Virus record (IMG/VR): IMGVR_UViG_3300036768_000302
Location: 1 to 37,720 of that record
Reading direction: 5' to 3' (one strand)
DNA: 37,720 nt
From: a virus
This document shows positions 1-37,720 of this stretch, piece by piece. The position numbers and the translations under genes are program-made. Under the pieces are notes generated by a model, which searched no databases, was not told the DNA's origin, and worked only from the letters and a program-made list of their open reading frames with translations. Numbering within the stretch: position 1 is the first letter of the stretch; the number at the start of each line of letters is the position of its first letter.

Positions 1-127
1 CGTCCGGGAAGCGTGTCGCGCTCTGGGACGAGACGGGGCTCTACGTCGGCCGGAACGGCGTCCATCTCCCGGACGATCGATCCTCCTCCGACTACGTCCG
101 GATTACCGACGCCGGGCTGACGGTCTA
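1..127. repeat. Terminal direct repeat, left copy (circular contig overlap)
   Basis: Bases 1-127 are identical to 37594-37720. The repeat lies inside one continuous reading frame that joins the right and left ends of the window. This shows that the contig is circular and is simply written with an overlap. A length of 127 equals a commonly used maximum assembly k-mer, so the repeat is probably an assembly artefact and not a biological terminal redundancy. Confidence 0.95.
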
Positions 128-374
128 CCGGGCCGGCCAGGCGCAGACGGCGCTCACGCCGGACGGCATCAACGCGTCGGCGATCAGCTTCGGGACGCTC
201 GCCGGCGGCCATAACGTGATCCGGAACAGCTCGTTCGAACTGACCAGCTTCGGTACGGTCCCCTCTACCGCGACGTGGGACGTCCAGGCGGACTGGAACG
301 CGTCGCGGGTCGGGACCGACACGAACGTGACGACCGGGACCGGGTCGCTCACGATGACGGGGACCTCGTACTGA
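3..374 (+). CDS. Tail-tip/host-interaction protein, C-terminal part (continues from 35694-37720)
   Basis: This is the 3' end of the gene that starts at 35694 and crosses the circular junction. Joined at the repeat, the full protein is about 757 residues. The part here includes a short repeat-like unit (ITDAGLTVY, then LTPDGINAS) typical of phage receptor-binding proteins, where strings of small beta units decorate the fibre shaft. It ends with HNVIRNSSFE followed by a short beta-rich tail, which looks like the start of a carbohydrate-binding module. The stop TGA overlaps the ATG of the next fibre gene (ATGA at 371-375), so the two are translationally coupled. The identification as a tail protein rests on the N-terminal half and on its position after the tape measure gene. 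Confidence 0.85.
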   Translation, partial: SGKRVALWDETGLYVGRNGVHLPDDRSSSDYVRITDAGLTVYRAGQAQTALTPDGINASAISFGTLAGGHNVIRNSSFELTSFGTVPSTATWDVQADWNASRVGTDTNVTTGTGSLTMTGTSY

Positions 375-3300
375 TGGCGACGCGGACGTTCACGATCGCC
401 AAGGACGGCTCGGTCATGGCGGGGTACGACTCCGGGAACTTCAACGACGCGCACCTCCCGGTCGGCTACAACGGGACGTACACCTGGCGCCCCCTCCTCC
501 GTTTCAACCTCGACTTCTCCGGGGTCGTCGCCATCACCGACGCCAAGCTCTACCTCCGGACCGTCCTCTACCACACCGGGCGGGGCTCCTCGGCCTACGT
601 CCGGGCGCGGCGGATCACGTCGTCGTGGAGCGGGACCGGCGGCTCCGAGAATACGTGGTCGTCCTCGGCAAGCCCGAAGTGGTCGACCCAGCCCTCCGAT
701 ACGACGACGGATCAGTCGCCGGCGACGGCGGTCCCGTCCTCCTATGACGTCTGGTTCACCATCGACGTCACGGCGATCGTCCAGTCGTGGTTCGGCGGCT
801 CGGCGAACTACGGCCTCAAGCTCTACGCCGTCAACTCGTCCGGGACGGTCCAAGAGGGCTCCGACGTCTACCGTTCGGAGTACTACAGCTCGCTCTCCTC
901 CTACGATCCCTACATCGTTATCACCTACACGACGAACCGAGCACCCGACGCGCCGACGGGGCTCTCGCCGTCCGGGGGCGCGCTGACGCTCCTAGCGCCG
1001 ACCCTCTCGTTCTCGTGGTCAGACCCGGACGGCGACAACATCTCCTCCTACGACATCCAGGTCTCGACCGACTCGACCTTCGGGACCATCACGCACTGGA
1101 ACGCGAGCGGCCTCACCAGCGGCATCAACACGACGACGAAGACGGTCTCGGTCGGCTACGGCGGCTCGGCCCTCTCCCGCGGGGCGACGTACTACTGGCG
1201 GGCTCGGGCGACCGATCCCTCGGGCGCGACCGGCGCCTGGTCGTCGACGGCCTCGTTCAAAGTCAACTCGCTCCCGACGGTCTCGCTTACCGAGCCTTCG
1301 GCGACCGGGCGGCTCGCCAAACTCACGTACACCGCCGGCTCCGGCTGGACGTCGCCGCGGATGGTCGTCGCATGGTCGTTCTCCGATCCGGACGGCTCCG
1401 CCCAGGCCTCCTATCGGGTCCTCGTCCAAAACGACAGCTCCGGCGCTCCGGGCTCGACGCTGTACGACTCCGGCCAGACGGCCGGGACGGCCTCGACCAT
1501 CACCGTCCCGGCCAACCTCGCCGAGGGCTCGTACTACCACGTGACGGTGACGGCCTGGGACAACATGGGCGAGTCGTCGTCGTCGGGACCCTTCCGGGTC
1601 CGGGCTCGCTGGGGCCTCTCGCAGCACCAGAAGGACCTCGGATCGGCGCCGAAGACCTGGAACGTCTCGACGCTTCTCACGACGACCGGGTCGACGTCGG
1701 CCGTCGTCGTCGAGTACAACTCGGCCGACGATAGCGCGGGGACGGGCCTCGGCGCCTGGCAAGCCTCGCTCGCGGACGTCCCTCTGAAGCGCTGGGTCCG
1801 CTACCGGGTCTGGCTTCTCGCCTGGGGGGCCTCGCCGGCGACCTCGCCGTCGCTCGACAAGCTCGTCATCAGTTACAACACGCAGGTCCTCCAGCCGGAC
1901 CACTGGACGGCATCCTACAGCCCGGTGATGGCTCTCGACGACGGGGCTCGTGTCTACGGGACGCAGTCACTCCGGCTAGCCGGCGACGGTGGCGGGTGGC
2001 GGTGGGCAGCGCAGACGATCGCCGTCGAGCCGAACACCTGGTACACGCTGTCGGCGTTCATGAAGACGGCCTCCCTATCGGGCATGGGCGCGACGGTCGA
2101 GATCAAGACCGCATCGGATCAGTGGTTAGCTGGGTTCCCGTACGTAACGGGGACGACAGACTGGACGCGGTACTCGACAGCCTGGTATTCGGGCTCGATG
2201 ACCTCCGTTCAGGTCCGTTGCCTCATCAATGCTACGTCCGGCTACGCCTGGTTCGACGCGATCCAGCTCGAAGCATCGACGATCGTCACGCCGTGGCGAC
2301 CCGGCTTCGTCGGCGAGGCGGTCGTCGTCGATGCCGGCGGGCTCATGGTCGACGGCTCGGCCGGCGGGACCCTCCGGCTCCGTGGAGCGGCGGGCGGCAC
2401 GCGGGACGTCGTCGAGCTTGGGGCGAACGGCCTCCGGTTCGGCGGCGATACCGAGGTCTACTCGTCCGCACCAGGGCGGCTCGTTATCACGAAGGGCGGG
2501 GCCGACGCGGCGGAGATTTTCTTCCCGGCCGAGGTGAACGATCCCGGCCGAATCATCCACGACGAAGACAACAATGTCGCAGGGCTATTACTCTCGCCGT
2601 CTGATGATCGCGGGTCTTCGGACTACGTCGCGATCGGGTCGCATCCCGCCGGCACGTGGAGCGAGGCGGTACGCATCCGGACCGACGGGACTTTTGAATG
2701 GAGCGGGACGGCGCTAGAACGCGATGTAAACCTATACCGCGCGGCTGCCAATATTCTACGGACCGACGATACGTTCGAGGTCGGCAACTATCCAAACCTG
2801 CCATCGGTCCGGATTGCCGCGGATGTGAACTACAACGGATCGATCGAGCTGCGCGGTACGACACCTTTTGTGGACTTCGCTAACGACAGCTCGGTCGACT
2901 ACGATGCTCGGCTCCGGCTCACCGGCGACGATACCCTCTCGGTCGAGGGGGCCGACCTCATCGCAGCCTCGACCGCGATCCTCGGTTCGCGGGTCGGGCG
3001 GGCGCTCTCGAAGACGACGCAGTCCCTCTCGAACAACACGCAGACGAAGCTGACCGGCTGGTCCTCGCTCTGGACGGGGCTCGGGACGACCTACAACTCG
3101 ACGAACTCCTCGATCGTCGTCTCGCGGGCGGGCCTCTACCTCATCTTCCTAGAGGTCGACCTCCCGGCGCGGACCGACTACCGGCGCGTCATCCTGGAGT
3201 TCGCGGTCGCGGCGAACGACGGCGATCCGACGACGGTCGCGACGACCGACGAATGGACGATCAGCCCCGACGAAGGGACCGGGTTCTCTCACGCTCGCCA

Positions 3301-3433
3301 CTACAAGGCGGTCTGGATCAGGGCGCTGAACGCGAACGACGCGGTTGCTTTCCACGTCAACCAGACGAACACGGCGGCGGTCGCCGTCACGATGGACTCG
3401 GCTCGGGCCGGCGTGGTGGGGCTCGCGCTATGA
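374..3433 (+). CDS. Large tail fibre / receptor-binding protein with carbohydrate-binding and C1q-like domains
   Basis: This 1019-residue protein starts at the ATG overlapping the previous stop. An in-frame ATG further upstream (275) lies inside the preceding gene and is rejected. Residues 1-187 resemble a DNRLRE/CBM96-type domain: LLRFNLD, alternating strands, SSWSGTGG, DVTAIVQSW and a final IVITYTTN. About 190-410 holds two fibronectin-III-like domains (SFSWSDPDGD and AWSFSDPDGS motifs). About 507-650 looks like a jelly-roll carbohydrate-binding module ending in IQLEASTIVTPWRPG. The middle has short beta repeats, and the last ~140 residues (from SKTTQSLSNNTQTKLTGW) resemble a C1q/TNF-like trimeric head. 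Such proteins sit at the tail tip and bind host surface glycans. GC content and codon use shift in the stretch 2490-2890, which suggests domain exchange. The exact receptor is unknown. Confidence 0.8.
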   Translation: MATRTFTIAKDGSVMAGYDSGNFNDAHLPVGYNGTYTWRPLLRFNLDFSGVVAITDAKLYLRTVLYHTGRGSSAYVRARRITSSWSGTGGSENTWSSSASPKWSTQPSDTTTDQSPATAVPSSYDVWFTIDVTAIVQSWFGGSANYGLKLYAVNSSGTVQEGSDVYRSEYYSSLSSYDPYIVITYTTNRAPDAPTGLSPSGGALTLLAPTLSFSWSDPDGDNISSYDIQVSTDSTFGTITHWNASGLTSGINTTTKTVSVGYGGSALSRGATYYWRARATDPSGATGAWSSTASFKVNSLPTVSLTEPSATGRLAKLTYTAGSGWTSPRMVVAWSFSDPDGSAQASYRVLVQNDSSGAPGSTLYDSGQTAGTASTITVPANLAEGSYYHVTVTAWDNMGESSSSGPFRVRARWGLSQHQKDLGSAPKTWNVSTLLTTTGSTSAVVVEYNSADDSAGTGLGAWQASLADVPLKRWVRYRVWLLAWGASPATSPSLDKLVISYNTQVLQPDHWTASYSPVMALDDGARVYGTQSLRLAGDGGGWRWAAQTIAVEPNTWYTLSAFMKTASLSGMGATVEIKTASDQWLAGFPYVTGTTDWTRYSTAWYSGSMTSVQVRCLINATSGYAWFDAIQLEASTIVTPWRPGFVGEAVVVDAGGLMVDGSAGGTLRLRGAAGGTRDVVELGANGLRFGGDTEVYSSAPGRLVITKGGADAAEIFFPAEVNDPGRIIHDEDNNVAGLLLSPSDDRGSSDYVAIGSHPAGTWSEAVRIRTDGTFEWSGTALERDVNLYRAAANILRTDDTFEVGNYPNLPSVRIAADVNYNGSIELRGTTPFVDFANDSSVDYDARLRLTGDDTLSVEGADLIAASTAILGSRVGRALSKTTQSLSNNTQTKLTGWSSLWTGLGTTYNSTNSSIVVSRAGLYLIFLEVDLPARTDYRRVILEFAVAANDGDPTTVATTDEWTISPDEGTGFSHARHYKAVWIRALNANDAVAFHVNQTNTAAVAVTMDSARAGVVGLAL

Positions 3434-3639
3434 CGTGGTCGGGTCGGGACCCCACCCTCCGGCGGCTACGGGTCCTCGCCGCCCTAACGCTCCTCGGGCT
3501 CCTCGTCTGGACGATCGTCGCCCCAGACGAGGAGCACATCGCGACGATCGGGACGCTGGTGGGCGCGCTCCTCGTCCTCCTCGGCTTCGAGGTCGGGCTC
3601 GCGTTCCCCGGGCGCAGAAAGGAGGACGACAAGCTTTGA
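3430..3639 (+). CDS. Small two-TM membrane protein of the lysis region
   Basis: This 69-residue protein starts at an ATG overlapping the fibre gene stop. It has two predicted membrane segments (about residues 13-31, LRVLAALTLLGLLVWTIVA, and 37-59), a short charged linker between them, and a basic/acidic C-terminal tail (GRRKEDDKL). The size, the hairpin topology and the position just before the endolysin fit a class II holin or a holin partner, but no family signature is recognised. The next gene's Shine-Dalgarno (AAAGGAGG) lies inside its last codons and its stop overlaps the next start, so the pair is coupled. Membrane protein is well supported; holin is an inference. Confidence 0.65.
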   Translation: MTWSGRDPTLRRLRVLAALTLLGLLVWTIVAPDEEHIATIGTLVGALLVLLGFEVGLAFPGRRKEDDKL

Positions 3640-4070
3640 TCCTCACCATCCTTCTCGGCCTAGCGGTCCTCGGCCTAGGGTTCGCCCACTACGGGCGGCG
3701 CGGCGGCTCCCTCCTCGGGCGCCTCGCCGTCCTCGCGGGCGCCGCCGCCCTCGCGACGGCCGGGGCTGATACGGGGACCGAGCGAGGCGAAATCCTCGAC
3801 CTCCTCGCCGCGATGGGGCGCGGCGGACTCCTCATGGCGGGGACTATCATCATCGGCAAGCTCTGGAACGAGACAGGAGGGCCACATGGCGACCTACCTC
3901 CCGGACTTCAAGAAGCAGCTCACCGGGACGAAGCTGGGACCGTACAACTGCAACATGGCGGCGGCGGCGATGCTCGCCGACGCCGCGACCCTCGGTATCG
4001 TCAACGTCTCGGCGGACGCGATGCGGCGGGCCTCCGGCCGGGACGAGCCAGCTGGTACGACCATCGCTGA
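3636..4070 (+). CDS. Membrane protein with TTG start, overlapping the endolysin gene
   Basis: The frame opens at TTG 3636, ten bases after an AAAGGAGG motif, and TTGA overlaps the previous stop. The first ~80 residues are coherent: an N-terminal hydrophobic segment (ILTILLGLAVLGLGFAHYG), a second hydrophobic stretch (LLGRLAVLAGAAALATAGA), an acidic amphipathic part (ERGEILDLLAAMGRG) and a third hydrophobic segment (LMAGTIIIGKLW). After that the frame runs for 185 bases through the start of the endolysin gene and becomes basic, low-complexity sequence that looks like a shadow. Either the long overlap is real or a frameshift or sequence error hides an earlier stop. It may be a holin-like or antiholin protein; the function is not established. 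Confidence 0.5.
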   Translation: MILTILLGLAVLGLGFAHYGRRGGSLLGRLAVLAGAAALATAGADTGTERGEILDLLAAMGRGGLLMAGTIIIGKLWNETGGPHGDLPPGLQEAAHRDEAGTVQLQHGGGGDARRRRDPRYRQRLGGRDAAGLRPGRASWYDHR

Positions 4071-4644
4071 CGCGCTGACGGCCCTCGCCGCCTACGGCGT
4101 CCACCCGACCGGATACGACGCCAGCGACGGCCTCACATACGGCCGGCTCCTCGAACTCGTCAGCGCCGGGCGGTCGGCGATCGTCCACGGCGACTACGAT
4201 GCGGTCCCGACCGCCCTCCGCGGTGACAAGGACTTCGAGGGTTATCACTCGGTCTTCCTCGCCGGCCTCGTCCCGTCCGGCGCGACGATCGGCGATCCGC
4301 TCAACGACGGGCGACGTCCGGGCATCCCGCGCGGCTGGGTCGTCTGGCCCCTCGACGTCCTCCGGCTCTACATGGAGCGCTTCCCGGGGGCCGGCCTCAC
4401 AGCGGCCATCATGCGGCTCGGGACGGCGACCGTCCGGGTCCCGGTCGCCAACGTCCGGGCGGGGCCGTCTCGGTCCTCGGCGATCATCACTCGTCTCAGG
4501 GCGGGGCGACGGCTCCGAGCATCCGAGAAGCCGGACCTCGGCGAAAGCGTCGGTGGCGACCGGCGCTGGTGGCGCGTCCTCCTCCCGACCGGCGGCGTCG
4601 CCTGGATGCACGCCTCTGTCGTCCTCGTCACCTCGAAGCCGTAG
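3886..4644 (+). CDS. Endolysin: C39-like papain-fold peptidase plus SH3b domain
   Basis: This 252-residue protein is preceded by ACAGGAGGGCCAC. Residues 1-165 look like a C39-like papain-fold peptidase: Cys22 in YNCNMAAAAML starts a helix, His121 lies in the strand motif YHSVFLAGL, and Asp137 in IGDPLNDG is the third catalytic candidate. Residues ~183-248 form an SH3b-like cell-wall binding domain (VANVRAGPSRSS, RRWWRVLLPTGGVAWMHASVV). The probable role is cleavage of peptidoglycan cross-links at the end of infection. It has no signal peptide, so export would need the neighbouring holin-like proteins. Lysis function is inferred from the fold and from its position between small membrane proteins. 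A structural murein hydrolase is an alternative. Confidence 0.75.
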   Translation: MATYLPDFKKQLTGTKLGPYNCNMAAAAMLADAATLGIVNVSADAMRRASGRDEPAGTTIADALTALAAYGVHPTGYDASDGLTYGRLLELVSAGRSAIVHGDYDAVPTALRGDKDFEGYHSVFLAGLVPSGATIGDPLNDGRRPGIPRGWVVWPLDVLRLYMERFPGAGLTAAIMRLGTATVRVPVANVRAGPSRSSAIITRLRAGRRLRASEKPDLGESVGGDRRWWRVLLPTGGVAWMHASVVLVTSKP

Positions 4645-4656
4645 CAGGAGACCTCA

Positions 4657-4980
4657 ATGATGGACAACCCCGCGTTCGTGCTCTTCTCGGCCGTCTCGCC
4701 GATCCTCGTCGCGCTGGTCAAGCAGTCCGGCTGGTCTCGCCAAACGAACGCCCTCGTCGCGCTCGCCGCCTACGTCATCGTCGGCGTCCTCGGGGCGGCG
4801 ACCTCCGGGCTCCCGCTGACGATCGAGAACGTCGTGCCGCTCGTCTCGACCGCGACCGTCGTCGGGACCGCGGCCTATCAGCTCGTCTGGCGGAACCTCG
4901 GCGCGTCGACCGACACCGACCCATCGATCGAGGACCGCATCGTCGACGCGACATCGATCGTGCGGTCACCCGAACTCTGA
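4657..4980 (+). CDS. Holin-like protein with three membrane segments
   Basis: This 107-residue protein starts at ATGATG (4657 or 4660) behind AGCAGGAGA. Three hydrophobic segments are visible: about residues 7-25 (FVLFSAVSPILVALVKQSG), 32-51 (ALVALAAYVIVGVLGAATSG) and 57-79 (IENVVPLVSTATVVGTAAY). A polar, acidic C-terminus follows. Three segments and a position directly after the endolysin match class I holins, which form the inner-membrane hole that releases the endolysin. It is the last gene before the hairpin terminator at 5011-5042, so it closes the late transcript. Membrane topology is clear; holin activity is inferred. Confidence 0.7.
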   Translation: MMDNPAFVLFSAVSPILVALVKQSGWSRQTNALVALAAYVIVGVLGAATSGLPLTIENVVPLVSTATVVGTAAYQLVWRNLGASTDTDPSIEDRIVDATSIVRSPEL

Positions 4981-5010
4981 ATATCCAGCCATCCCCTCCT
5001 CCTCCACCGG

Positions 5011-5042
5011 CGGGCGGTCGGGTCCGGTAGCCCGACCGCCCG
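5011..5042. terminator. Strong hairpin terminator between convergent genes
   Basis: A perfect 12-bp stem (CGGGCGGTCGGG pairing with CCCGACCGCCCG) closes an 8-base loop. It lies between the last rightward late gene and the end of the only leftward gene, so it can serve both strands. No long T-tract follows on either side, as is common in high-GC genomes. Confidence 0.75.
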
Positions 5043-5053
5043 TCCGGCGCTCT

Positions 5054-5296
5054 TTAGCGCTCCTCGACGACTCGGTAGCCGCTGAGGGCGAGGCGGGCGA
5101 TCCGACCGTAGAAGCCCCGGAACGCCGCGTCCTCTTCCTTGACGAGGTACCGGAGGCGATGGACGCCGTCCTGATCCTCGAGCTGGACGATCCACCCCCG
5201 CTCGTCCATCGCGATGACGAGCGTGAGGACTCGCTCGCCCGAGGCGTTGTAGGCGACGACCTTCTGGACTGGGGTCGGGGTGGCGGGGGCTTCCAT
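5054..5296 (-). CDS. Small early protein, only leftward gene, function unknown
   Basis: This 80-residue protein begins with MEAPATPTPVQKVV and has a perfect AAAGGAGGTCCCC Shine-Dalgarno region. It reads as alternating strands (VLTLVIAMDERGWIVQLEDQDGVHRLRYLV) followed by a helix and YGRIARLALSGYRVVEER; no HTH is visible, so it is not an obvious repressor. It is driven by its own strong promoter (TTGACA-N17-TATATT, 5346-5374, minus strand) with the same leader hairpin as the other early genes. No homologue is recognised. Its control region and isolation on the minus strand point to an early host-takeover or regulatory role, which is an inference only. Confidence 0.8.
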   Translation of the reverse strand: MEAPATPTPVQKVVAYNASGERVLTLVIAMDERGWIVQLEDQDGVHRLRYLVKEEDAAFRGFYGRIARLALSGYRVVEER

Positions 5297-5319
5297 TTGG
5301 GGACCTCCTTTGGTCTACT

Positions 5320-5335
5320 GCCGGCTCTCTCCGGC
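5320..5335 (-). promoter_or_regulatory. 5' leader stem-loop of the leftward early gene
   Basis: In the transcript, GCCGG pairs with CCGGC around the loop AGAGAG. It starts about ten bases after the -10 element and ends eight bases before AAAGGAGG. It is one of four leaders with a different stem sequence but the same GAGAG-type loop. Confidence 0.65.
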
Positions 5336-5345
5336 TGATGGTCCG

Positions 5346-5374
5346 AATATATCACACCCGGGACCGCTTGTCAA
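5346..5374 (-). promoter_or_regulatory. Early promoter, leftward
   Basis: Reading the minus strand: TTGACA (5369-5374), a 17-base spacer, then TATATT (5346-5351). The -35 is preceded by CTAGGGTA, giving the shared string GGGTATTGACA. A second TTGACA lies exactly 21 bp upstream (5390-5395). Confidence 0.85.
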
Positions 5375-5453
5375 TACCCTAGTGCAGATTGTCAACGCGA
5401 TTTTTGGGGACCGGCGCGCTAGCCCGTGAACGGTCCAAACTAGGGTATTGACA
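5369..5453. promoter_or_regulatory. Divergent control region with 14-bp inverted repeat
   Basis: TGTCAATACCCTAG (5369-5382) and CTAGGGTATTGACA (5440-5453) are exact reverse complements that cover the -35 elements of the two divergent promoters. The string TAGGGTATTGACA recurs at 19948-19960 and GGGTATTGACA at 20908-20918. This suggests a binding site for a shared regulator next to RNA polymerase. No regulator is proven; the HTH protein at 7223-7666 is a candidate. Confidence 0.6.
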
Positions 5454-5476
5454 AACCGCTCCGGATGCGGTATCGT
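5448..5476 (+). promoter_or_regulatory. Early promoter, rightward operon
   Basis: TTGACA (5448-5453), a 17-base spacer and TATCGT (5471-5476), with CTAGGGTA directly upstream. It is followed by a leader hairpin and AAAGGAGGT before the gene at 5531. Confidence 0.8.
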
Positions 5477-5485
5477 ATGCTCACA

Positions 5486-5505
5486 GCCGACCAGAGAGGA
5501 TCGGC
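5486..5505 (+). promoter_or_regulatory. 5' leader stem-loop of the rightward early operon
   Basis: GCCGA (5486-5490) pairs with TCGGC (5501-5505) around the loop CCAGAGAGGA. It sits close to the expected transcript 5' end and ten bases before AAAGGAGG. The loop keeps the GAGAG core shared with three other leaders. Confidence 0.6.
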
Positions 5506-5530
5506 GAGAGAACCCAAAGGAGGTCCCGAA

Positions 5531-6067
5531 ATGGCCACAGCGACAGTCCCCAAGCCCCGCTCCCGGAAGCCCGTCGTCGTCGCGCCGATCCCGGCGCCGA
5601 CGAAGGAGTCGTCCTCGGCGCGGGAACTCCGGCTCCGCTTCGAGGAGCGGCTCGCCAAGGTCGGCGGGCCGGGAACCGAAGCGGGGCAGCGCCTCATCGA
5701 GGAGGCGAAGCGCGACCGGCTCGCCGCGGCGCTCGGTCGCCGTCGGGCCGCCCGAGAGGCGCGGGCGAAGGTCGGGCCGGCAGCGAAGGCCGGGCCGGCC
5801 GAGGTCCATCCGCTCATCCTCAACCCCCGACCTCGGGACGAGCAGGGTCGCCCGCTGGAGCGGGTCGGGGCGCGGCTCGTCCCAGCCCGCAACCCCGAGG
5901 CGCTCACGCCGGAGGTTTGCGCCTATTGTGGCTACGGGCCGACGCCAAAGCAGGTCGAGGCGCTCAAGCTCGCCGCGACCCAAAACCGGCTCGTCGCACA
6001 CCGGGCCGCGATCCTCAAGGGGGAGCCGCGGCTCGCTAACCAGTACCTCGTCGCCGACGAGGCGTAA
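5531..6067 (+). CDS. First gene of early operon, unknown protein with one CxxC motif
   Basis: This 178-residue protein starts at the ATG behind AAAGGAGGTCCCGAA; an in-frame ATG at 5465 overlaps the promoter and is rejected. The N-terminus (~1-35) is basic and Pro/Ala-rich. A charged helical region with coiled-coil character follows (FEERLAKVGGPGTEAGQRL, RDRLAAALGRRRAAREARAK). The C-terminus has VCAYCGYGPTPKQVEALKLA and two amphipathic helices. A single CxxC is not enough to call a zinc finger. No family is recognised. It is the promoter-proximal gene of the recombination/replication operon and should be made early and in quantity. Confidence 0.8.
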   Translation: MATATVPKPRSRKPVVVAPIPAPTKESSSARELRLRFEERLAKVGGPGTEAGQRLIEEAKRDRLAAALGRRRAAREARAKVGPAAKAGPAEVHPLILNPRPRDEQGRPLERVGARLVPARNPEALTPEVCAYCGYGPTPKQVEALKLAATQNRLVAHRAAILKGEPRLANQYLVADEA

Positions 6068-6078
6068 CCCCATCAACC

Positions 6079-6111
6079 GGGCCGGCGGTCGCCGTCCGGG
6101 GCCGCCGGCCC
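6079..6111 (+). promoter_or_regulatory. Intergenic RNA hairpin before the DUF932 gene
   Basis: GGGCCGGCGG (6079-6088) pairs with CCGCCGGCCC (6102-6111) around a 13-base loop. The stem ends nine bases before AAAGGAGG of the gene at 6135. There is no T-tract, so a processing or translational role is as likely as attenuation. Confidence 0.55.
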
Positions 6112-6134
6112 CAAGCCCAGAAAGGAGGGCACAG

Positions 6135-7121
6135 ATGCCAGAAGCTCCCGCTCCGCCGGCCGGTCGCCGCCTACCATGGCAGCCGTCCGGAGCGATCGTC
6201 TACGCCGAGCGGGTCCCGATTGTGGACGCGCTCGATTGGGCGGGCCTCAACTGGGAGGTCCGCAAGGAGCAGGTCTTCACCGCTAGCGGGGCGCCGATCC
6301 CGCGGGCGATGGCGACGGTCCGCTCCGACACCGGGGCTCCCCTCGGGATCGTCTCGCCGATGTACAGGCCGTACCAGAACCGGGAACTCGCCGAGTTCGG
6401 GGAGGCGATCCAGGACGCTCCCGACGTCCACATCGACACCGCCGGGCAGGCGCTCGGCGGGCGGATCGTCTACCTCTCCTTCAAGATCGATCGGGACATC
6501 CACGTCCCGGGCGACGACGGGGCGGTCCTCCCCTACCTCCTCCTCGTCAATGGCCATGACGGCCGCCACGTCCTCACCGCGGCGATCACGCCGATCCGGG
6601 CGGTCTGCCTCAACACCGTCCGGCTCGCTCTCGCCAACGCCGTCTCGCAGTGGCGGCTCCGGCACACGTCCGGGCTCGAAGGGCGGATCGCCGCCGCACG
6701 GGAGGCGCTCGGGCTCACGTTCGAGTACCTCAACGGCTACGCCGCCGAGGCGGAGCGGCTCCTCAAGGTCAGGGTTCCGCGGACGGTCGGGCAGGCCGCC
6801 CTCCTCACGGCGTTCCCGGTCCCGAAGGACGCTACCGACGAGGAGGTCGACCGGTCGCTCGCCGCCCGGATTGCCGAGGTCTGGGAGGACTCCGAGACGC
6901 TCGCCAACGTCCGGTGGACGGGCTGGGGCCTCCTCAACGCCGTCGCCGAGTATCTCGACCACTACCGGGAGTATCGGGGCGGCTCGGCCGTCTCGGCCGA
7001 AGACCGGCGGTTCCTCCGGGCGGTCCTCTCCGAAGAGACGCTCGTCCCGGACCCCATCGGGGGCCGCCGGCTGGTAACGCCGGTCGAGGCGGTCCGCCGC
7101 GTCATCGACGCGATCCCGTAA
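6135..7121 (+). CDS. DUF932 family phage/plasmid protein
   Basis: This 328-residue protein starts at the ATG after AAAGGAGGGCACAG. It matches the DUF932 (phage/plasmid-like protein) family. Recognisable parts include the WQPSGAIVYAERVPIVDALD opening, the core GIVSPMYRPYQNRELAEF, VHIDTAGQALGGRIVYLSFK, the strand NGHDGRHVLTAAITPIRAVC with NTVRLALANA, and a C-terminal YLDHYREYRGGS segment before a final helix. The length is typical. DUF932 proteins are common beside phage and plasmid recombination/replication genes, but their biochemical function is not established. Here the neighbours downstream are an exonuclease and RecT, so a role in DNA replication or recombination is an inference. Confidence 0.85.
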   Translation: MPEAPAPPAGRRLPWQPSGAIVYAERVPIVDALDWAGLNWEVRKEQVFTASGAPIPRAMATVRSDTGAPLGIVSPMYRPYQNRELAEFGEAIQDAPDVHIDTAGQALGGRIVYLSFKIDRDIHVPGDDGAVLPYLLLVNGHDGRHVLTAAITPIRAVCLNTVRLALANAVSQWRLRHTSGLEGRIAAAREALGLTFEYLNGYAAEAERLLKVRVPRTVGQAALLTAFPVPKDATDEEVDRSLAARIAEVWEDSETLANVRWTGWGLLNAVAEYLDHYREYRGGSAVSAEDRRFLRAVLSEETLVPDPIGGRRLVTPVEAVRRVIDAIP

Positions 7122-7131
7122 GACAAGCCCG

Positions 7132-7192
7132 ACCCTCCCGCCGGGACGGGGATGATGGCCTCGCCGTCACGGACCACCCCCGGCGGGAGGGT
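7132..7192 (+). promoter_or_regulatory. Long intergenic hairpin before the HTH gene
   Basis: ACCCTCCCGCCGGG (7132-7145) pairs perfectly over 14 bp with CCCGGCGGGAGGGT (7179-7192) around a 33-base loop. It is followed four bases later by AAAGGAGG. It could be a partial terminator between the DUF932 and HTH genes or a translational control element. Confidence 0.6.
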
Positions 7193-7222
7193 TCACAAAG
7201 GAGGGCGAGAGGAGCATACCAG

Positions 7223-7666
7223 ATGACAGGACAAGAACTCCGGGAACTCAGGCTTCAGGCGGGCGTCTCGGCCTCGCGGGTCGCTCGGCTTATGGGGGTG
7301 ACGCGACAGCGCGTCGCCGCGATCGAGCGGAACGGAGGCAGTGAGGAGACGGTCTCGCGCTACCTCGGCGCCGTCCGGGCAGCGTCGCGCTCGACGGGCG
7401 GCGTTGTGCGGGTCGTCCTCGGCCCTCCTCCCGTGACGGTCGGGTCGGCCGAATGGGTCGAGCTTCGGGTCGCCGGCGCTCCCTACGGGGCGGCGGTCCG
7501 GGCCGCTCGGCGCTGGCTCCGGCGGCATCGGCCGCGGGCCGTCGCGCTCGCGGTCGCCGACTACGAAGCGACCGACGCCGTCATCCGTACCCTCACCGAA
7601 GCCGGGGTCGAGGTGATCCCGGTCAAGATCGGGCGGGACGGGGTAGCTCGCCCCATCCGCCGTTGA
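7223..7666 (+). CDS. XRE-type helix-turn-helix DNA-binding protein
   Basis: This is a 147-residue protein. Residues 1-40 are a Cro/C1-type HTH: LRELRLQAGVSASRVARLMG, then VTRQRVAAIERNG, with a typical sharp turn. The remaining ~100 residues (from VVRVVLGPPPVTVGSAEWVE to VEVIPVKIGRDGVARP) form an alternating alpha/beta domain that I do not recognise. ATG 7223 follows GAGAGGAGC. An AAAGGAGG site at 7197 is too far from the start to serve it. The stop TGA lies inside the -35 of the next promoter (7663). It could be the regulator of the repeated early promoters, because it is the only clear HTH gene in the early operon; that link is inference. Confidence 0.8.
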   Translation: MTGQELRELRLQAGVSASRVARLMGVTRQRVAAIERNGGSEETVSRYLGAVRAASRSTGGVVRVVLGPPPVTVGSAEWVELRVAGAPYGAAVRAARRWLRRHRPRAVALAVADYEATDAVIRTLTEAGVEVIPVKIGRDGVARPIRR

Positions 7667-7691
7667 CAACGGCGAGCGGAGCGGGTACGAT
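7663..7691 (+). promoter_or_regulatory. Promoter for the exonuclease/RecT genes
   Basis: TTGACA (7663-7668), a 17-base spacer and TACGAT (7686-7691). It lacks the GGGTA flank of the other early promoters. TTGACA at the -35 and TGTCAA just after the -10 form an inverted pair. Its -35 overlaps the stop codon of the HTH gene. Confidence 0.75.
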
Positions 7692-7703
7692 AGTGTCAAC
7701 AGG

Positions 7704-7721
7704 GCGGGGCCGTCACCCCGC
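7704..7721 (+). promoter_or_regulatory. 5' leader stem-loop of the exonuclease gene
   Basis: GCGGGG (7704-7709) pairs with CCCCGC (7716-7721) around the loop CCGTCA, four bases before AAAGGAGG. The position matches the other leaders but the loop lacks GAGAG. Confidence 0.55.
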
Positions 7722-7738
7722 TAGAAAGGAGGGCTCGC

Positions 7739-8704
7739 ATGGATCGACCTAGGCTCGGCATCGGAGGCTCCGACGCTCCCGTCATCGCCGGCCTCTCCCC
7801 GTGGAAATCCCCCGTCCAACTCTGGGCGGAGCGGCTCGGCATTGTCGAGCCGTCGACCCGTGAAACGCCGGAGATGCGCTGGGGGACGATCCTCGAACGC
7901 GTCGTCCTCGACGCCTACGAAGAGACGACGGGGCGGCGCGTCCGCCGACCGCGGCGGCTTCTCTGGCATCCCGAGGTCGAGTGGATGTTCGGCTCGCTCG
8001 ACGGGCTCACCGGCCGCGGACGATCGGTCCGGGTCGTCGAGGCGAAGACGGCTCGGCACGACCGGGGCTGGGGCGGCTCGCCGGTCCCCATCCCGGCCTA
8101 CTACTACTGCCAGGTCCAGCACTACATCGCGGTCACCCGCGCCGCCGGCGCGGACGTCGCGGTCCTCATCGCCGGCTCGGACTTCCGGGTCTACGGTATC
8201 GACCGCGACCAGGACTACATCGACGCCCTCATCGAGCTAGAGGCGGAGTTCGTCGACGCTCTCCGCAACCGGCGCGAACCCGACCTCGACGGGGCCGAGG
8301 GGACCTCGCGCTACCTCGCCGAGCGGTACGCCAAGGCCAGCGGCGAGGAGAAGGTCGCGACGCCGGAGCAGGAGGCGCTCGTCGAGGAACTCGTCGCGCG
8401 GGTCGAGGCGGCGGAGGCGGCGGAGCGGGCCGCCGAGGAGGCGCGGAACCGAGTCAAGGCCGTCCTCGGCTCGGCGACGGTCCTCTGGACACCGCGCTGG
8501 AAGGTCGCCTGGACACCGGTCTCGCGCGCCGGTACGGTCGACTGGCGAGCGGTCGCCGAGGGCTACCGCCAGGTCGCGCTCCGGCTCGATCCGGGCGTCG
8601 AGCAGGAGCTAGAGGCGGTCGTCGCCGCCAATCAGTCCAGCCCGAGTAGCTACCGGCGCTTCACCGTCACGCCGGTGAAAGGAGGTCCCGATGACGTCCG
8701 CTAG
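7739..8704 (+). CDS. YqaJ-like viral recombinase (lambda exonuclease family)
   Basis: This 321-residue protein starts at ATG behind AAAGGAGGGCTCGC. The YqaJ/lambda-exonuclease PD-(D/E)xK fold is clear: IGGSDAPVIAGLSPWKSPVQ at the N-terminus, Glu53 in GTILERVVLDAYEE, Asp88 in MFGSLDGL, the E101-A-K103 motif in VVEAKTARH, and the Q-x-Q helix YCQVQHYIAVT (Gln125/Gln127). A coiled-coil-like acidic helix follows (about 205-240), and then a C-terminal domain common in phage YqaJ proteins. The enzyme should resect double-stranded DNA 5' to 3' and hand a 3' strand to RecT, whose gene overlaps it by 14 bp. Together they form a Red-type recombination pair used in replication and repair. Confidence 0.93.
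   Translation: MDRPRLGIGGSDAPVIAGLSPWKSPVQLWAERLGIVEPSTRETPEMRWGTILERVVLDAYEETTGRRVRRPRRLLWHPEVEWMFGSLDGLTGRGRSVRVVEAKTARHDRGWGGSPVPIPAYYYCQVQHYIAVTRAAGADVAVLIAGSDFRVYGIDRDQDYIDALIELEAEFVDALRNRREPDLDGAEGTSRYLAERYAKASGEEKVATPEQEALVEELVARVEAAEAAERAAEEARNRVKAVLGSATVLWTPRWKVAWTPVSRAGTVDWRAVAEGYRQVALRLDPGVEQELEAVVAANQSSPSSYRRFTVTPVKGGPDDVR
8661..8678 (+). promoter_or_regulatory. Hairpin adjoining the RecT Shine-Dalgarno
   Basis: TCACCG (8661-8666) pairs with CGGTGA (8673-8678) around TCACGC, inside the end of the exonuclease gene and touching AAAGGAGG at 8678-8685. It may set RecT translation relative to the exonuclease. Confidence 0.45.
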
Positions 8705-9734
8705 CAAGCCCGCTCCGGCTCGGTCGGCTCCGCCGGCGCCGTCGCCGGCCGAGTACGCATCGGCGCTCCGGCGCGAACTCGTCGCACGCGCCGACATCTT
8801 CGAGGCGCTCCTCCCGCCGGGGGCCGACCTCGACCGCTACGTAGAACTCGTCGTTCAGGCGGTCGTCGAGAACCCCGACCTCCTCCGCTGCAGCGTCGAC
8901 TCGGTCATCCTCGCCGTCCGGGAGGCGGCGGCCTACGGGCTCGAACCGACCGGGCTCTACGGCGGCGCCTACCTCGTCCCGCGTTGGAACTCCCGGACGT
9001 CCCGGATGGAGGCGACCTTCCAGATTTCGTATCGGGGGCTCCTCCAGCTCGTCCTCGCCACGGGCCGCATCCGGGCGGTCGAGGTCCAGCTCGTCCGGGC
9101 GAAGGACGTCTTCCGGGTCGCCTACGTCGACGGGCGGACGGAGCTAGTCCACGAACCCCTCCTCAACGGAGAAGACCCGGGCGACGTCATCGCCGGCTAC
9201 GCTCGGGTCCACTTCAGCGACGGGCTCGTCATCGTCCCGCGACCGATGACGCGGGCCGCGATCGAGAAGGTCGCGCGGGCCTCGGGGACGATCGACAACC
9301 CGAACTCGCCGTGGCGGCTCTGGTGGGAGCAGATGGCCCTCAAGACGGTCCTCCGGGACGCTCTCCGCTTTATCCCGCTCTCGCCGGCGGCGGAGCGGGC
9401 GATCCAGAACGACCTCGCCGCCGACCGGCCGCTTCCGCCGGAGGCGCGGGCCGGCGAAGGCCGGTCGTCGCGGACGCGGCAGCTCCAGGAGCGGCTCCGG
9501 GCTCGACTCGCCCTCCCAGAGGCCTCCCAGGCCGCCACAGACGGCCCAGGAGCCACGGAGATGTCGGCGGTAGGGTCCGAGGCTAGCCCGCCGAACGAGG
9601 ACGCCCTAGGGGCCGAATCTGGCGGGCTCTGCGGCCACGTCGCGACCGATCCGCTCATGGCGGGCTCGGTCTGCGAGCTACCGGCGGGGCATCCGGGCGC
9701 GCACCGAGCTACGGGCGGGAGTTGGCCGCGATGA
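8691..9734 (+). CDS. recT: RecT family single-strand annealing protein
   Basis: This 347-residue protein overlaps the exonuclease gene and has AAAGGAGGTCCCG before its ATG. RecT signatures are clear: PDLLRCSVDSVILAVREAAA, YGLEPTGLYGGAYLVPRWN, MEATFQISYRGLLQLVLATG, VEVQLVRAKDVFRV and the conserved WRLWWEQMALKTVLRDALRF near residue 220. RecT binds single-stranded DNA and anneals complementary strands, acting with the upstream nuclease. Beyond about residue 240 the protein has a Ser/Ala/Pro-rich linker and an unusual C-terminal Cys/His module (CGHVATDPLMAGSVCELPAG, then HPGAH) that may bind zinc. That module is an extra compared with core RecT proteins and could be a protein-protein interaction tag. 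Confidence 0.93.
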   Translation: MTSASKPAPARSAPPAPSPAEYASALRRELVARADIFEALLPPGADLDRYVELVVQAVVENPDLLRCSVDSVILAVREAAAYGLEPTGLYGGAYLVPRWNSRTSRMEATFQISYRGLLQLVLATGRIRAVEVQLVRAKDVFRVAYVDGRTELVHEPLLNGEDPGDVIAGYARVHFSDGLVIVPRPMTRAAIEKVARASGTIDNPNSPWRLWWEQMALKTVLRDALRFIPLSPAAERAIQNDLAADRPLPPEARAGEGRSSRTRQLQERLRARLALPEASQAATDGPGATEMSAVGSEASPPNEDALGAESGGLCGHVATDPLMAGSVCELPAGHPGAHRATGGSWPR

Positions 9735-9865
9735 GGCGCCAGGCTCGACCGCCGCGGCGGGACCTCTCCGACGCCAAGTACGTCGTCGCGGGCGCTCTCG
9801 GCGCGGTCCTCCTCTGGCTTTGGCTCGTCCTCTTCCTCGGCCTCGGGCCGGGGCCGGCGACGTGA
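9731..9865 (+). CDS. 44-aa single-span membrane protein
   Basis: The ATG overlaps the RecT stop (ATGA) and the stop overlaps the next GTG, so it is tightly packed in the operon. The product has a basic N-terminus (MRRQARPPRRD), a short polar stretch and one hydrophobic segment (VVAGALGAVLLWLWLVLFLG), ending in GPGPAT. The positive-inside pattern predicts N-in, C-out. The function is unknown; small membrane proteins in early operons often act in superinfection exclusion or host membrane modulation, but nothing here proves it. Confidence 0.6.
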   Translation: MRRQARPPRRDLSDAKYVVAGALGAVLLWLWLVLFLGLGPGPAT

Positions 9866-10095
9866 ACGAGAAGGACCTCCTCCGGGCGACGGCGGCCTCC
9901 GGGCCGCCGTCCCGCTGCCCAGGCGTTCCCGAGTACCGGTTCATCTGCGGAGCGATGGTTCCGGCTCCGCGTATCCTCTGCCACTTCTGTCGGCGGACGA
10001 TCGAACTCCGGTGGGCCGGTATACGCTCGACCGCCGGCGAGGGGCTCGGGACCTCCCCTCGCCGGCGACCAGCTAGAGGAGGGCAGTATGGCTAG
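9862..10095 (+). CDS. Small Cys-rich (zinc-ribbon-like) protein
   Basis: It starts at GTG 9862, overlapping the previous stop (GTGA), and encodes 77 residues. Two Cys clusters are visible: CPGVPEYRFICGAMVP and LCHFCRRTIELRW, a four-Cys arrangement that could bind one zinc. The C-terminal third is basic and low in complexity (RRRPARGGQYG) and its DNA contains the hairpin at 10032-10067. It overlaps the next start by eight bases. The family is unknown. A nucleic-acid-binding role near the replication gene is possible. Confidence 0.6.
   Translation: MNEKDLLRATAASGPPSRCPGVPEYRFICGAMVPAPRILCHFCRRTIELRWAGIRSTAGEGLGTSPRRRPARGGQYG
10032..10067 (+). promoter_or_regulatory. 13-bp hairpin before the replication protein start
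   Basis: CGCCGGCGAGGGG (10032-10044) pairs perfectly with CCCCTCGCCGGCG (10055-10067) around a ten-base loop. It lies in the end of the preceding small gene, nine bases before AGAGGAGG, which serves the ATG at 10088. Confidence 0.6.
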
Positions 10096-10744
10096 ATCGT
10101 GGATCGCCGTTCAGGTCGGGGCGACTCGGCTCGCGAAGTGGAGACGACTCTCGGGGGCCGCGCGGGGCGCGCTCGTGACGGTCTGGCTCGACTACGCCGG
10201 TCGGGACGAGGCGCCCTGGCGGTCGCTCGAAGACCTCACCGAGCACCTCGTCACCGACGGCTTCCCGGCCTCGGCCGTCGAGGAGCTAGCGCGGCTCGGC
10301 TGGCTCGACCTCGACGCGGACGGGGTCCGGCCGCACGACTGGAGGGACTGGCAGTTCGAGGCGCAACGGTCGTTCGCACGGGACGCGGAGCGGGAGCGGA
10401 AGCGGGCGGAGCGGGCGGCTCGGCCGTCGCGTCCGGAGTTGTCCGGACACGTCCGGACACGTCCGGACACGTCCGGACAGATTCCCCCTCCCCCCGTACC
10501 CCCCTCCCTAGTACAAGACAGTAGAGGATATCGGGCGTCCGGACATGTCCGGACACGTCCGGACACGTCCGGACACCAGGCTCGCCAAAGGCTCGCCGAG
10601 TACGCAAGGATGCTGGAGCGGCCGGCGGAGCGGCCTCGACCTCTCCGGGAGATCATCGGCGACGTCCTCGCGGAACACCGGGCGGAGGCGGACACGTCCG
10701 GACACGTCCGGACAAGTGTCCGGCGGGCGGAGGAGGCGACGTGA
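10088..10744 (+). CDS. Replication initiation-like protein carrying embedded iterons
   Basis: This 218-residue protein has AGAGGAGGGC before its ATG. Residues 1-95 (RSWIAVQVGATRLAKWRRLS, WRSLEDLTEHLVTDGFP, VEELARLGWLDLD, HDWRDWQFE) resemble the winged-helix N-terminal domain of phage replisome-organiser/DnaD-like initiators. Residues 96-117 are a charged helix (AERERKRAERAAR). The centre is low complexity: the peptide SGHVRTRPDT is repeated because the DNA holds 10-bp GTCCGGACAC repeats at 10431-10480, 10537-10576 and 10696-10724. A helical C-terminal segment follows (LREIIGDVLAEHRAE). As in lambda O, the origin probably lies inside its own initiator gene. Initiator function is inferred from the fold, the iterons and the neighbours; no loader or helicase gene is obvious. 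Confidence 0.75.
   Translation: MARSWIAVQVGATRLAKWRRLSGAARGALVTVWLDYAGRDEAPWRSLEDLTEHLVTDGFPASAVEELARLGWLDLDADGVRPHDWRDWQFEAQRSFARDAERERKRAERAARPSRPELSGHVRTRPDTSGQIPPPPVPPSLVQDSRGYRASGHVRTRPDTSGHQARQRLAEYARMLERPAERPRPLREIIGDVLAEHRAEADTSGHVRTSVRRAEEAT
10431..10480. repeat. Iteron cluster A (5 copies, 10-bp period)
   Basis: Copies of GTCCGGA start at 10431, 10441, 10451, 10461 and 10471, exactly one helical turn apart. The core GTCCGGAC is itself palindromic. The cluster lies within the replication protein gene and is followed by a strand-asymmetric C-rich tract (10483-10508) and a more AT-rich stretch (10509-10532). Confidence 0.85.
10537..10576. repeat. Iteron cluster B (4 copies, 10-bp period)
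   Basis: GTCCGGACAT starts at 10537 and GTCCGGACAC at 10547, 10557 and 10567. The phase is exact and the unit is the same as in cluster A, 66 bp away. Confidence 0.85.
10696..10724. repeat. Iteron cluster C (2 copies plus one degenerate)
   Basis: GTCCGGACA starts at 10696 and 10706, and a partial GTCCGG at 10718 is out of phase by two bases. It lies at the end of the replication protein gene. Confidence 0.7.
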
Positions 10745-11253
10745 TGGGGGCCTTGCAACCCGTCGTCGGGTCGGCTATCGTGGCCCTAGTGGCGCTCCTC
10801 GCGAGTGCGGCTCCGGTCGGGGACTCCCGGACCGCGGCCTGCCAAGACCCGACAGTTGGGACCTCGCCGGCCTCCCATGCAGGCCGGACGAACGTCGGCG
10901 AGCGGGACTCTCCTCGCACCCCGGGGGAGCGTCACGATCAGCCCGGGCCGACGGTTCTCCTCCCAGGGAAGCGTCCACTCCGTCGGCTCGGGCTCTCTAC
11001 GTGGTACGCCGGTCGCGCCGGCGAGGCGGCGGCCGGGCCGGCACTCCGGGACGCGCTCGGGCCGGGATGGCGCGGTCGCCGCGTCCGGGTCGAGGCGGGC
11101 GGTCGGGCCGTCGTCGTCCGGCTCTCGGACTGGTGCGCTTGCGGGGACCGGGCCGGCCAACCGACCCTGATCGACCTCTCGGCGGCGGACTTCCGGCGGC
11201 TCTCGCCGCTCCGGCGAGGCATCATCTCAGTCGCGATCGAGGCGGCGCCATGA
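10744..11253 (+). CDS. Secreted double-psi beta-barrel (RlpA-like) protein
   Basis: The start is ATG 10744, overlapping the previous stop (a GTG at 10741 is also in frame). The product is 169 residues. The N-terminus is a signal-peptide-like segment (VVGSAIVALVALLASAAPVG), followed by a disordered Pro/Ser-rich linker (about 30-75). Residues ~83-165 match the RlpA/expansin-like double-psi beta-barrel: STWYAG, RGRRVRVEAGGRAVVVRLSD, WCACG, LIDLSAADFRRLSPLRRGII. In RlpA proteins an Asp in this barrel is catalytic for lytic transglycosylase activity; the LSDWC motif offers an Asp in the right place. It is probably exported and acts on or binds peptidoglycan. It is odd among early replication genes and may modify the infected cell surface. 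Confidence 0.75.
   Translation: MGALQPVVGSAIVALVALLASAAPVGDSRTAACQDPTVGTSPASHAGRTNVGERDSPRTPGERHDQPGPTVLLPGKRPLRRLGLSTWYAGRAGEAAAGPALRDALGPGWRGRRVRVEAGGRAVVVRLSDWCACGDRAGQPTLIDLSAADFRRLSPLRRGIISVAIEAAP
10753..10781 (+). promoter_or_regulatory. Possible internal promoter
   Basis: TTGCAA (10753-10758), a 17-base spacer and TATCGT (10776-10781) lie inside the signal-peptide codons of the RlpA-like gene. The -10 matches that of the promoter at 5448 and the -35 matches that at 16350. It could supply the downstream genes, but chance cannot be excluded. Confidence 0.3.
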
Positions 11254-11402
11254 TCAGATGGGTTCGCTTGTACCTCGGCCGGATACGGCACCGGCTCCTC
11301 GGCCGTCATCAGTGGCAGATGATCGGGCGGTCGGCCAGCGAGGATATCTACCTCTGCCGGGTCTGCCCAGCGACCTGGTACGTCCCGAGGAGGAAGCCAT
11401 GA
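11250..11402 (+). CDS. 50-aa basic protein with CxxC motif
   Basis: The ATG overlaps the previous stop (ATGA) and the stop overlaps the next ATG. The product starts MIRWVRLYLGRIRHRLLGRH and has one CRVCPATWYVP motif near the C-terminus. It is strongly basic. It may be half of a zinc ribbon or a small nucleic-acid-binding protein; no family is recognised. Support comes from tight coupling on both sides and a GC pattern like its neighbours. Confidence 0.6.
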   Translation: MIRWVRLYLGRIRHRLLGRHQWQMIGRSASEDIYLCRVCPATWYVPRRKP

Positions 11403-11626
11403 GCGATCGGCTCGCCTACGAAACCCTCGCTCCTCTCTGCCGGGCGGCCGGGCATCCACTCCACCCTCAACGGACGAGGGTCTACGACTTCGTCCACGGC
11501 GACCGGGCCGTCCGGCTCCGGTTCGAGTCGCGATCCTGCCCATGCGGCGATCGGCTCTACGTCGCCGACGCGGACGTCCGGCAGGTCGTCCCGCCGGCGA
11601 TCCTCCTCGACGCGGAGGCGAGGTGA
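11399..11626 (+). CDS. 75-aa hypothetical protein with CPCG motif
   Basis: It starts at ATG 11399 behind CCGAGGAGGAAGCC and overlaps both neighbours. The sequence reads as an N-terminal helix (LAYETLAPLCRAAGHPLHP), then strands (TRVYDFVHGDRAVRLRFESR), then SCPCGDRLYVADADVRQVVP. Three Cys and several His could make a small metal site. No family is recognised. Its place in a string of short coupled genes suggests an accessory early function. Confidence 0.65.
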   Translation: MSDRLAYETLAPLCRAAGHPLHPQRTRVYDFVHGDRAVRLRFESRSCPCGDRLYVADADVRQVVPPAILLDAEAR

Positions 11627-12222
11627 TGGACGCGCCCTGGCGTCTCGGCTGGGATATCTCCGACCCTCGCCGGCCATGCTGGACCTGTGGGGCTCCTCCG
11701 GCCGGGGCCTTCTCCGACGGCTCGCCGAGCTACCGCTGCTGGCGGTCCTCGCCGATCCCGCATCGACCGGTTGTCCTCCGGGAGACGCCGCCCGAGCGAT
11801 GGGCGGTCGTCCTCTCACCCGCCGAGGTCCGGGCGGCACGTCGGCTCGCGGCGGCGGCGCTCCGGCGGCGCTCCGGCCGGCAGCCGCCGGTCGACGGGGA
11901 GGCGCTGGCGCGATGGTTCGGGGGCGAGATCGCGGCCTCGAAGATCGCGGGGCTCCCGCATCGGGCGCGGACGACGCGCCGCGGTATCGCCATCGGGGCG
12001 CGCACCGAGGTCCGGACCTACAGGCTCCCGGAACTCGTCCTCTCGCCGACCGACTCGCCGCGGCGCTGCTACGTCCTCATGCTCGGCGGGCCGACGCGCT
12101 ACGTCCTCGCGGGCTGGATCGAGGGCGACTCGGCGATGCGGGCCGTCTACGCCAACAACAACGGCGGATGGACGGTCCCCATCTCCGACCTCTCGCCGCC
12201 ACCGCTCCCGGAGGACGCATGA
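11626..12222 (+). CDS. Hypothetical protein with N-terminal zinc-ribbon-like motif
   Basis: This 198-residue protein starts at ATG 11626, overlapping the preceding TGA. An N-terminal CWTCGAPPAGAFSDG plus SYRCWRSSP gives three Cys. A second region (WAVVLSPAEVRAARRLAAAA) introduces a helical basic segment with EALARWFGGEIAASKIAGL. The C-terminal half contains VRTYRLPELVLSPTD, YVLMLGGPTRYVLAGWIEGD and AVYANNNGGWTVPISDL, a beta-rich domain in which GWIEGD and the final PISDL might belong to a DNA-end or endonuclease-type fold. I do not recognise the family and give no function. Confidence 0.75.
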   Translation: MDAPWRLGWDISDPRRPCWTCGAPPAGAFSDGSPSYRCWRSSPIPHRPVVLRETPPERWAVVLSPAEVRAARRLAAAALRRRSGRQPPVDGEALARWFGGEIAASKIAGLPHRARTTRRGIAIGARTEVRTYRLPELVLSPTDSPRRCYVLMLGGPTRYVLAGWIEGDSAMRAVYANNNGGWTVPISDLSPPPLPEDA

Positions 12223-12785
12223 GCTGTCCAGCCTGCGGCTACGTCCTCGATCCGACCGGGACCTGTCCGGTCTGCTGGCCTCCCGAGGGCGACGGGCTCC
12301 CGGTCGTCGCTCGCCGCCGGCCCTGCTCGCATCCTCGGCGCGACCGGGCGGCGCTCCCGGACGGCGGCTGGCGTTGCGGTCGATGCGGGCACGAGGCGTC
12401 CGGCGACGTCGTCCGGCGCGGACGTCGGGCTCGGAGGCTCGGGTCGACCAAGGAGCGGGCCGTCATGGATCGGGCGGGGCTCCGGACCGTCGGCTGGGCT
12501 GGCGGGCCGGCAGACGGCCTCGGGGAGCGGTTCATCGCCCAGTCCAAGGCGTACGCTCCGGGGCGCTATCCCGGCTGGGCGCTCCGGGAGATCGAGGCGC
12601 TCGTCGGCGGGGCGGGCTCGACGGACCTCGCGGCGGTCGTTAGCGCGGTCGGGGCCGGCCGCCTACCGGTCCTCATCGTCAGCGAGAACCCCGGCCGGGG
12701 CCGGAAGGCCCGGGACCCTCTCGTTATCATGCGCCTGGACGATTGGGTCGAGGCGACTAGGCAGGGCAACCGAGATGCACGGTAA
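12219..12785 (+). CDS. Double zinc-ribbon protein with weak nuclease-like C-terminus
   Basis: This 188-residue protein overlaps both neighbours. Residues 1-20 hold CPACGYVLDPTGTCPVC, a clear four-Cys zinc ribbon, and CGRCGHEASG follows near residue 53. After a basic linker (RRGRRARRLGSTKER) the C-terminal domain contains ERFIAQSKAYAPGRYPGWAL, LPVLIVSENPGRGRKARDPL and VIMRLDDWVEA. The order strand-QSK-strand-basic loop-strand resembles the second half of phage Holliday-junction resolvase-like PD-(D/E)xK proteins, with Gln-Ser-Lys in place of Glu-x-Lys, but the first acidic residue is not obvious. It could be an inactive or diverged nuclease. This is a weak resemblance only. Confidence 0.7.
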   Translation: MSCPACGYVLDPTGTCPVCWPPEGDGLPVVARRRPCSHPRRDRAALPDGGWRCGRCGHEASGDVVRRGRRARRLGSTKERAVMDRAGLRTVGWAGGPADGLGERFIAQSKAYAPGRYPGWALREIEALVGGAGSTDLAAVVSAVGAGRLPVLIVSENPGRGRKARDPLVIMRLDDWVEATRQGNRDAR

Positions 12786-12972
12786 GTCGCTCCACCGGGA
12801 GGACGACCACGACGAGGTCCGGCTCGCTCTCGCGCGGCTCATCAGCATCATCCTCGATGCTCGGGCGGAGGCTCGGGCGGAGGACCCGGATCATCACTGC
12901 CTCCTCTGCGACGCGGTCGACGACCTCGCGTCGGCGATCCTCGGGCGGGCCGTCTCGCCCTGGCGTAACTGA
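12775..12972 (+). CDS. 65-aa acidic hypothetical protein
   Basis: It starts at ATG 12775 inside the end of the previous gene (11-base overlap). The product is mostly one or two helices (DEVRLALARLISIILDARAE) and then DHHCLLCDAVDDLASAILG, with a CxxC and two His that may bind metal. The Shine-Dalgarno is weak. No family is recognised. Coupling to the upstream gene and a start eight bases before the next gene make it plausible. Confidence 0.55.
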   Translation: MHGKSLHREDDHDEVRLALARLISIILDARAEARAEDPDHHCLLCDAVDDLASAILGRAVSPWRN

Positions 12973-12979
12973 GGCGGAG

Positions 12980-14137
12980 ATGGCGCGGCTCAAGCTCACC
13001 GGGTACAGCGTCGTCGACGCGGCTCTCGACCGGCTCCGCTCGCTCTACGCCGACCCATCGAAACGGATCGTCGTGTCGTTCTCGGGCGGCAAGGACAGCG
13101 GGGTCGTCCTCGAACTCGCCATCATCGCGGCGCGGGAGACGGGGCGGCTCCCCGTCGAGGCTGTTATGCGGGACGAGGAGATCATGTACCCCGGAACCTT
13201 CGAGTACGCCGAGCGGGTCTACCGCCGCAAGGACGAGGTCCGGCTCGACTGGGTCATCGCCAACCAGCCGGTCGTCAACTGTTTCAACCGGGAAGAACCC
13301 TACTGGTGGGTGTTCGATCCGCTCGTCCCGCCGTCCCGCTGGGTGCGGCAGCCTCCGCCCTGGGCCATCTATATCCGGCACAACAGCATCACGAAGATGC
13401 TCGATACCGAGCGGTACCCTCCCCCTCCGGGTGGCGAACTCATCTCGATCGTCGGGCTCCGGGCCGCCGAGTCGCCGTGGCGGCGGATGGGCGTCCACTC
13501 CTCCGGCGGCTTCCTCTCGCGACGTCCGCACCCCATCTCCGGCCTCCGGGTCGCGCGGCCGATATACGACTGGTCCGACGGGGACGTATGGCGGGCGATC
13601 GCCGTCTTCGGCTGGGATTACAACCGGGCGTACGACCCCCTCCGGGTCATGGGGGTCCCGGAGAAGGAGCTACGGATCGCGCCGCCGACCCTCTCGCCGG
13701 CCTCGGCGCGCTTCCTCCCCGTGGCCTCCAAAATCTGGCCAGCCTGGTGGGAGCGGGTCTGCGACCGGCTCCCGGGCATCCGGGCGGTCGGGATGTACGG
13801 GGCGAGGGTCCTCCAGCCGGAGCGGCGGCTCGGGGAGACCTGGCGGGAGACGTTCGAGCGGGAATGCGTCGAGAGGGCTCCGGCATGGATACGGGAGCGG
13901 GCGCTCCGGGCCTTGGAGGTGATGCGGTCGACGCATCGGGCGCACTCCTCCGACGACGATATCCCGGATACGCACCCCTGCCCGCTTTGCGGAGGCGCCC
14001 AAACCTGCTACCGGAAGCTCGCGCTCGCCGTCTACCACGGCGACCCGTTCTCGACGAAACTCAAGATGCTGCCGGAGGTCGAGCCCGAATACTTCCGTCC
14101 CGGGGCCGGCAAGTGGGAGGGGGCGCCGACGTGGTAG
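12980..14137 (+). CDS. PAPS reductase-like PP-loop protein (IbrA-like)
   Basis: This is a 385-residue protein. The PP-loop SGGKDS is at residues 35-40, after the strand RIVVSF, which identifies the adenine-nucleotide alpha hydrolase/PAPS-reductase fold. EAVMRDEEIMYPGTFEY and the later GLRAAESPWRRMG, PIYDWSDGDVWRAI and DYNRAYDPLRVMGVPEKELR are typical of the phage PAPS-reductase-like branch related to IbrA/DUF3440. A C-terminal CPLCGGAQTC (Cys334, 337, 343) looks like a zinc site. The fold activates a substrate by adenylation, as in thiolation or sulfur-transfer enzymes. Next come glycosyltransferase-like, methyltransferase and ParB-like genes, overlapping or closely spaced, which suggests a joint role in nucleic-acid modification. 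The true substrate is unknown. Confidence 0.85.
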   Translation: MARLKLTGYSVVDAALDRLRSLYADPSKRIVVSFSGGKDSGVVLELAIIAARETGRLPVEAVMRDEEIMYPGTFEYAERVYRRKDEVRLDWVIANQPVVNCFNREEPYWWVFDPLVPPSRWVRQPPPWAIYIRHNSITKMLDTERYPPPPGGELISIVGLRAAESPWRRMGVHSSGGFLSRRPHPISGLRVARPIYDWSDGDVWRAIAVFGWDYNRAYDPLRVMGVPEKELRIAPPTLSPASARFLPVASKIWPAWWERVCDRLPGIRAVGMYGARVLQPERRLGETWRETFERECVERAPAWIRERALRALEVMRSTHRAHSSDDDIPDTHPCPLCGGAQTCYRKLALAVYHGDPFSTKLKMLPEVEPEYFRPGAGKWEGAPTW

Positions 14138-14817
14138 GACTCGTCGCGGCGATTACGCACGTCCCGGGGACGCGACAGCAGCTCCTCTTCGAGGTCCGGG
14201 CCGGCCTCGGCGGTATCCCGCACGAGGTCATCAACGACCCGAACCGGGAGGGCGTCTGGCCCACCAGCCGCCGAGCTTGGCTCCGTATCCTCGAAATCGC
14301 CGAGGCGACCGGCGCGTCCCACGGGCTCCTCATCCAGGACGACATGGTCCCGGTCCGGGGCTTCCGGGACGGCGCGCTCGCGGCGATCGAGGCGAACCCT
14401 CGGGAGGTGATCTGTTTTGTCTGCCTCCGTCCCGCCCTCGTCCGGCTCGCTCGGGAGGCGGGCTCGTCCTGGGCGATCGCCGAGGACGCCGCGTCGGGGG
14501 CGGTCGCCATGCCGGTCCCGACGATCCGGGAGTTTCTCGGCTGGGTCGACGCCAACATCCCGGCGGCCTATCCGCACGACGACCGGCGGATCACGGCGTT
14601 CATCGTGGCGACCGGCCGGACCGTCTGGCTGACGATGCCCTCCCTCGTCGAGCACCGGGCGGCGACCGAGTCGCTTCTCGGGCACTCCGGCGGCCGGTAC
14701 CGGACCGTCGTCTGGCCTGCCGACGACGCGCGGGCCGTCGACTGGACGCGCGGGCTCGACCGTCCCGTACGGCGACCGATCCGACTACCGCCGGACGTTC
14801 GGAGGCTCCTCGGGTGA
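14131..14817 (+). CDS. Glycosyltransferase-like protein (GT-A-type motif)
   Basis: It starts at GTG 14131, overlapping the previous gene by seven bases, and is 228 residues long. The N-terminus reads VGLVAAITHVPGTRQQLLFE, followed by WPTSRRAWLRILEIAEATGA and then SHGLLIQDDMVPVRGF: a short strand ending in Asp70-Asp71, like the DxD motif that binds metal and nucleotide sugar in GT-A enzymes. Later, ICFVCLRPALVRL and YPHDDRRITAFIVATGRTVW with PSLVEHRAATESLLG match small phage glycosyltransferase-like proteins related to LPS transferases. The acceptor could be phage DNA, a virion protein or host surface sugar. Its place between a PP-loop enzyme and a DNA methyltransferase favours DNA, by inference. 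Confidence 0.6.
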   Translation: MVGLVAAITHVPGTRQQLLFEVRAGLGGIPHEVINDPNREGVWPTSRRAWLRILEIAEATGASHGLLIQDDMVPVRGFRDGALAAIEANPREVICFVCLRPALVRLAREAGSSWAIAEDAASGAVAMPVPTIREFLGWVDANIPAAYPHDDRRITAFIVATGRTVWLTMPSLVEHRAATESLLGHSGGRYRTVVWPADDARAVDWTRGLDRPVRRPIRLPPDVRRLLG

Positions 14818-15482
14818 GGTGGCGGTACGGGGACGCGGGCGACCGCATCCCGGTGACGGTCGGCGACGTCTGGCGTGTCGGGGAGCACGTCCTGGCGTGC
14901 GGCGACCTCGAACTCGGGGCGGGGCTCGACCTCGCCGACCGATACGGGCCGGCGGACCTCGCCTACGCCGACCCTCCCTGGACGCCGTCTCTCGCGACCG
15001 GCTTCCGAACGAAGGCCGGACTCCCTCGGCAGGTCGACTTCGGGCGGCTCCTCCTCGCCGTCGTCGAGGCGATCGACCGCTCCGGGGCGCCGGTCGCCTA
15101 CATCGAGATGGGGCGCGACTACGTCGACCGGCTCGCCGACATCCTCGCCGAGCGGGGGCGAGAGGTCGACCGCTACGCCATCACGTACTACGGTCGGCAT
15201 CCGGCATGGCTCCTCCGGGCCTCGACGACCCTCGACGATCCGCCGAGGATGCCGGGCGTGCTCGACGACGCCGATACGCCGGCCTGGGCGATCGAGGCGG
15301 AGGGCCGTCCGGCGCTCGTCTTCGACCCGTGCATCGGCCGCGGGCTGACGGCTATCGCGGCGGCGCGGGCCGGCGTGCGGGTCCTCGGGCTCGACCTCAA
15401 CCCGAGGCGGCTCGCCGTCGCGATCGATCGGCTCGCTCGGCTCTCCGGCCTCGCGCCGGAGCTGATCGACCGGCTGCAGTGA
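14814..15482 (+). CDS. DNA amino-methyltransferase, beta-class motif order
   Basis: It starts at GTG 14814, overlapping the previous stop (GTGA), and is 222 residues long. VGDVWRVGEHVLACGDLE (about 16-33) is the lead-in seen in ParB-linked phage methyltransferases. Motif IV is DPPW (53-56). The AdoMet-binding motif FDPCIGRG (170-177) and GLDLNP come at the C-terminus. Motif IV before motif I is the order of beta-class N4-cytosine/N6-adenine methyltransferases. There is little room for a separate target-recognition domain and no restriction nuclease nearby, so it is probably an orphan enzyme that protects phage DNA or works with the ParB-like protein encoded next. Confidence 0.85.
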   Translation: MRWRYGDAGDRIPVTVGDVWRVGEHVLACGDLELGAGLDLADRYGPADLAYADPPWTPSLATGFRTKAGLPRQVDFGRLLLAVVEAIDRSGAPVAYIEMGRDYVDRLADILAERGREVDRYAITYYGRHPAWLLRASTTLDDPPRMPGVLDDADTPAWAIEAEGRPALVFDPCIGRGLTAIAAARAGVRVLGLDLNPRRLAVAIDRLARLSGLAPELIDRLQ

Positions 15483-15536
15483 GGGCTACCCTTGGCGGGG
15501 CGGCTCCCCCCATCATCCCCCAGAAGGAGGTTCTAG

Positions 15537-16343
15537 GTGGCGACCGATAAGGGACGGAAGGCGGTCGAGAAGAAGGCCCGGACGCTCCAGCGGCTCACGG
15601 TCGAGTACGTCCCGACCGACTCGCTCCGGCCGAACGATTACAACCCGAACCGTCAGTCCGAGCACGATTTCGAGCTACTCCTCCGGTCGATGCGTGAGGA
15701 CGGCTTCACCCAGCCGATCATCGTCCAGCCGGACCTCACGATCGTCGACGGCGAGCACCGATGGCGGGCGGCGCGGACCCTCGGCCTCGCCGAGGTCCCG
15801 GTTGTGAAGGTCGACATGACGCCAGAGCAGATGCGGATCGCGACCCTCCGCCACAACCGCGCTCGGGGCTCCGAGGACGTCGAGCTGACCGCCCAGCTCC
15901 TCCGGGACCTCCGGGAGCTAGGGGCTCTCGACTGGGCGGCGGACTCCCTCCTCCTCGACGACGTCGAGCTACAGCGGCTCCTCGACGACATCCCGGCGCC
16001 CGAGGCGCTCGCGGCGCCCGAGTTCTCCGACGCGTGGGTTCCGCTCGGGACGCGGTACGGTCGCGAAGACCAGCAGGGCGAGGTCCAACCCCAGCGGATC
16101 GAGGGCGTCACGCCGGCGGCGGCCGATATCCTCCGGGAGCGTGAGCGGCGGCTCGCCGAAGCCAAGACCGAGGAGGAGCGGCAGATGATCGCTGCCGAGC
16201 GGCGCGACCTCTACCGGGTCGCCCTGACGTTTACCGATACCGAGGCGAAGATCGTCAGGGAGGTCCTCGGCGATCGACCCGCCCAGCGGCTCCTCGACCT
16301 CTGCAAGGCCGAGCTAGCGCGCCGGACGATCCCGGCCGAGTAA
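15537..16343 (+). CDS. ParB/Srx-fold nuclease-like protein (IbrB-like)
   Basis: It starts at GTG 15537 behind AGAAGGAGGTTCTAG and is 268 residues long. Residues 20-110 are a ParB-N domain: VEYVPTDSLRPNDYNPN, LLRSMREDGFTQPIIVQ, the signature DGEHRWRAA (71-79) and VPVVKVDMTPEQ. The remaining part is helical and charged, with LRERERRLAEAKTEEER and a C-terminal FTDTEAKIVREVLGDRPA. Stand-alone phage ParB-like proteins are often fused to a methyltransferase; here the two are adjacent genes in the opposite order. No ParA or parS-like repeat is seen, so plasmid partition is unlikely. It may guide the modification enzymes or act as a nuclease. Confidence 0.85.
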   Translation: MATDKGRKAVEKKARTLQRLTVEYVPTDSLRPNDYNPNRQSEHDFELLLRSMREDGFTQPIIVQPDLTIVDGEHRWRAARTLGLAEVPVVKVDMTPEQMRIATLRHNRARGSEDVELTAQLLRDLRELGALDWAADSLLLDDVELQRLLDDIPAPEALAAPEFSDAWVPLGTRYGREDQQGEVQPQRIEGVTPAAADILRERERRLAEAKTEEERQMIAAERRDLYRVALTFTDTEAKIVREVLGDRPAQRLLDLCKAELARRTIPAE

Positions 16344-16349
16344 GCGGGG

Positions 16350-16378
16350 TTGCAAGCGTCGCGTCCTCCGGCTACGCT
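16350..16378 (+). promoter_or_regulatory. Probable promoter before the gene at 16437
   Basis: TTGCAA (16350-16355), a 17-base spacer and TACGCT (16373-16378). It is weaker than the others, but it is followed by the same leader layout: a stem-loop (16391-16410) and then AAAGGAGG. Confidence 0.55.
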
Positions 16379-16390
16379 CCGGGCCGCCGA

Positions 16391-16410
16391 TCGAGGCGAG
16401 GGCTCCTCGA
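16391..16410 (+). promoter_or_regulatory. 5' leader stem-loop before the gene at 16437
   Basis: TCGAGG (16391-16396) pairs with CCTCGA (16405-16410) around CGAGGGCT, a loop that partly matches the GAGAG core. AAAGGAGG follows eleven bases later. Confidence 0.5.
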
Positions 16411-16436
16411 CGGTACGACTGAAAGGAGGGCCCAGG

Positions 16437-16781
16437 ATGGAGGCGCGCTACCTCTCCTCTCTCGACCTCTGGGGGGCCGATCCCCCAACCGACGACTGGG
16501 AGATCGTCAAAACCCAGGGCTGCCTCGGCGAGACGTGCCATCACGTCTCGCACGATCCGGCGGCGCCGATCGTCCGCTGGGGGCCGCCGGGCGGCCTCGT
16601 CGAGCTAGAGGTCGTGAGCGATCCCGACGGCGACTGGGGCTGGTACTACGCTCCGGACCTCCAGCGCTACTACCGGGTCCGCCAGCCGCGCCACTACTGG
16701 GCACGGATCGAGGAGGTCGACGCGCCGCCGGCGCGGATCGAACGCGCCCTCGGGCGCTGGCTTCGACATGAGGCTGGATGA
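16437..16781 (+). CDS. 114-aa hypothetical protein
   Basis: It starts at the ATG behind AAAGGAGGGCCCAGG. The product is rich in Trp, Tyr and His: WGADPPTDDWEIVKTQGC, CHHVSHDPAAPIVRWGPP, and WGWYYAPDLQRYYRVRQPRH. Two Cys and three nearby His residues (GCLGETCHHVSH) could form a metal site. No family is recognised. It has its own promoter-like element and leader hairpin, so it may be made early. It overlaps the PolX-like gene by 14 bases and is translationally coupled to it. Confidence 0.7.
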   Translation: MEARYLSSLDLWGADPPTDDWEIVKTQGCLGETCHHVSHDPAAPIVRWGPPGGLVELEVVSDPDGDWGWYYAPDLQRYYRVRQPRHYWARIEEVDAPPARIERALGRWLRHEAG

Positions 16782-17322
16782 CGCCGAGCGGCTCGCCGCC
16801 GAGGTCGTCGACCTCCTCGCGCCGGCTACCGAGCGGGTCGAGGTCGCCGGGTCGATCCGGCGCCGGAAGGCGGAGGTCGGCGACATCGAGATCGTCGCGA
16901 TACCGCGGCTCGCTCCCGCGCTCGACCTCTGGGAACCGATCGCAAGCGACGACCTCCTCGAAGCCCGGGTCCGCGACCTCCGGAACATCCGGACGCTCCG
17001 GCTCCGGGACGTCGGCGGTCGGGTCCGGGACGGGCGGCGCTACAAGGCGCTCGACTACGCCGGGGCGCCCCTCGACCTCTTCATCGTCCGGCCGCCGGCT
17101 ACCTGGGGCGTCCTCCTCTTCCTCCGGACCGGGCCGGAGGGCTGGAACCGCCGAGTTGTCACCGAATGCCGGTATCGAGGGCTCCGGTTCCAAGACGGCC
17201 GGATCGTCACGCGCTCCGGCCTCCCGGTCGCGTCCGAAACCGAGGAGGACGTCTTCCGGGCGCTCGGCCTCGCCTGGGTCGACCCTCCGGCGAGGTCGGC
17301 GGACGCCGTACGATGGGAATAG
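16768..17322 (+). CDS. DNA polymerase beta (PolX)-like nucleotidyltransferase
   Basis: This 184-residue protein starts at ATG 16768 inside the previous gene. The nucleotidyltransferase core is plain: VEVAGSIRRRKAEVGDIEIV contains the Gly-Ser turn (28-29) and the D39-x-E41 metal pair, and the third acidic residue is Asp103 in APLDLFIV. The thumb-like C-terminus (LLFLRTGPEGWNRRVVTECR, ETEEDVFRALGLAWVDP) matches the PolX palm-thumb part. The helix-hairpin-helix fingers and the 8-kDa lyase domain are absent, so it is much shorter than bacterial PolX. It may fill gaps during repair or end joining of phage DNA, or transfer nucleotides to another substrate. It sits just before the packaging genes. 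Confidence 0.85.
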   Translation: MRLDDAERLAAEVVDLLAPATERVEVAGSIRRRKAEVGDIEIVAIPRLAPALDLWEPIASDDLLEARVRDLRNIRTLRLRDVGGRVRDGRRYKALDYAGAPLDLFIVRPPATWGVLLFLRTGPEGWNRRVVTECRYRGLRFQDGRIVTRSGLPVASETEEDVFRALGLAWVDPPARSADAVRWE

Positions 17323-17331
17323 GAGGCAGAC

Positions 17332-17730
17332 GTGAAAACTCGACTCTCTACCGATCGCCGCTTCCAGGTCGCGGCGGTCGTCCTCTGGACGCTCGTCGCC
17401 GTCGGGCTCGGTTCGGCGGCCTCGGCCGGCTCGGAGCGGGTCGTCGAGCGGGTCGTCGAGGCGACGCCGCGGGTCGTCGTCGTCACCCCGCCGCCGGTCC
17501 CGGCGCCGACGCCGCAGGTCGTCACTCGGGAGGTCGTCCCGGCCATCTGTGACGAGACGATCGTCGGCCTCTTGGACGGCTACGCCAAGGCACTGAAAGC
17601 CTTCGACGCCCTCCTCGCCGACGACCCGACCGATCCGGCATTCCAGGAGTTCATGGACTCGATCGACGACTCGACTCGGGAGGCGCTCCTCGCCAAGGCC
17701 CGGGAATGTCTCGCCTATCCACGCGGATGA
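17332..17730 (+). CDS. Membrane-anchored or secreted small protein
   Basis: It starts at GTG 17332 behind AGGAGGCAGAC and encodes 132 residues. After a basic start (MKTRLSTDRR) comes one hydrophobic segment (AAVVLWTLVAVGLGSAASAG), then a Val/Pro-rich extended linker (VVVVTPPPVPAPTPQVV) and a helical C-terminal domain (LLDGYAKALKAFDALLAD, DDSTREALLAKAREC). The layout is a membrane anchor or signal peptide, a periplasm-spanning linker and a small helical head with two Cys that could pair outside the cytoplasm. No family is recognised. A role at the cell envelope, for example superinfection exclusion or lysis timing, is conceivable but unproven. Confidence 0.7.
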   Translation: MKTRLSTDRRFQVAAVVLWTLVAVGLGSAASAGSERVVERVVEATPRVVVVTPPPVPAPTPQVVTREVVPAICDETIVGLLDGYAKALKAFDALLADDPTDPAFQEFMDSIDDSTREALLAKARECLAYPRG

Positions 17731-17978
17731 GCGGGCGACGCTCCCTAACGCGACCGACCCTCGGCGGGGCCTACGTCATCCGCCGCGTCGGGGCGGACGG
17801 TCGCGTCCGGGTCGCCGGCCGGCGCTGGCGTCCTCGGGGCGAGGGGGCGACTCCCGGGCGCTACCTCGCCTTCTGGTACGATCCGGCCTCGGAGCTTCTC
17901 AAACTCCACGTCCCTGGCATCGAGCTTGAACCGCAGATCGCTCGCCTCTGGGAGCCCGATGACGCGCTATCACGATGA
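17727..17978 (+). CDS. 83-aa hypothetical protein before terminase
   Basis: I chose ATG 17727, which overlaps the previous stop (ATGA); an in-frame ATG at 17706 is also possible. The N-terminus is basic (MSGRRSLTRPTLGGAYVIRR), followed by strands (RVRVAGRRWRPRG, GRYLAFWYDP) and LLKLHVPGIELEPQIARLWE. This looks like a small beta barrel of SH3-like size. The end overlaps the small terminase start by 20 bases. The function is unknown. Confidence 0.65.
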   Translation: MSGRRSLTRPTLGGAYVIRRVGADGRVRVAGRRWRPRGEGATPGRYLAFWYDPASELLKLHVPGIELEPQIARLWEPDDALSR

Positions 17979-18636
17979 CATCCCCTGGGAGCGGCAGCGG
18001 GGCGAGCCGACCCGCGCCTTCGCCGCCTTCTGTGTCTACCGGGACCTCGGGCCGGGCCGGTCGATCACCGCGGTGGCGCGTATCCTCGGCCGGAACCGGG
18101 TCGGGGTCGGGAAGCTCTCCGCCCGTTATCGATGGGTCGAGCGGGCCGCCGCATTCGACCGGGAGGAGGACCGCCGCAAGCTCGAGGCTCGGTTCGCCGA
18201 GGCGGAGCGGATGGCGACTCGTCATGCCCAGGTGGCCCAGCTTTTCATCCAGATGCTCGGCCTCCCCGCCCAGGCACTCGCCGCGCGGATGCGGGAGGAC
18301 CCGGAGGGCGTCTTGGACGAGCTACGCTGGACGACGAGGACGAACCGTCATGGCGAGACGGAGCGGGTCCAGCGGCCAGTCACCGAGCTACTCCGGCTCA
18401 TCCGGACCCTCGCGTCGGCGGTCGTCCAGATCGCCCAGATGGAGCGGCTGGCTCGGGGGGCGCCGACCGAGCGGGCCGAACTCACCGGGCCGGGCGGGAC
18501 GCCCCTCGTCTCCACGACCGTCACGATCGACGACGATCCCGACCGGCTCGCCGAGGTGATCGATGTCCTCCGCAGTGTTGGTGCGCTCCCTCTCGCCGGC
18601 GGCGAGGAGGCGCCTAGCGGCGGCGCTCTGGCCTAG
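17959..18636 (+). CDS. terS: Terminase small subunit
   Basis: This 225-residue protein is directly upstream of the large subunit gene and overlaps it. The N-terminal region (FAAFCVYRDLGPGRSITAVA, ILGRNRVGVGKLSARYRWVE, RAAAFDREEDRR) is the HTH pattern found in phage small terminases, which recognise the packaging site. It is followed by long helices (MATRHAQVAQLFIQMLGLPA, LLRLIRTLASAVVQIAQMER) suitable for ring oligomerisation, and an acidic C-terminus that would contact the large subunit. I chose ATG 17959 over an upstream in-frame ATG because that one lies deep in the preceding gene. Confidence 0.88.
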   Translation: MTRYHDDIPWERQRGEPTRAFAAFCVYRDLGPGRSITAVARILGRNRVGVGKLSARYRWVERAAAFDREEDRRKLEARFAEAERMATRHAQVAQLFIQMLGLPAQALAARMREDPEGVLDELRWTTRTNRHGETERVQRPVTELLRLIRTLASAVVQIAQMERLARGAPTERAELTGPGGTPLVSTTVTIDDDPDRLAEVIDVLRSVGALPLAGGEEAPSGGALA

Positions 18637-19912
18637 GCTAACGCCCTATATCCCGCACCTCCCGACGCCCAAGCAGCGGGCGTTCCTCCTCCTCTCCGAC
18701 CTTGAAGCCCTCTACGGCGGAGCGGCCGGCGGCGGCAAATCAGAGGCGCTGCTCATGGCGGCCCTCCAGTACGTCGACGTCCCGGGCTACGCCGCCCTCC
18801 TCCTCCGGCGGACCTACTCCGACCTCAAGCTCCCGGGGGCGCTCCTCGACCGCGCCGCCGAGTGGCTCCGGCCGACCTCGGCGCGCTGGATCGCCTCCGA
18901 GATGACGTGGGCGTTCCCGTCCGGGGCGACGCTGACGTTCGGGCACCTCCAGAACGAGACGGACAAGTACCGATATCAAAGCGCCGAGTTCCAGTTCGTC
19001 GGGTTCGACGAGCTGACCCAGTTCACCGAGTCGCAGTACCTCTACCTCTTCAGCCGGCTCCGGCGGCTCGCGGGCTCCGATACCCCGCTCCGGATGCGGG
19101 CGGCCTCGAACCCCGGCGGAGCGGGCCACGAGTGGGTCAAGGCGCGGTTCATCCCGGTTTGGAACGAGGAGGAGCGGCGCTGGATCGTCCCTCGCGATCC
19201 CGAGACGGGCGCGGTCCGGCGGTTCGTCCCGGCGCGCCTAGAGGACAACCCGCACCTCGACCAGGCGAGCTACCTCCTCTCCCTCGCGCGGCTCGATCCG
19301 GTCACCCGGCGCCAGTATCGATACGGCGACTGGTCAGCGAAGCGAACCGGAGGCTACTTCGACCGGGCGCACCTCCCGATCCGGGAGGCGCTCCCGGAGG
19401 GCGTCCCGCCGATCCGGACGGTCCGCTACTGGGACCTCGCGTCGACCGAGGCGGGCGGCGCCGGCGATCCGGACTGGACGGCCGGCGTAAAGATGGCCGC
19501 ATTCCGGGACGGGACCTACGGCATCCTCGACGTCGTCCGGCTCCGGGGCTCGCCGGCTCGCGTTCAGGAGGTCATGGCGGCGACCGCCGCCCTCGACGGT
19601 CGCGCCGTCCCGGTCCTCGTCGAGCAAGAGCCGGGCGCGGCTGGCGCGTTCGTCATCCAGATGATCCGGAAGCTCCTCGTCGGCTATACCGTCCGGGGCG
19701 TCCGGTCGACCGGCGATAAGGTCACCCGGGCCGGTCCGCTCTCGACGCAGGCCGATGCGGGGAGGGTTTGGCTCCTCCGGGGCGAGTGGAACGCCGCGTT
19801 CATCGAGGAAGCCGAGGCGTTCCCCTCCGAGGGCGTCCACGATGACCAGGTCGACGCGGCGAGCGGGGCCTTCGCGGCGGTCGTCTCGGGCGGGCGGACG
19901 GTCGGCTTCTGA
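18563..19912 (+). CDS. terL: Terminase large subunit (packaging ATPase/nuclease)
   Basis: This is a 449-residue protein. The ATPase half has Walker A GGAAGGGKSE (52-61), the coupling region LRRTYSDLKLPG, and Walker B FVGFDELTQF (Asp149-Glu150). The C-terminal RNase-H-like nuclease has Asp291 in RYWDLAST, acidic residues in VEQEPGAAG (354-356), and HDDQVDA with Asp427/428/431. Both halves are intact. It drives genome translocation into the prohead and cuts the concatemer. The start at 18563 overlaps terS by 74 bases; in-frame GTG codons at 18575 and 18581 are alternatives. Packaging mode (cos or pac) is not evident from sequence. Confidence 0.95.
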   Translation: MSSAVLVRSLSPAARRRLAAALWPRLTPYIPHLPTPKQRAFLLLSDLEALYGGAAGGGKSEALLMAALQYVDVPGYAALLLRRTYSDLKLPGALLDRAAEWLRPTSARWIASEMTWAFPSGATLTFGHLQNETDKYRYQSAEFQFVGFDELTQFTESQYLYLFSRLRRLAGSDTPLRMRAASNPGGAGHEWVKARFIPVWNEEERRWIVPRDPETGAVRRFVPARLEDNPHLDQASYLLSLARLDPVTRRQYRYGDWSAKRTGGYFDRAHLPIREALPEGVPPIRTVRYWDLASTEAGGAGDPDWTAGVKMAAFRDGTYGILDVVRLRGSPARVQEVMAATAALDGRAVPVLVEQEPGAAGAFVIQMIRKLLVGYTVRGVRSTGDKVTRAGPLSTQADAGRVWLLRGEWNAAFIEEAEAFPSEGVHDDQVDAASGAFAAVVSGGRTVGF

Positions 19913-19933
19913 AAAATTCTCCGAAAAATCCCG

Positions 19934-19960
19934 TTGACAAGGCGCGATAGGGTATTGACA
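19934..19960 (+). promoter_or_regulatory. Tandem TTGACA sites 21 bp apart
   Basis: TTGACA occurs at 19934-19939 and again at 19955-19960. The same 21-bp spacing, with GAAAAATC/CAAAAATC upstream and TAGGGTA between, is found on the minus strand at 5390-5395 and 5369-5374. Two helical turns suggest paired sites for a dimeric regulator or a duplicated -35. Confidence 0.6.
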
Positions 19961-19983
19961 ACTCCCCTTGGGTGTGCTATATT
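19955..19983 (+). promoter_or_regulatory. Strong early promoter after terL
   Basis: TTGACA (19955-19960), a 17-base spacer and TATATT (19978-19983), preceded by TAGGGTA. It opens a separate operon inside the packaging/head block. Confidence 0.88.
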
Positions 19984-19997
19984 GGGGACCATCAAGA

Positions 19998-20016
19998 GCG
20001 GGGCGAGAGACCCCGC
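19998..20016 (+). promoter_or_regulatory. 5' leader stem-loop of the anti-CRISPR operon
   Basis: GCGGGG (19998-20003) pairs with CCCCGC (20011-20016) around CGAGAGA. The hairpin sits near the transcript 5' end and ten bases before AAAGGAGGTCCC. It is a member of the covarying GAGAG-loop set. Confidence 0.7.
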
Positions 20017-20041
20017 GGGAGACCAGAAAGGAGGTCCCGAA

Positions 20042-20521
20042 ATGGCCCAGTATCAAGTCAAGGACGCCGACACCGGGCTGGTCTGGGAGGTCCCGGGCCG
20101 GTCCGCCCAGCAGGTCGCCAACGAGGAAGCTCGGGCTTGGGCGACCGAGCTTCAGTCCCGGATCGAGGAGACGACGGACTTCACGCTCCGGGCTTGGGTC
20201 CTCCTCCCGAAGTGCCCCGAATGCGGAGGCAGGATCGTCGAGTACTCGCCGGAGTGGATCGCCGTCATCGCCATCTGCGAAGACGGTCACGAGACGATCG
20301 TCGAGGACAGCGCCGAGGTCTCCGAGGTCGTCCACCCGCTCCCGCCGACTTGCAAGGGCGGCGGGACCGATCACGACTGGAAGCAGACCGGCGTCTGGGG
20401 TCACGGCGCCGGAGTCGCGATCCAGGAGGAATGCACCAAGTGCCACGCCCGGCGGATCGAGGACACCCGCCCGGGCTATGAGGGCATCGCCTACGAGGCG
20501 GCCCCCACCTACGAAGACTAG
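20042..20521 (+). CDS. Zinc-ribbon-containing early protein, function unknown
   Basis: This 159-residue protein starts at the ATG behind AAAGGAGGTCCCGAA and is the first gene after the promoter at 19955. The N-terminus (YQVKDADTGLVWEVPGRSAQ) is beta-like and acidic, followed by LQSRIEETTDFTLRAWVLLP. A KCPECGGRIVEY motif and ICEDGHETIVED give a possible zinc ribbon. A second pair, TCKGGGTDHDWKQ and ECTKCHARRIED, gives another. The protein is acidic overall. It is encoded just before the DUF1874 gene in the same transcript, so it may be another early anti-host or anti-defence factor. No homologue is recognised. Confidence 0.8.
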   Translation: MAQYQVKDADTGLVWEVPGRSAQQVANEEARAWATELQSRIEETTDFTLRAWVLLPKCPECGGRIVEYSPEWIAVIAICEDGHETIVEDSAEVSEVVHPLPPTCKGGGTDHDWKQTGVWGHGAGVAIQEECTKCHARRIEDTRPGYEGIAYEAAPTYED

Positions 20522-20532
20522 GAGGTCCCCAA

Positions 20533-20916
20533 GTGGCTATCTACCTCGCCAACGCCCTCGTCCCGGTCGAGGGCGTCCACTACATCTACCGGCTCGGGCG
20601 GCTCGACTCGCCGCTCGCCGCCCAGGTCGTCCGGGCGCTCGCCGCCCGGGCGGACGGCTCCGCCATCGGACACCCGTCGACGGCTCGGCTCCTCGGGGTG
20701 GAGCCATCCCGGGCCGAGCTTCAGCCGGAGGCTGGCGACGTCCTCGTCGTCGTCCGGCTAGCTCGGCGGAACCCCACGTCCGGCGGCGACGTCGACGTCA
20801 CGCCGGCCGACTTGGAGGCGCTCCTCCAGCTCGTGCTGGGGCCGGCGCCATCACTCGACTCCGCGGTCGACGCGATCCTCCTCGGATCGAGTGAACATCC
20901 TGAAAATGGGTATTGA
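20533..20916 (+). CDS. DUF1874 / AcrIII-1-like viral ring nuclease (anti-CRISPR)
   Basis: It starts at GTG 20533 behind AGGAGGTCCCCAA and encodes 127 residues. The DUF1874 (STIV B116-like) pattern is clear: MAIYLANAL at the N-terminus with Asn7, the signature GSAIGHPSTARLLGV containing His47, and PEAGDVLVVVRLARRNP, then TPADLEALLQLVLG. In the characterised archaeal-virus member (SIRV1 gp29, AcrIII-1) the family degrades cyclic tetra-adenylate and so switches off type III CRISPR ancillary nucleases; as I recall, the essential histidine there is also His47. The same role is inferred here, acting in the host cytoplasm early in infection. The last ~20 residues are an extension. The stop overlaps the -35 of the next promoter (20913). 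Confidence 0.85.
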   Translation: MAIYLANALVPVEGVHYIYRLGRLDSPLAAQVVRALAARADGSAIGHPSTARLLGVEPSRAELQPEAGDVLVVVRLARRNPTSGGDVDVTPADLEALLQLVLGPAPSLDSAVDAILLGSSEHPENGY

Positions 20917-20941
20917 CAAGTCGTCCCGGGTGTGATATATT
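20913..20941 (+). promoter_or_regulatory. Strong early promoter for the gene at 21001
   Basis: TTGACA (20913-20918), a 17-base spacer and TATATT (20936-20941), preceded by TGGGTA. The spacer and -10 are almost identical to the leftward promoter at 5346-5374 (shared CCCGGGTGTGATATATTCG). Confidence 0.88.
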
Positions 20942-20954
20942 CGAGGCGTCAAGA

Positions 20955-20978
20955 GGGGCGGACGAGAGGACCCGCCCC
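20955..20978 (+). promoter_or_regulatory. 5' leader stem-loop of the gene at 21001
   Basis: GGGGCGG (20955-20961) pairs with CCGCCCC (20972-20978) around ACGAGAGGAC, eight bases before AAAGGAGGTCCC. The stem differs from the other copies but the loop core is kept. Confidence 0.7.
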
Positions 20979-21000
20979 CAGAGCAGAAAGGAGGTCCCAA

Positions 21001-21210
21001 GTGGACGCCACCCCGATCCGACCCGAGCACCTCGGTACCGACGCGACCGAGGGCGACGTCGTCGCCTACCTCCACCTCGTCGAGCTACTCGGCGGCGACG
21101 AAGCCGCCGCTTGGAACGGCGGCGATTGGACCGCCGGGCTCGTCGCCAGGGGGTATGGGCGAACCGACGACGGCCGTTGGACGGCTCCCGACGGTCGGGA
21201 GCTGGAGTAG
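21001..21210 (+). CDS. 69-aa early acidic protein
   Basis: It starts at GTG 21001 behind AAAGGAGGTCCCAA, directly after its own promoter and leader hairpin. The product is acidic: RPEHLGTDATEGDVVAYLHL, a helix ending in VELLGGDEAAAW, and a beta-like C-terminus (GYGRTDDGRWTAPDGRELE). Small acidic early proteins are often DNA mimics or inhibitors of host enzymes; the sequence cannot tell. The stop codon TAG is part of the hairpin that precedes the next gene. No homologue is recognised. Confidence 0.75.
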   Translation: MDATPIRPEHLGTDATEGDVVAYLHLVELLGGDEAAAWNGGDWTAGLVARGYGRTDDGRWTAPDGRELE

Positions 21211-21224
21211 GGGGCAGGTCCCCC
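21210..21224 (+). promoter_or_regulatory. Small hairpin before the gene at 21242
   Basis: GGGGG (21210-21214) pairs with CCCCC (21220-21224) around CAGGT, two bases before AAAGGAGGT. It overlaps the upstream stop codon. Confidence 0.45.
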
Positions 21225-21241
21225 AGAAAGGAGGTCCCGCA

Positions 21242-21592
21242 ATGATCCAGGACGCCATCCCCGCCAGCCGCTCGCTCCCCATCATCGACCGGCTCCTCCG
21301 GGCGACATTCCCGGAGTTCCGGGGGCGCCGGGTTACGGTCCGACCATGGACCGGCCCGGTTTGGGTCCAATGGAACTGGGACGAGGGGCGCCGGGACCTC
21401 GTCCGGGTGGTGACCCAAGACGGGAAGGTGGCGGTCCCGACCGTCCCGGCACCATGGAACCACGACTGGCCCAAGCCGCGACCGGAGGAGTGGGGGCCGG
21501 GCGCGATCCTCGTCGTCCTCCACGAGGACTTCGGTCGGCAGTACGTCACCATCTACGCCAGCCCGACCGAAGTCCGGGAGGCGCTCCGATGA
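21242..21592 (+). CDS. 116-aa hypothetical protein
   Basis: It starts at the ATG behind AAAGGAGGTCCCGCA. An N-terminal helix (SLPIIDRLLRATFPEFRG) is followed by RRVTVRPWTGPVWVQWNWDE, the strands DLVRVVTQDGKVAVPTV, a Pro/Trp-rich loop, and ILVVLHEDFGRQYVTIYA. It looks like a compact alpha/beta protein. It is probably transcribed from the promoter at 20913 together with the preceding gene. The next start overlaps its stop (ATGA). No family is recognised; association with the anti-CRISPR island suggests an early accessory role. Confidence 0.75.
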   Translation: MIQDAIPASRSLPIIDRLLRATFPEFRGRRVTVRPWTGPVWVQWNWDEGRRDLVRVVTQDGKVAVPTVPAPWNHDWPKPRPEEWGPGAILVVLHEDFGRQYVTIYASPTEVREALR

Positions 21593-21837
21593 GGCCGGTC
21601 GCCGTCATCTACCGGGCGCTCCGTCGCCGGTCCTCATATCGGGGCCGGCTCGCCGTCGCGCTCTACCGGGCGCTCTGCCGGGCGGCTCGCCGGGCAGACG
21701 CCTACGGGCGGACCGCCCCGCTTACGGTCGAGGCGGAGTGGCTCGTCGACCGCCTGGCGGTCACCCTCCGCAGGGCGACCGAGGAGCGGCTCGCTCGGCG
21801 CGACGATCGGCTCCGGCGAGGCGCGGTCGGGCGGTAG
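21589..21837 (+). CDS. 82-aa basic helical protein
   Basis: The start overlaps the previous stop. The product is strongly basic and helical: VIYRALRRRSSYRGRLAVAL, YRALCRAARRADAYG and VDRLAVTLRRATEERLARRD. This composition suggests nucleic-acid or membrane association. It is the last gene of the island before the portal gene. No family is recognised. Confidence 0.65.
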   Translation: MRPVAVIYRALRRRSSYRGRLAVALYRALCRAARRADAYGRTAPLTVEAEWLVDRLAVTLRRATEERLARRDDRLRRGAVGR

Positions 21838-21850
21838 GACGGGCCTCGCA

Positions 21851-21881
21851 CCGCCGGCGGACGCTACCGCTCCGCTGGCGG
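21851..21881 (+). terminator. Hairpin between the early island and the portal gene
   Basis: CCGCCGGCGGA (21851-21861) pairs with TCCGCTGGCGG (21871-21881) with one G-T pair, around a nine-base loop. It could end transcripts from the early promoters before the head genes. No T-tract follows. Confidence 0.4.
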
Positions 21882-21901
21882 CTTCGCTATGATGGGGCGG
21901 T

Positions 21902-23326
21902 ATGAGCACCCCGCTCCTCGCCTACACTTCGGCGGTCTTGGGCGGTCGGGACGACGCCGACCGGGCTCTCGCGATCCTCCGGGCGAACGAGCCGACCTAC
22001 CGGGTGCTCCGGGCCTACTACCTGGGCAATCATCGGCTCGCGTTCGCATCCGAGCGGTTCATGAACGCGTTCGGCGAGCTGTTCCGGGCCTTCGCTGACA
22101 ACCTCTGCCCAGCCGTCGTCGACTCCGTCGCCGACCGTCTACAGATCGACGGCTTCGACGTCGAGGAGGGCGACCCTATCAAGGCGGACCTCGTCATGAG
22201 CATCTGGCGACGGAACCGCATGGACCGCCGGGTCGGCGAGGTCCACCAGGAGGCGCTCCGGCAGGGCGACGCCTACGTCCTCGTCTGGCCCGACCGGGAC
22301 GGCCTCGCCGCTATCTATCCCCAGCGGGCGGACCAGGTCGCCTACGTCTACGATGAGGAGCTGCCGGGGCGGGCGCTCTACGCCGCGAAAGGTTGGGTGC
22401 GGGGCGACGGGACCTACCGGCTCAACTTGTACTACGCCGACCGGATCGAGAAGTACGTCAGCCGCTCCGCGACGCTCGGGGCGATCCCGGACTCCTCGAA
22501 CGCCCTCGTTCCCTTCGAGGCGGACGGGGAGCCGTGGCCCCTCCCGAACCCGTTCGGGACGGTCCCGGTCTTTCACTTCGCGACGAACGCGCCGGTCGGC
22601 GGATACGGGAAGTCAGAACTCGCGGACGTCGTCCCGCTCCAGGACGCCCTCAACAAGGCGGTCGCCGACATGCTCGTGGCGATGGAGTACGCGGCGCTAC
22701 CCCAACGCTGGGTGACGGGGATCGAGGTCGAGATCGATCCGCAGACTGGGAAGCCGGTCCCACCGTTCACACCCGGGTTCGAGCGGATTTGGCTCTCCGA
22801 GTCGCCGGACGTCCGCTTCGGCGAGTTCCAAGCCGCGGACCTCGCTCAGTTCATCCGCGTTCAGGAGTCGATCCGCGGCGAGTTCGCTCGCGTCTCGGGG
22901 ACGCCCTTCCACTACCTCATGCTCGTCGGGGGCGACTGGCCCTCCGGCGAGGCGATGAAGACCGCCGAGACGCGCTTCCTCTCCCGGGTACGGGACCGGA
23001 TGGTGGCGTACGGGAATACCTGGGAGGATGCGATGCGGTTCGCCCTCGCCGTCGAGGGGGTCGAGGTCGAGGGGCTCCGGCTCTCGGTTCGCTGGCGGGA
23101 CCCGGCGCCGCGCTCGGAACGGGAGATCGTCGAGACGGTCGCCCTCAAGACCCAGATCGGCCTCCCCAAGCGGCAGGCCCTCATCGAGCTCGGTTACGCC
23201 GAGGCGGAGGTCGAGGCGTTCCTGCAGGAGGGGGCCGCCGAAGCCCAGGCGGCCGGGGTCGAGCTTCTCCGGGCTCTCAATCGAGGCGGACTCCCTCCGG
23301 CGGAGATCGGCGGGACCGCCCCCTAG
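21902..23326 (+). CDS. Portal protein (SPP1 gp6-like)
   Basis: This 474-residue protein matches the SPP1-type portal family (Phage_prot_Gp6). Recognisable parts are an N-terminal YRVLRAYYLGNHRLAFASER, the region AFADNLCPAVVDSVADRLQI, GDAYVLVWPDRDGLAAIYPQ, FGTVPVFHFATNAP, GKSELADVVPLQDALNKAVA and the long helix ESIRGEFARVSGTPFHYL before the C-terminal crown. Twelve copies form the ring at the unique capsid vertex through which DNA enters and leaves. The start has GCGGTATG with a weak Shine-Dalgarno (GATGGGGCGG), weaker than the early genes. Confidence 0.93.
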   Translation: MSTPLLAYTSAVLGGRDDADRALAILRANEPTYRVLRAYYLGNHRLAFASERFMNAFGELFRAFADNLCPAVVDSVADRLQIDGFDVEEGDPIKADLVMSIWRRNRMDRRVGEVHQEALRQGDAYVLVWPDRDGLAAIYPQRADQVAYVYDEELPGRALYAAKGWVRGDGTYRLNLYYADRIEKYVSRSATLGAIPDSSNALVPFEADGEPWPLPNPFGTVPVFHFATNAPVGGYGKSELADVVPLQDALNKAVADMLVAMEYAALPQRWVTGIEVEIDPQTGKPVPPFTPGFERIWLSESPDVRFGEFQAADLAQFIRVQESIRGEFARVSGTPFHYLMLVGGDWPSGEAMKTAETRFLSRVRDRMVAYGNTWEDAMRFALAVEGVEVEGLRLSVRWRDPAPRSEREIVETVALKTQIGLPKRQALIELGYAEAEVEAFLQEGAAEAQAAGVELLRALNRGGLPPAEIGGTAP

Positions 23327-23334
23327 GCTCTAGG
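23322..23334 (+). promoter_or_regulatory. Small hairpin before the gene at 23348
   Basis: CCTAG (23322-23326) pairs with CTAGG (23330-23334) around GCT, overlapping the portal stop codon and touching the GGAAGGAGG Shine-Dalgarno. It is short, so the support is modest. Confidence 0.35.
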
Positions 23335-23347
23335 AAGGAGGACGTCC

Positions 23348-23719
23348 ATGCCACTGACGACCGCGGCACTCAATCAGATGCTCGACGCGCTCGACGAGGC
23401 TCCGGCGGCGCCGTCCGCCGGGATCGCCTACCTCTCGCTCCACACGGACGTGGTCGGCTCGGGGAACACGAACGAGGTCAGCGGGGGCTCGCCGGCCTAC
23501 GCTCGGCAGCCGGCCGTCTGGGGAGCGGCCTCCGGCGGCACAAAGTCGCTGACCAACCAGCCGACGTTCGACGTTCCGGGCGGGACGACGGTCCGCCGTC
23601 TCGGTTTTCAGTCGGCGGCCTCCGGCGGGACCTACTGGGGCGATGCCGACCTGACGGACGAGACGTTCGCGGCGCAGGGGACGTATACGATCACCTCGGC
23701 ATCGATCACGCTGACCTAG
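23348..23719 (+). CDS. Phage structural protein of the 'LHT...NEVSGG' type, tail fibre-like
   Basis: This 123-residue protein follows GGAAGGAGG. The pattern is an N-terminal helix (TTAALNQMLDAL), AGIAYLSLHTDV, NEVSGGSPAYARQPAVWGAA, FDVPGGTTVRRLGFQSAASG and a C-terminal strand set ending AQGTYTITSASITLT. It matches a small beta-sandwich protein often found in phages of high-GC bacteria and annotated as tail fibre-like or minor structural. Exact location in the virion is not known. Its position between portal and minor head genes would also suit a decoration protein. Confidence 0.7.
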   Translation: MPLTTAALNQMLDALDEAPAAPSAGIAYLSLHTDVVGSGNTNEVSGGSPAYARQPAVWGAASGGTKSLTNQPTFDVPGGTTVRRLGFQSAASGGTYWGDADLTDETFAAQGTYTITSASITLT

Positions 23720-23738
23720 CGGAGGCGCTTTGGCGGGG

Positions 23739-23775
23739 ACGCGGCGCTCCTCCCTCCCGGGGCGGGGCGCCGCGT
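23739..23775 (+). terminator. Intergenic hairpin after the gene at 23348-23719
   Basis: ACGCGGCGC (23739-23747) pairs with GCGCCGCGT (23767-23775) around a 19-base loop, followed by TTCTCGT. A weak or partial terminator is possible. Confidence 0.4.
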
Positions 23776-23800
23776 TCTCGTCTCGGGGAGGCGGCCCTCG

Positions 23801-24109
23801 ATGACGTCCGGCTACCGGCACCGACTCCGGCGGGACCTCGAACGTCTCGCGGCGGACGTCCGCCGCGGGGCGACGGCGTGCAAGGTCGCGGGGGTCGACG
23901 ACCTCTACGTCTCGCTGCTCGACGCGGCCGCGAACGAGATCGAGCGGGCCGCCTACGCCGTCGAGCGGGGGCACCTGCCATGCTGTCTCGATCCCGAGCA
24001 CGATGGCGAGATATCACGCCACCTCGCCGACGAGCACCGCCGCGGACTGCATCGGCTCGCCGAGACGTCGGGCGGCGATCCCGAGTGTCCGGTCTGCCGG
24101 GGCGGCTAG
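23801..24109 (+). CDS. 102-aa hypothetical protein with CPVC motif
   Basis: The start ATG 23801 has GGGGAGGCGGCC upstream. The protein is mainly helical and basic at the N-terminus (YRHRLRRDLERLAADVRRGA), then VDDLYVSLLDAAANEIERAA, and the C-terminus has CCLDPEHDGEISRHLADEHR and a final CPVCRGG. Two Cys pairs and several His residues could bind zinc. It lies among structural genes but does not look like a known head protein. The function is unknown. Confidence 0.65.
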   Translation: MTSGYRHRLRRDLERLAADVRRGATACKVAGVDDLYVSLLDAAANEIERAAYAVERGHLPCCLDPEHDGEISRHLADEHRRGLHRLAETSGGDPECPVCRGG

Positions 24110-24115
24110 CCTGAC

Positions 24116-25831
24116 ATGGCGCTCTCGTTCATCGGCGCGACGACCGGCGTAGCGTCGGCCTCCCTCCCCTCCGGCTGGCAGGCGGGCGACCTCGCGATCG
24201 TTCTCGCCTACCGCGACGGTTCTACCACGGCGCCCTCGCTCCCGTCCGGCTGGACGAGCATCATCACCGGGGGCGCGAACTCGTGCTCGGAGCGGGTCGG
24301 CTATCGCGTCCTCCAGGCCGGCGATAGCGGGACCGGGAGCTGGACGAACGCGACCTCGGTCGTCTGCCTCGTCTACCGCGGCCAGGACACGACGCCGATC
24401 GGGGCCTCGGCCCAGGGCGGCGCGGCCAGCACGACCGTCACCTATCCCGCGCTGACCCTCCAGGTCACTGACGGGACGTCATGGGTCGTCGGCCTCGCCG
24501 GGCATCGCTCGGTCGATACGGCGCTGGAGACGCCGCCGACTGGGATGGTCCTCCGGGCGGACGTCCTCGACAGCACCGACGAGGCGGCGGGGCACGACAC
24601 GAACCACGGCGTCACGAGCTGGTCGGCGACGAGCGTCAGCGTCGGCGGGACTAGCTCGGGCTGGCGGGCCGTCACGGTCGAGGTCCGGGCGGCCCCTACC
24701 TCCAAGTCGGGGCCGGCCCAGACCGTCACGCACTCCTCGGCGACCTCGGCGGCGGGGCGGAAGGGTGCTCGGGGAGCGGCGACCGTCTCGCACACCAAGA
24801 CGACCTCGGCGGCGGGCCGGAAGGGTGCTCGGGGCTCGGCGACGACCGTCACGCACTCCTCGGCGACGTCGGCGAGCGGGTCCCGAAAGCAGTCCTCGTC
24901 CGGGCCGGCCTCGCCGGTCACGCACTCGTCCTCGGCGACCGCGGCGGGCCGGAAGGGCGGGCGGTCCGCCGCGTCGACCGTCTCGGCGACTACGGCGACC
25001 TCCGCGACTGGTCGGGCCTCCCGGCGGGGCTCCGCATCCACCACGGCGGGCTCGGCAACCTCGGCGGCTGGTCGCCCAGCGAAGCGGGGCTCCGCGACGA
25101 CGTCGTCGGCGGCGGCGACCTCGGCCTCGGGGAAGACCGCGCGGCGCGGCTCCGCCACGACCTCGGCGGGCTCGGCGACCTCGGCGACCGGGCGGAGTGG
25201 ACGGCGCGGCTCCGCGGCGACGACGTCGGCGACTTCGACGGTCGCCACGGCCGCCAAATCCGGCCGCTACGGCCAGGCGACTGTCGCGGCGGCCTCTACG
25301 TCGGCCGCGGCAGGTCGGGCGGCTCGTCGTGGCTCTACGACGACCACGGCGGCCTCCACGACGGCCGGCTCCGGGCGTACGGGCCGGCGCGGCTCGGCGA
25401 CGACGTCGGCAGGCGCGTCGACGGCCGCGACTGGGCGCCCAGCGAAGCGGGGCTCGGCGACCGTCTCGCATGTCTCGTCGACGGCCGCGGCCGGGAGCGT
25501 CTCGGGGGCTCGGGGCGGGTCGGCTACGCCGGTCGAGCACCATCACGCGACGACGGGCGCCGGCCGGAAGGCGGCGTTCGCGGCGGTCGCCAGTAGCGCG
25601 ACCTCGGCGACCTCGGCGGCCGGTCGGGCGGGCCGGCGGGGAGCGGCGACGACCTCGGCGACGCATGCGACCACCGCGACGGGGGCGGTCCCGCCGGCGG
25701 AGGTCTTTACGGACCAAGAAGTCGTCAGCGTCGCCGGCTCGATCGGCGCTACCATCGGGGCGGGCCTCGCCGGCCGGGTCGACGGCGCGACGATCCGGGG
25801 GCGGGCGATCGAGACCATGAGGGCCAGATGA
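24116..25831 (+). CDS. Repeat-rich structural protein, probable fibre or head decoration
   Basis: This is a 571-residue protein. Residues 1-205 form a beta-sandwich module known from many phages (LPSGWQAGDLAIVLAYRDGS, LPSGWTSIITGG, GYRVLQAGDSGTGSWTNATS, VVCLVYRGQD), probably a surface or glycan-binding domain. From residue 214 to about 522 there are some 15 units of ~20 residues built on GRxxRRGSATTSxxSATSAA, almost only Gly, Arg, Ser, Thr and Ala. A short C-terminal segment (VFTDQEVVSVAGSIGATIGA) may anchor it. The repeats are basic and should form an extended shaft. Being encoded between portal and minor head protein, it may decorate the capsid rather than the tail. No catalytic motif is seen. 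Confidence 0.75.
   Translation: MALSFIGATTGVASASLPSGWQAGDLAIVLAYRDGSTTAPSLPSGWTSIITGGANSCSERVGYRVLQAGDSGTGSWTNATSVVCLVYRGQDTTPIGASAQGGAASTTVTYPALTLQVTDGTSWVVGLAGHRSVDTALETPPTGMVLRADVLDSTDEAAGHDTNHGVTSWSATSVSVGGTSSGWRAVTVEVRAAPTSKSGPAQTVTHSSATSAAGRKGARGAATVSHTKTTSAAGRKGARGSATTVTHSSATSASGSRKQSSSGPASPVTHSSSATAAGRKGGRSAASTVSATTATSATGRASRRGSASTTAGSATSAAGRPAKRGSATTSSAAATSASGKTARRGSATTSAGSATSATGRSGRRGSAATTSATSTVATAAKSGRYGQATVAAASTSAAAGRAARRGSTTTTAASTTAGSGRTGRRGSATTSAGASTAATGRPAKRGSATVSHVSSTAAAGSVSGARGGSATPVEHHHATTGAGRKAAFAAVASSATSATSAAGRAGRRGAATTSATHATTATGAVPPAEVFTDQEVVSVAGSIGATIGAGLAGRVDGATIRGRAIETMRAR
24755..25681 (+). repeat. About 15 tandem ~60-bp coding repeats
   Basis: The repeat encodes ~20-residue units of the form GRxxRRGSATTSxxSATSAA. 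Most units are 20 codons long, a few 19 or 21-23. The DNA copies are diverged but share GGGCGG and CGGGGCTC-like cores, so the tract could expand or contract by recombination. Confidence 0.8.
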
Positions 25832-26157
25832 TGGATATCTCCGTAACTCGGGGCCATGAGGGCTCGTACGACATCACGATCACGAAGGCGGACGGGACGG
25901 CCTTCGACCTCACCGGTCGCACCCTCGCCTGGACGGCCTCGCGCTCCCGGACGGGGACGCCGGAACTCGGGCCGGTCGCCCTCACGATCACGGACGCTCC
26001 GGCGGGGAGGGCGCGGCTCCGGCTCCCGGCGGCCCTCACGGCGACGCTACCGGCGGGCGACCTCGCCGTCTACGCCTACCAGATCACCGTCGACGACGCG
26101 ACCTCCGATCCGATCGTGGCGCTCCGGGGCGTCCTCTACGTCCTCCCGACCGTCTGA
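25828..26157 (+). CDS. Ig-like small structural protein (BppU N-terminal-like)
   Basis: This 109-residue protein starts at ATGATG overlapping the previous stop. The sequence is a run of strands: GSYDITITKADGTAFDLTG, RTLAWTASRS, GPVALTITDAPAGRARLRLP and AVYAYQITVDD with a final ALRGVLYVLPTV. It resembles the N-terminal Ig-like domain of baseplate upper proteins (BppU) that often occurs alone in siphophages. It may be an adaptor attaching the preceding repeat protein to the virion. The assignment rests on pattern only. Confidence 0.65.
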   Translation: MMDISVTRGHEGSYDITITKADGTAFDLTGRTLAWTASRSRTGTPELGPVALTITDAPAGRARLRLPAALTATLPAGDLAVYAYQITVDDATSDPIVALRGVLYVLPTV

Positions 26158-26160
26158 CGG

Positions 26161-28281
26161 ATGGCCTCGGTCAGCCAGGTCGTCAACCAGTACTGGGCCG
26201 AGCTTCGGGACGGGGACGAGTTCACGGTTCAGGAGACCCTCCGGACCTATGCTCGGGTCCTCCGGGCCGCCTGGGCGGAGATCGAGCAGCTCGAGCGGCT
26301 CCCGTCCTCGGCGAGTCGGGACTTCAAGCTCGGCCGGCTCCGGCAGATCGAGACGGTCCTCCAGACGACAATCCAGGCCGGGCATCTCGACCTCGCTCTC
26401 GGCGTCGCGAACGCCGCCCTGTTCATGGAGGACCTCGGCCGGGCGTATGCGCGGGATGTCGTACGGGTCGGGCTACCGGGGCAGATCGCCGACCTCTCCT
26501 TCGGGGCGGAGGCGGGGCAGAAGCTTGTCGGGCGGACCGTCACCGTCGGGGCGAGGACGGCCGGGCTCCGGGCGCTCATCCCGCTCCAGGCCGTCATCGC
26601 TCGCGACTCTCCGCTCGCGAAGCTGTATACCGACCTCTCGAACGACGCCATCACGCGCTTCCGGGACGCCCTCTACGTCGGGGTCGGCCTCGGCCTCCAC
26701 CCGCGGGAGGTGTACGGGCGGATCGCCGACGCCCTCGGCGCGCCGCTTACCCGGGCGATGACGATCGCGCGGACGGAGATGCTCCGGGCCTACCGGGAGG
26801 GGACGCGGCACGCCTGGGTCGGGATGGGGGTCCGGCGCTGGGAATGGCACTCCGCTCGGGACCGGACGACGTGCGCGATTTGTTGGGCGATGGACGGCCA
26901 GGACTTCAGCATCGCGGACAAAATGGCCTCCCACCCGAACTGCCGCTGCACGATGCTGCCGATCCTCCCGGACATCGCCGATATCGCCGAGGCGGCTAGG
27001 CTCGGCCGGATCGAGGGGCTCGCCGCCCTCGACCTCTCGCGGGCCGCTCGGCAGGCCGGCTGGGAACAGGAGGCGCGATCGCATCGGCTCCGGCCGCGCT
27101 TCGGCTCGGCCGAGGACGAACTTCGCCGGCTCCCGGAACGCGACCAGATCGCGATCCTCGGGCCGACCCGCCACGCGGCTTGGAAGAGCGGGCGGATTAC
27201 CCTCCGTCGCCTGGCGACGGTAGTCGAGACCGAATGGGGGCTCGTCCCGACGCTCCGGACGCTCTCGGCGCTCGGCCTCGCTCGGGCGGGGGCGCCCGAG
27301 CGGACAACGAAGCTGTCGCCGATCGCCGAGCGGATGATGGCGAAGGACCCTCGTCCGCTAGAGAACGTCCCGGACGTCGACTGGGCGTCCGCCTATCGGG
27401 AGCTTTGGCATCGCGACGGGCTCCAGAACCTCGACGCGCGGGATCGGGCGGGGAGGGCGAAGCAGGACATCATGGTCAACCTCGCGACGGGGCTCTACCG
27501 CCAAGAGAAGTTCCTGGTGGCCCTCTCCGAGTGGAACGCGACGTATCGTCTCCACGGCCTACAAGAGACCCTCATCCCGACGAACCGGAGATACGCGAGG
27601 GGCGACTACTCGCTCGACGTCCGCTGGCAGGACCTCTCTCCGTCGGGGCGGCTCGCCCTCCTCAAGAGCGAGGTGGGGCGCTATATCGTCGAGGACTTCG
27701 TGGCCTCGTTCATCCAGCTCTGGGCGCAGACCTCGGCCGATCACTCGACCCTCTCTCTCTACGTCCAACAGCGGGCGAAGGCGCTCTTCTCGCCGGCGGC
27801 CCAAACCTCGCACTTCGCCGACCTCGATACGATGATGCCTCCGGCGGCGCGTCAGGTCATCGATACCCTCCTCAAGGAGATGTACGACCAAACCCAGGCT
27901 CGTCTACTGGAGTTCGAACAGAAGGCGAGGAGGACCCTCGGCGAGTGGCAGCTCTCCAAGTCGCCCGGGTTCCCGGAGTACGTCCCGCTCTACCGGGGCG
28001 TCCAGCTCGACCCGGACAACCTCCCGCCCGAGTTCGAGGGGGTCGGCGAGGGGGGCGGGCTCGTCGAGATGGCCCACCAGCCGCTCTCGTCCTGGTCAAC
28101 AAGCGCGCGTGTGGCCTACAACTTCTCGGGGGAGCGGTCGGGCTCGTACGTCTTCGCCGCCCTGATCCCTCGGGAGTGGATCGTCGGGACGTCGAGGAGC
28201 GGGTTCGGCTGCCTCGGCGAGGAGGAGTTTGTCGTCGCCTGCCCAAAGCCTTTCAAGGTCTGGGTATACCGTACGGGGTAA
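26161..28281 (+). CDS. Minor head (MuF/SPP1 gp7-like) protein fused to ADP-ribosyltransferase
   Basis: This is a 706-residue protein. The first ~270 residues are an SPP1 gp7/Mu F-type minor head protein: a helical N-terminus, LHPREVYGRIAD, ARTEMLRAYREG (203-214), then WHSARDRTTCAIC (Cys238/241) and HPNCRC (258-263). Residues ~270-590 are a helical linker region. The C-terminus (~600-706) has the R-S-E triad of ADP-ribosyltransferases: Arg612 in LYRGV, the Ser-Thr-Ser motif 646-648 in LSSWSTS, and E687-x-E689 in GCLGEEEFVV. The double Glu suggests arginine-directed activity. Gp7-like proteins enter the capsid and can be ejected with DNA, so this domain would modify host proteins at the start of infection. 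MuF-toxin fusions are a described class. Confidence 0.9.
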   Translation: MASVSQVVNQYWAELRDGDEFTVQETLRTYARVLRAAWAEIEQLERLPSSASRDFKLGRLRQIETVLQTTIQAGHLDLALGVANAALFMEDLGRAYARDVVRVGLPGQIADLSFGAEAGQKLVGRTVTVGARTAGLRALIPLQAVIARDSPLAKLYTDLSNDAITRFRDALYVGVGLGLHPREVYGRIADALGAPLTRAMTIARTEMLRAYREGTRHAWVGMGVRRWEWHSARDRTTCAICWAMDGQDFSIADKMASHPNCRCTMLPILPDIADIAEAARLGRIEGLAALDLSRAARQAGWEQEARSHRLRPRFGSAEDELRRLPERDQIAILGPTRHAAWKSGRITLRRLATVVETEWGLVPTLRTLSALGLARAGAPERTTKLSPIAERMMAKDPRPLENVPDVDWASAYRELWHRDGLQNLDARDRAGRAKQDIMVNLATGLYRQEKFLVALSEWNATYRLHGLQETLIPTNRRYARGDYSLDVRWQDLSPSGRLALLKSEVGRYIVEDFVASFIQLWAQTSADHSTLSLYVQQRAKALFSPAAQTSHFADLDTMMPPAARQVIDTLLKEMYDQTQARLLEFEQKARRTLGEWQLSKSPGFPEYVPLYRGVQLDPDNLPPEFEGVGEGGGLVEMAHQPLSSWSTSARVAYNFSGERSGSYVFAALIPREWIVGTSRSGFGCLGEEEFVVACPKPFKVWVYRTG

Positions 28282-28294
28282 AGGAGGACAAACG

Positions 28295-28507
28295 ATGCCT
28301 TTCAATCCGGACGCTCTCCCGCGGAACGCCGATTGGCTCCGGGTCGTCGCCTGGGACCTCCCGACGACCGCCGAGGACTTCCTGGCCTTCCTCGGCGAGA
28401 CGCGCGATCAACAAGTCGCGAAGTGGGTACAGTTTCAACGGCTACCGGCGATCGAGGCGATGCCGCCGGACCTACGGCGCGAAGTCGAGGCGATCCTCGC
28501 GTCTTGA
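28295..28507 (+). CDS. 70-aa protein next to the MuF-ART gene
   Basis: It starts at ATG 28295 behind AAAGGAGGACAAACG; an in-frame ATG at 28229 lies inside the previous gene and is rejected. The product (MPFNPDALPRNADWLRVVAW, DLPTTAEDFLAFLGETRDQQ, then VQFQRLPAIEAMPPDLRREV) is a small acidic helical protein. The location directly after a toxin-like fusion makes an immunity or chaperone role possible. A plain head-assembly factor is equally possible. No family is recognised. Confidence 0.75.
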   Translation: MPFNPDALPRNADWLRVVAWDLPTTAEDFLAFLGETRDQQVAKWVQFQRLPAIEAMPPDLRREVEAILAS

Positions 28508-28530
28508 CACCAGAAGCGGAGGCGGCCAGA

Positions 28531-29130
28531 ATGACGGTCGAGGCTACCGGCGCCCAGGGCGGCGCCGAGGCGATCCCCGGCTCGCAGGGGACGGTACCGG
28601 GAGCGGCGGACGCTCCCGAGGGGACCGCGGCACCTGACGCCGCTACCGGCCAGTCGGCCGAGACGACGCTACCTCCCGAGATCGTCAAGCTCCGCAACGA
28701 GACGGCCGCGCTCCGGCGGCAACTCCAGGCGCTCCAGAAGCAGGCGAAGCAGGAGGCGCAGGAGACGCTCACGGAGGCGGAGCGGATCGCGGCGGAGAAG
28801 GCGGCGATCGAGGCGGAGAAGGCGGCGCTTGAGCGAGAGCGGCGGGTCTTCGGGCTCCGCCAGGCGGCCCTAGCGGCGGCCTCTCGGGCGGGCGCTATCT
28901 ACCCAGACGTAATCGACGCCCTCCTCGTCTCTCGGATGGACCAGATCGACTTCGACGACTCCGGCCGACCACAGAACGTCGACGCCCTCGTCGCCGAGCT
29001 TCGGAAGACCCACCCGGGCCTCTTCCGGGCTCCGGCGGGGACGGCCGACGGCGGGGCGGGGACCTCGTCCCGGCCGGCGGCGGGCGGGATGAACGAGTTC
29101 ATCAGGCGAGCGGCGGGGCGGGGCGGCTAG
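28531..29130 (+). CDS. Capsid scaffolding protein
   Basis: This 199-residue protein is encoded just before the major capsid protein, the usual place for scaffold. The N-terminal ~55 residues are low complexity (Gly/Ala/Thr-rich). A long coiled coil follows (VKLRNETAALRRQLQALQKQ, then ERIAAEKAAIEAEKAALE). Then comes LAAASRAGAIYPDVIDALLV and an ELRKTHPGLFRAP motif seen in DUF4355/GP20-like scaffolds, and a basic C-terminus (MNEFIRRAAGRGG) that would bind the capsid protein. The start is ATG 28531 after GCGGAGGCGG; a TTG at 28504 is in frame but less likely. It directs prohead assembly and is lost on maturation. Confidence 0.85.
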   Translation: MTVEATGAQGGAEAIPGSQGTVPGAADAPEGTAAPDAATGQSAETTLPPEIVKLRNETAALRRQLQALQKQAKQEAQETLTEAERIAAEKAAIEAEKAALERERRVFGLRQAALAAASRAGAIYPDVIDALLVSRMDQIDFDDSGRPQNVDALVAELRKTHPGLFRAPAGTADGGAGTSSRPAAGGMNEFIRRAAGRGG

Positions 29131-29146
29131 CCGGAAGGAGGCGGCC

Positions 29147-30097
29147 ATGCCGTACAACTCGATCATCACGCGTTCGGAAGCCGACGCGCTCATCCCGGAC
29201 GAGGTCTCGCGGGACATCATCCAGTCCCTCCCGACCTCCAGCTTCTGTCTCGCGACCTTCCGCCGGACTACGATGTCCCGGAAGCAGGTCCGCCAGCCGG
29301 TCCTCTCGGCGCTCCCGGTCGCCTACTGGGTCAACGGCGATACCGGGCTCAAGCAGACGACCGAGATGGCCTGGGCAAACAAGTACCTCGTCGCCGAGGA
29401 GCTTGCGGCCCTCGTCCCGATCCCCCAGGCGGTCCTCGACGACTCCGACTTCGACATCTGGGGCGAGGTCCGGCCGCGGATCGTCGAGGCGCTCGGGAAG
29501 GCCCTCGACCAGGCGATCATTTTCGGCGTGAACAAGCCGTCTACCTGGCCGGCGGCGATCATCCCGGCCGCGACCTCGGCCGGTCACGCCGTCGAGGCGA
29601 GCGGCGGGGCGTCGCCGCCCCAGGACCTCGCGGCCGACATCAATGACGTCATGGCGCTCGTCGAGGCGGACGGCTTCGATGTGAACGGCTTCGCGGCCGC
29701 TCCGACCCTCAAGGCGCAGCTCCGGGGGCTCCGGGACGCCAACAAGGGGCTCCTCTTCCAACCGTCCCTCACGGCCGGGACTCCGTCGACCCTCTACGGC
29801 GAGGACATCACCTTCGTCAAGAACGGCTCTTGGAACGCCTCGACGGCGCTCCTCGTCGCCGGGGACTGGACGCAGGGCATCATCGCCGTCAGGCAGGACG
29901 TCTCGTACCGCATCCTCGACCAGGCGGTCATCCAGGACAACACGGGGGCGATCATCTACAACCTCGCCCAGCAGGACATGGTCGCCCTCCGGGTCACCGC
30001 GCGGTTCGCGTTCCAGATCGCGAATCCGATCACGGCGCTGAACCAGAATGACGCGACCCGCTACCCCTTCGCGGTTCTGACTCCGTATACGCCGTAG
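29147..30097 (+). CDS. Major capsid protein (HK97 fold)
   Basis: This 316-residue protein lies downstream of the scaffold behind CCGGAAGGAGGCGGCC. Typical features are an N-terminal arm and helix (LIPDEVSRDIIQSLP), LATFRRTTMSRKQVRQPVLS, the E-loop area (LPVAYWVNGDTGLKQTTEMA), NKYLVAEELAALVPIPQAVL, the spine helix (DIWGEVRPRIVEALGKALDQ) and the P-domain end with RFAFQIANPITALNQ. The length agrees with compact HK97-type capsid proteins without a fused protease or delta domain. There is no head protease gene nearby. The RBS is strong, as expected for an abundant product. Confidence 0.92.
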   Translation: MPYNSIITRSEADALIPDEVSRDIIQSLPTSSFCLATFRRTTMSRKQVRQPVLSALPVAYWVNGDTGLKQTTEMAWANKYLVAEELAALVPIPQAVLDDSDFDIWGEVRPRIVEALGKALDQAIIFGVNKPSTWPAAIIPAATSAGHAVEASGGASPPQDLAADINDVMALVEADGFDVNGFAAAPTLKAQLRGLRDANKGLLFQPSLTAGTPSTLYGEDITFVKNGSWNASTALLVAGDWTQGIIAVRQDVSYRILDQAVIQDNTGAIIYNLAQQDMVALRVTARFAFQIANPITALNQNDATRYPFAVLTPYTP

Positions 30098-30104
30098 GGG
30101 CGCG

Positions 30105-30332
30105 ATGACGGACCGGCTCCCTCTCTGGCAGGGGCCTGACGGGACGCGGCGGCGGATGGGCGACGCCGCCGCCGCGGTCCTCATCCCCGACTGGACGAGG
30201 GTCGAGGAGGATACCGCTGATGACCGAAGCCGAGGCGCTGGCGATCCTCCGCCAGGAGACGGCGGCGGAGGAGGCGCCGGGGCTCGACGACGCCGAACTC
30301 GAAACCCTACTCCGACGGTTCAGGATCGCTGA
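30105..30332 (+). CDS. Small protein after the capsid gene, long overlap with next gene
   Basis: It starts at ATG 30105 seven bases after the capsid stop. The first ~40 residues (MTDRLPLWQGPDGTRRRMGD, AAAAVLIPDWTRVEEDTADD) look like the short capsid-adjacent proteins seen in many siphophages. From 30220 the frame overlaps the next gene for 113 bases and turns into Gly/Arg-rich filler, so the real C-terminus may be incorrect. Either the overlap is real or a frameshift lies near 30215. The function is unknown. Confidence 0.45.
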   Translation: MTDRLPLWQGPDGTRRRMGDAAAAVLIPDWTRVEEDTADDRSRGAGDPPPGDGGGGGAGARRRRTRNPTPTVQDR

Positions 30333-30579
30333 CGCGGACGGGCGGGCGCCGACCGACGCGGGCTGGTCGCCGACCTGGGACCTCCGGCGGGCGGTCGTCC
30401 GCGGCTGGCGGCTCAAGGCCGCGAAGGCGGCCGGGGCCTACGACCTCTCTACCGACGGGCAGGGCCTCTCGCGCTCGCAGATCGTCTCGAACTGCCTCCG
30501 GATGGCGGATACCTACGCTCGCGGGGCGCTCGCGTCGCCGGTCCTCCCGGGGCAACACGCTGTCGTCGAGGCGGAGTGA
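30220..30579 (+). CDS. Head-tail adaptor (connector) protein
   Basis: This 119-residue protein lies in the position of the SPP1 gp15/HK97 gp6-like adaptor. It is helical with the typical pattern ALAILRQETAAEEAPGLDDA, ELETLLRRFRIAD, DLRRAVVRGWRLKAAKAAGA and YDLSTDGQGLSRSQIVSNCL, followed by RMADTYARGA. Adaptors form a ring under the portal and begin closure of the filled head. It overlaps the upstream small gene and ends one base before the next start. Confidence 0.75.
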   Translation: MTEAEALAILRQETAAEEAPGLDDAELETLLRRFRIADADGRAPTDAGWSPTWDLRRAVVRGWRLKAAKAAGAYDLSTDGQGLSRSQIVSNCLRMADTYARGALASPVLPGQHAVVEAE

Positions 30580-30580
30580 G

Positions 30581-30937
30581 ATGATCAGCCGGGCCGAGGT
30601 CGAGCGGGCGCGGCGGGACGTCGCCGAGGCGCTCTTCGACACGCCGATGACCGTTCTGCGGCGGGCGGAGGCGCGCGAACCCGGCGGCGGTTTCGTCTCG
30701 ACCTACAGCTCCGTCTGGGAGGGGCTCGGCCGCTACGCGCCGTCCTCGGCCGCCCAGACGGAAATCGCGGCGCGGCTCAACTACACGACATCAGTCACGA
30801 TTACGCTCCCGGCCGGGGTCGACGTCCAGGCGGACGATCGGGTCGTCGCCGCCGGACGGACCTTCGAGGTCTTCGCCGTCCTCGGGCGGCGGACCTGGGA
30901 GATCGTCACGCGGGTGCTCGCGGCGGAGGTGACGTGA
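30581..30937 (+). CDS. Head closure protein (SPP1 gp16-like)
   Basis: This 118-residue protein lies between adaptor and tail-completion genes. An N-terminal helix precedes TPMTVLRRAEAREPGGGFVS, VWEGLGRYAPSS, TEIAARLNYTTSVTITLPAG, VQADDRVVAAGRTFEVFAVL and RTWEIVTRVLA. The order of strands with the ITLPAG and DRVVAAGRTFEV turns is that of the head-closure/stopper family. It seals the portal channel after packaging. The stop overlaps the next ATG. Confidence 0.8.
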   Translation: MISRAEVERARRDVAEALFDTPMTVLRRAEAREPGGGFVSTYSSVWEGLGRYAPSSAAQTEIAARLNYTTSVTITLPAGVDVQADDRVVAAGRTFEVFAVLGRRTWEIVTRVLAAEVT

Positions 30938-31341
30938 TGGGCTCCCTCACGCGCTACCGGAACGACCTCCCGACGCTGATGGATCGTCTCCAGAGTTTCC
31001 TGTACCAGCTCGTCCGGCGGCAGACGGTCCAGGCCGAGCGGCTAGCTCGGCAGTACGCGCCGATCGTATCCGGCAACCTCGTCAACTCATCGGCCTCCGA
31101 GGTTACGCGACCGTCGTCCTCGCAGTTCGTCGGCGAGGTGGCCTTCAATGCGCACTACGCGTCCTACGTCAACTTCGGGACGGGGCGGGCCGGCGCGGCC
31201 TCCGACGTACCGAACCGACCGCCGGAGGTCAACTACGGGCCGTCTCGGGGACGGCCGGCAAAGCCCTACCTCTCGCTCGCCATTACGCAGTCCTTCCAAG
31301 AGCTTGTGGACGCTATCGCCGCTATCGAGCGTGAACTATGA
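30937..31341 (+). CDS. Tail completion protein (HK97 gp10-like)
   Basis: I chose ATG 30937, which overlaps the upstream stop (TGATG); an in-frame GTG lies at 30934. The product is 134 residues. The HK97 gp10-like pattern is clear: TVQAERLARQYAPIVSGNLV, NSSASEVTRPSSS, EVAFNAHYASYVNFGTGRAG and PAKPYLSLAITQSFQEL. Such proteins join the tail to the head-closure ring. The gene is coupled to both neighbours. Confidence 0.82.
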   Translation: MGSLTRYRNDLPTLMDRLQSFLYQLVRRQTVQAERLARQYAPIVSGNLVNSSASEVTRPSSSQFVGEVAFNAHYASYVNFGTGRAGAASDVPNRPPEVNYGPSRGRPAKPYLSLAITQSFQELVDAIAAIEREL

Positions 31342-31757
31342 GAGACCTCGACGCCGCGATTTACGGCCTCCTCAGCGACGACGCGACCCTCGCCGGCCTC
31401 GCTCCGGGCGGCATCTGGCGGCAGGTCGCGCCGGGCGATACGCCGACGCCCCTCGTCGTCTTCCGGACGACCGATACCCAGGACAGCTACGCCTTCTCGG
31501 GGCTCGCCTACCGGCGGGTCACGATCGAGGTCGTGGCGGTCGACCGGGCCTCCTCCGCCGAGGCGGCCCAGGCCGCCCTCTCGCGGGCGGATGCCCTCCT
31601 CTCCGACTCCGACGCCGACCTCTCGTCGCGGATGTCCGCCTGGGCCGTCCGGGCGATCCGGAGGCGCTCCGGAGGCGAGGGCCACTTCATCGACGCCGGC
31701 GGGACCGTCTGGCAGACGGCATCGTCGACGTACGGCATCATGGTGACACCGCTATGA
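31338..31757 (+). CDS. Tail terminator protein (gp17/DUF3168-like)
   Basis: This 139-residue protein has the DUF3168-like pattern: MRDLDAAIYGLLSDDATLAG, GIWRQVAPGDTPTPLVVFRT, YAFSGLAYRRVTIEVVAVDR, AAQAALSRADALLSD and a final QTASSTYGIMVTPL. Hexameric tail terminators stop tail-tube polymerisation and dock to the head. Position between tail completion and tail tube genes agrees. It overlaps both neighbours by four bases. Confidence 0.82.
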   Translation: MRDLDAAIYGLLSDDATLAGLAPGGIWRQVAPGDTPTPLVVFRTTDTQDSYAFSGLAYRRVTIEVVAVDRASSAEAAQAALSRADALLSDSDADLSSRMSAWAVRAIRRRSGGEGHFIDAGGTVWQTASSTYGIMVTPL

Positions 31758-31942
31758 AGCGCTACCGGGCTCGGGTCGGGCTCAACACGCCCAAGGGCAG
31801 GTTCGAGGTCGGCGACGTCGTCGAGGGGCTCCCTCGGCGGTCGATCCCGGACCTCCTCGCCGGCGGCTACATCGAAGAGATCGACGACGACGATACGCCG
31901 GCGGACGACCGGCCGGCCGATGACGAGCGGAGTACGACATGA
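31754..31942 (+). CDS. 62-aa hypothetical protein before the tail tube gene
   Basis: ATG 31754 overlaps the terminator-gene stop and the TGA overlaps the tube-gene ATG. The product begins MKRYRARVGLNTPKGRFEVG, continues DVVEGLPRRSIPDLLAGGYI and ends in a very acidic tail (EEIDDDDTPADDRPADDERS). Small proteins of this kind with a beta-like N-terminus occur between terminator and tube genes in other siphophages. The function is unknown. Confidence 0.75.
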   Translation: MKRYRARVGLNTPKGRFEVGDVVEGLPRRSIPDLLAGGYIEEIDDDDTPADDRPADDERSTT

Positions 31943-32637
31943 CGACGATGCACGGCTCGAAGGCCAGGGTGTACGCCGGCGCCTACGACCTCTCGGGCTT
32001 CCTCTCCTCCTTCTCTGCCTCGGCCTCGGCGGATACGGCGGAGGTGACGACCTTCGGAGCGGTCGCGAAGACGTACATCGCCGGCGTCCGGGACGGGACG
32101 CTCTCCGGGGAGGGGTACTGGGACGGCGACCCAAACGCCGTCGACGCGGTCCTCTCTGCCGCACTCGGGACGGTGACGATCGTCTCGTACTGGCCCCAGG
32201 GGGACAGCTTCGGGGCGTCGGGGCGGGCGGCCGAGACGACCGGGCCGACCTCCTATGAAGTGTCCTCGCCGGTCGACGGCGCGGCGACTATCTCCCTCGA
32301 ACTCCAGTCGAGCGGGGGCCTCCACTACGTCAGGTCGCTCCTCCCGAAGACGACGGTCTCGGGCAACGGGAACGGCTCGGCCCTCGACAACACGGCGGCG
32401 ACCTCGAATGGCGGGGTCGGCTACCTCCACGTCTTCGGGGTATCGTCCGGCTCCCTCGCCGTCAAAATCCAGGACTCGGCGGATAACTCCGTCTGGGCGG
32501 ACATCATCACCTTTACGGCGGCGACGACCGGCGGCGCCCAGCGCGTCGCGATCACCGGGACCGTCCGGCGGTACGTCCGGGCGCTCTGGACGATTACCGG
32601 CGGGGCGACCCTCGCCGTCGGCTTCGCGCGGCTCTAG
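31939..32637 (+). CDS. Tail tube protein 1 (major tail protein-like)
   Basis: This is a 232-residue protein. The N-terminal ~125 residues have the tail-tube pattern: HGSKARVYAGAYDLSGFLSS, SADTAEVTTFGAVAKTYIAG, VRDGTLSGEGYWDGDPNAVD and ATISLELQSSGG. The C-terminal ~95 residues (GYLHVFGVSSGSLAVKIQDS, DNSVWADIITFTAA, VRRYVRALWTI) form an extra beta domain that would project from the tube surface. It shares the HGSKA, SADTAE-TT and KTYI-G motifs with the next gene. Which paralogue builds the bulk of the tube is not decided by sequence. Confidence 0.8.
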   Translation: MTTMHGSKARVYAGAYDLSGFLSSFSASASADTAEVTTFGAVAKTYIAGVRDGTLSGEGYWDGDPNAVDAVLSAALGTVTIVSYWPQGDSFGASGRAAETTGPTSYEVSSPVDGAATISLELQSSGGLHYVRSLLPKTTVSGNGNGSALDNTAATSNGGVGYLHVFGVSSGSLAVKIQDSADNSVWADIITFTAATTGGAQRVAITGTVRRYVRALWTITGGATLAVGFARL

Positions 32638-32652
32638 AAAGGAGGCGACAAC

Positions 32653-33063
32653 ATGGCGACGACGCACGGTTCCAAGGCGGTCTTCAAGGTCCAAGACTCC
32701 GGCGGGGTCCTCCGGGACCTCTCGGCCTACCTGACCTCGGCCGGGCTCTCCCGCTCGGCCGACACGGCGGAGATCACGACGCTCGGCTCGACCTCGAAGA
32801 CGTACATCCCGGGGCTTCTCGATGGGACGATCCCCATCGAGGGGCACTACGACCCGACCGTCGACGGCTACCTCGCCGGCATCCTCGGGATGGAGCGGCC
32901 GTTCGAGTACTATCCGGCCGGCGAGCCAGCCTCGACCTCGAAGCCGAAGTACACCGGCTCGTGCATCCTGACCTCGTATGAGGCCTCGACTCCGGTCGAC
33001 GACGCCGGCTCGATTTCGGGCGAGTTCCAGGTCACCGGGGCCGTCACGCGGGCGACCTCATGA
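32653..33063 (+). CDS. Tail tube protein 2 (paralogue without the outer domain)
   Basis: This 136-residue protein has AAAGGAGGCGACAAC before the ATG. It repeats the core of the preceding gene: HGSKAVFKVQDSGGVLRDLS, RSADTAEITTLGSTSKTYIP, LLDGTIPIEGHYDPTVDGYL, and ends with SYEASTPVDDAGSISGEFQV, the typical closing strands. The strong RBS suggests high expression, so this shorter form may be the major tube protein and the longer one a decorated minor form. It overlaps the chaperone gene by four bases. Confidence 0.78.
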   Translation: MATTHGSKAVFKVQDSGGVLRDLSAYLTSAGLSRSADTAEITTLGSTSKTYIPGLLDGTIPIEGHYDPTVDGYLAGILGMERPFEYYPAGEPASTSKPKYTGSCILTSYEASTPVDDAGSISGEFQVTGAVTRATS

Positions 33064-33413
33064 CGGGCTATCTATCCCGGGACGAACTCCTCGCGCTCGA
33101 CGACCTCCCGACGATCGACCTCCCCATCCCGGAGTGGGGCGGCCGGGCCGTCCGGCTCCGGGCGCTCACGAAGGGCGAGCAGCTCGACATCCGGCGGGAG
33201 GCGACCGTCGGGGGCGAGATCGACGCCGAACTCGTCGAGCTGCTCGCGATCGTCGCGGCGCTCGAAGAACCGAAGCTCTCGAAGGAGGACGTCGGCATCC
33301 TCCGGGCTCGGAACGCGGCCGCGATCAACCGTATCGCTCGGCACGTCGCGGTCCTCGCCGGGCTCGCCGGCGACGAGGAGGTCGCCGAAGCGAAGCGCCG
33401 CTTTCCTGAGTGA
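33060..33413 (+). CDS. Tail assembly chaperone (G-like)
   Basis: This 117-residue protein lies between the tube and tape-measure genes. SRDELLALDDLPTIDLPIPE, WGGRAVRLRALTKGEQLDIR, an acidic helix (DAELVELLAIVAALEEPKLS) and a helical C-terminus are typical of phage tail assembly chaperones. The end of the gene carries CGC-TTT-CCT-GAG-TGA; a +1 slip on TTT-C joins it to the downstream frame ending at 33579. It would bind the tape measure protein during tail assembly. Confidence 0.82.
   Translation: MTGYLSRDELLALDDLPTIDLPIPEWGGRAVRLRALTKGEQLDIRREATVGGEIDAELVELLAIVAALEEPKLSKEDVGILRARNAAAINRIARHVAVLAGLAGDEEVAEAKRRFPE
33402..33405 (+). promoter_or_regulatory. Probable +1 ribosomal frameshift site (TTT-C)
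   Basis: In the chaperone frame the last codons are CGC TTT CCT GAG TGA. Slipping forward one base lets tRNA-Phe re-pair from UUU to UUC, and translation then continues CTG AGT GAT in the frame of the downstream segment. UUU-C is a known +1-prone sequence. Confidence 0.55.
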
Positions 33414-33579
33414 TCCGGAGCGGAGGTTCCAGTACGTGCTGGCTCGCGACCTCGGGATGACTCGCGCTGACCTCCTCCGGAGGATGCCGGCCGCCGAGTT
33501 CGTCGAGTGGATGGCCCTCTACGCCCTCGAAGCCTGGGAACGCGAGCGGGCGGCGCGCCGGCGCCGGAGGCGGCGCTGA
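33406..33579 (+). CDS. Tail assembly chaperone extension (T-like), frameshift product
   Basis: This open segment has no good start of its own (only GTG 33436 and internal ATGs, without a Shine-Dalgarno) and follows the chaperone stop in the +1 frame. It encodes 57 residues: LSDPERRFQYVLARDLGMTR, ADLLRRMPAAEFVEWMALYA, LEAWERERAA and an Arg run. YVLARDLGMTRADLL and FVEWMALYALE match the T-type C-terminal segments of tail chaperones. As in lambda gpG-gpT, a minor fusion is made by programmed frameshifting and binds the tape measure protein. Its stop overlaps the tape-measure ATG. Confidence 0.7.
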   Translation: MSDPERRFQYVLARDLGMTRADLLRRMPAAEFVEWMALYALEAWERERAARRRRRRR

Positions 33580-35684
33580 TGGCGCTGACGGCGGCCGAAC
33601 TCCGGGCGATCCTCGGCGTCGATACCGGGGACTCGCTCCAGCGCATCGGCCGGGTCTCGTCCTCCCTCGACGGCCTCGCGGCGAAGACCGAGAAGACGGG
33701 CGGCGTCCTCGGGCGGCTCGGCGGCTCCCTCAAGGCGGTCGGGCTCCAGGCGGCCGGGTTCGCATCCGGCATGCTGGCCCTCTCCGGTCTCCAGACGGGC
33801 TTCGGTGCGGTCGAGGGGGCCGTCATCGGCATGAACGCCGAGCTGGAGAAATCGACCCTCCAGTTCGAGACGCTCATGGGCGACGCCGATAAGGCCAGGA
33901 AGCACGTCGAGAGCCTCTTCGAGTTCGCGAAGCTGACTCCATTCGAGACGGGGCCGATCATCAAGGCCTCGAAGTATCTCGAAACGTTCGGCGGCTCCGC
34001 CCTCAACACGAAGAAAACCCTCACGCTCCTCGGCGACGCGGCGGCGGCGACCTCCGCCGGCTTCGACGAGGTCGCGTTCTGGGTCGGCCGGATGTATTCC
34101 AACCTCCAGTCGGGACGTCCGGTCGGCGAGGCGATGATGCGCCTCACCGAACTCGCCGTCGTCTCGCCCAAGGCGCGGATGGAGATCGAGAAGCTCTCGA
34201 CCTCCGGCGCCAAAGCCTCGGATATCTGGAAGGTGTTCGAGAAGGACCTCTCGCGCTTCTCGGGCGCGATGGCGCGACAAGCCACGACCTGGGAGGGCCT
34301 AACCTCGACCCTCGCCGACACGTTCAACCTGACGATCGCCAAGGCCGCCGAGCCCCTCTTCAAGCGGTTCAAGGCGCTCGTCTCCGGGCTGATCGACCTC
34401 TTCTCCTCCGACGCTTTCCAGGCGAGCGTCCAGGGGACGATCACCGCGATTATGGGCGGGCTCGACCTCCTCGCCTCGGCCATGACCGCGGCTTGGACGG
34501 CGATCGAGCCCGTCATCGGGAAGATCAGCGCGGCGTTCTCGGCGATCGTCGCTCCGATCAGCGACGCCCTCGGCGACGTCCTCGACCTCTTCGGGGACCT
34601 CGCCGGCGGGACGTCGGCCTCGCTCGGCGAGGTCGCTGCCTATACCCTCGACGCCCTCCTCCCGCTCGGGGGCACGATCGCCGACGTCGCCGAGGAGTGG
34701 ACGCTCAAGCTCGCGAACTGGGTCCTCGACGCGATCGGTCCGCTCGCGGCGAACCTCTCGCAGTTCCTGCAGACGATCCTCGATTGGGGCCTCTCGACCG
34801 GCATCCCGCTCCTCGCCGACATGGGCCGACAGTTCGCCGAGCGGGCGTCCGCCTGGCTCGTCGAGGACGCGATCCCGCGGCTCGGGGTCCTCCTCCCCCA
34901 ACTCGGGTCGACGATCGCCGACTTCATCGTCAAGAACGCTCCGAAGCTCGGCCAGAAGCTCGTCGAGTGGTCGAGGTCGTTCGTCGATTGGGCGATCAAG
35001 GCCGTCCCGCCCCTCCTCGCCGCCCTCGCCGACCTCGCCGGTAAGGTCCTCGTCTGGATCGTCACCGAGGGGGTCCCGAAGCTCATCGACGGGGCGATCA
35101 AGCTCGGCGCGGCCCTCGTCTCGGGCGTTATGGACTCGCTTACCGGATCGGGCGGCCAGGGGAGGGGCATCATCGCGACCCTCGGCGATTTCGTCCGGAA
35201 CGACCTCATTCCGGGCCTCGTCGAGAACGCGCCGAAGATCGCGAAGGCCGGCTCCGACCTCGCGATCGCGCTCGGGAAAGCCTTCGCGAACGGGCTCGTC
35301 GGCCTCGTCGAGGAGGCGATCAACGCGCTCATCAGGGGCATCAACTCGTTCAAGATCGATTTCCCCGGGATCGACCTCGGTCCGGCAGGCAAGATCGGCG
35401 CCTTCTATTGGGGCGGCCTCGGCCTCAAACCGATCAAGCTCCCTCGCTTCGACCGGGGCGCCTTCGAGCTACCTCGGGACATGCTGGCCCTCCTACATCG
35501 AGGCGAGATGGTCGTCCCGCGGGCGCCGGCGGACGAGTTCCGGGCGGCTCTCCGGGCCGGCGATCGGGCCTCGCCGGCGCGGATCACCCTCAACGTCACG
35601 ATCGGGACGCTCACGGGCGACTCCTCGGCGATCGACCGGCTCTCGGCCGCGATCGCCGACCGCGTCCGCTACGCGATGACATGA
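33579..35684 (+). CDS. Tape measure protein
   Basis: This 701-residue protein has its start overlapping the chaperone extension stop (TGATGG). The N-terminal half has the typical TP901-like tape-measure signature: SLQRIGRVSSSLDGLAAKTE, FETLMGDADKARKHVESLFE, FAKLTPFETGPIIKASKYLE, GDAAAATSAGFDEVAFWVGR and LSRFSGAMARQATTWEGLTS. A long helical, partly hydrophobic middle follows. The C-terminus has FDRGAFELPRDMLALLHRGE and MVVPRAPADEF, a motif common at tape-measure ends. At about 1.5 angstrom per residue the length predicts a tail near 100 nm, which supports a siphovirus. No lytic domain is seen. Confidence 0.92.
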   Translation: MALTAAELRAILGVDTGDSLQRIGRVSSSLDGLAAKTEKTGGVLGRLGGSLKAVGLQAAGFASGMLALSGLQTGFGAVEGAVIGMNAELEKSTLQFETLMGDADKARKHVESLFEFAKLTPFETGPIIKASKYLETFGGSALNTKKTLTLLGDAAAATSAGFDEVAFWVGRMYSNLQSGRPVGEAMMRLTELAVVSPKARMEIEKLSTSGAKASDIWKVFEKDLSRFSGAMARQATTWEGLTSTLADTFNLTIAKAAEPLFKRFKALVSGLIDLFSSDAFQASVQGTITAIMGGLDLLASAMTAAWTAIEPVIGKISAAFSAIVAPISDALGDVLDLFGDLAGGTSASLGEVAAYTLDALLPLGGTIADVAEEWTLKLANWVLDAIGPLAANLSQFLQTILDWGLSTGIPLLADMGRQFAERASAWLVEDAIPRLGVLLPQLGSTIADFIVKNAPKLGQKLVEWSRSFVDWAIKAVPPLLAALADLAGKVLVWIVTEGVPKLIDGAIKLGAALVSGVMDSLTGSGGQGRGIIATLGDFVRNDLIPGLVENAPKIAKAGSDLAIALGKAFANGLVGLVEEAINALIRGINSFKIDFPGIDLGPAGKIGAFYWGGLGLKPIKLPRFDRGAFELPRDMLALLHRGEMVVPRAPADEFRAALRAGDRASPARITLNVTIGTLTGDSSAIDRLSAAIADRVRYAMT

Positions 35685-35693
35685 GGGGCCGCC

Positions 35694-37720
35694 GTGGCGT
35701 TTACGGTCCTCTCGTCCGCCCTCGGGGATATCTCCGCCGCCGTCGACGCGTCGACCCTCCGGGTCCTTACGCGGGCGGGTCGGCGTCGGGTCGCGACGGC
35801 CGAATACGTCGCCTACCTCTCCGGGGCGCCGCAGCCGCTCGAAGACGAGGTCCAGGTCTGGGACGGGTCGACCCGAATTTTTCGGGGCAAGGTCCGGTCG
35901 CGGTCGCGGACCGATACCGGGCCGGGGCCGGCTCGCCGGAAGGTCCTCCGGGTCACCTGCCAGGACCTCACGCCGGAACTCAGCGCCGACGTCATCGACG
36001 GGACCTACACCGTCGCGGCGGGGACGTCAGATCAGGCGGCGATCCAGGCCCTCGTCGCCGCCTACGGCACGCACGGCGTCACGGCGCCGTCGACGACCGT
36101 CTCGGTCGTTCGGCCGTCGCTCCCCGGGATGACGTTCTCCGCCATCTCCCTCCTCGACGCGATCGATCAGATCGCCGACCTCGCCGGGGCGACCTACTGG
36201 GTCGATGATCAGTACCGGCTCGTCTACCGGGCGGCCTCCTCCGGGGCGCTCGCGCCCTTCTCGCTGGTCGATACGTCGCCGAACGGGACCACCCGCGTCG
36301 CCTACGCGTCGCTCTCGTATCCCGAAGAGACGGTCGAGGTCCGGAACGCGGTCTGGGCGGTCGGCGGGGAGGGGACGACGCCGACATGGCGGCCGCCGGT
36401 CTCGTCTTGGCCGACGTCCTCGCAGGCGACCTACGGCCGGCGGGAGTACGTCCTCCAGCTCCCGGACGTAACGTCCCAGACAACGCTCGAATCGCTCGCC
36501 GACGCCTACCTCGCACAGCACGAGAACCCGACGACGCCGGTCGAGGTGACGTTCTACGCTCCCGGTCTCGCCGCCGGGATGACGGTCAAGATCGAGTCGG
36601 CCCTCTGGGGGATCACGACGACGCTCCCGGTCCTCGAAGTCGAGGCGCAGGTCGTCCCGGGCTCGAACTCGCAGTTCGTCTATACGGCTCGGCTCGGGTC
36701 GCTCCCGGCCGACCTCCCCTCCGTTATCGGCGGCCTCGCCGAGCAGGTCGCGGCGATCCCGCAGGTCATCGCCGAGGTCACCGCGCCGGATACGACGCCG
36801 CCGGGGCCGCCGACCAACCTCGCGCTCTCGTCCTCTCGCGTCCAGCTCGTCGACGGATCGTTCGTCGTCCGCCTCACCGCGTCGCTCACGCACCCCGTCG
36901 GGGCGGGCGACCTCTGGGCCTCGGTCGTCGAGATTACGGGCGAGGCGCCGAACGAGAACCCCGACTGGACGTCGCCGCTCCGGGTCGTCATCGGGCCGGA
37001 GGCGACCTCCGGCAGCATCGAGGGCGTCCGCGGATCGTGGACGTACTACGCTCGGGCGTTTTCCCAGGACCTCTCCGGGAACCGCTCGACGTATACCGCG
37101 ACGGTCGCCCATACGACGGTCGCCGACCTCCAGGCGCCGCCGATCCCCCAGAACCTCGAGGCGGTCGGCGGCTTCCGGGGCCTCGCCGCCCGCTGGGATG
37201 CTGTCGAGGCGGTCGACCTCGCCTACTACGAACTCGAGGTCGCGCGGACCGGATGGTCAGAGCGCTACCGGCTCCGAACGACCGTGGCGTGGATCGGGGA
37301 CCTCGAACCGGACGTCCCGCACACCGTCCGGGTCCGGGCGGTCGACCGCGGCGGGCTCGTCCGGACTTCGGCGACCGACCCGACGGCGGTCCTCGCCGTC
37401 GACAACCCGGGGGCGGGCTGGACGGCGACGGTCTCGGCGACGCCGACGCTGATAGGCCAGTCCGATATCGCGGCGAACTCGGTCGTCTCGGCCCACATCT
37501 CGACGGCCGGGCTCGACGCGGACGTCATCAAGTCCGGATACCTCCGGGTCTCGACCGTCGACGCGGGGCGTCCCGACGGGATCGAGGTCTGGGCGTCCGG
37601 GAAGCGTGTCGCGCTCTGGGACGAGACGGGGCTCTACGTCGGCCGGAACGGCGTCCATCTCCCGGACGATCGATCCTCCTCCGACTACGTCCGGATTACC
37701 GACGCCGGGCTGACGGTCTA
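35694..37720 (+). CDS. Tail-tip (hub/fibre) protein, N-terminal part, continues at 3-374
   Basis: It starts at GTG 35694 after GAGGGGCCGCC and runs off the window end in an open frame; through the circular junction it ends at 374, for about 757 residues. Residues 1-350 look like a tail hub or distal-tail-type domain (LRVLTRAGRRRVATAEYVAY, VTFYAPGLAAGMTVKIESAL). Two fibronectin-III-like domains follow at about 364-470 (TTPPGPPTNLALSSSRVQLV) and 479-580 (WDAVEAVDLAYYELEV). From 585 on, LIGQSDIAANSVVSAHISTA and short beta repeats lead to the C-terminus. It probably caps the tube at the tip and carries the 1019-residue fibre encoded next. It is a true gene although it meets no stop inside the window. 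Confidence 0.85.
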   Translation, partial: MAFTVLSSALGDISAAVDASTLRVLTRAGRRRVATAEYVAYLSGAPQPLEDEVQVWDGSTRIFRGKVRSRSRTDTGPGPARRKVLRVTCQDLTPELSADVIDGTYTVAAGTSDQAAIQALVAAYGTHGVTAPSTTVSVVRPSLPGMTFSAISLLDAIDQIADLAGATYWVDDQYRLVYRAASSGALAPFSLVDTSPNGTTRVAYASLSYPEETVEVRNAVWAVGGEGTTPTWRPPVSSWPTSSQATYGRREYVLQLPDVTSQTTLESLADAYLAQHENPTTPVEVTFYAPGLAAGMTVKIESALWGITTTLPVLEVEAQVVPGSNSQFVYTARLGSLPADLPSVIGGLAEQVAAIPQVIAEVTAPDTTPPGPPTNLALSSSRVQLVDGSFVVRLTASLTHPVGAGDLWASVVEITGEAPNENPDWTSPLRVVIGPEATSGSIEGVRGSWTYYARAFSQDLSGNRSTYTATVAHTTVADLQAPPIPQNLEAVGGFRGLAARWDAVEAVDLAYYELEVARTGWSERYRLRTTVAWIGDLEPDVPHTVRVRAVDRGGLVRTSATDPTAVLAVDNPGAGWTATVSATPTLIGQSDIAANSVVSAHISTAGLDADVIKSGYLRVSTVDAGRPDGIEVWASGKRVALWDETGLYVGRNGVHLPDDRSSSDYVRITDAGLTV
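37594..37720. repeat. Terminal direct repeat, right copy
   Basis: Identical to bases 1-127. The unique circular length is therefore 37,593 bp. Confidence 0.95.

Follow-up and report, generated by a model that had tools for sequence, protein, structure and literature searches.

The window, that is, the whole stretch of DNA analysed here (an IMG/VR virus record of 37.7 kb, 71% G+C), carries genes encoding RecE-like, RecT-like and ParB-like proteins, the large terminase, the portal, a head morphogenesis protein and the major capsid protein. Its terminase and capsid share less than 60% sequence identity with every record of the phage collection. The best full-length capsid relative among 400 Chloroflexota genomes reaches 62%, and the best in viral contigs 65%, leaving aside a fragment almost identical to the window (L255) that covers the structural genes only; Chloroflexota are a possible host. 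Four promoters in this genome are followed by a leader hairpin with GAGAG in its loop, a Shine-Dalgarno (SD) sequence and a gene (Table 1). P5374- and P5448 point away from each other, the latter towards non-structural genes, an orientation that would fit an early switch, and P19955 and P20913 are located between terminase and portal, ahead of small genes without assigned function. The first-pass annotation had attributed all four to early genes, which was borne out for none of them and is doubtful for the last two. The stretch 20533-20916 gives a weak, below-cutoff Pfam match to STIV_B116-like proteins.

Table 1. Coordinates of the promoter cassettes and of the internal control in the window
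Feature	Coordinates	Strand	Remark
Upstream element ATCGCGTTGACA	5390..5401	-	21 bp ahead of P5374- -35
Promoter P5374-	5346..5374	-	TTGACA-17-TATATT
Leader hairpin GCCGG/AGAGAG/CCGGC	5320..5335	-	ends 8 nt before AAAGGAGG
SD AAAGGAGG	5304..5311	-	
80-aa gene	5054..5296	-	behind P5374-; no PHROG or Pfam match
Upstream element AGCCCGTGAACG	5421..5432	+	21 bp ahead of P5448 -35
Promoter P5448	5448..5476	+	TTGACA-17-TATCGT
Leader hairpin GCCGA/CCAGAGAGGA/TCGGC	5486..5505	+	ends 10 nt before AAAGGAGG
SD AAAGGAGG	5516..5523	+	
178-aa gene	5531..6067	+	behind P5448; no match
Promoter P7663 (fifth)	7663..7691	+	TTGACA-17-TACGAT, without GGGTA -35 extension
Leader hairpin GCGGGG/CCGTCA/CCCCGC	7704..7721	+	no GAGAG; internal control
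RecE-like exonuclease gene	7739..8704	+	behind P7663
Upstream element ATCCCGTTGACA	19928..19939	+	21 bp ahead of P19955 -35
Promoter P19955	19955..19983	+	TTGACA-17-TATATT
Leader hairpin GCGGGG/CGAGAGA/CCCCGC	19998..20016	+	ends 10 nt before AAAGGAGG
SD AAAGGAGG	20027..20034	+	
159-aa gene	20042..20521	+	behind P19955; Cys-rich, zinc-ribbon-like by eye; no match
Upstream element ATCGAGTGAACA	20886..20897	+	21 bp ahead of P20913 -35
Promoter P20913	20913..20941	+	TTGACA-17-TATATT
Leader hairpin GGGGCGG/ACGAGAGGAC/CCGCCCC	20955..20978	+	ends 8 nt before AAAGGAGG
SD AAAGGAGG	20987..20994	+	
69-aa gene	21001..21210	+	behind P20913; no match

The -35 of all four GAGAG-leader promoters is embedded in GGGTATTGACAA, and these four are the only sites of TATTGACAA in the window when up to one mismatch is allowed (0.24 expected). 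Each promoter is preceded by a TKRACA-type word (GTTGACA or GTGAAC[A/G]) whose distance to the -35 is exactly 21 bp (two helical turns); of the 28 columns ahead of the -35, 11 are invariant, against about one expected (3.3% per column). We regard this word as a candidate site of a common transcription factor. Constrained blocks alternate with unrelated sequence along the four cassettes, the mean pairwise identity being 72% in the promoter spacer, 93% in the SD-to-start block and 58-61% in the linker and arms. At the other end of the cassette, AAAGGAGGTCC occurs at six sites, four of them at these leaders.

Placed between promoter and SD and stopping 8-10 nt ahead of AAAGGAGG, the four hairpins lie where the first-pass annotation had drawn them, with the stems and loops that it described, exact to the base. 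All four stems are perfectly paired over 5-7 bp with differing letters, and every loop contains GAGAG. They all begin 9-14 nt past the -10. The loops between the perfect stems measure 6-10 nt and hold the GAGAG core in variable register, 16-22 nt past the -10 and 13-18 nt ahead of the SD; the hairpin at 19998..20016 has an alternative fold with a C-GAGA-G tetraloop and a bulged A. When each leader was folded together with 40 nt of its gene, the stem of P20913 had a pair probability of about 0.76 and the other four stems one of 0.96-1.0, the GAGAG bases were predicted to be mostly unpaired, and the SD came out partly paired in all but one of the four GAGAG leaders. The leaders contain only 3-7% U (1-2 U each), and purines make up 60-76% of their unpaired positions.

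Since stems form readily in such a G+C-rich genome, a lone one is unimpressive: a comparable stem is present in 1-15% of random 34-nt pieces of the window, according to the score required. What is impressive is a stem in 5/5 leaders that follow a sigma70-type promoter and precede an SD, and all five exceed their shuffled counterparts. Against dinucleotide shuffles of each leader, the stem score has p = 0.0035, 0.0065, 0.0035 and <0.0005 for the hairpins at 5320-5335, 5486-5505, 19998-20016 and 20955-20978, respectively, with folding energies 2.5-4.2 sd below the shuffles (z -2.5 to -4.2). For the loop word, GAGAG in 4/4 loops has a probability of about 1.4e-7 (product over the leaders, the unpaired composition of each being kept); any common 5-mer in the four loops would arise with a probability of 1e-5, which rises to 3e-4 if the shuffling is confined to the loop. 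On the + strand, GAGAG is rare, with 11 occurrences in 37.7 kb, four of which fall within three of the leaders. The window has a marked strand bias for this word, with 102 copies on the - strand; most of its genes lie on the + strand.

The hairpin of P7663 lacks GAGAG, as its promoter lacks the GGGTA extension, and GAGAG loops are restricted to the GGGTATTGACAA class; leader hairpins are thus a wider habit of this phage, the GAGAG loop being tied to one promoter class. A descriptor made of a GAGAG-loop hairpin, an SD and a start codon was used in place of a covariance model, since the 5' arms are misplaced when the sequences are aligned; it matched four sites in the window against four in the other loci searched, which total about 3.4 Mb, and control descriptors built on ten other 5-mer cores matched 0-1 window sites. 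Elsewhere in the window, a hairpin GGGGG/CAGGT/CCCCC precedes the SD of the gene at 21242, where there is no promoter, and an 11-bp inverted repeat (CCGGCGAGGGG/CCCCTCGCCGG) without a T run lies at 10000-10087, upstream of a replication-initiator-like gene that starts at 10088.

The four cassettes could instead go back to an old duplication, their loops and flanks being alike by descent and their stems being of the sort that 71% G+C makes common, as the figures for random pieces illustrate. P5374- and P20913 indeed have almost the same promoter spacer. However, conserved blocks broken by unrelated sequence fit constraint better than recent copying, and a stem is found in every one of the five leaders; we therefore consider common descent by itself an improbable explanation. 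At the level of sequence, both the anatomy of the cassette and its non-randomness are established.

Are the repeats selected as RNA structure, as had been proposed, or as DNA? Stems beyond shuffles, a loop kept while the arms vary, and a floating distance to the promoter all speak for the former; the part of that proposal that goes too far is the word covariation. The stems are unequal in length (5, 5, 6 and 7 bp) and their arms can be matched solely through their own pairing. Of the first five pairs, counted from the outside, pairs 2, 3 and 5 have different letters in both arms and are still paired, in what are only four copies from one genome. An inverted repeat just past the start site could also be a DNA operator, like CIRCE for HrcA, and the order promoter, inverted repeat, SD is the same as that of the CIRCE-like repeats TTAGCAATC-N9-GATTGCTAA that we observed ahead of Hsp20 genes in two Dehalococcoidia loci (L105 and L124). 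An operator would nevertheless conserve its arms, whereas here arms and arm length differ and the centre is kept; its distance to the -10 would not be expected to float by 6 nt; and the TKRACA pair, at its fixed 21-bp spacing, is the better operator candidate. Operators of this kind are thus quite unlikely. Because the arms differ, the core is kept and the distance floats, an RNA element is favoured over a DNA operator, and we regard the hairpin as a real repeated RNA module.

The reading that we prefer, at roughly even odds (about 0.5), is that the hairpin is an insulating or stabilising, 5'-proximal and U-poor leader element within a co-regulated promoter cassette. The four sites would be copies of one cassette, in which the TKRACA element is followed by a strong sigma70-type promoter, a U-poor hairpin leader and a near-perfect Shine-Dalgarno. 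RNA polymerase would start about 7 nt past the -10, leaving 3-8 free 5' nucleotides before the stem (about +3 to +8). Folding co-transcriptionally, the stem may hinder 5'-end-dependent decay and suppress other pairing of the leader, whether internal or with the gene body, and the purine-rich single-stranded stretch beside the SD would be left for the ribosome. Stem letters would be free to change provided that pairing persists, and the GAGAG loop would mark the promoter class, either as an unpaired purine element or as the recognition point for a putative factor. Stabilisation of mRNA at a distance by 5' hairpins is an established principle in E. coli, and even more so in B. subtilis (PMC3997798). 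Three points count against a stabiliser. First, the 7-8 free 5' nucleotides predicted at most, at P19955 and P20913, probably exceed what is ideal for 5'-end protection. Second, the SD is predicted to be partly paired in all but one of the four GAGAG leaders, which would weigh against the open-SD step. Third, stabilisation by itself leaves the presence of GAGAG in all four loops unexplained.

It is for this last reason that a recognition role keeps some weight. The stem and GAGAG loop may be the candidate site at which an RNA-binding protein, from phage or host, would switch the four transcripts together, through their translation or their decay, a tentative reading that we hold to be possible rather than probable. 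A loop core kept in all four copies against about 1e-7 by composition, its association with one promoter class, the short distance of 8-10 nt to the SD and the concentration of descriptor matches in this genome are all consistent with such a site, as is a small Arg-rich protein in the P20913 gene cluster (21589-21837; 82 aa, very Arg-rich and, by eye only, a possible nucleic-acid binder). On the other hand, none of the leader-gene products matched an RNA-binding family, GA-rich words are found outside the loops too, and loop size and register vary. Combining the two levels, the fixed-spacing DNA element and the variable-stem GAGAG hairpin could form a two-part tag for a regulon, with a dedicated RNA-binding protein bound to the hairpin and the same genes controlled twice, in their transcription and in the translation or decay of their mRNA; we think this rather unlikely. 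The evidence base for the GAGAG leaders is four copies in one genome. If real, they would represent a compact leader RNA, repeated within a phage genome, whose sequence constraint falls on the loop and not on the stem, from a lineage without cultured relatives. The four matched leaders make a testable set, with the P7663 leader, in which the loop word is missing, as a natural control.

Relatives of the cassette were sought in several collections. A near-DNA search of the phage collection gave no match, and cassette patterns in viral contigs gave one, by chance; a looser pattern in the same contigs matched at least 119 stretches, and module and leader genes were absent from those inspected. The product of the gene at 20042 had no relative in viral contigs or phages, nor did those at 5531 and 21001 in phages. 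The promoter-SD pattern in genome contigs retrieved 23 unrelated promoters, two of them with CIRCE-like operators, and the cassette was absent from the more distant capsid relatives and Chloroflexota loci inspected. One partly related phage (G001) shares 34-82% identity with several window genes over the matched stretches; in its record IMGVR_UViG_3300035183_000564 (L099), a 50-aa stretch is 60% identical to the product of 20533-20916. The same record carries type II hammerhead ribozymes at three sites (1849-1920, 2182-2252 and 4211-4279, all on the - strand), each scoring above the Rfam gathering cutoff and at least one immediately preceding an SD; a similar sequence with a CUGACGA core, below the Rfam listing threshold, lies near 560-640, ahead of another SD. 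Hammerheads flanking phage genes are known (PMC3088659). Hammerhead cleavage would likewise yield an mRNA starting with a hairpin, which is only an analogy.

Several known elements were compared with the leaders. No Rfam 15 family was found at or above its gathering threshold, permissive scans giving chance matches only. The CsrA/RsmA word ANGGA is present in 0/4 loops, and the stems are followed by a purine stretch and the SD, not by the U tract of an intrinsic terminator or attenuator. CIRCE resembles the leaders as an inverted repeat between promoter and SD, but its arms are conserved DNA and theirs are not; the arms TTAGCACTC-N9-GAGTGCTAA are absent, those of the leaders being unrelated. 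In phage leaders, lambda boxB in the nut sites is a short G+C stem with a purine loop, to which the GAGAG hairpins bear some likeness. A nascent-RNA element acting on RNA polymerase in the manner of nut or put could account for this resemblance and for a position within the first 50 nt of the transcripts. However, no boxA word like CGCUCUUUA occurs in leaders with 1-2 U each, the loops are 6-10 nt with a GAGAG core instead of 5-nt GNRA-like or GNRNA pentaloops, the gene begins immediately downstream, the arrangement is not operon-scale, and Rfam gave no match, which makes this very improbable. The SAS/ESAS of cluster K mycobacteriophages (PMC3203893) are likewise a repeated start-associated module with a short-spacer inverted repeat upstream of an SD-containing word. 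ESAS, however, has 17-bp consensus arms and a variable spacer, whereas the GAGAG leaders have variable 5-7 bp arms, differing among copies, and a kept loop; their word is AAAGGAGGTCCC where SAS has GGGATAGGAGCCC at the start codon. Closest to the preferred reading are the 5'-terminal stabilising stem-loops of the ompA, papA and aprE type, which the leaders would resemble in having a hairpin near the predicted 5' end, before the SD. The phage hairpins differ from these in being repeated at several promoters with a common loop word.
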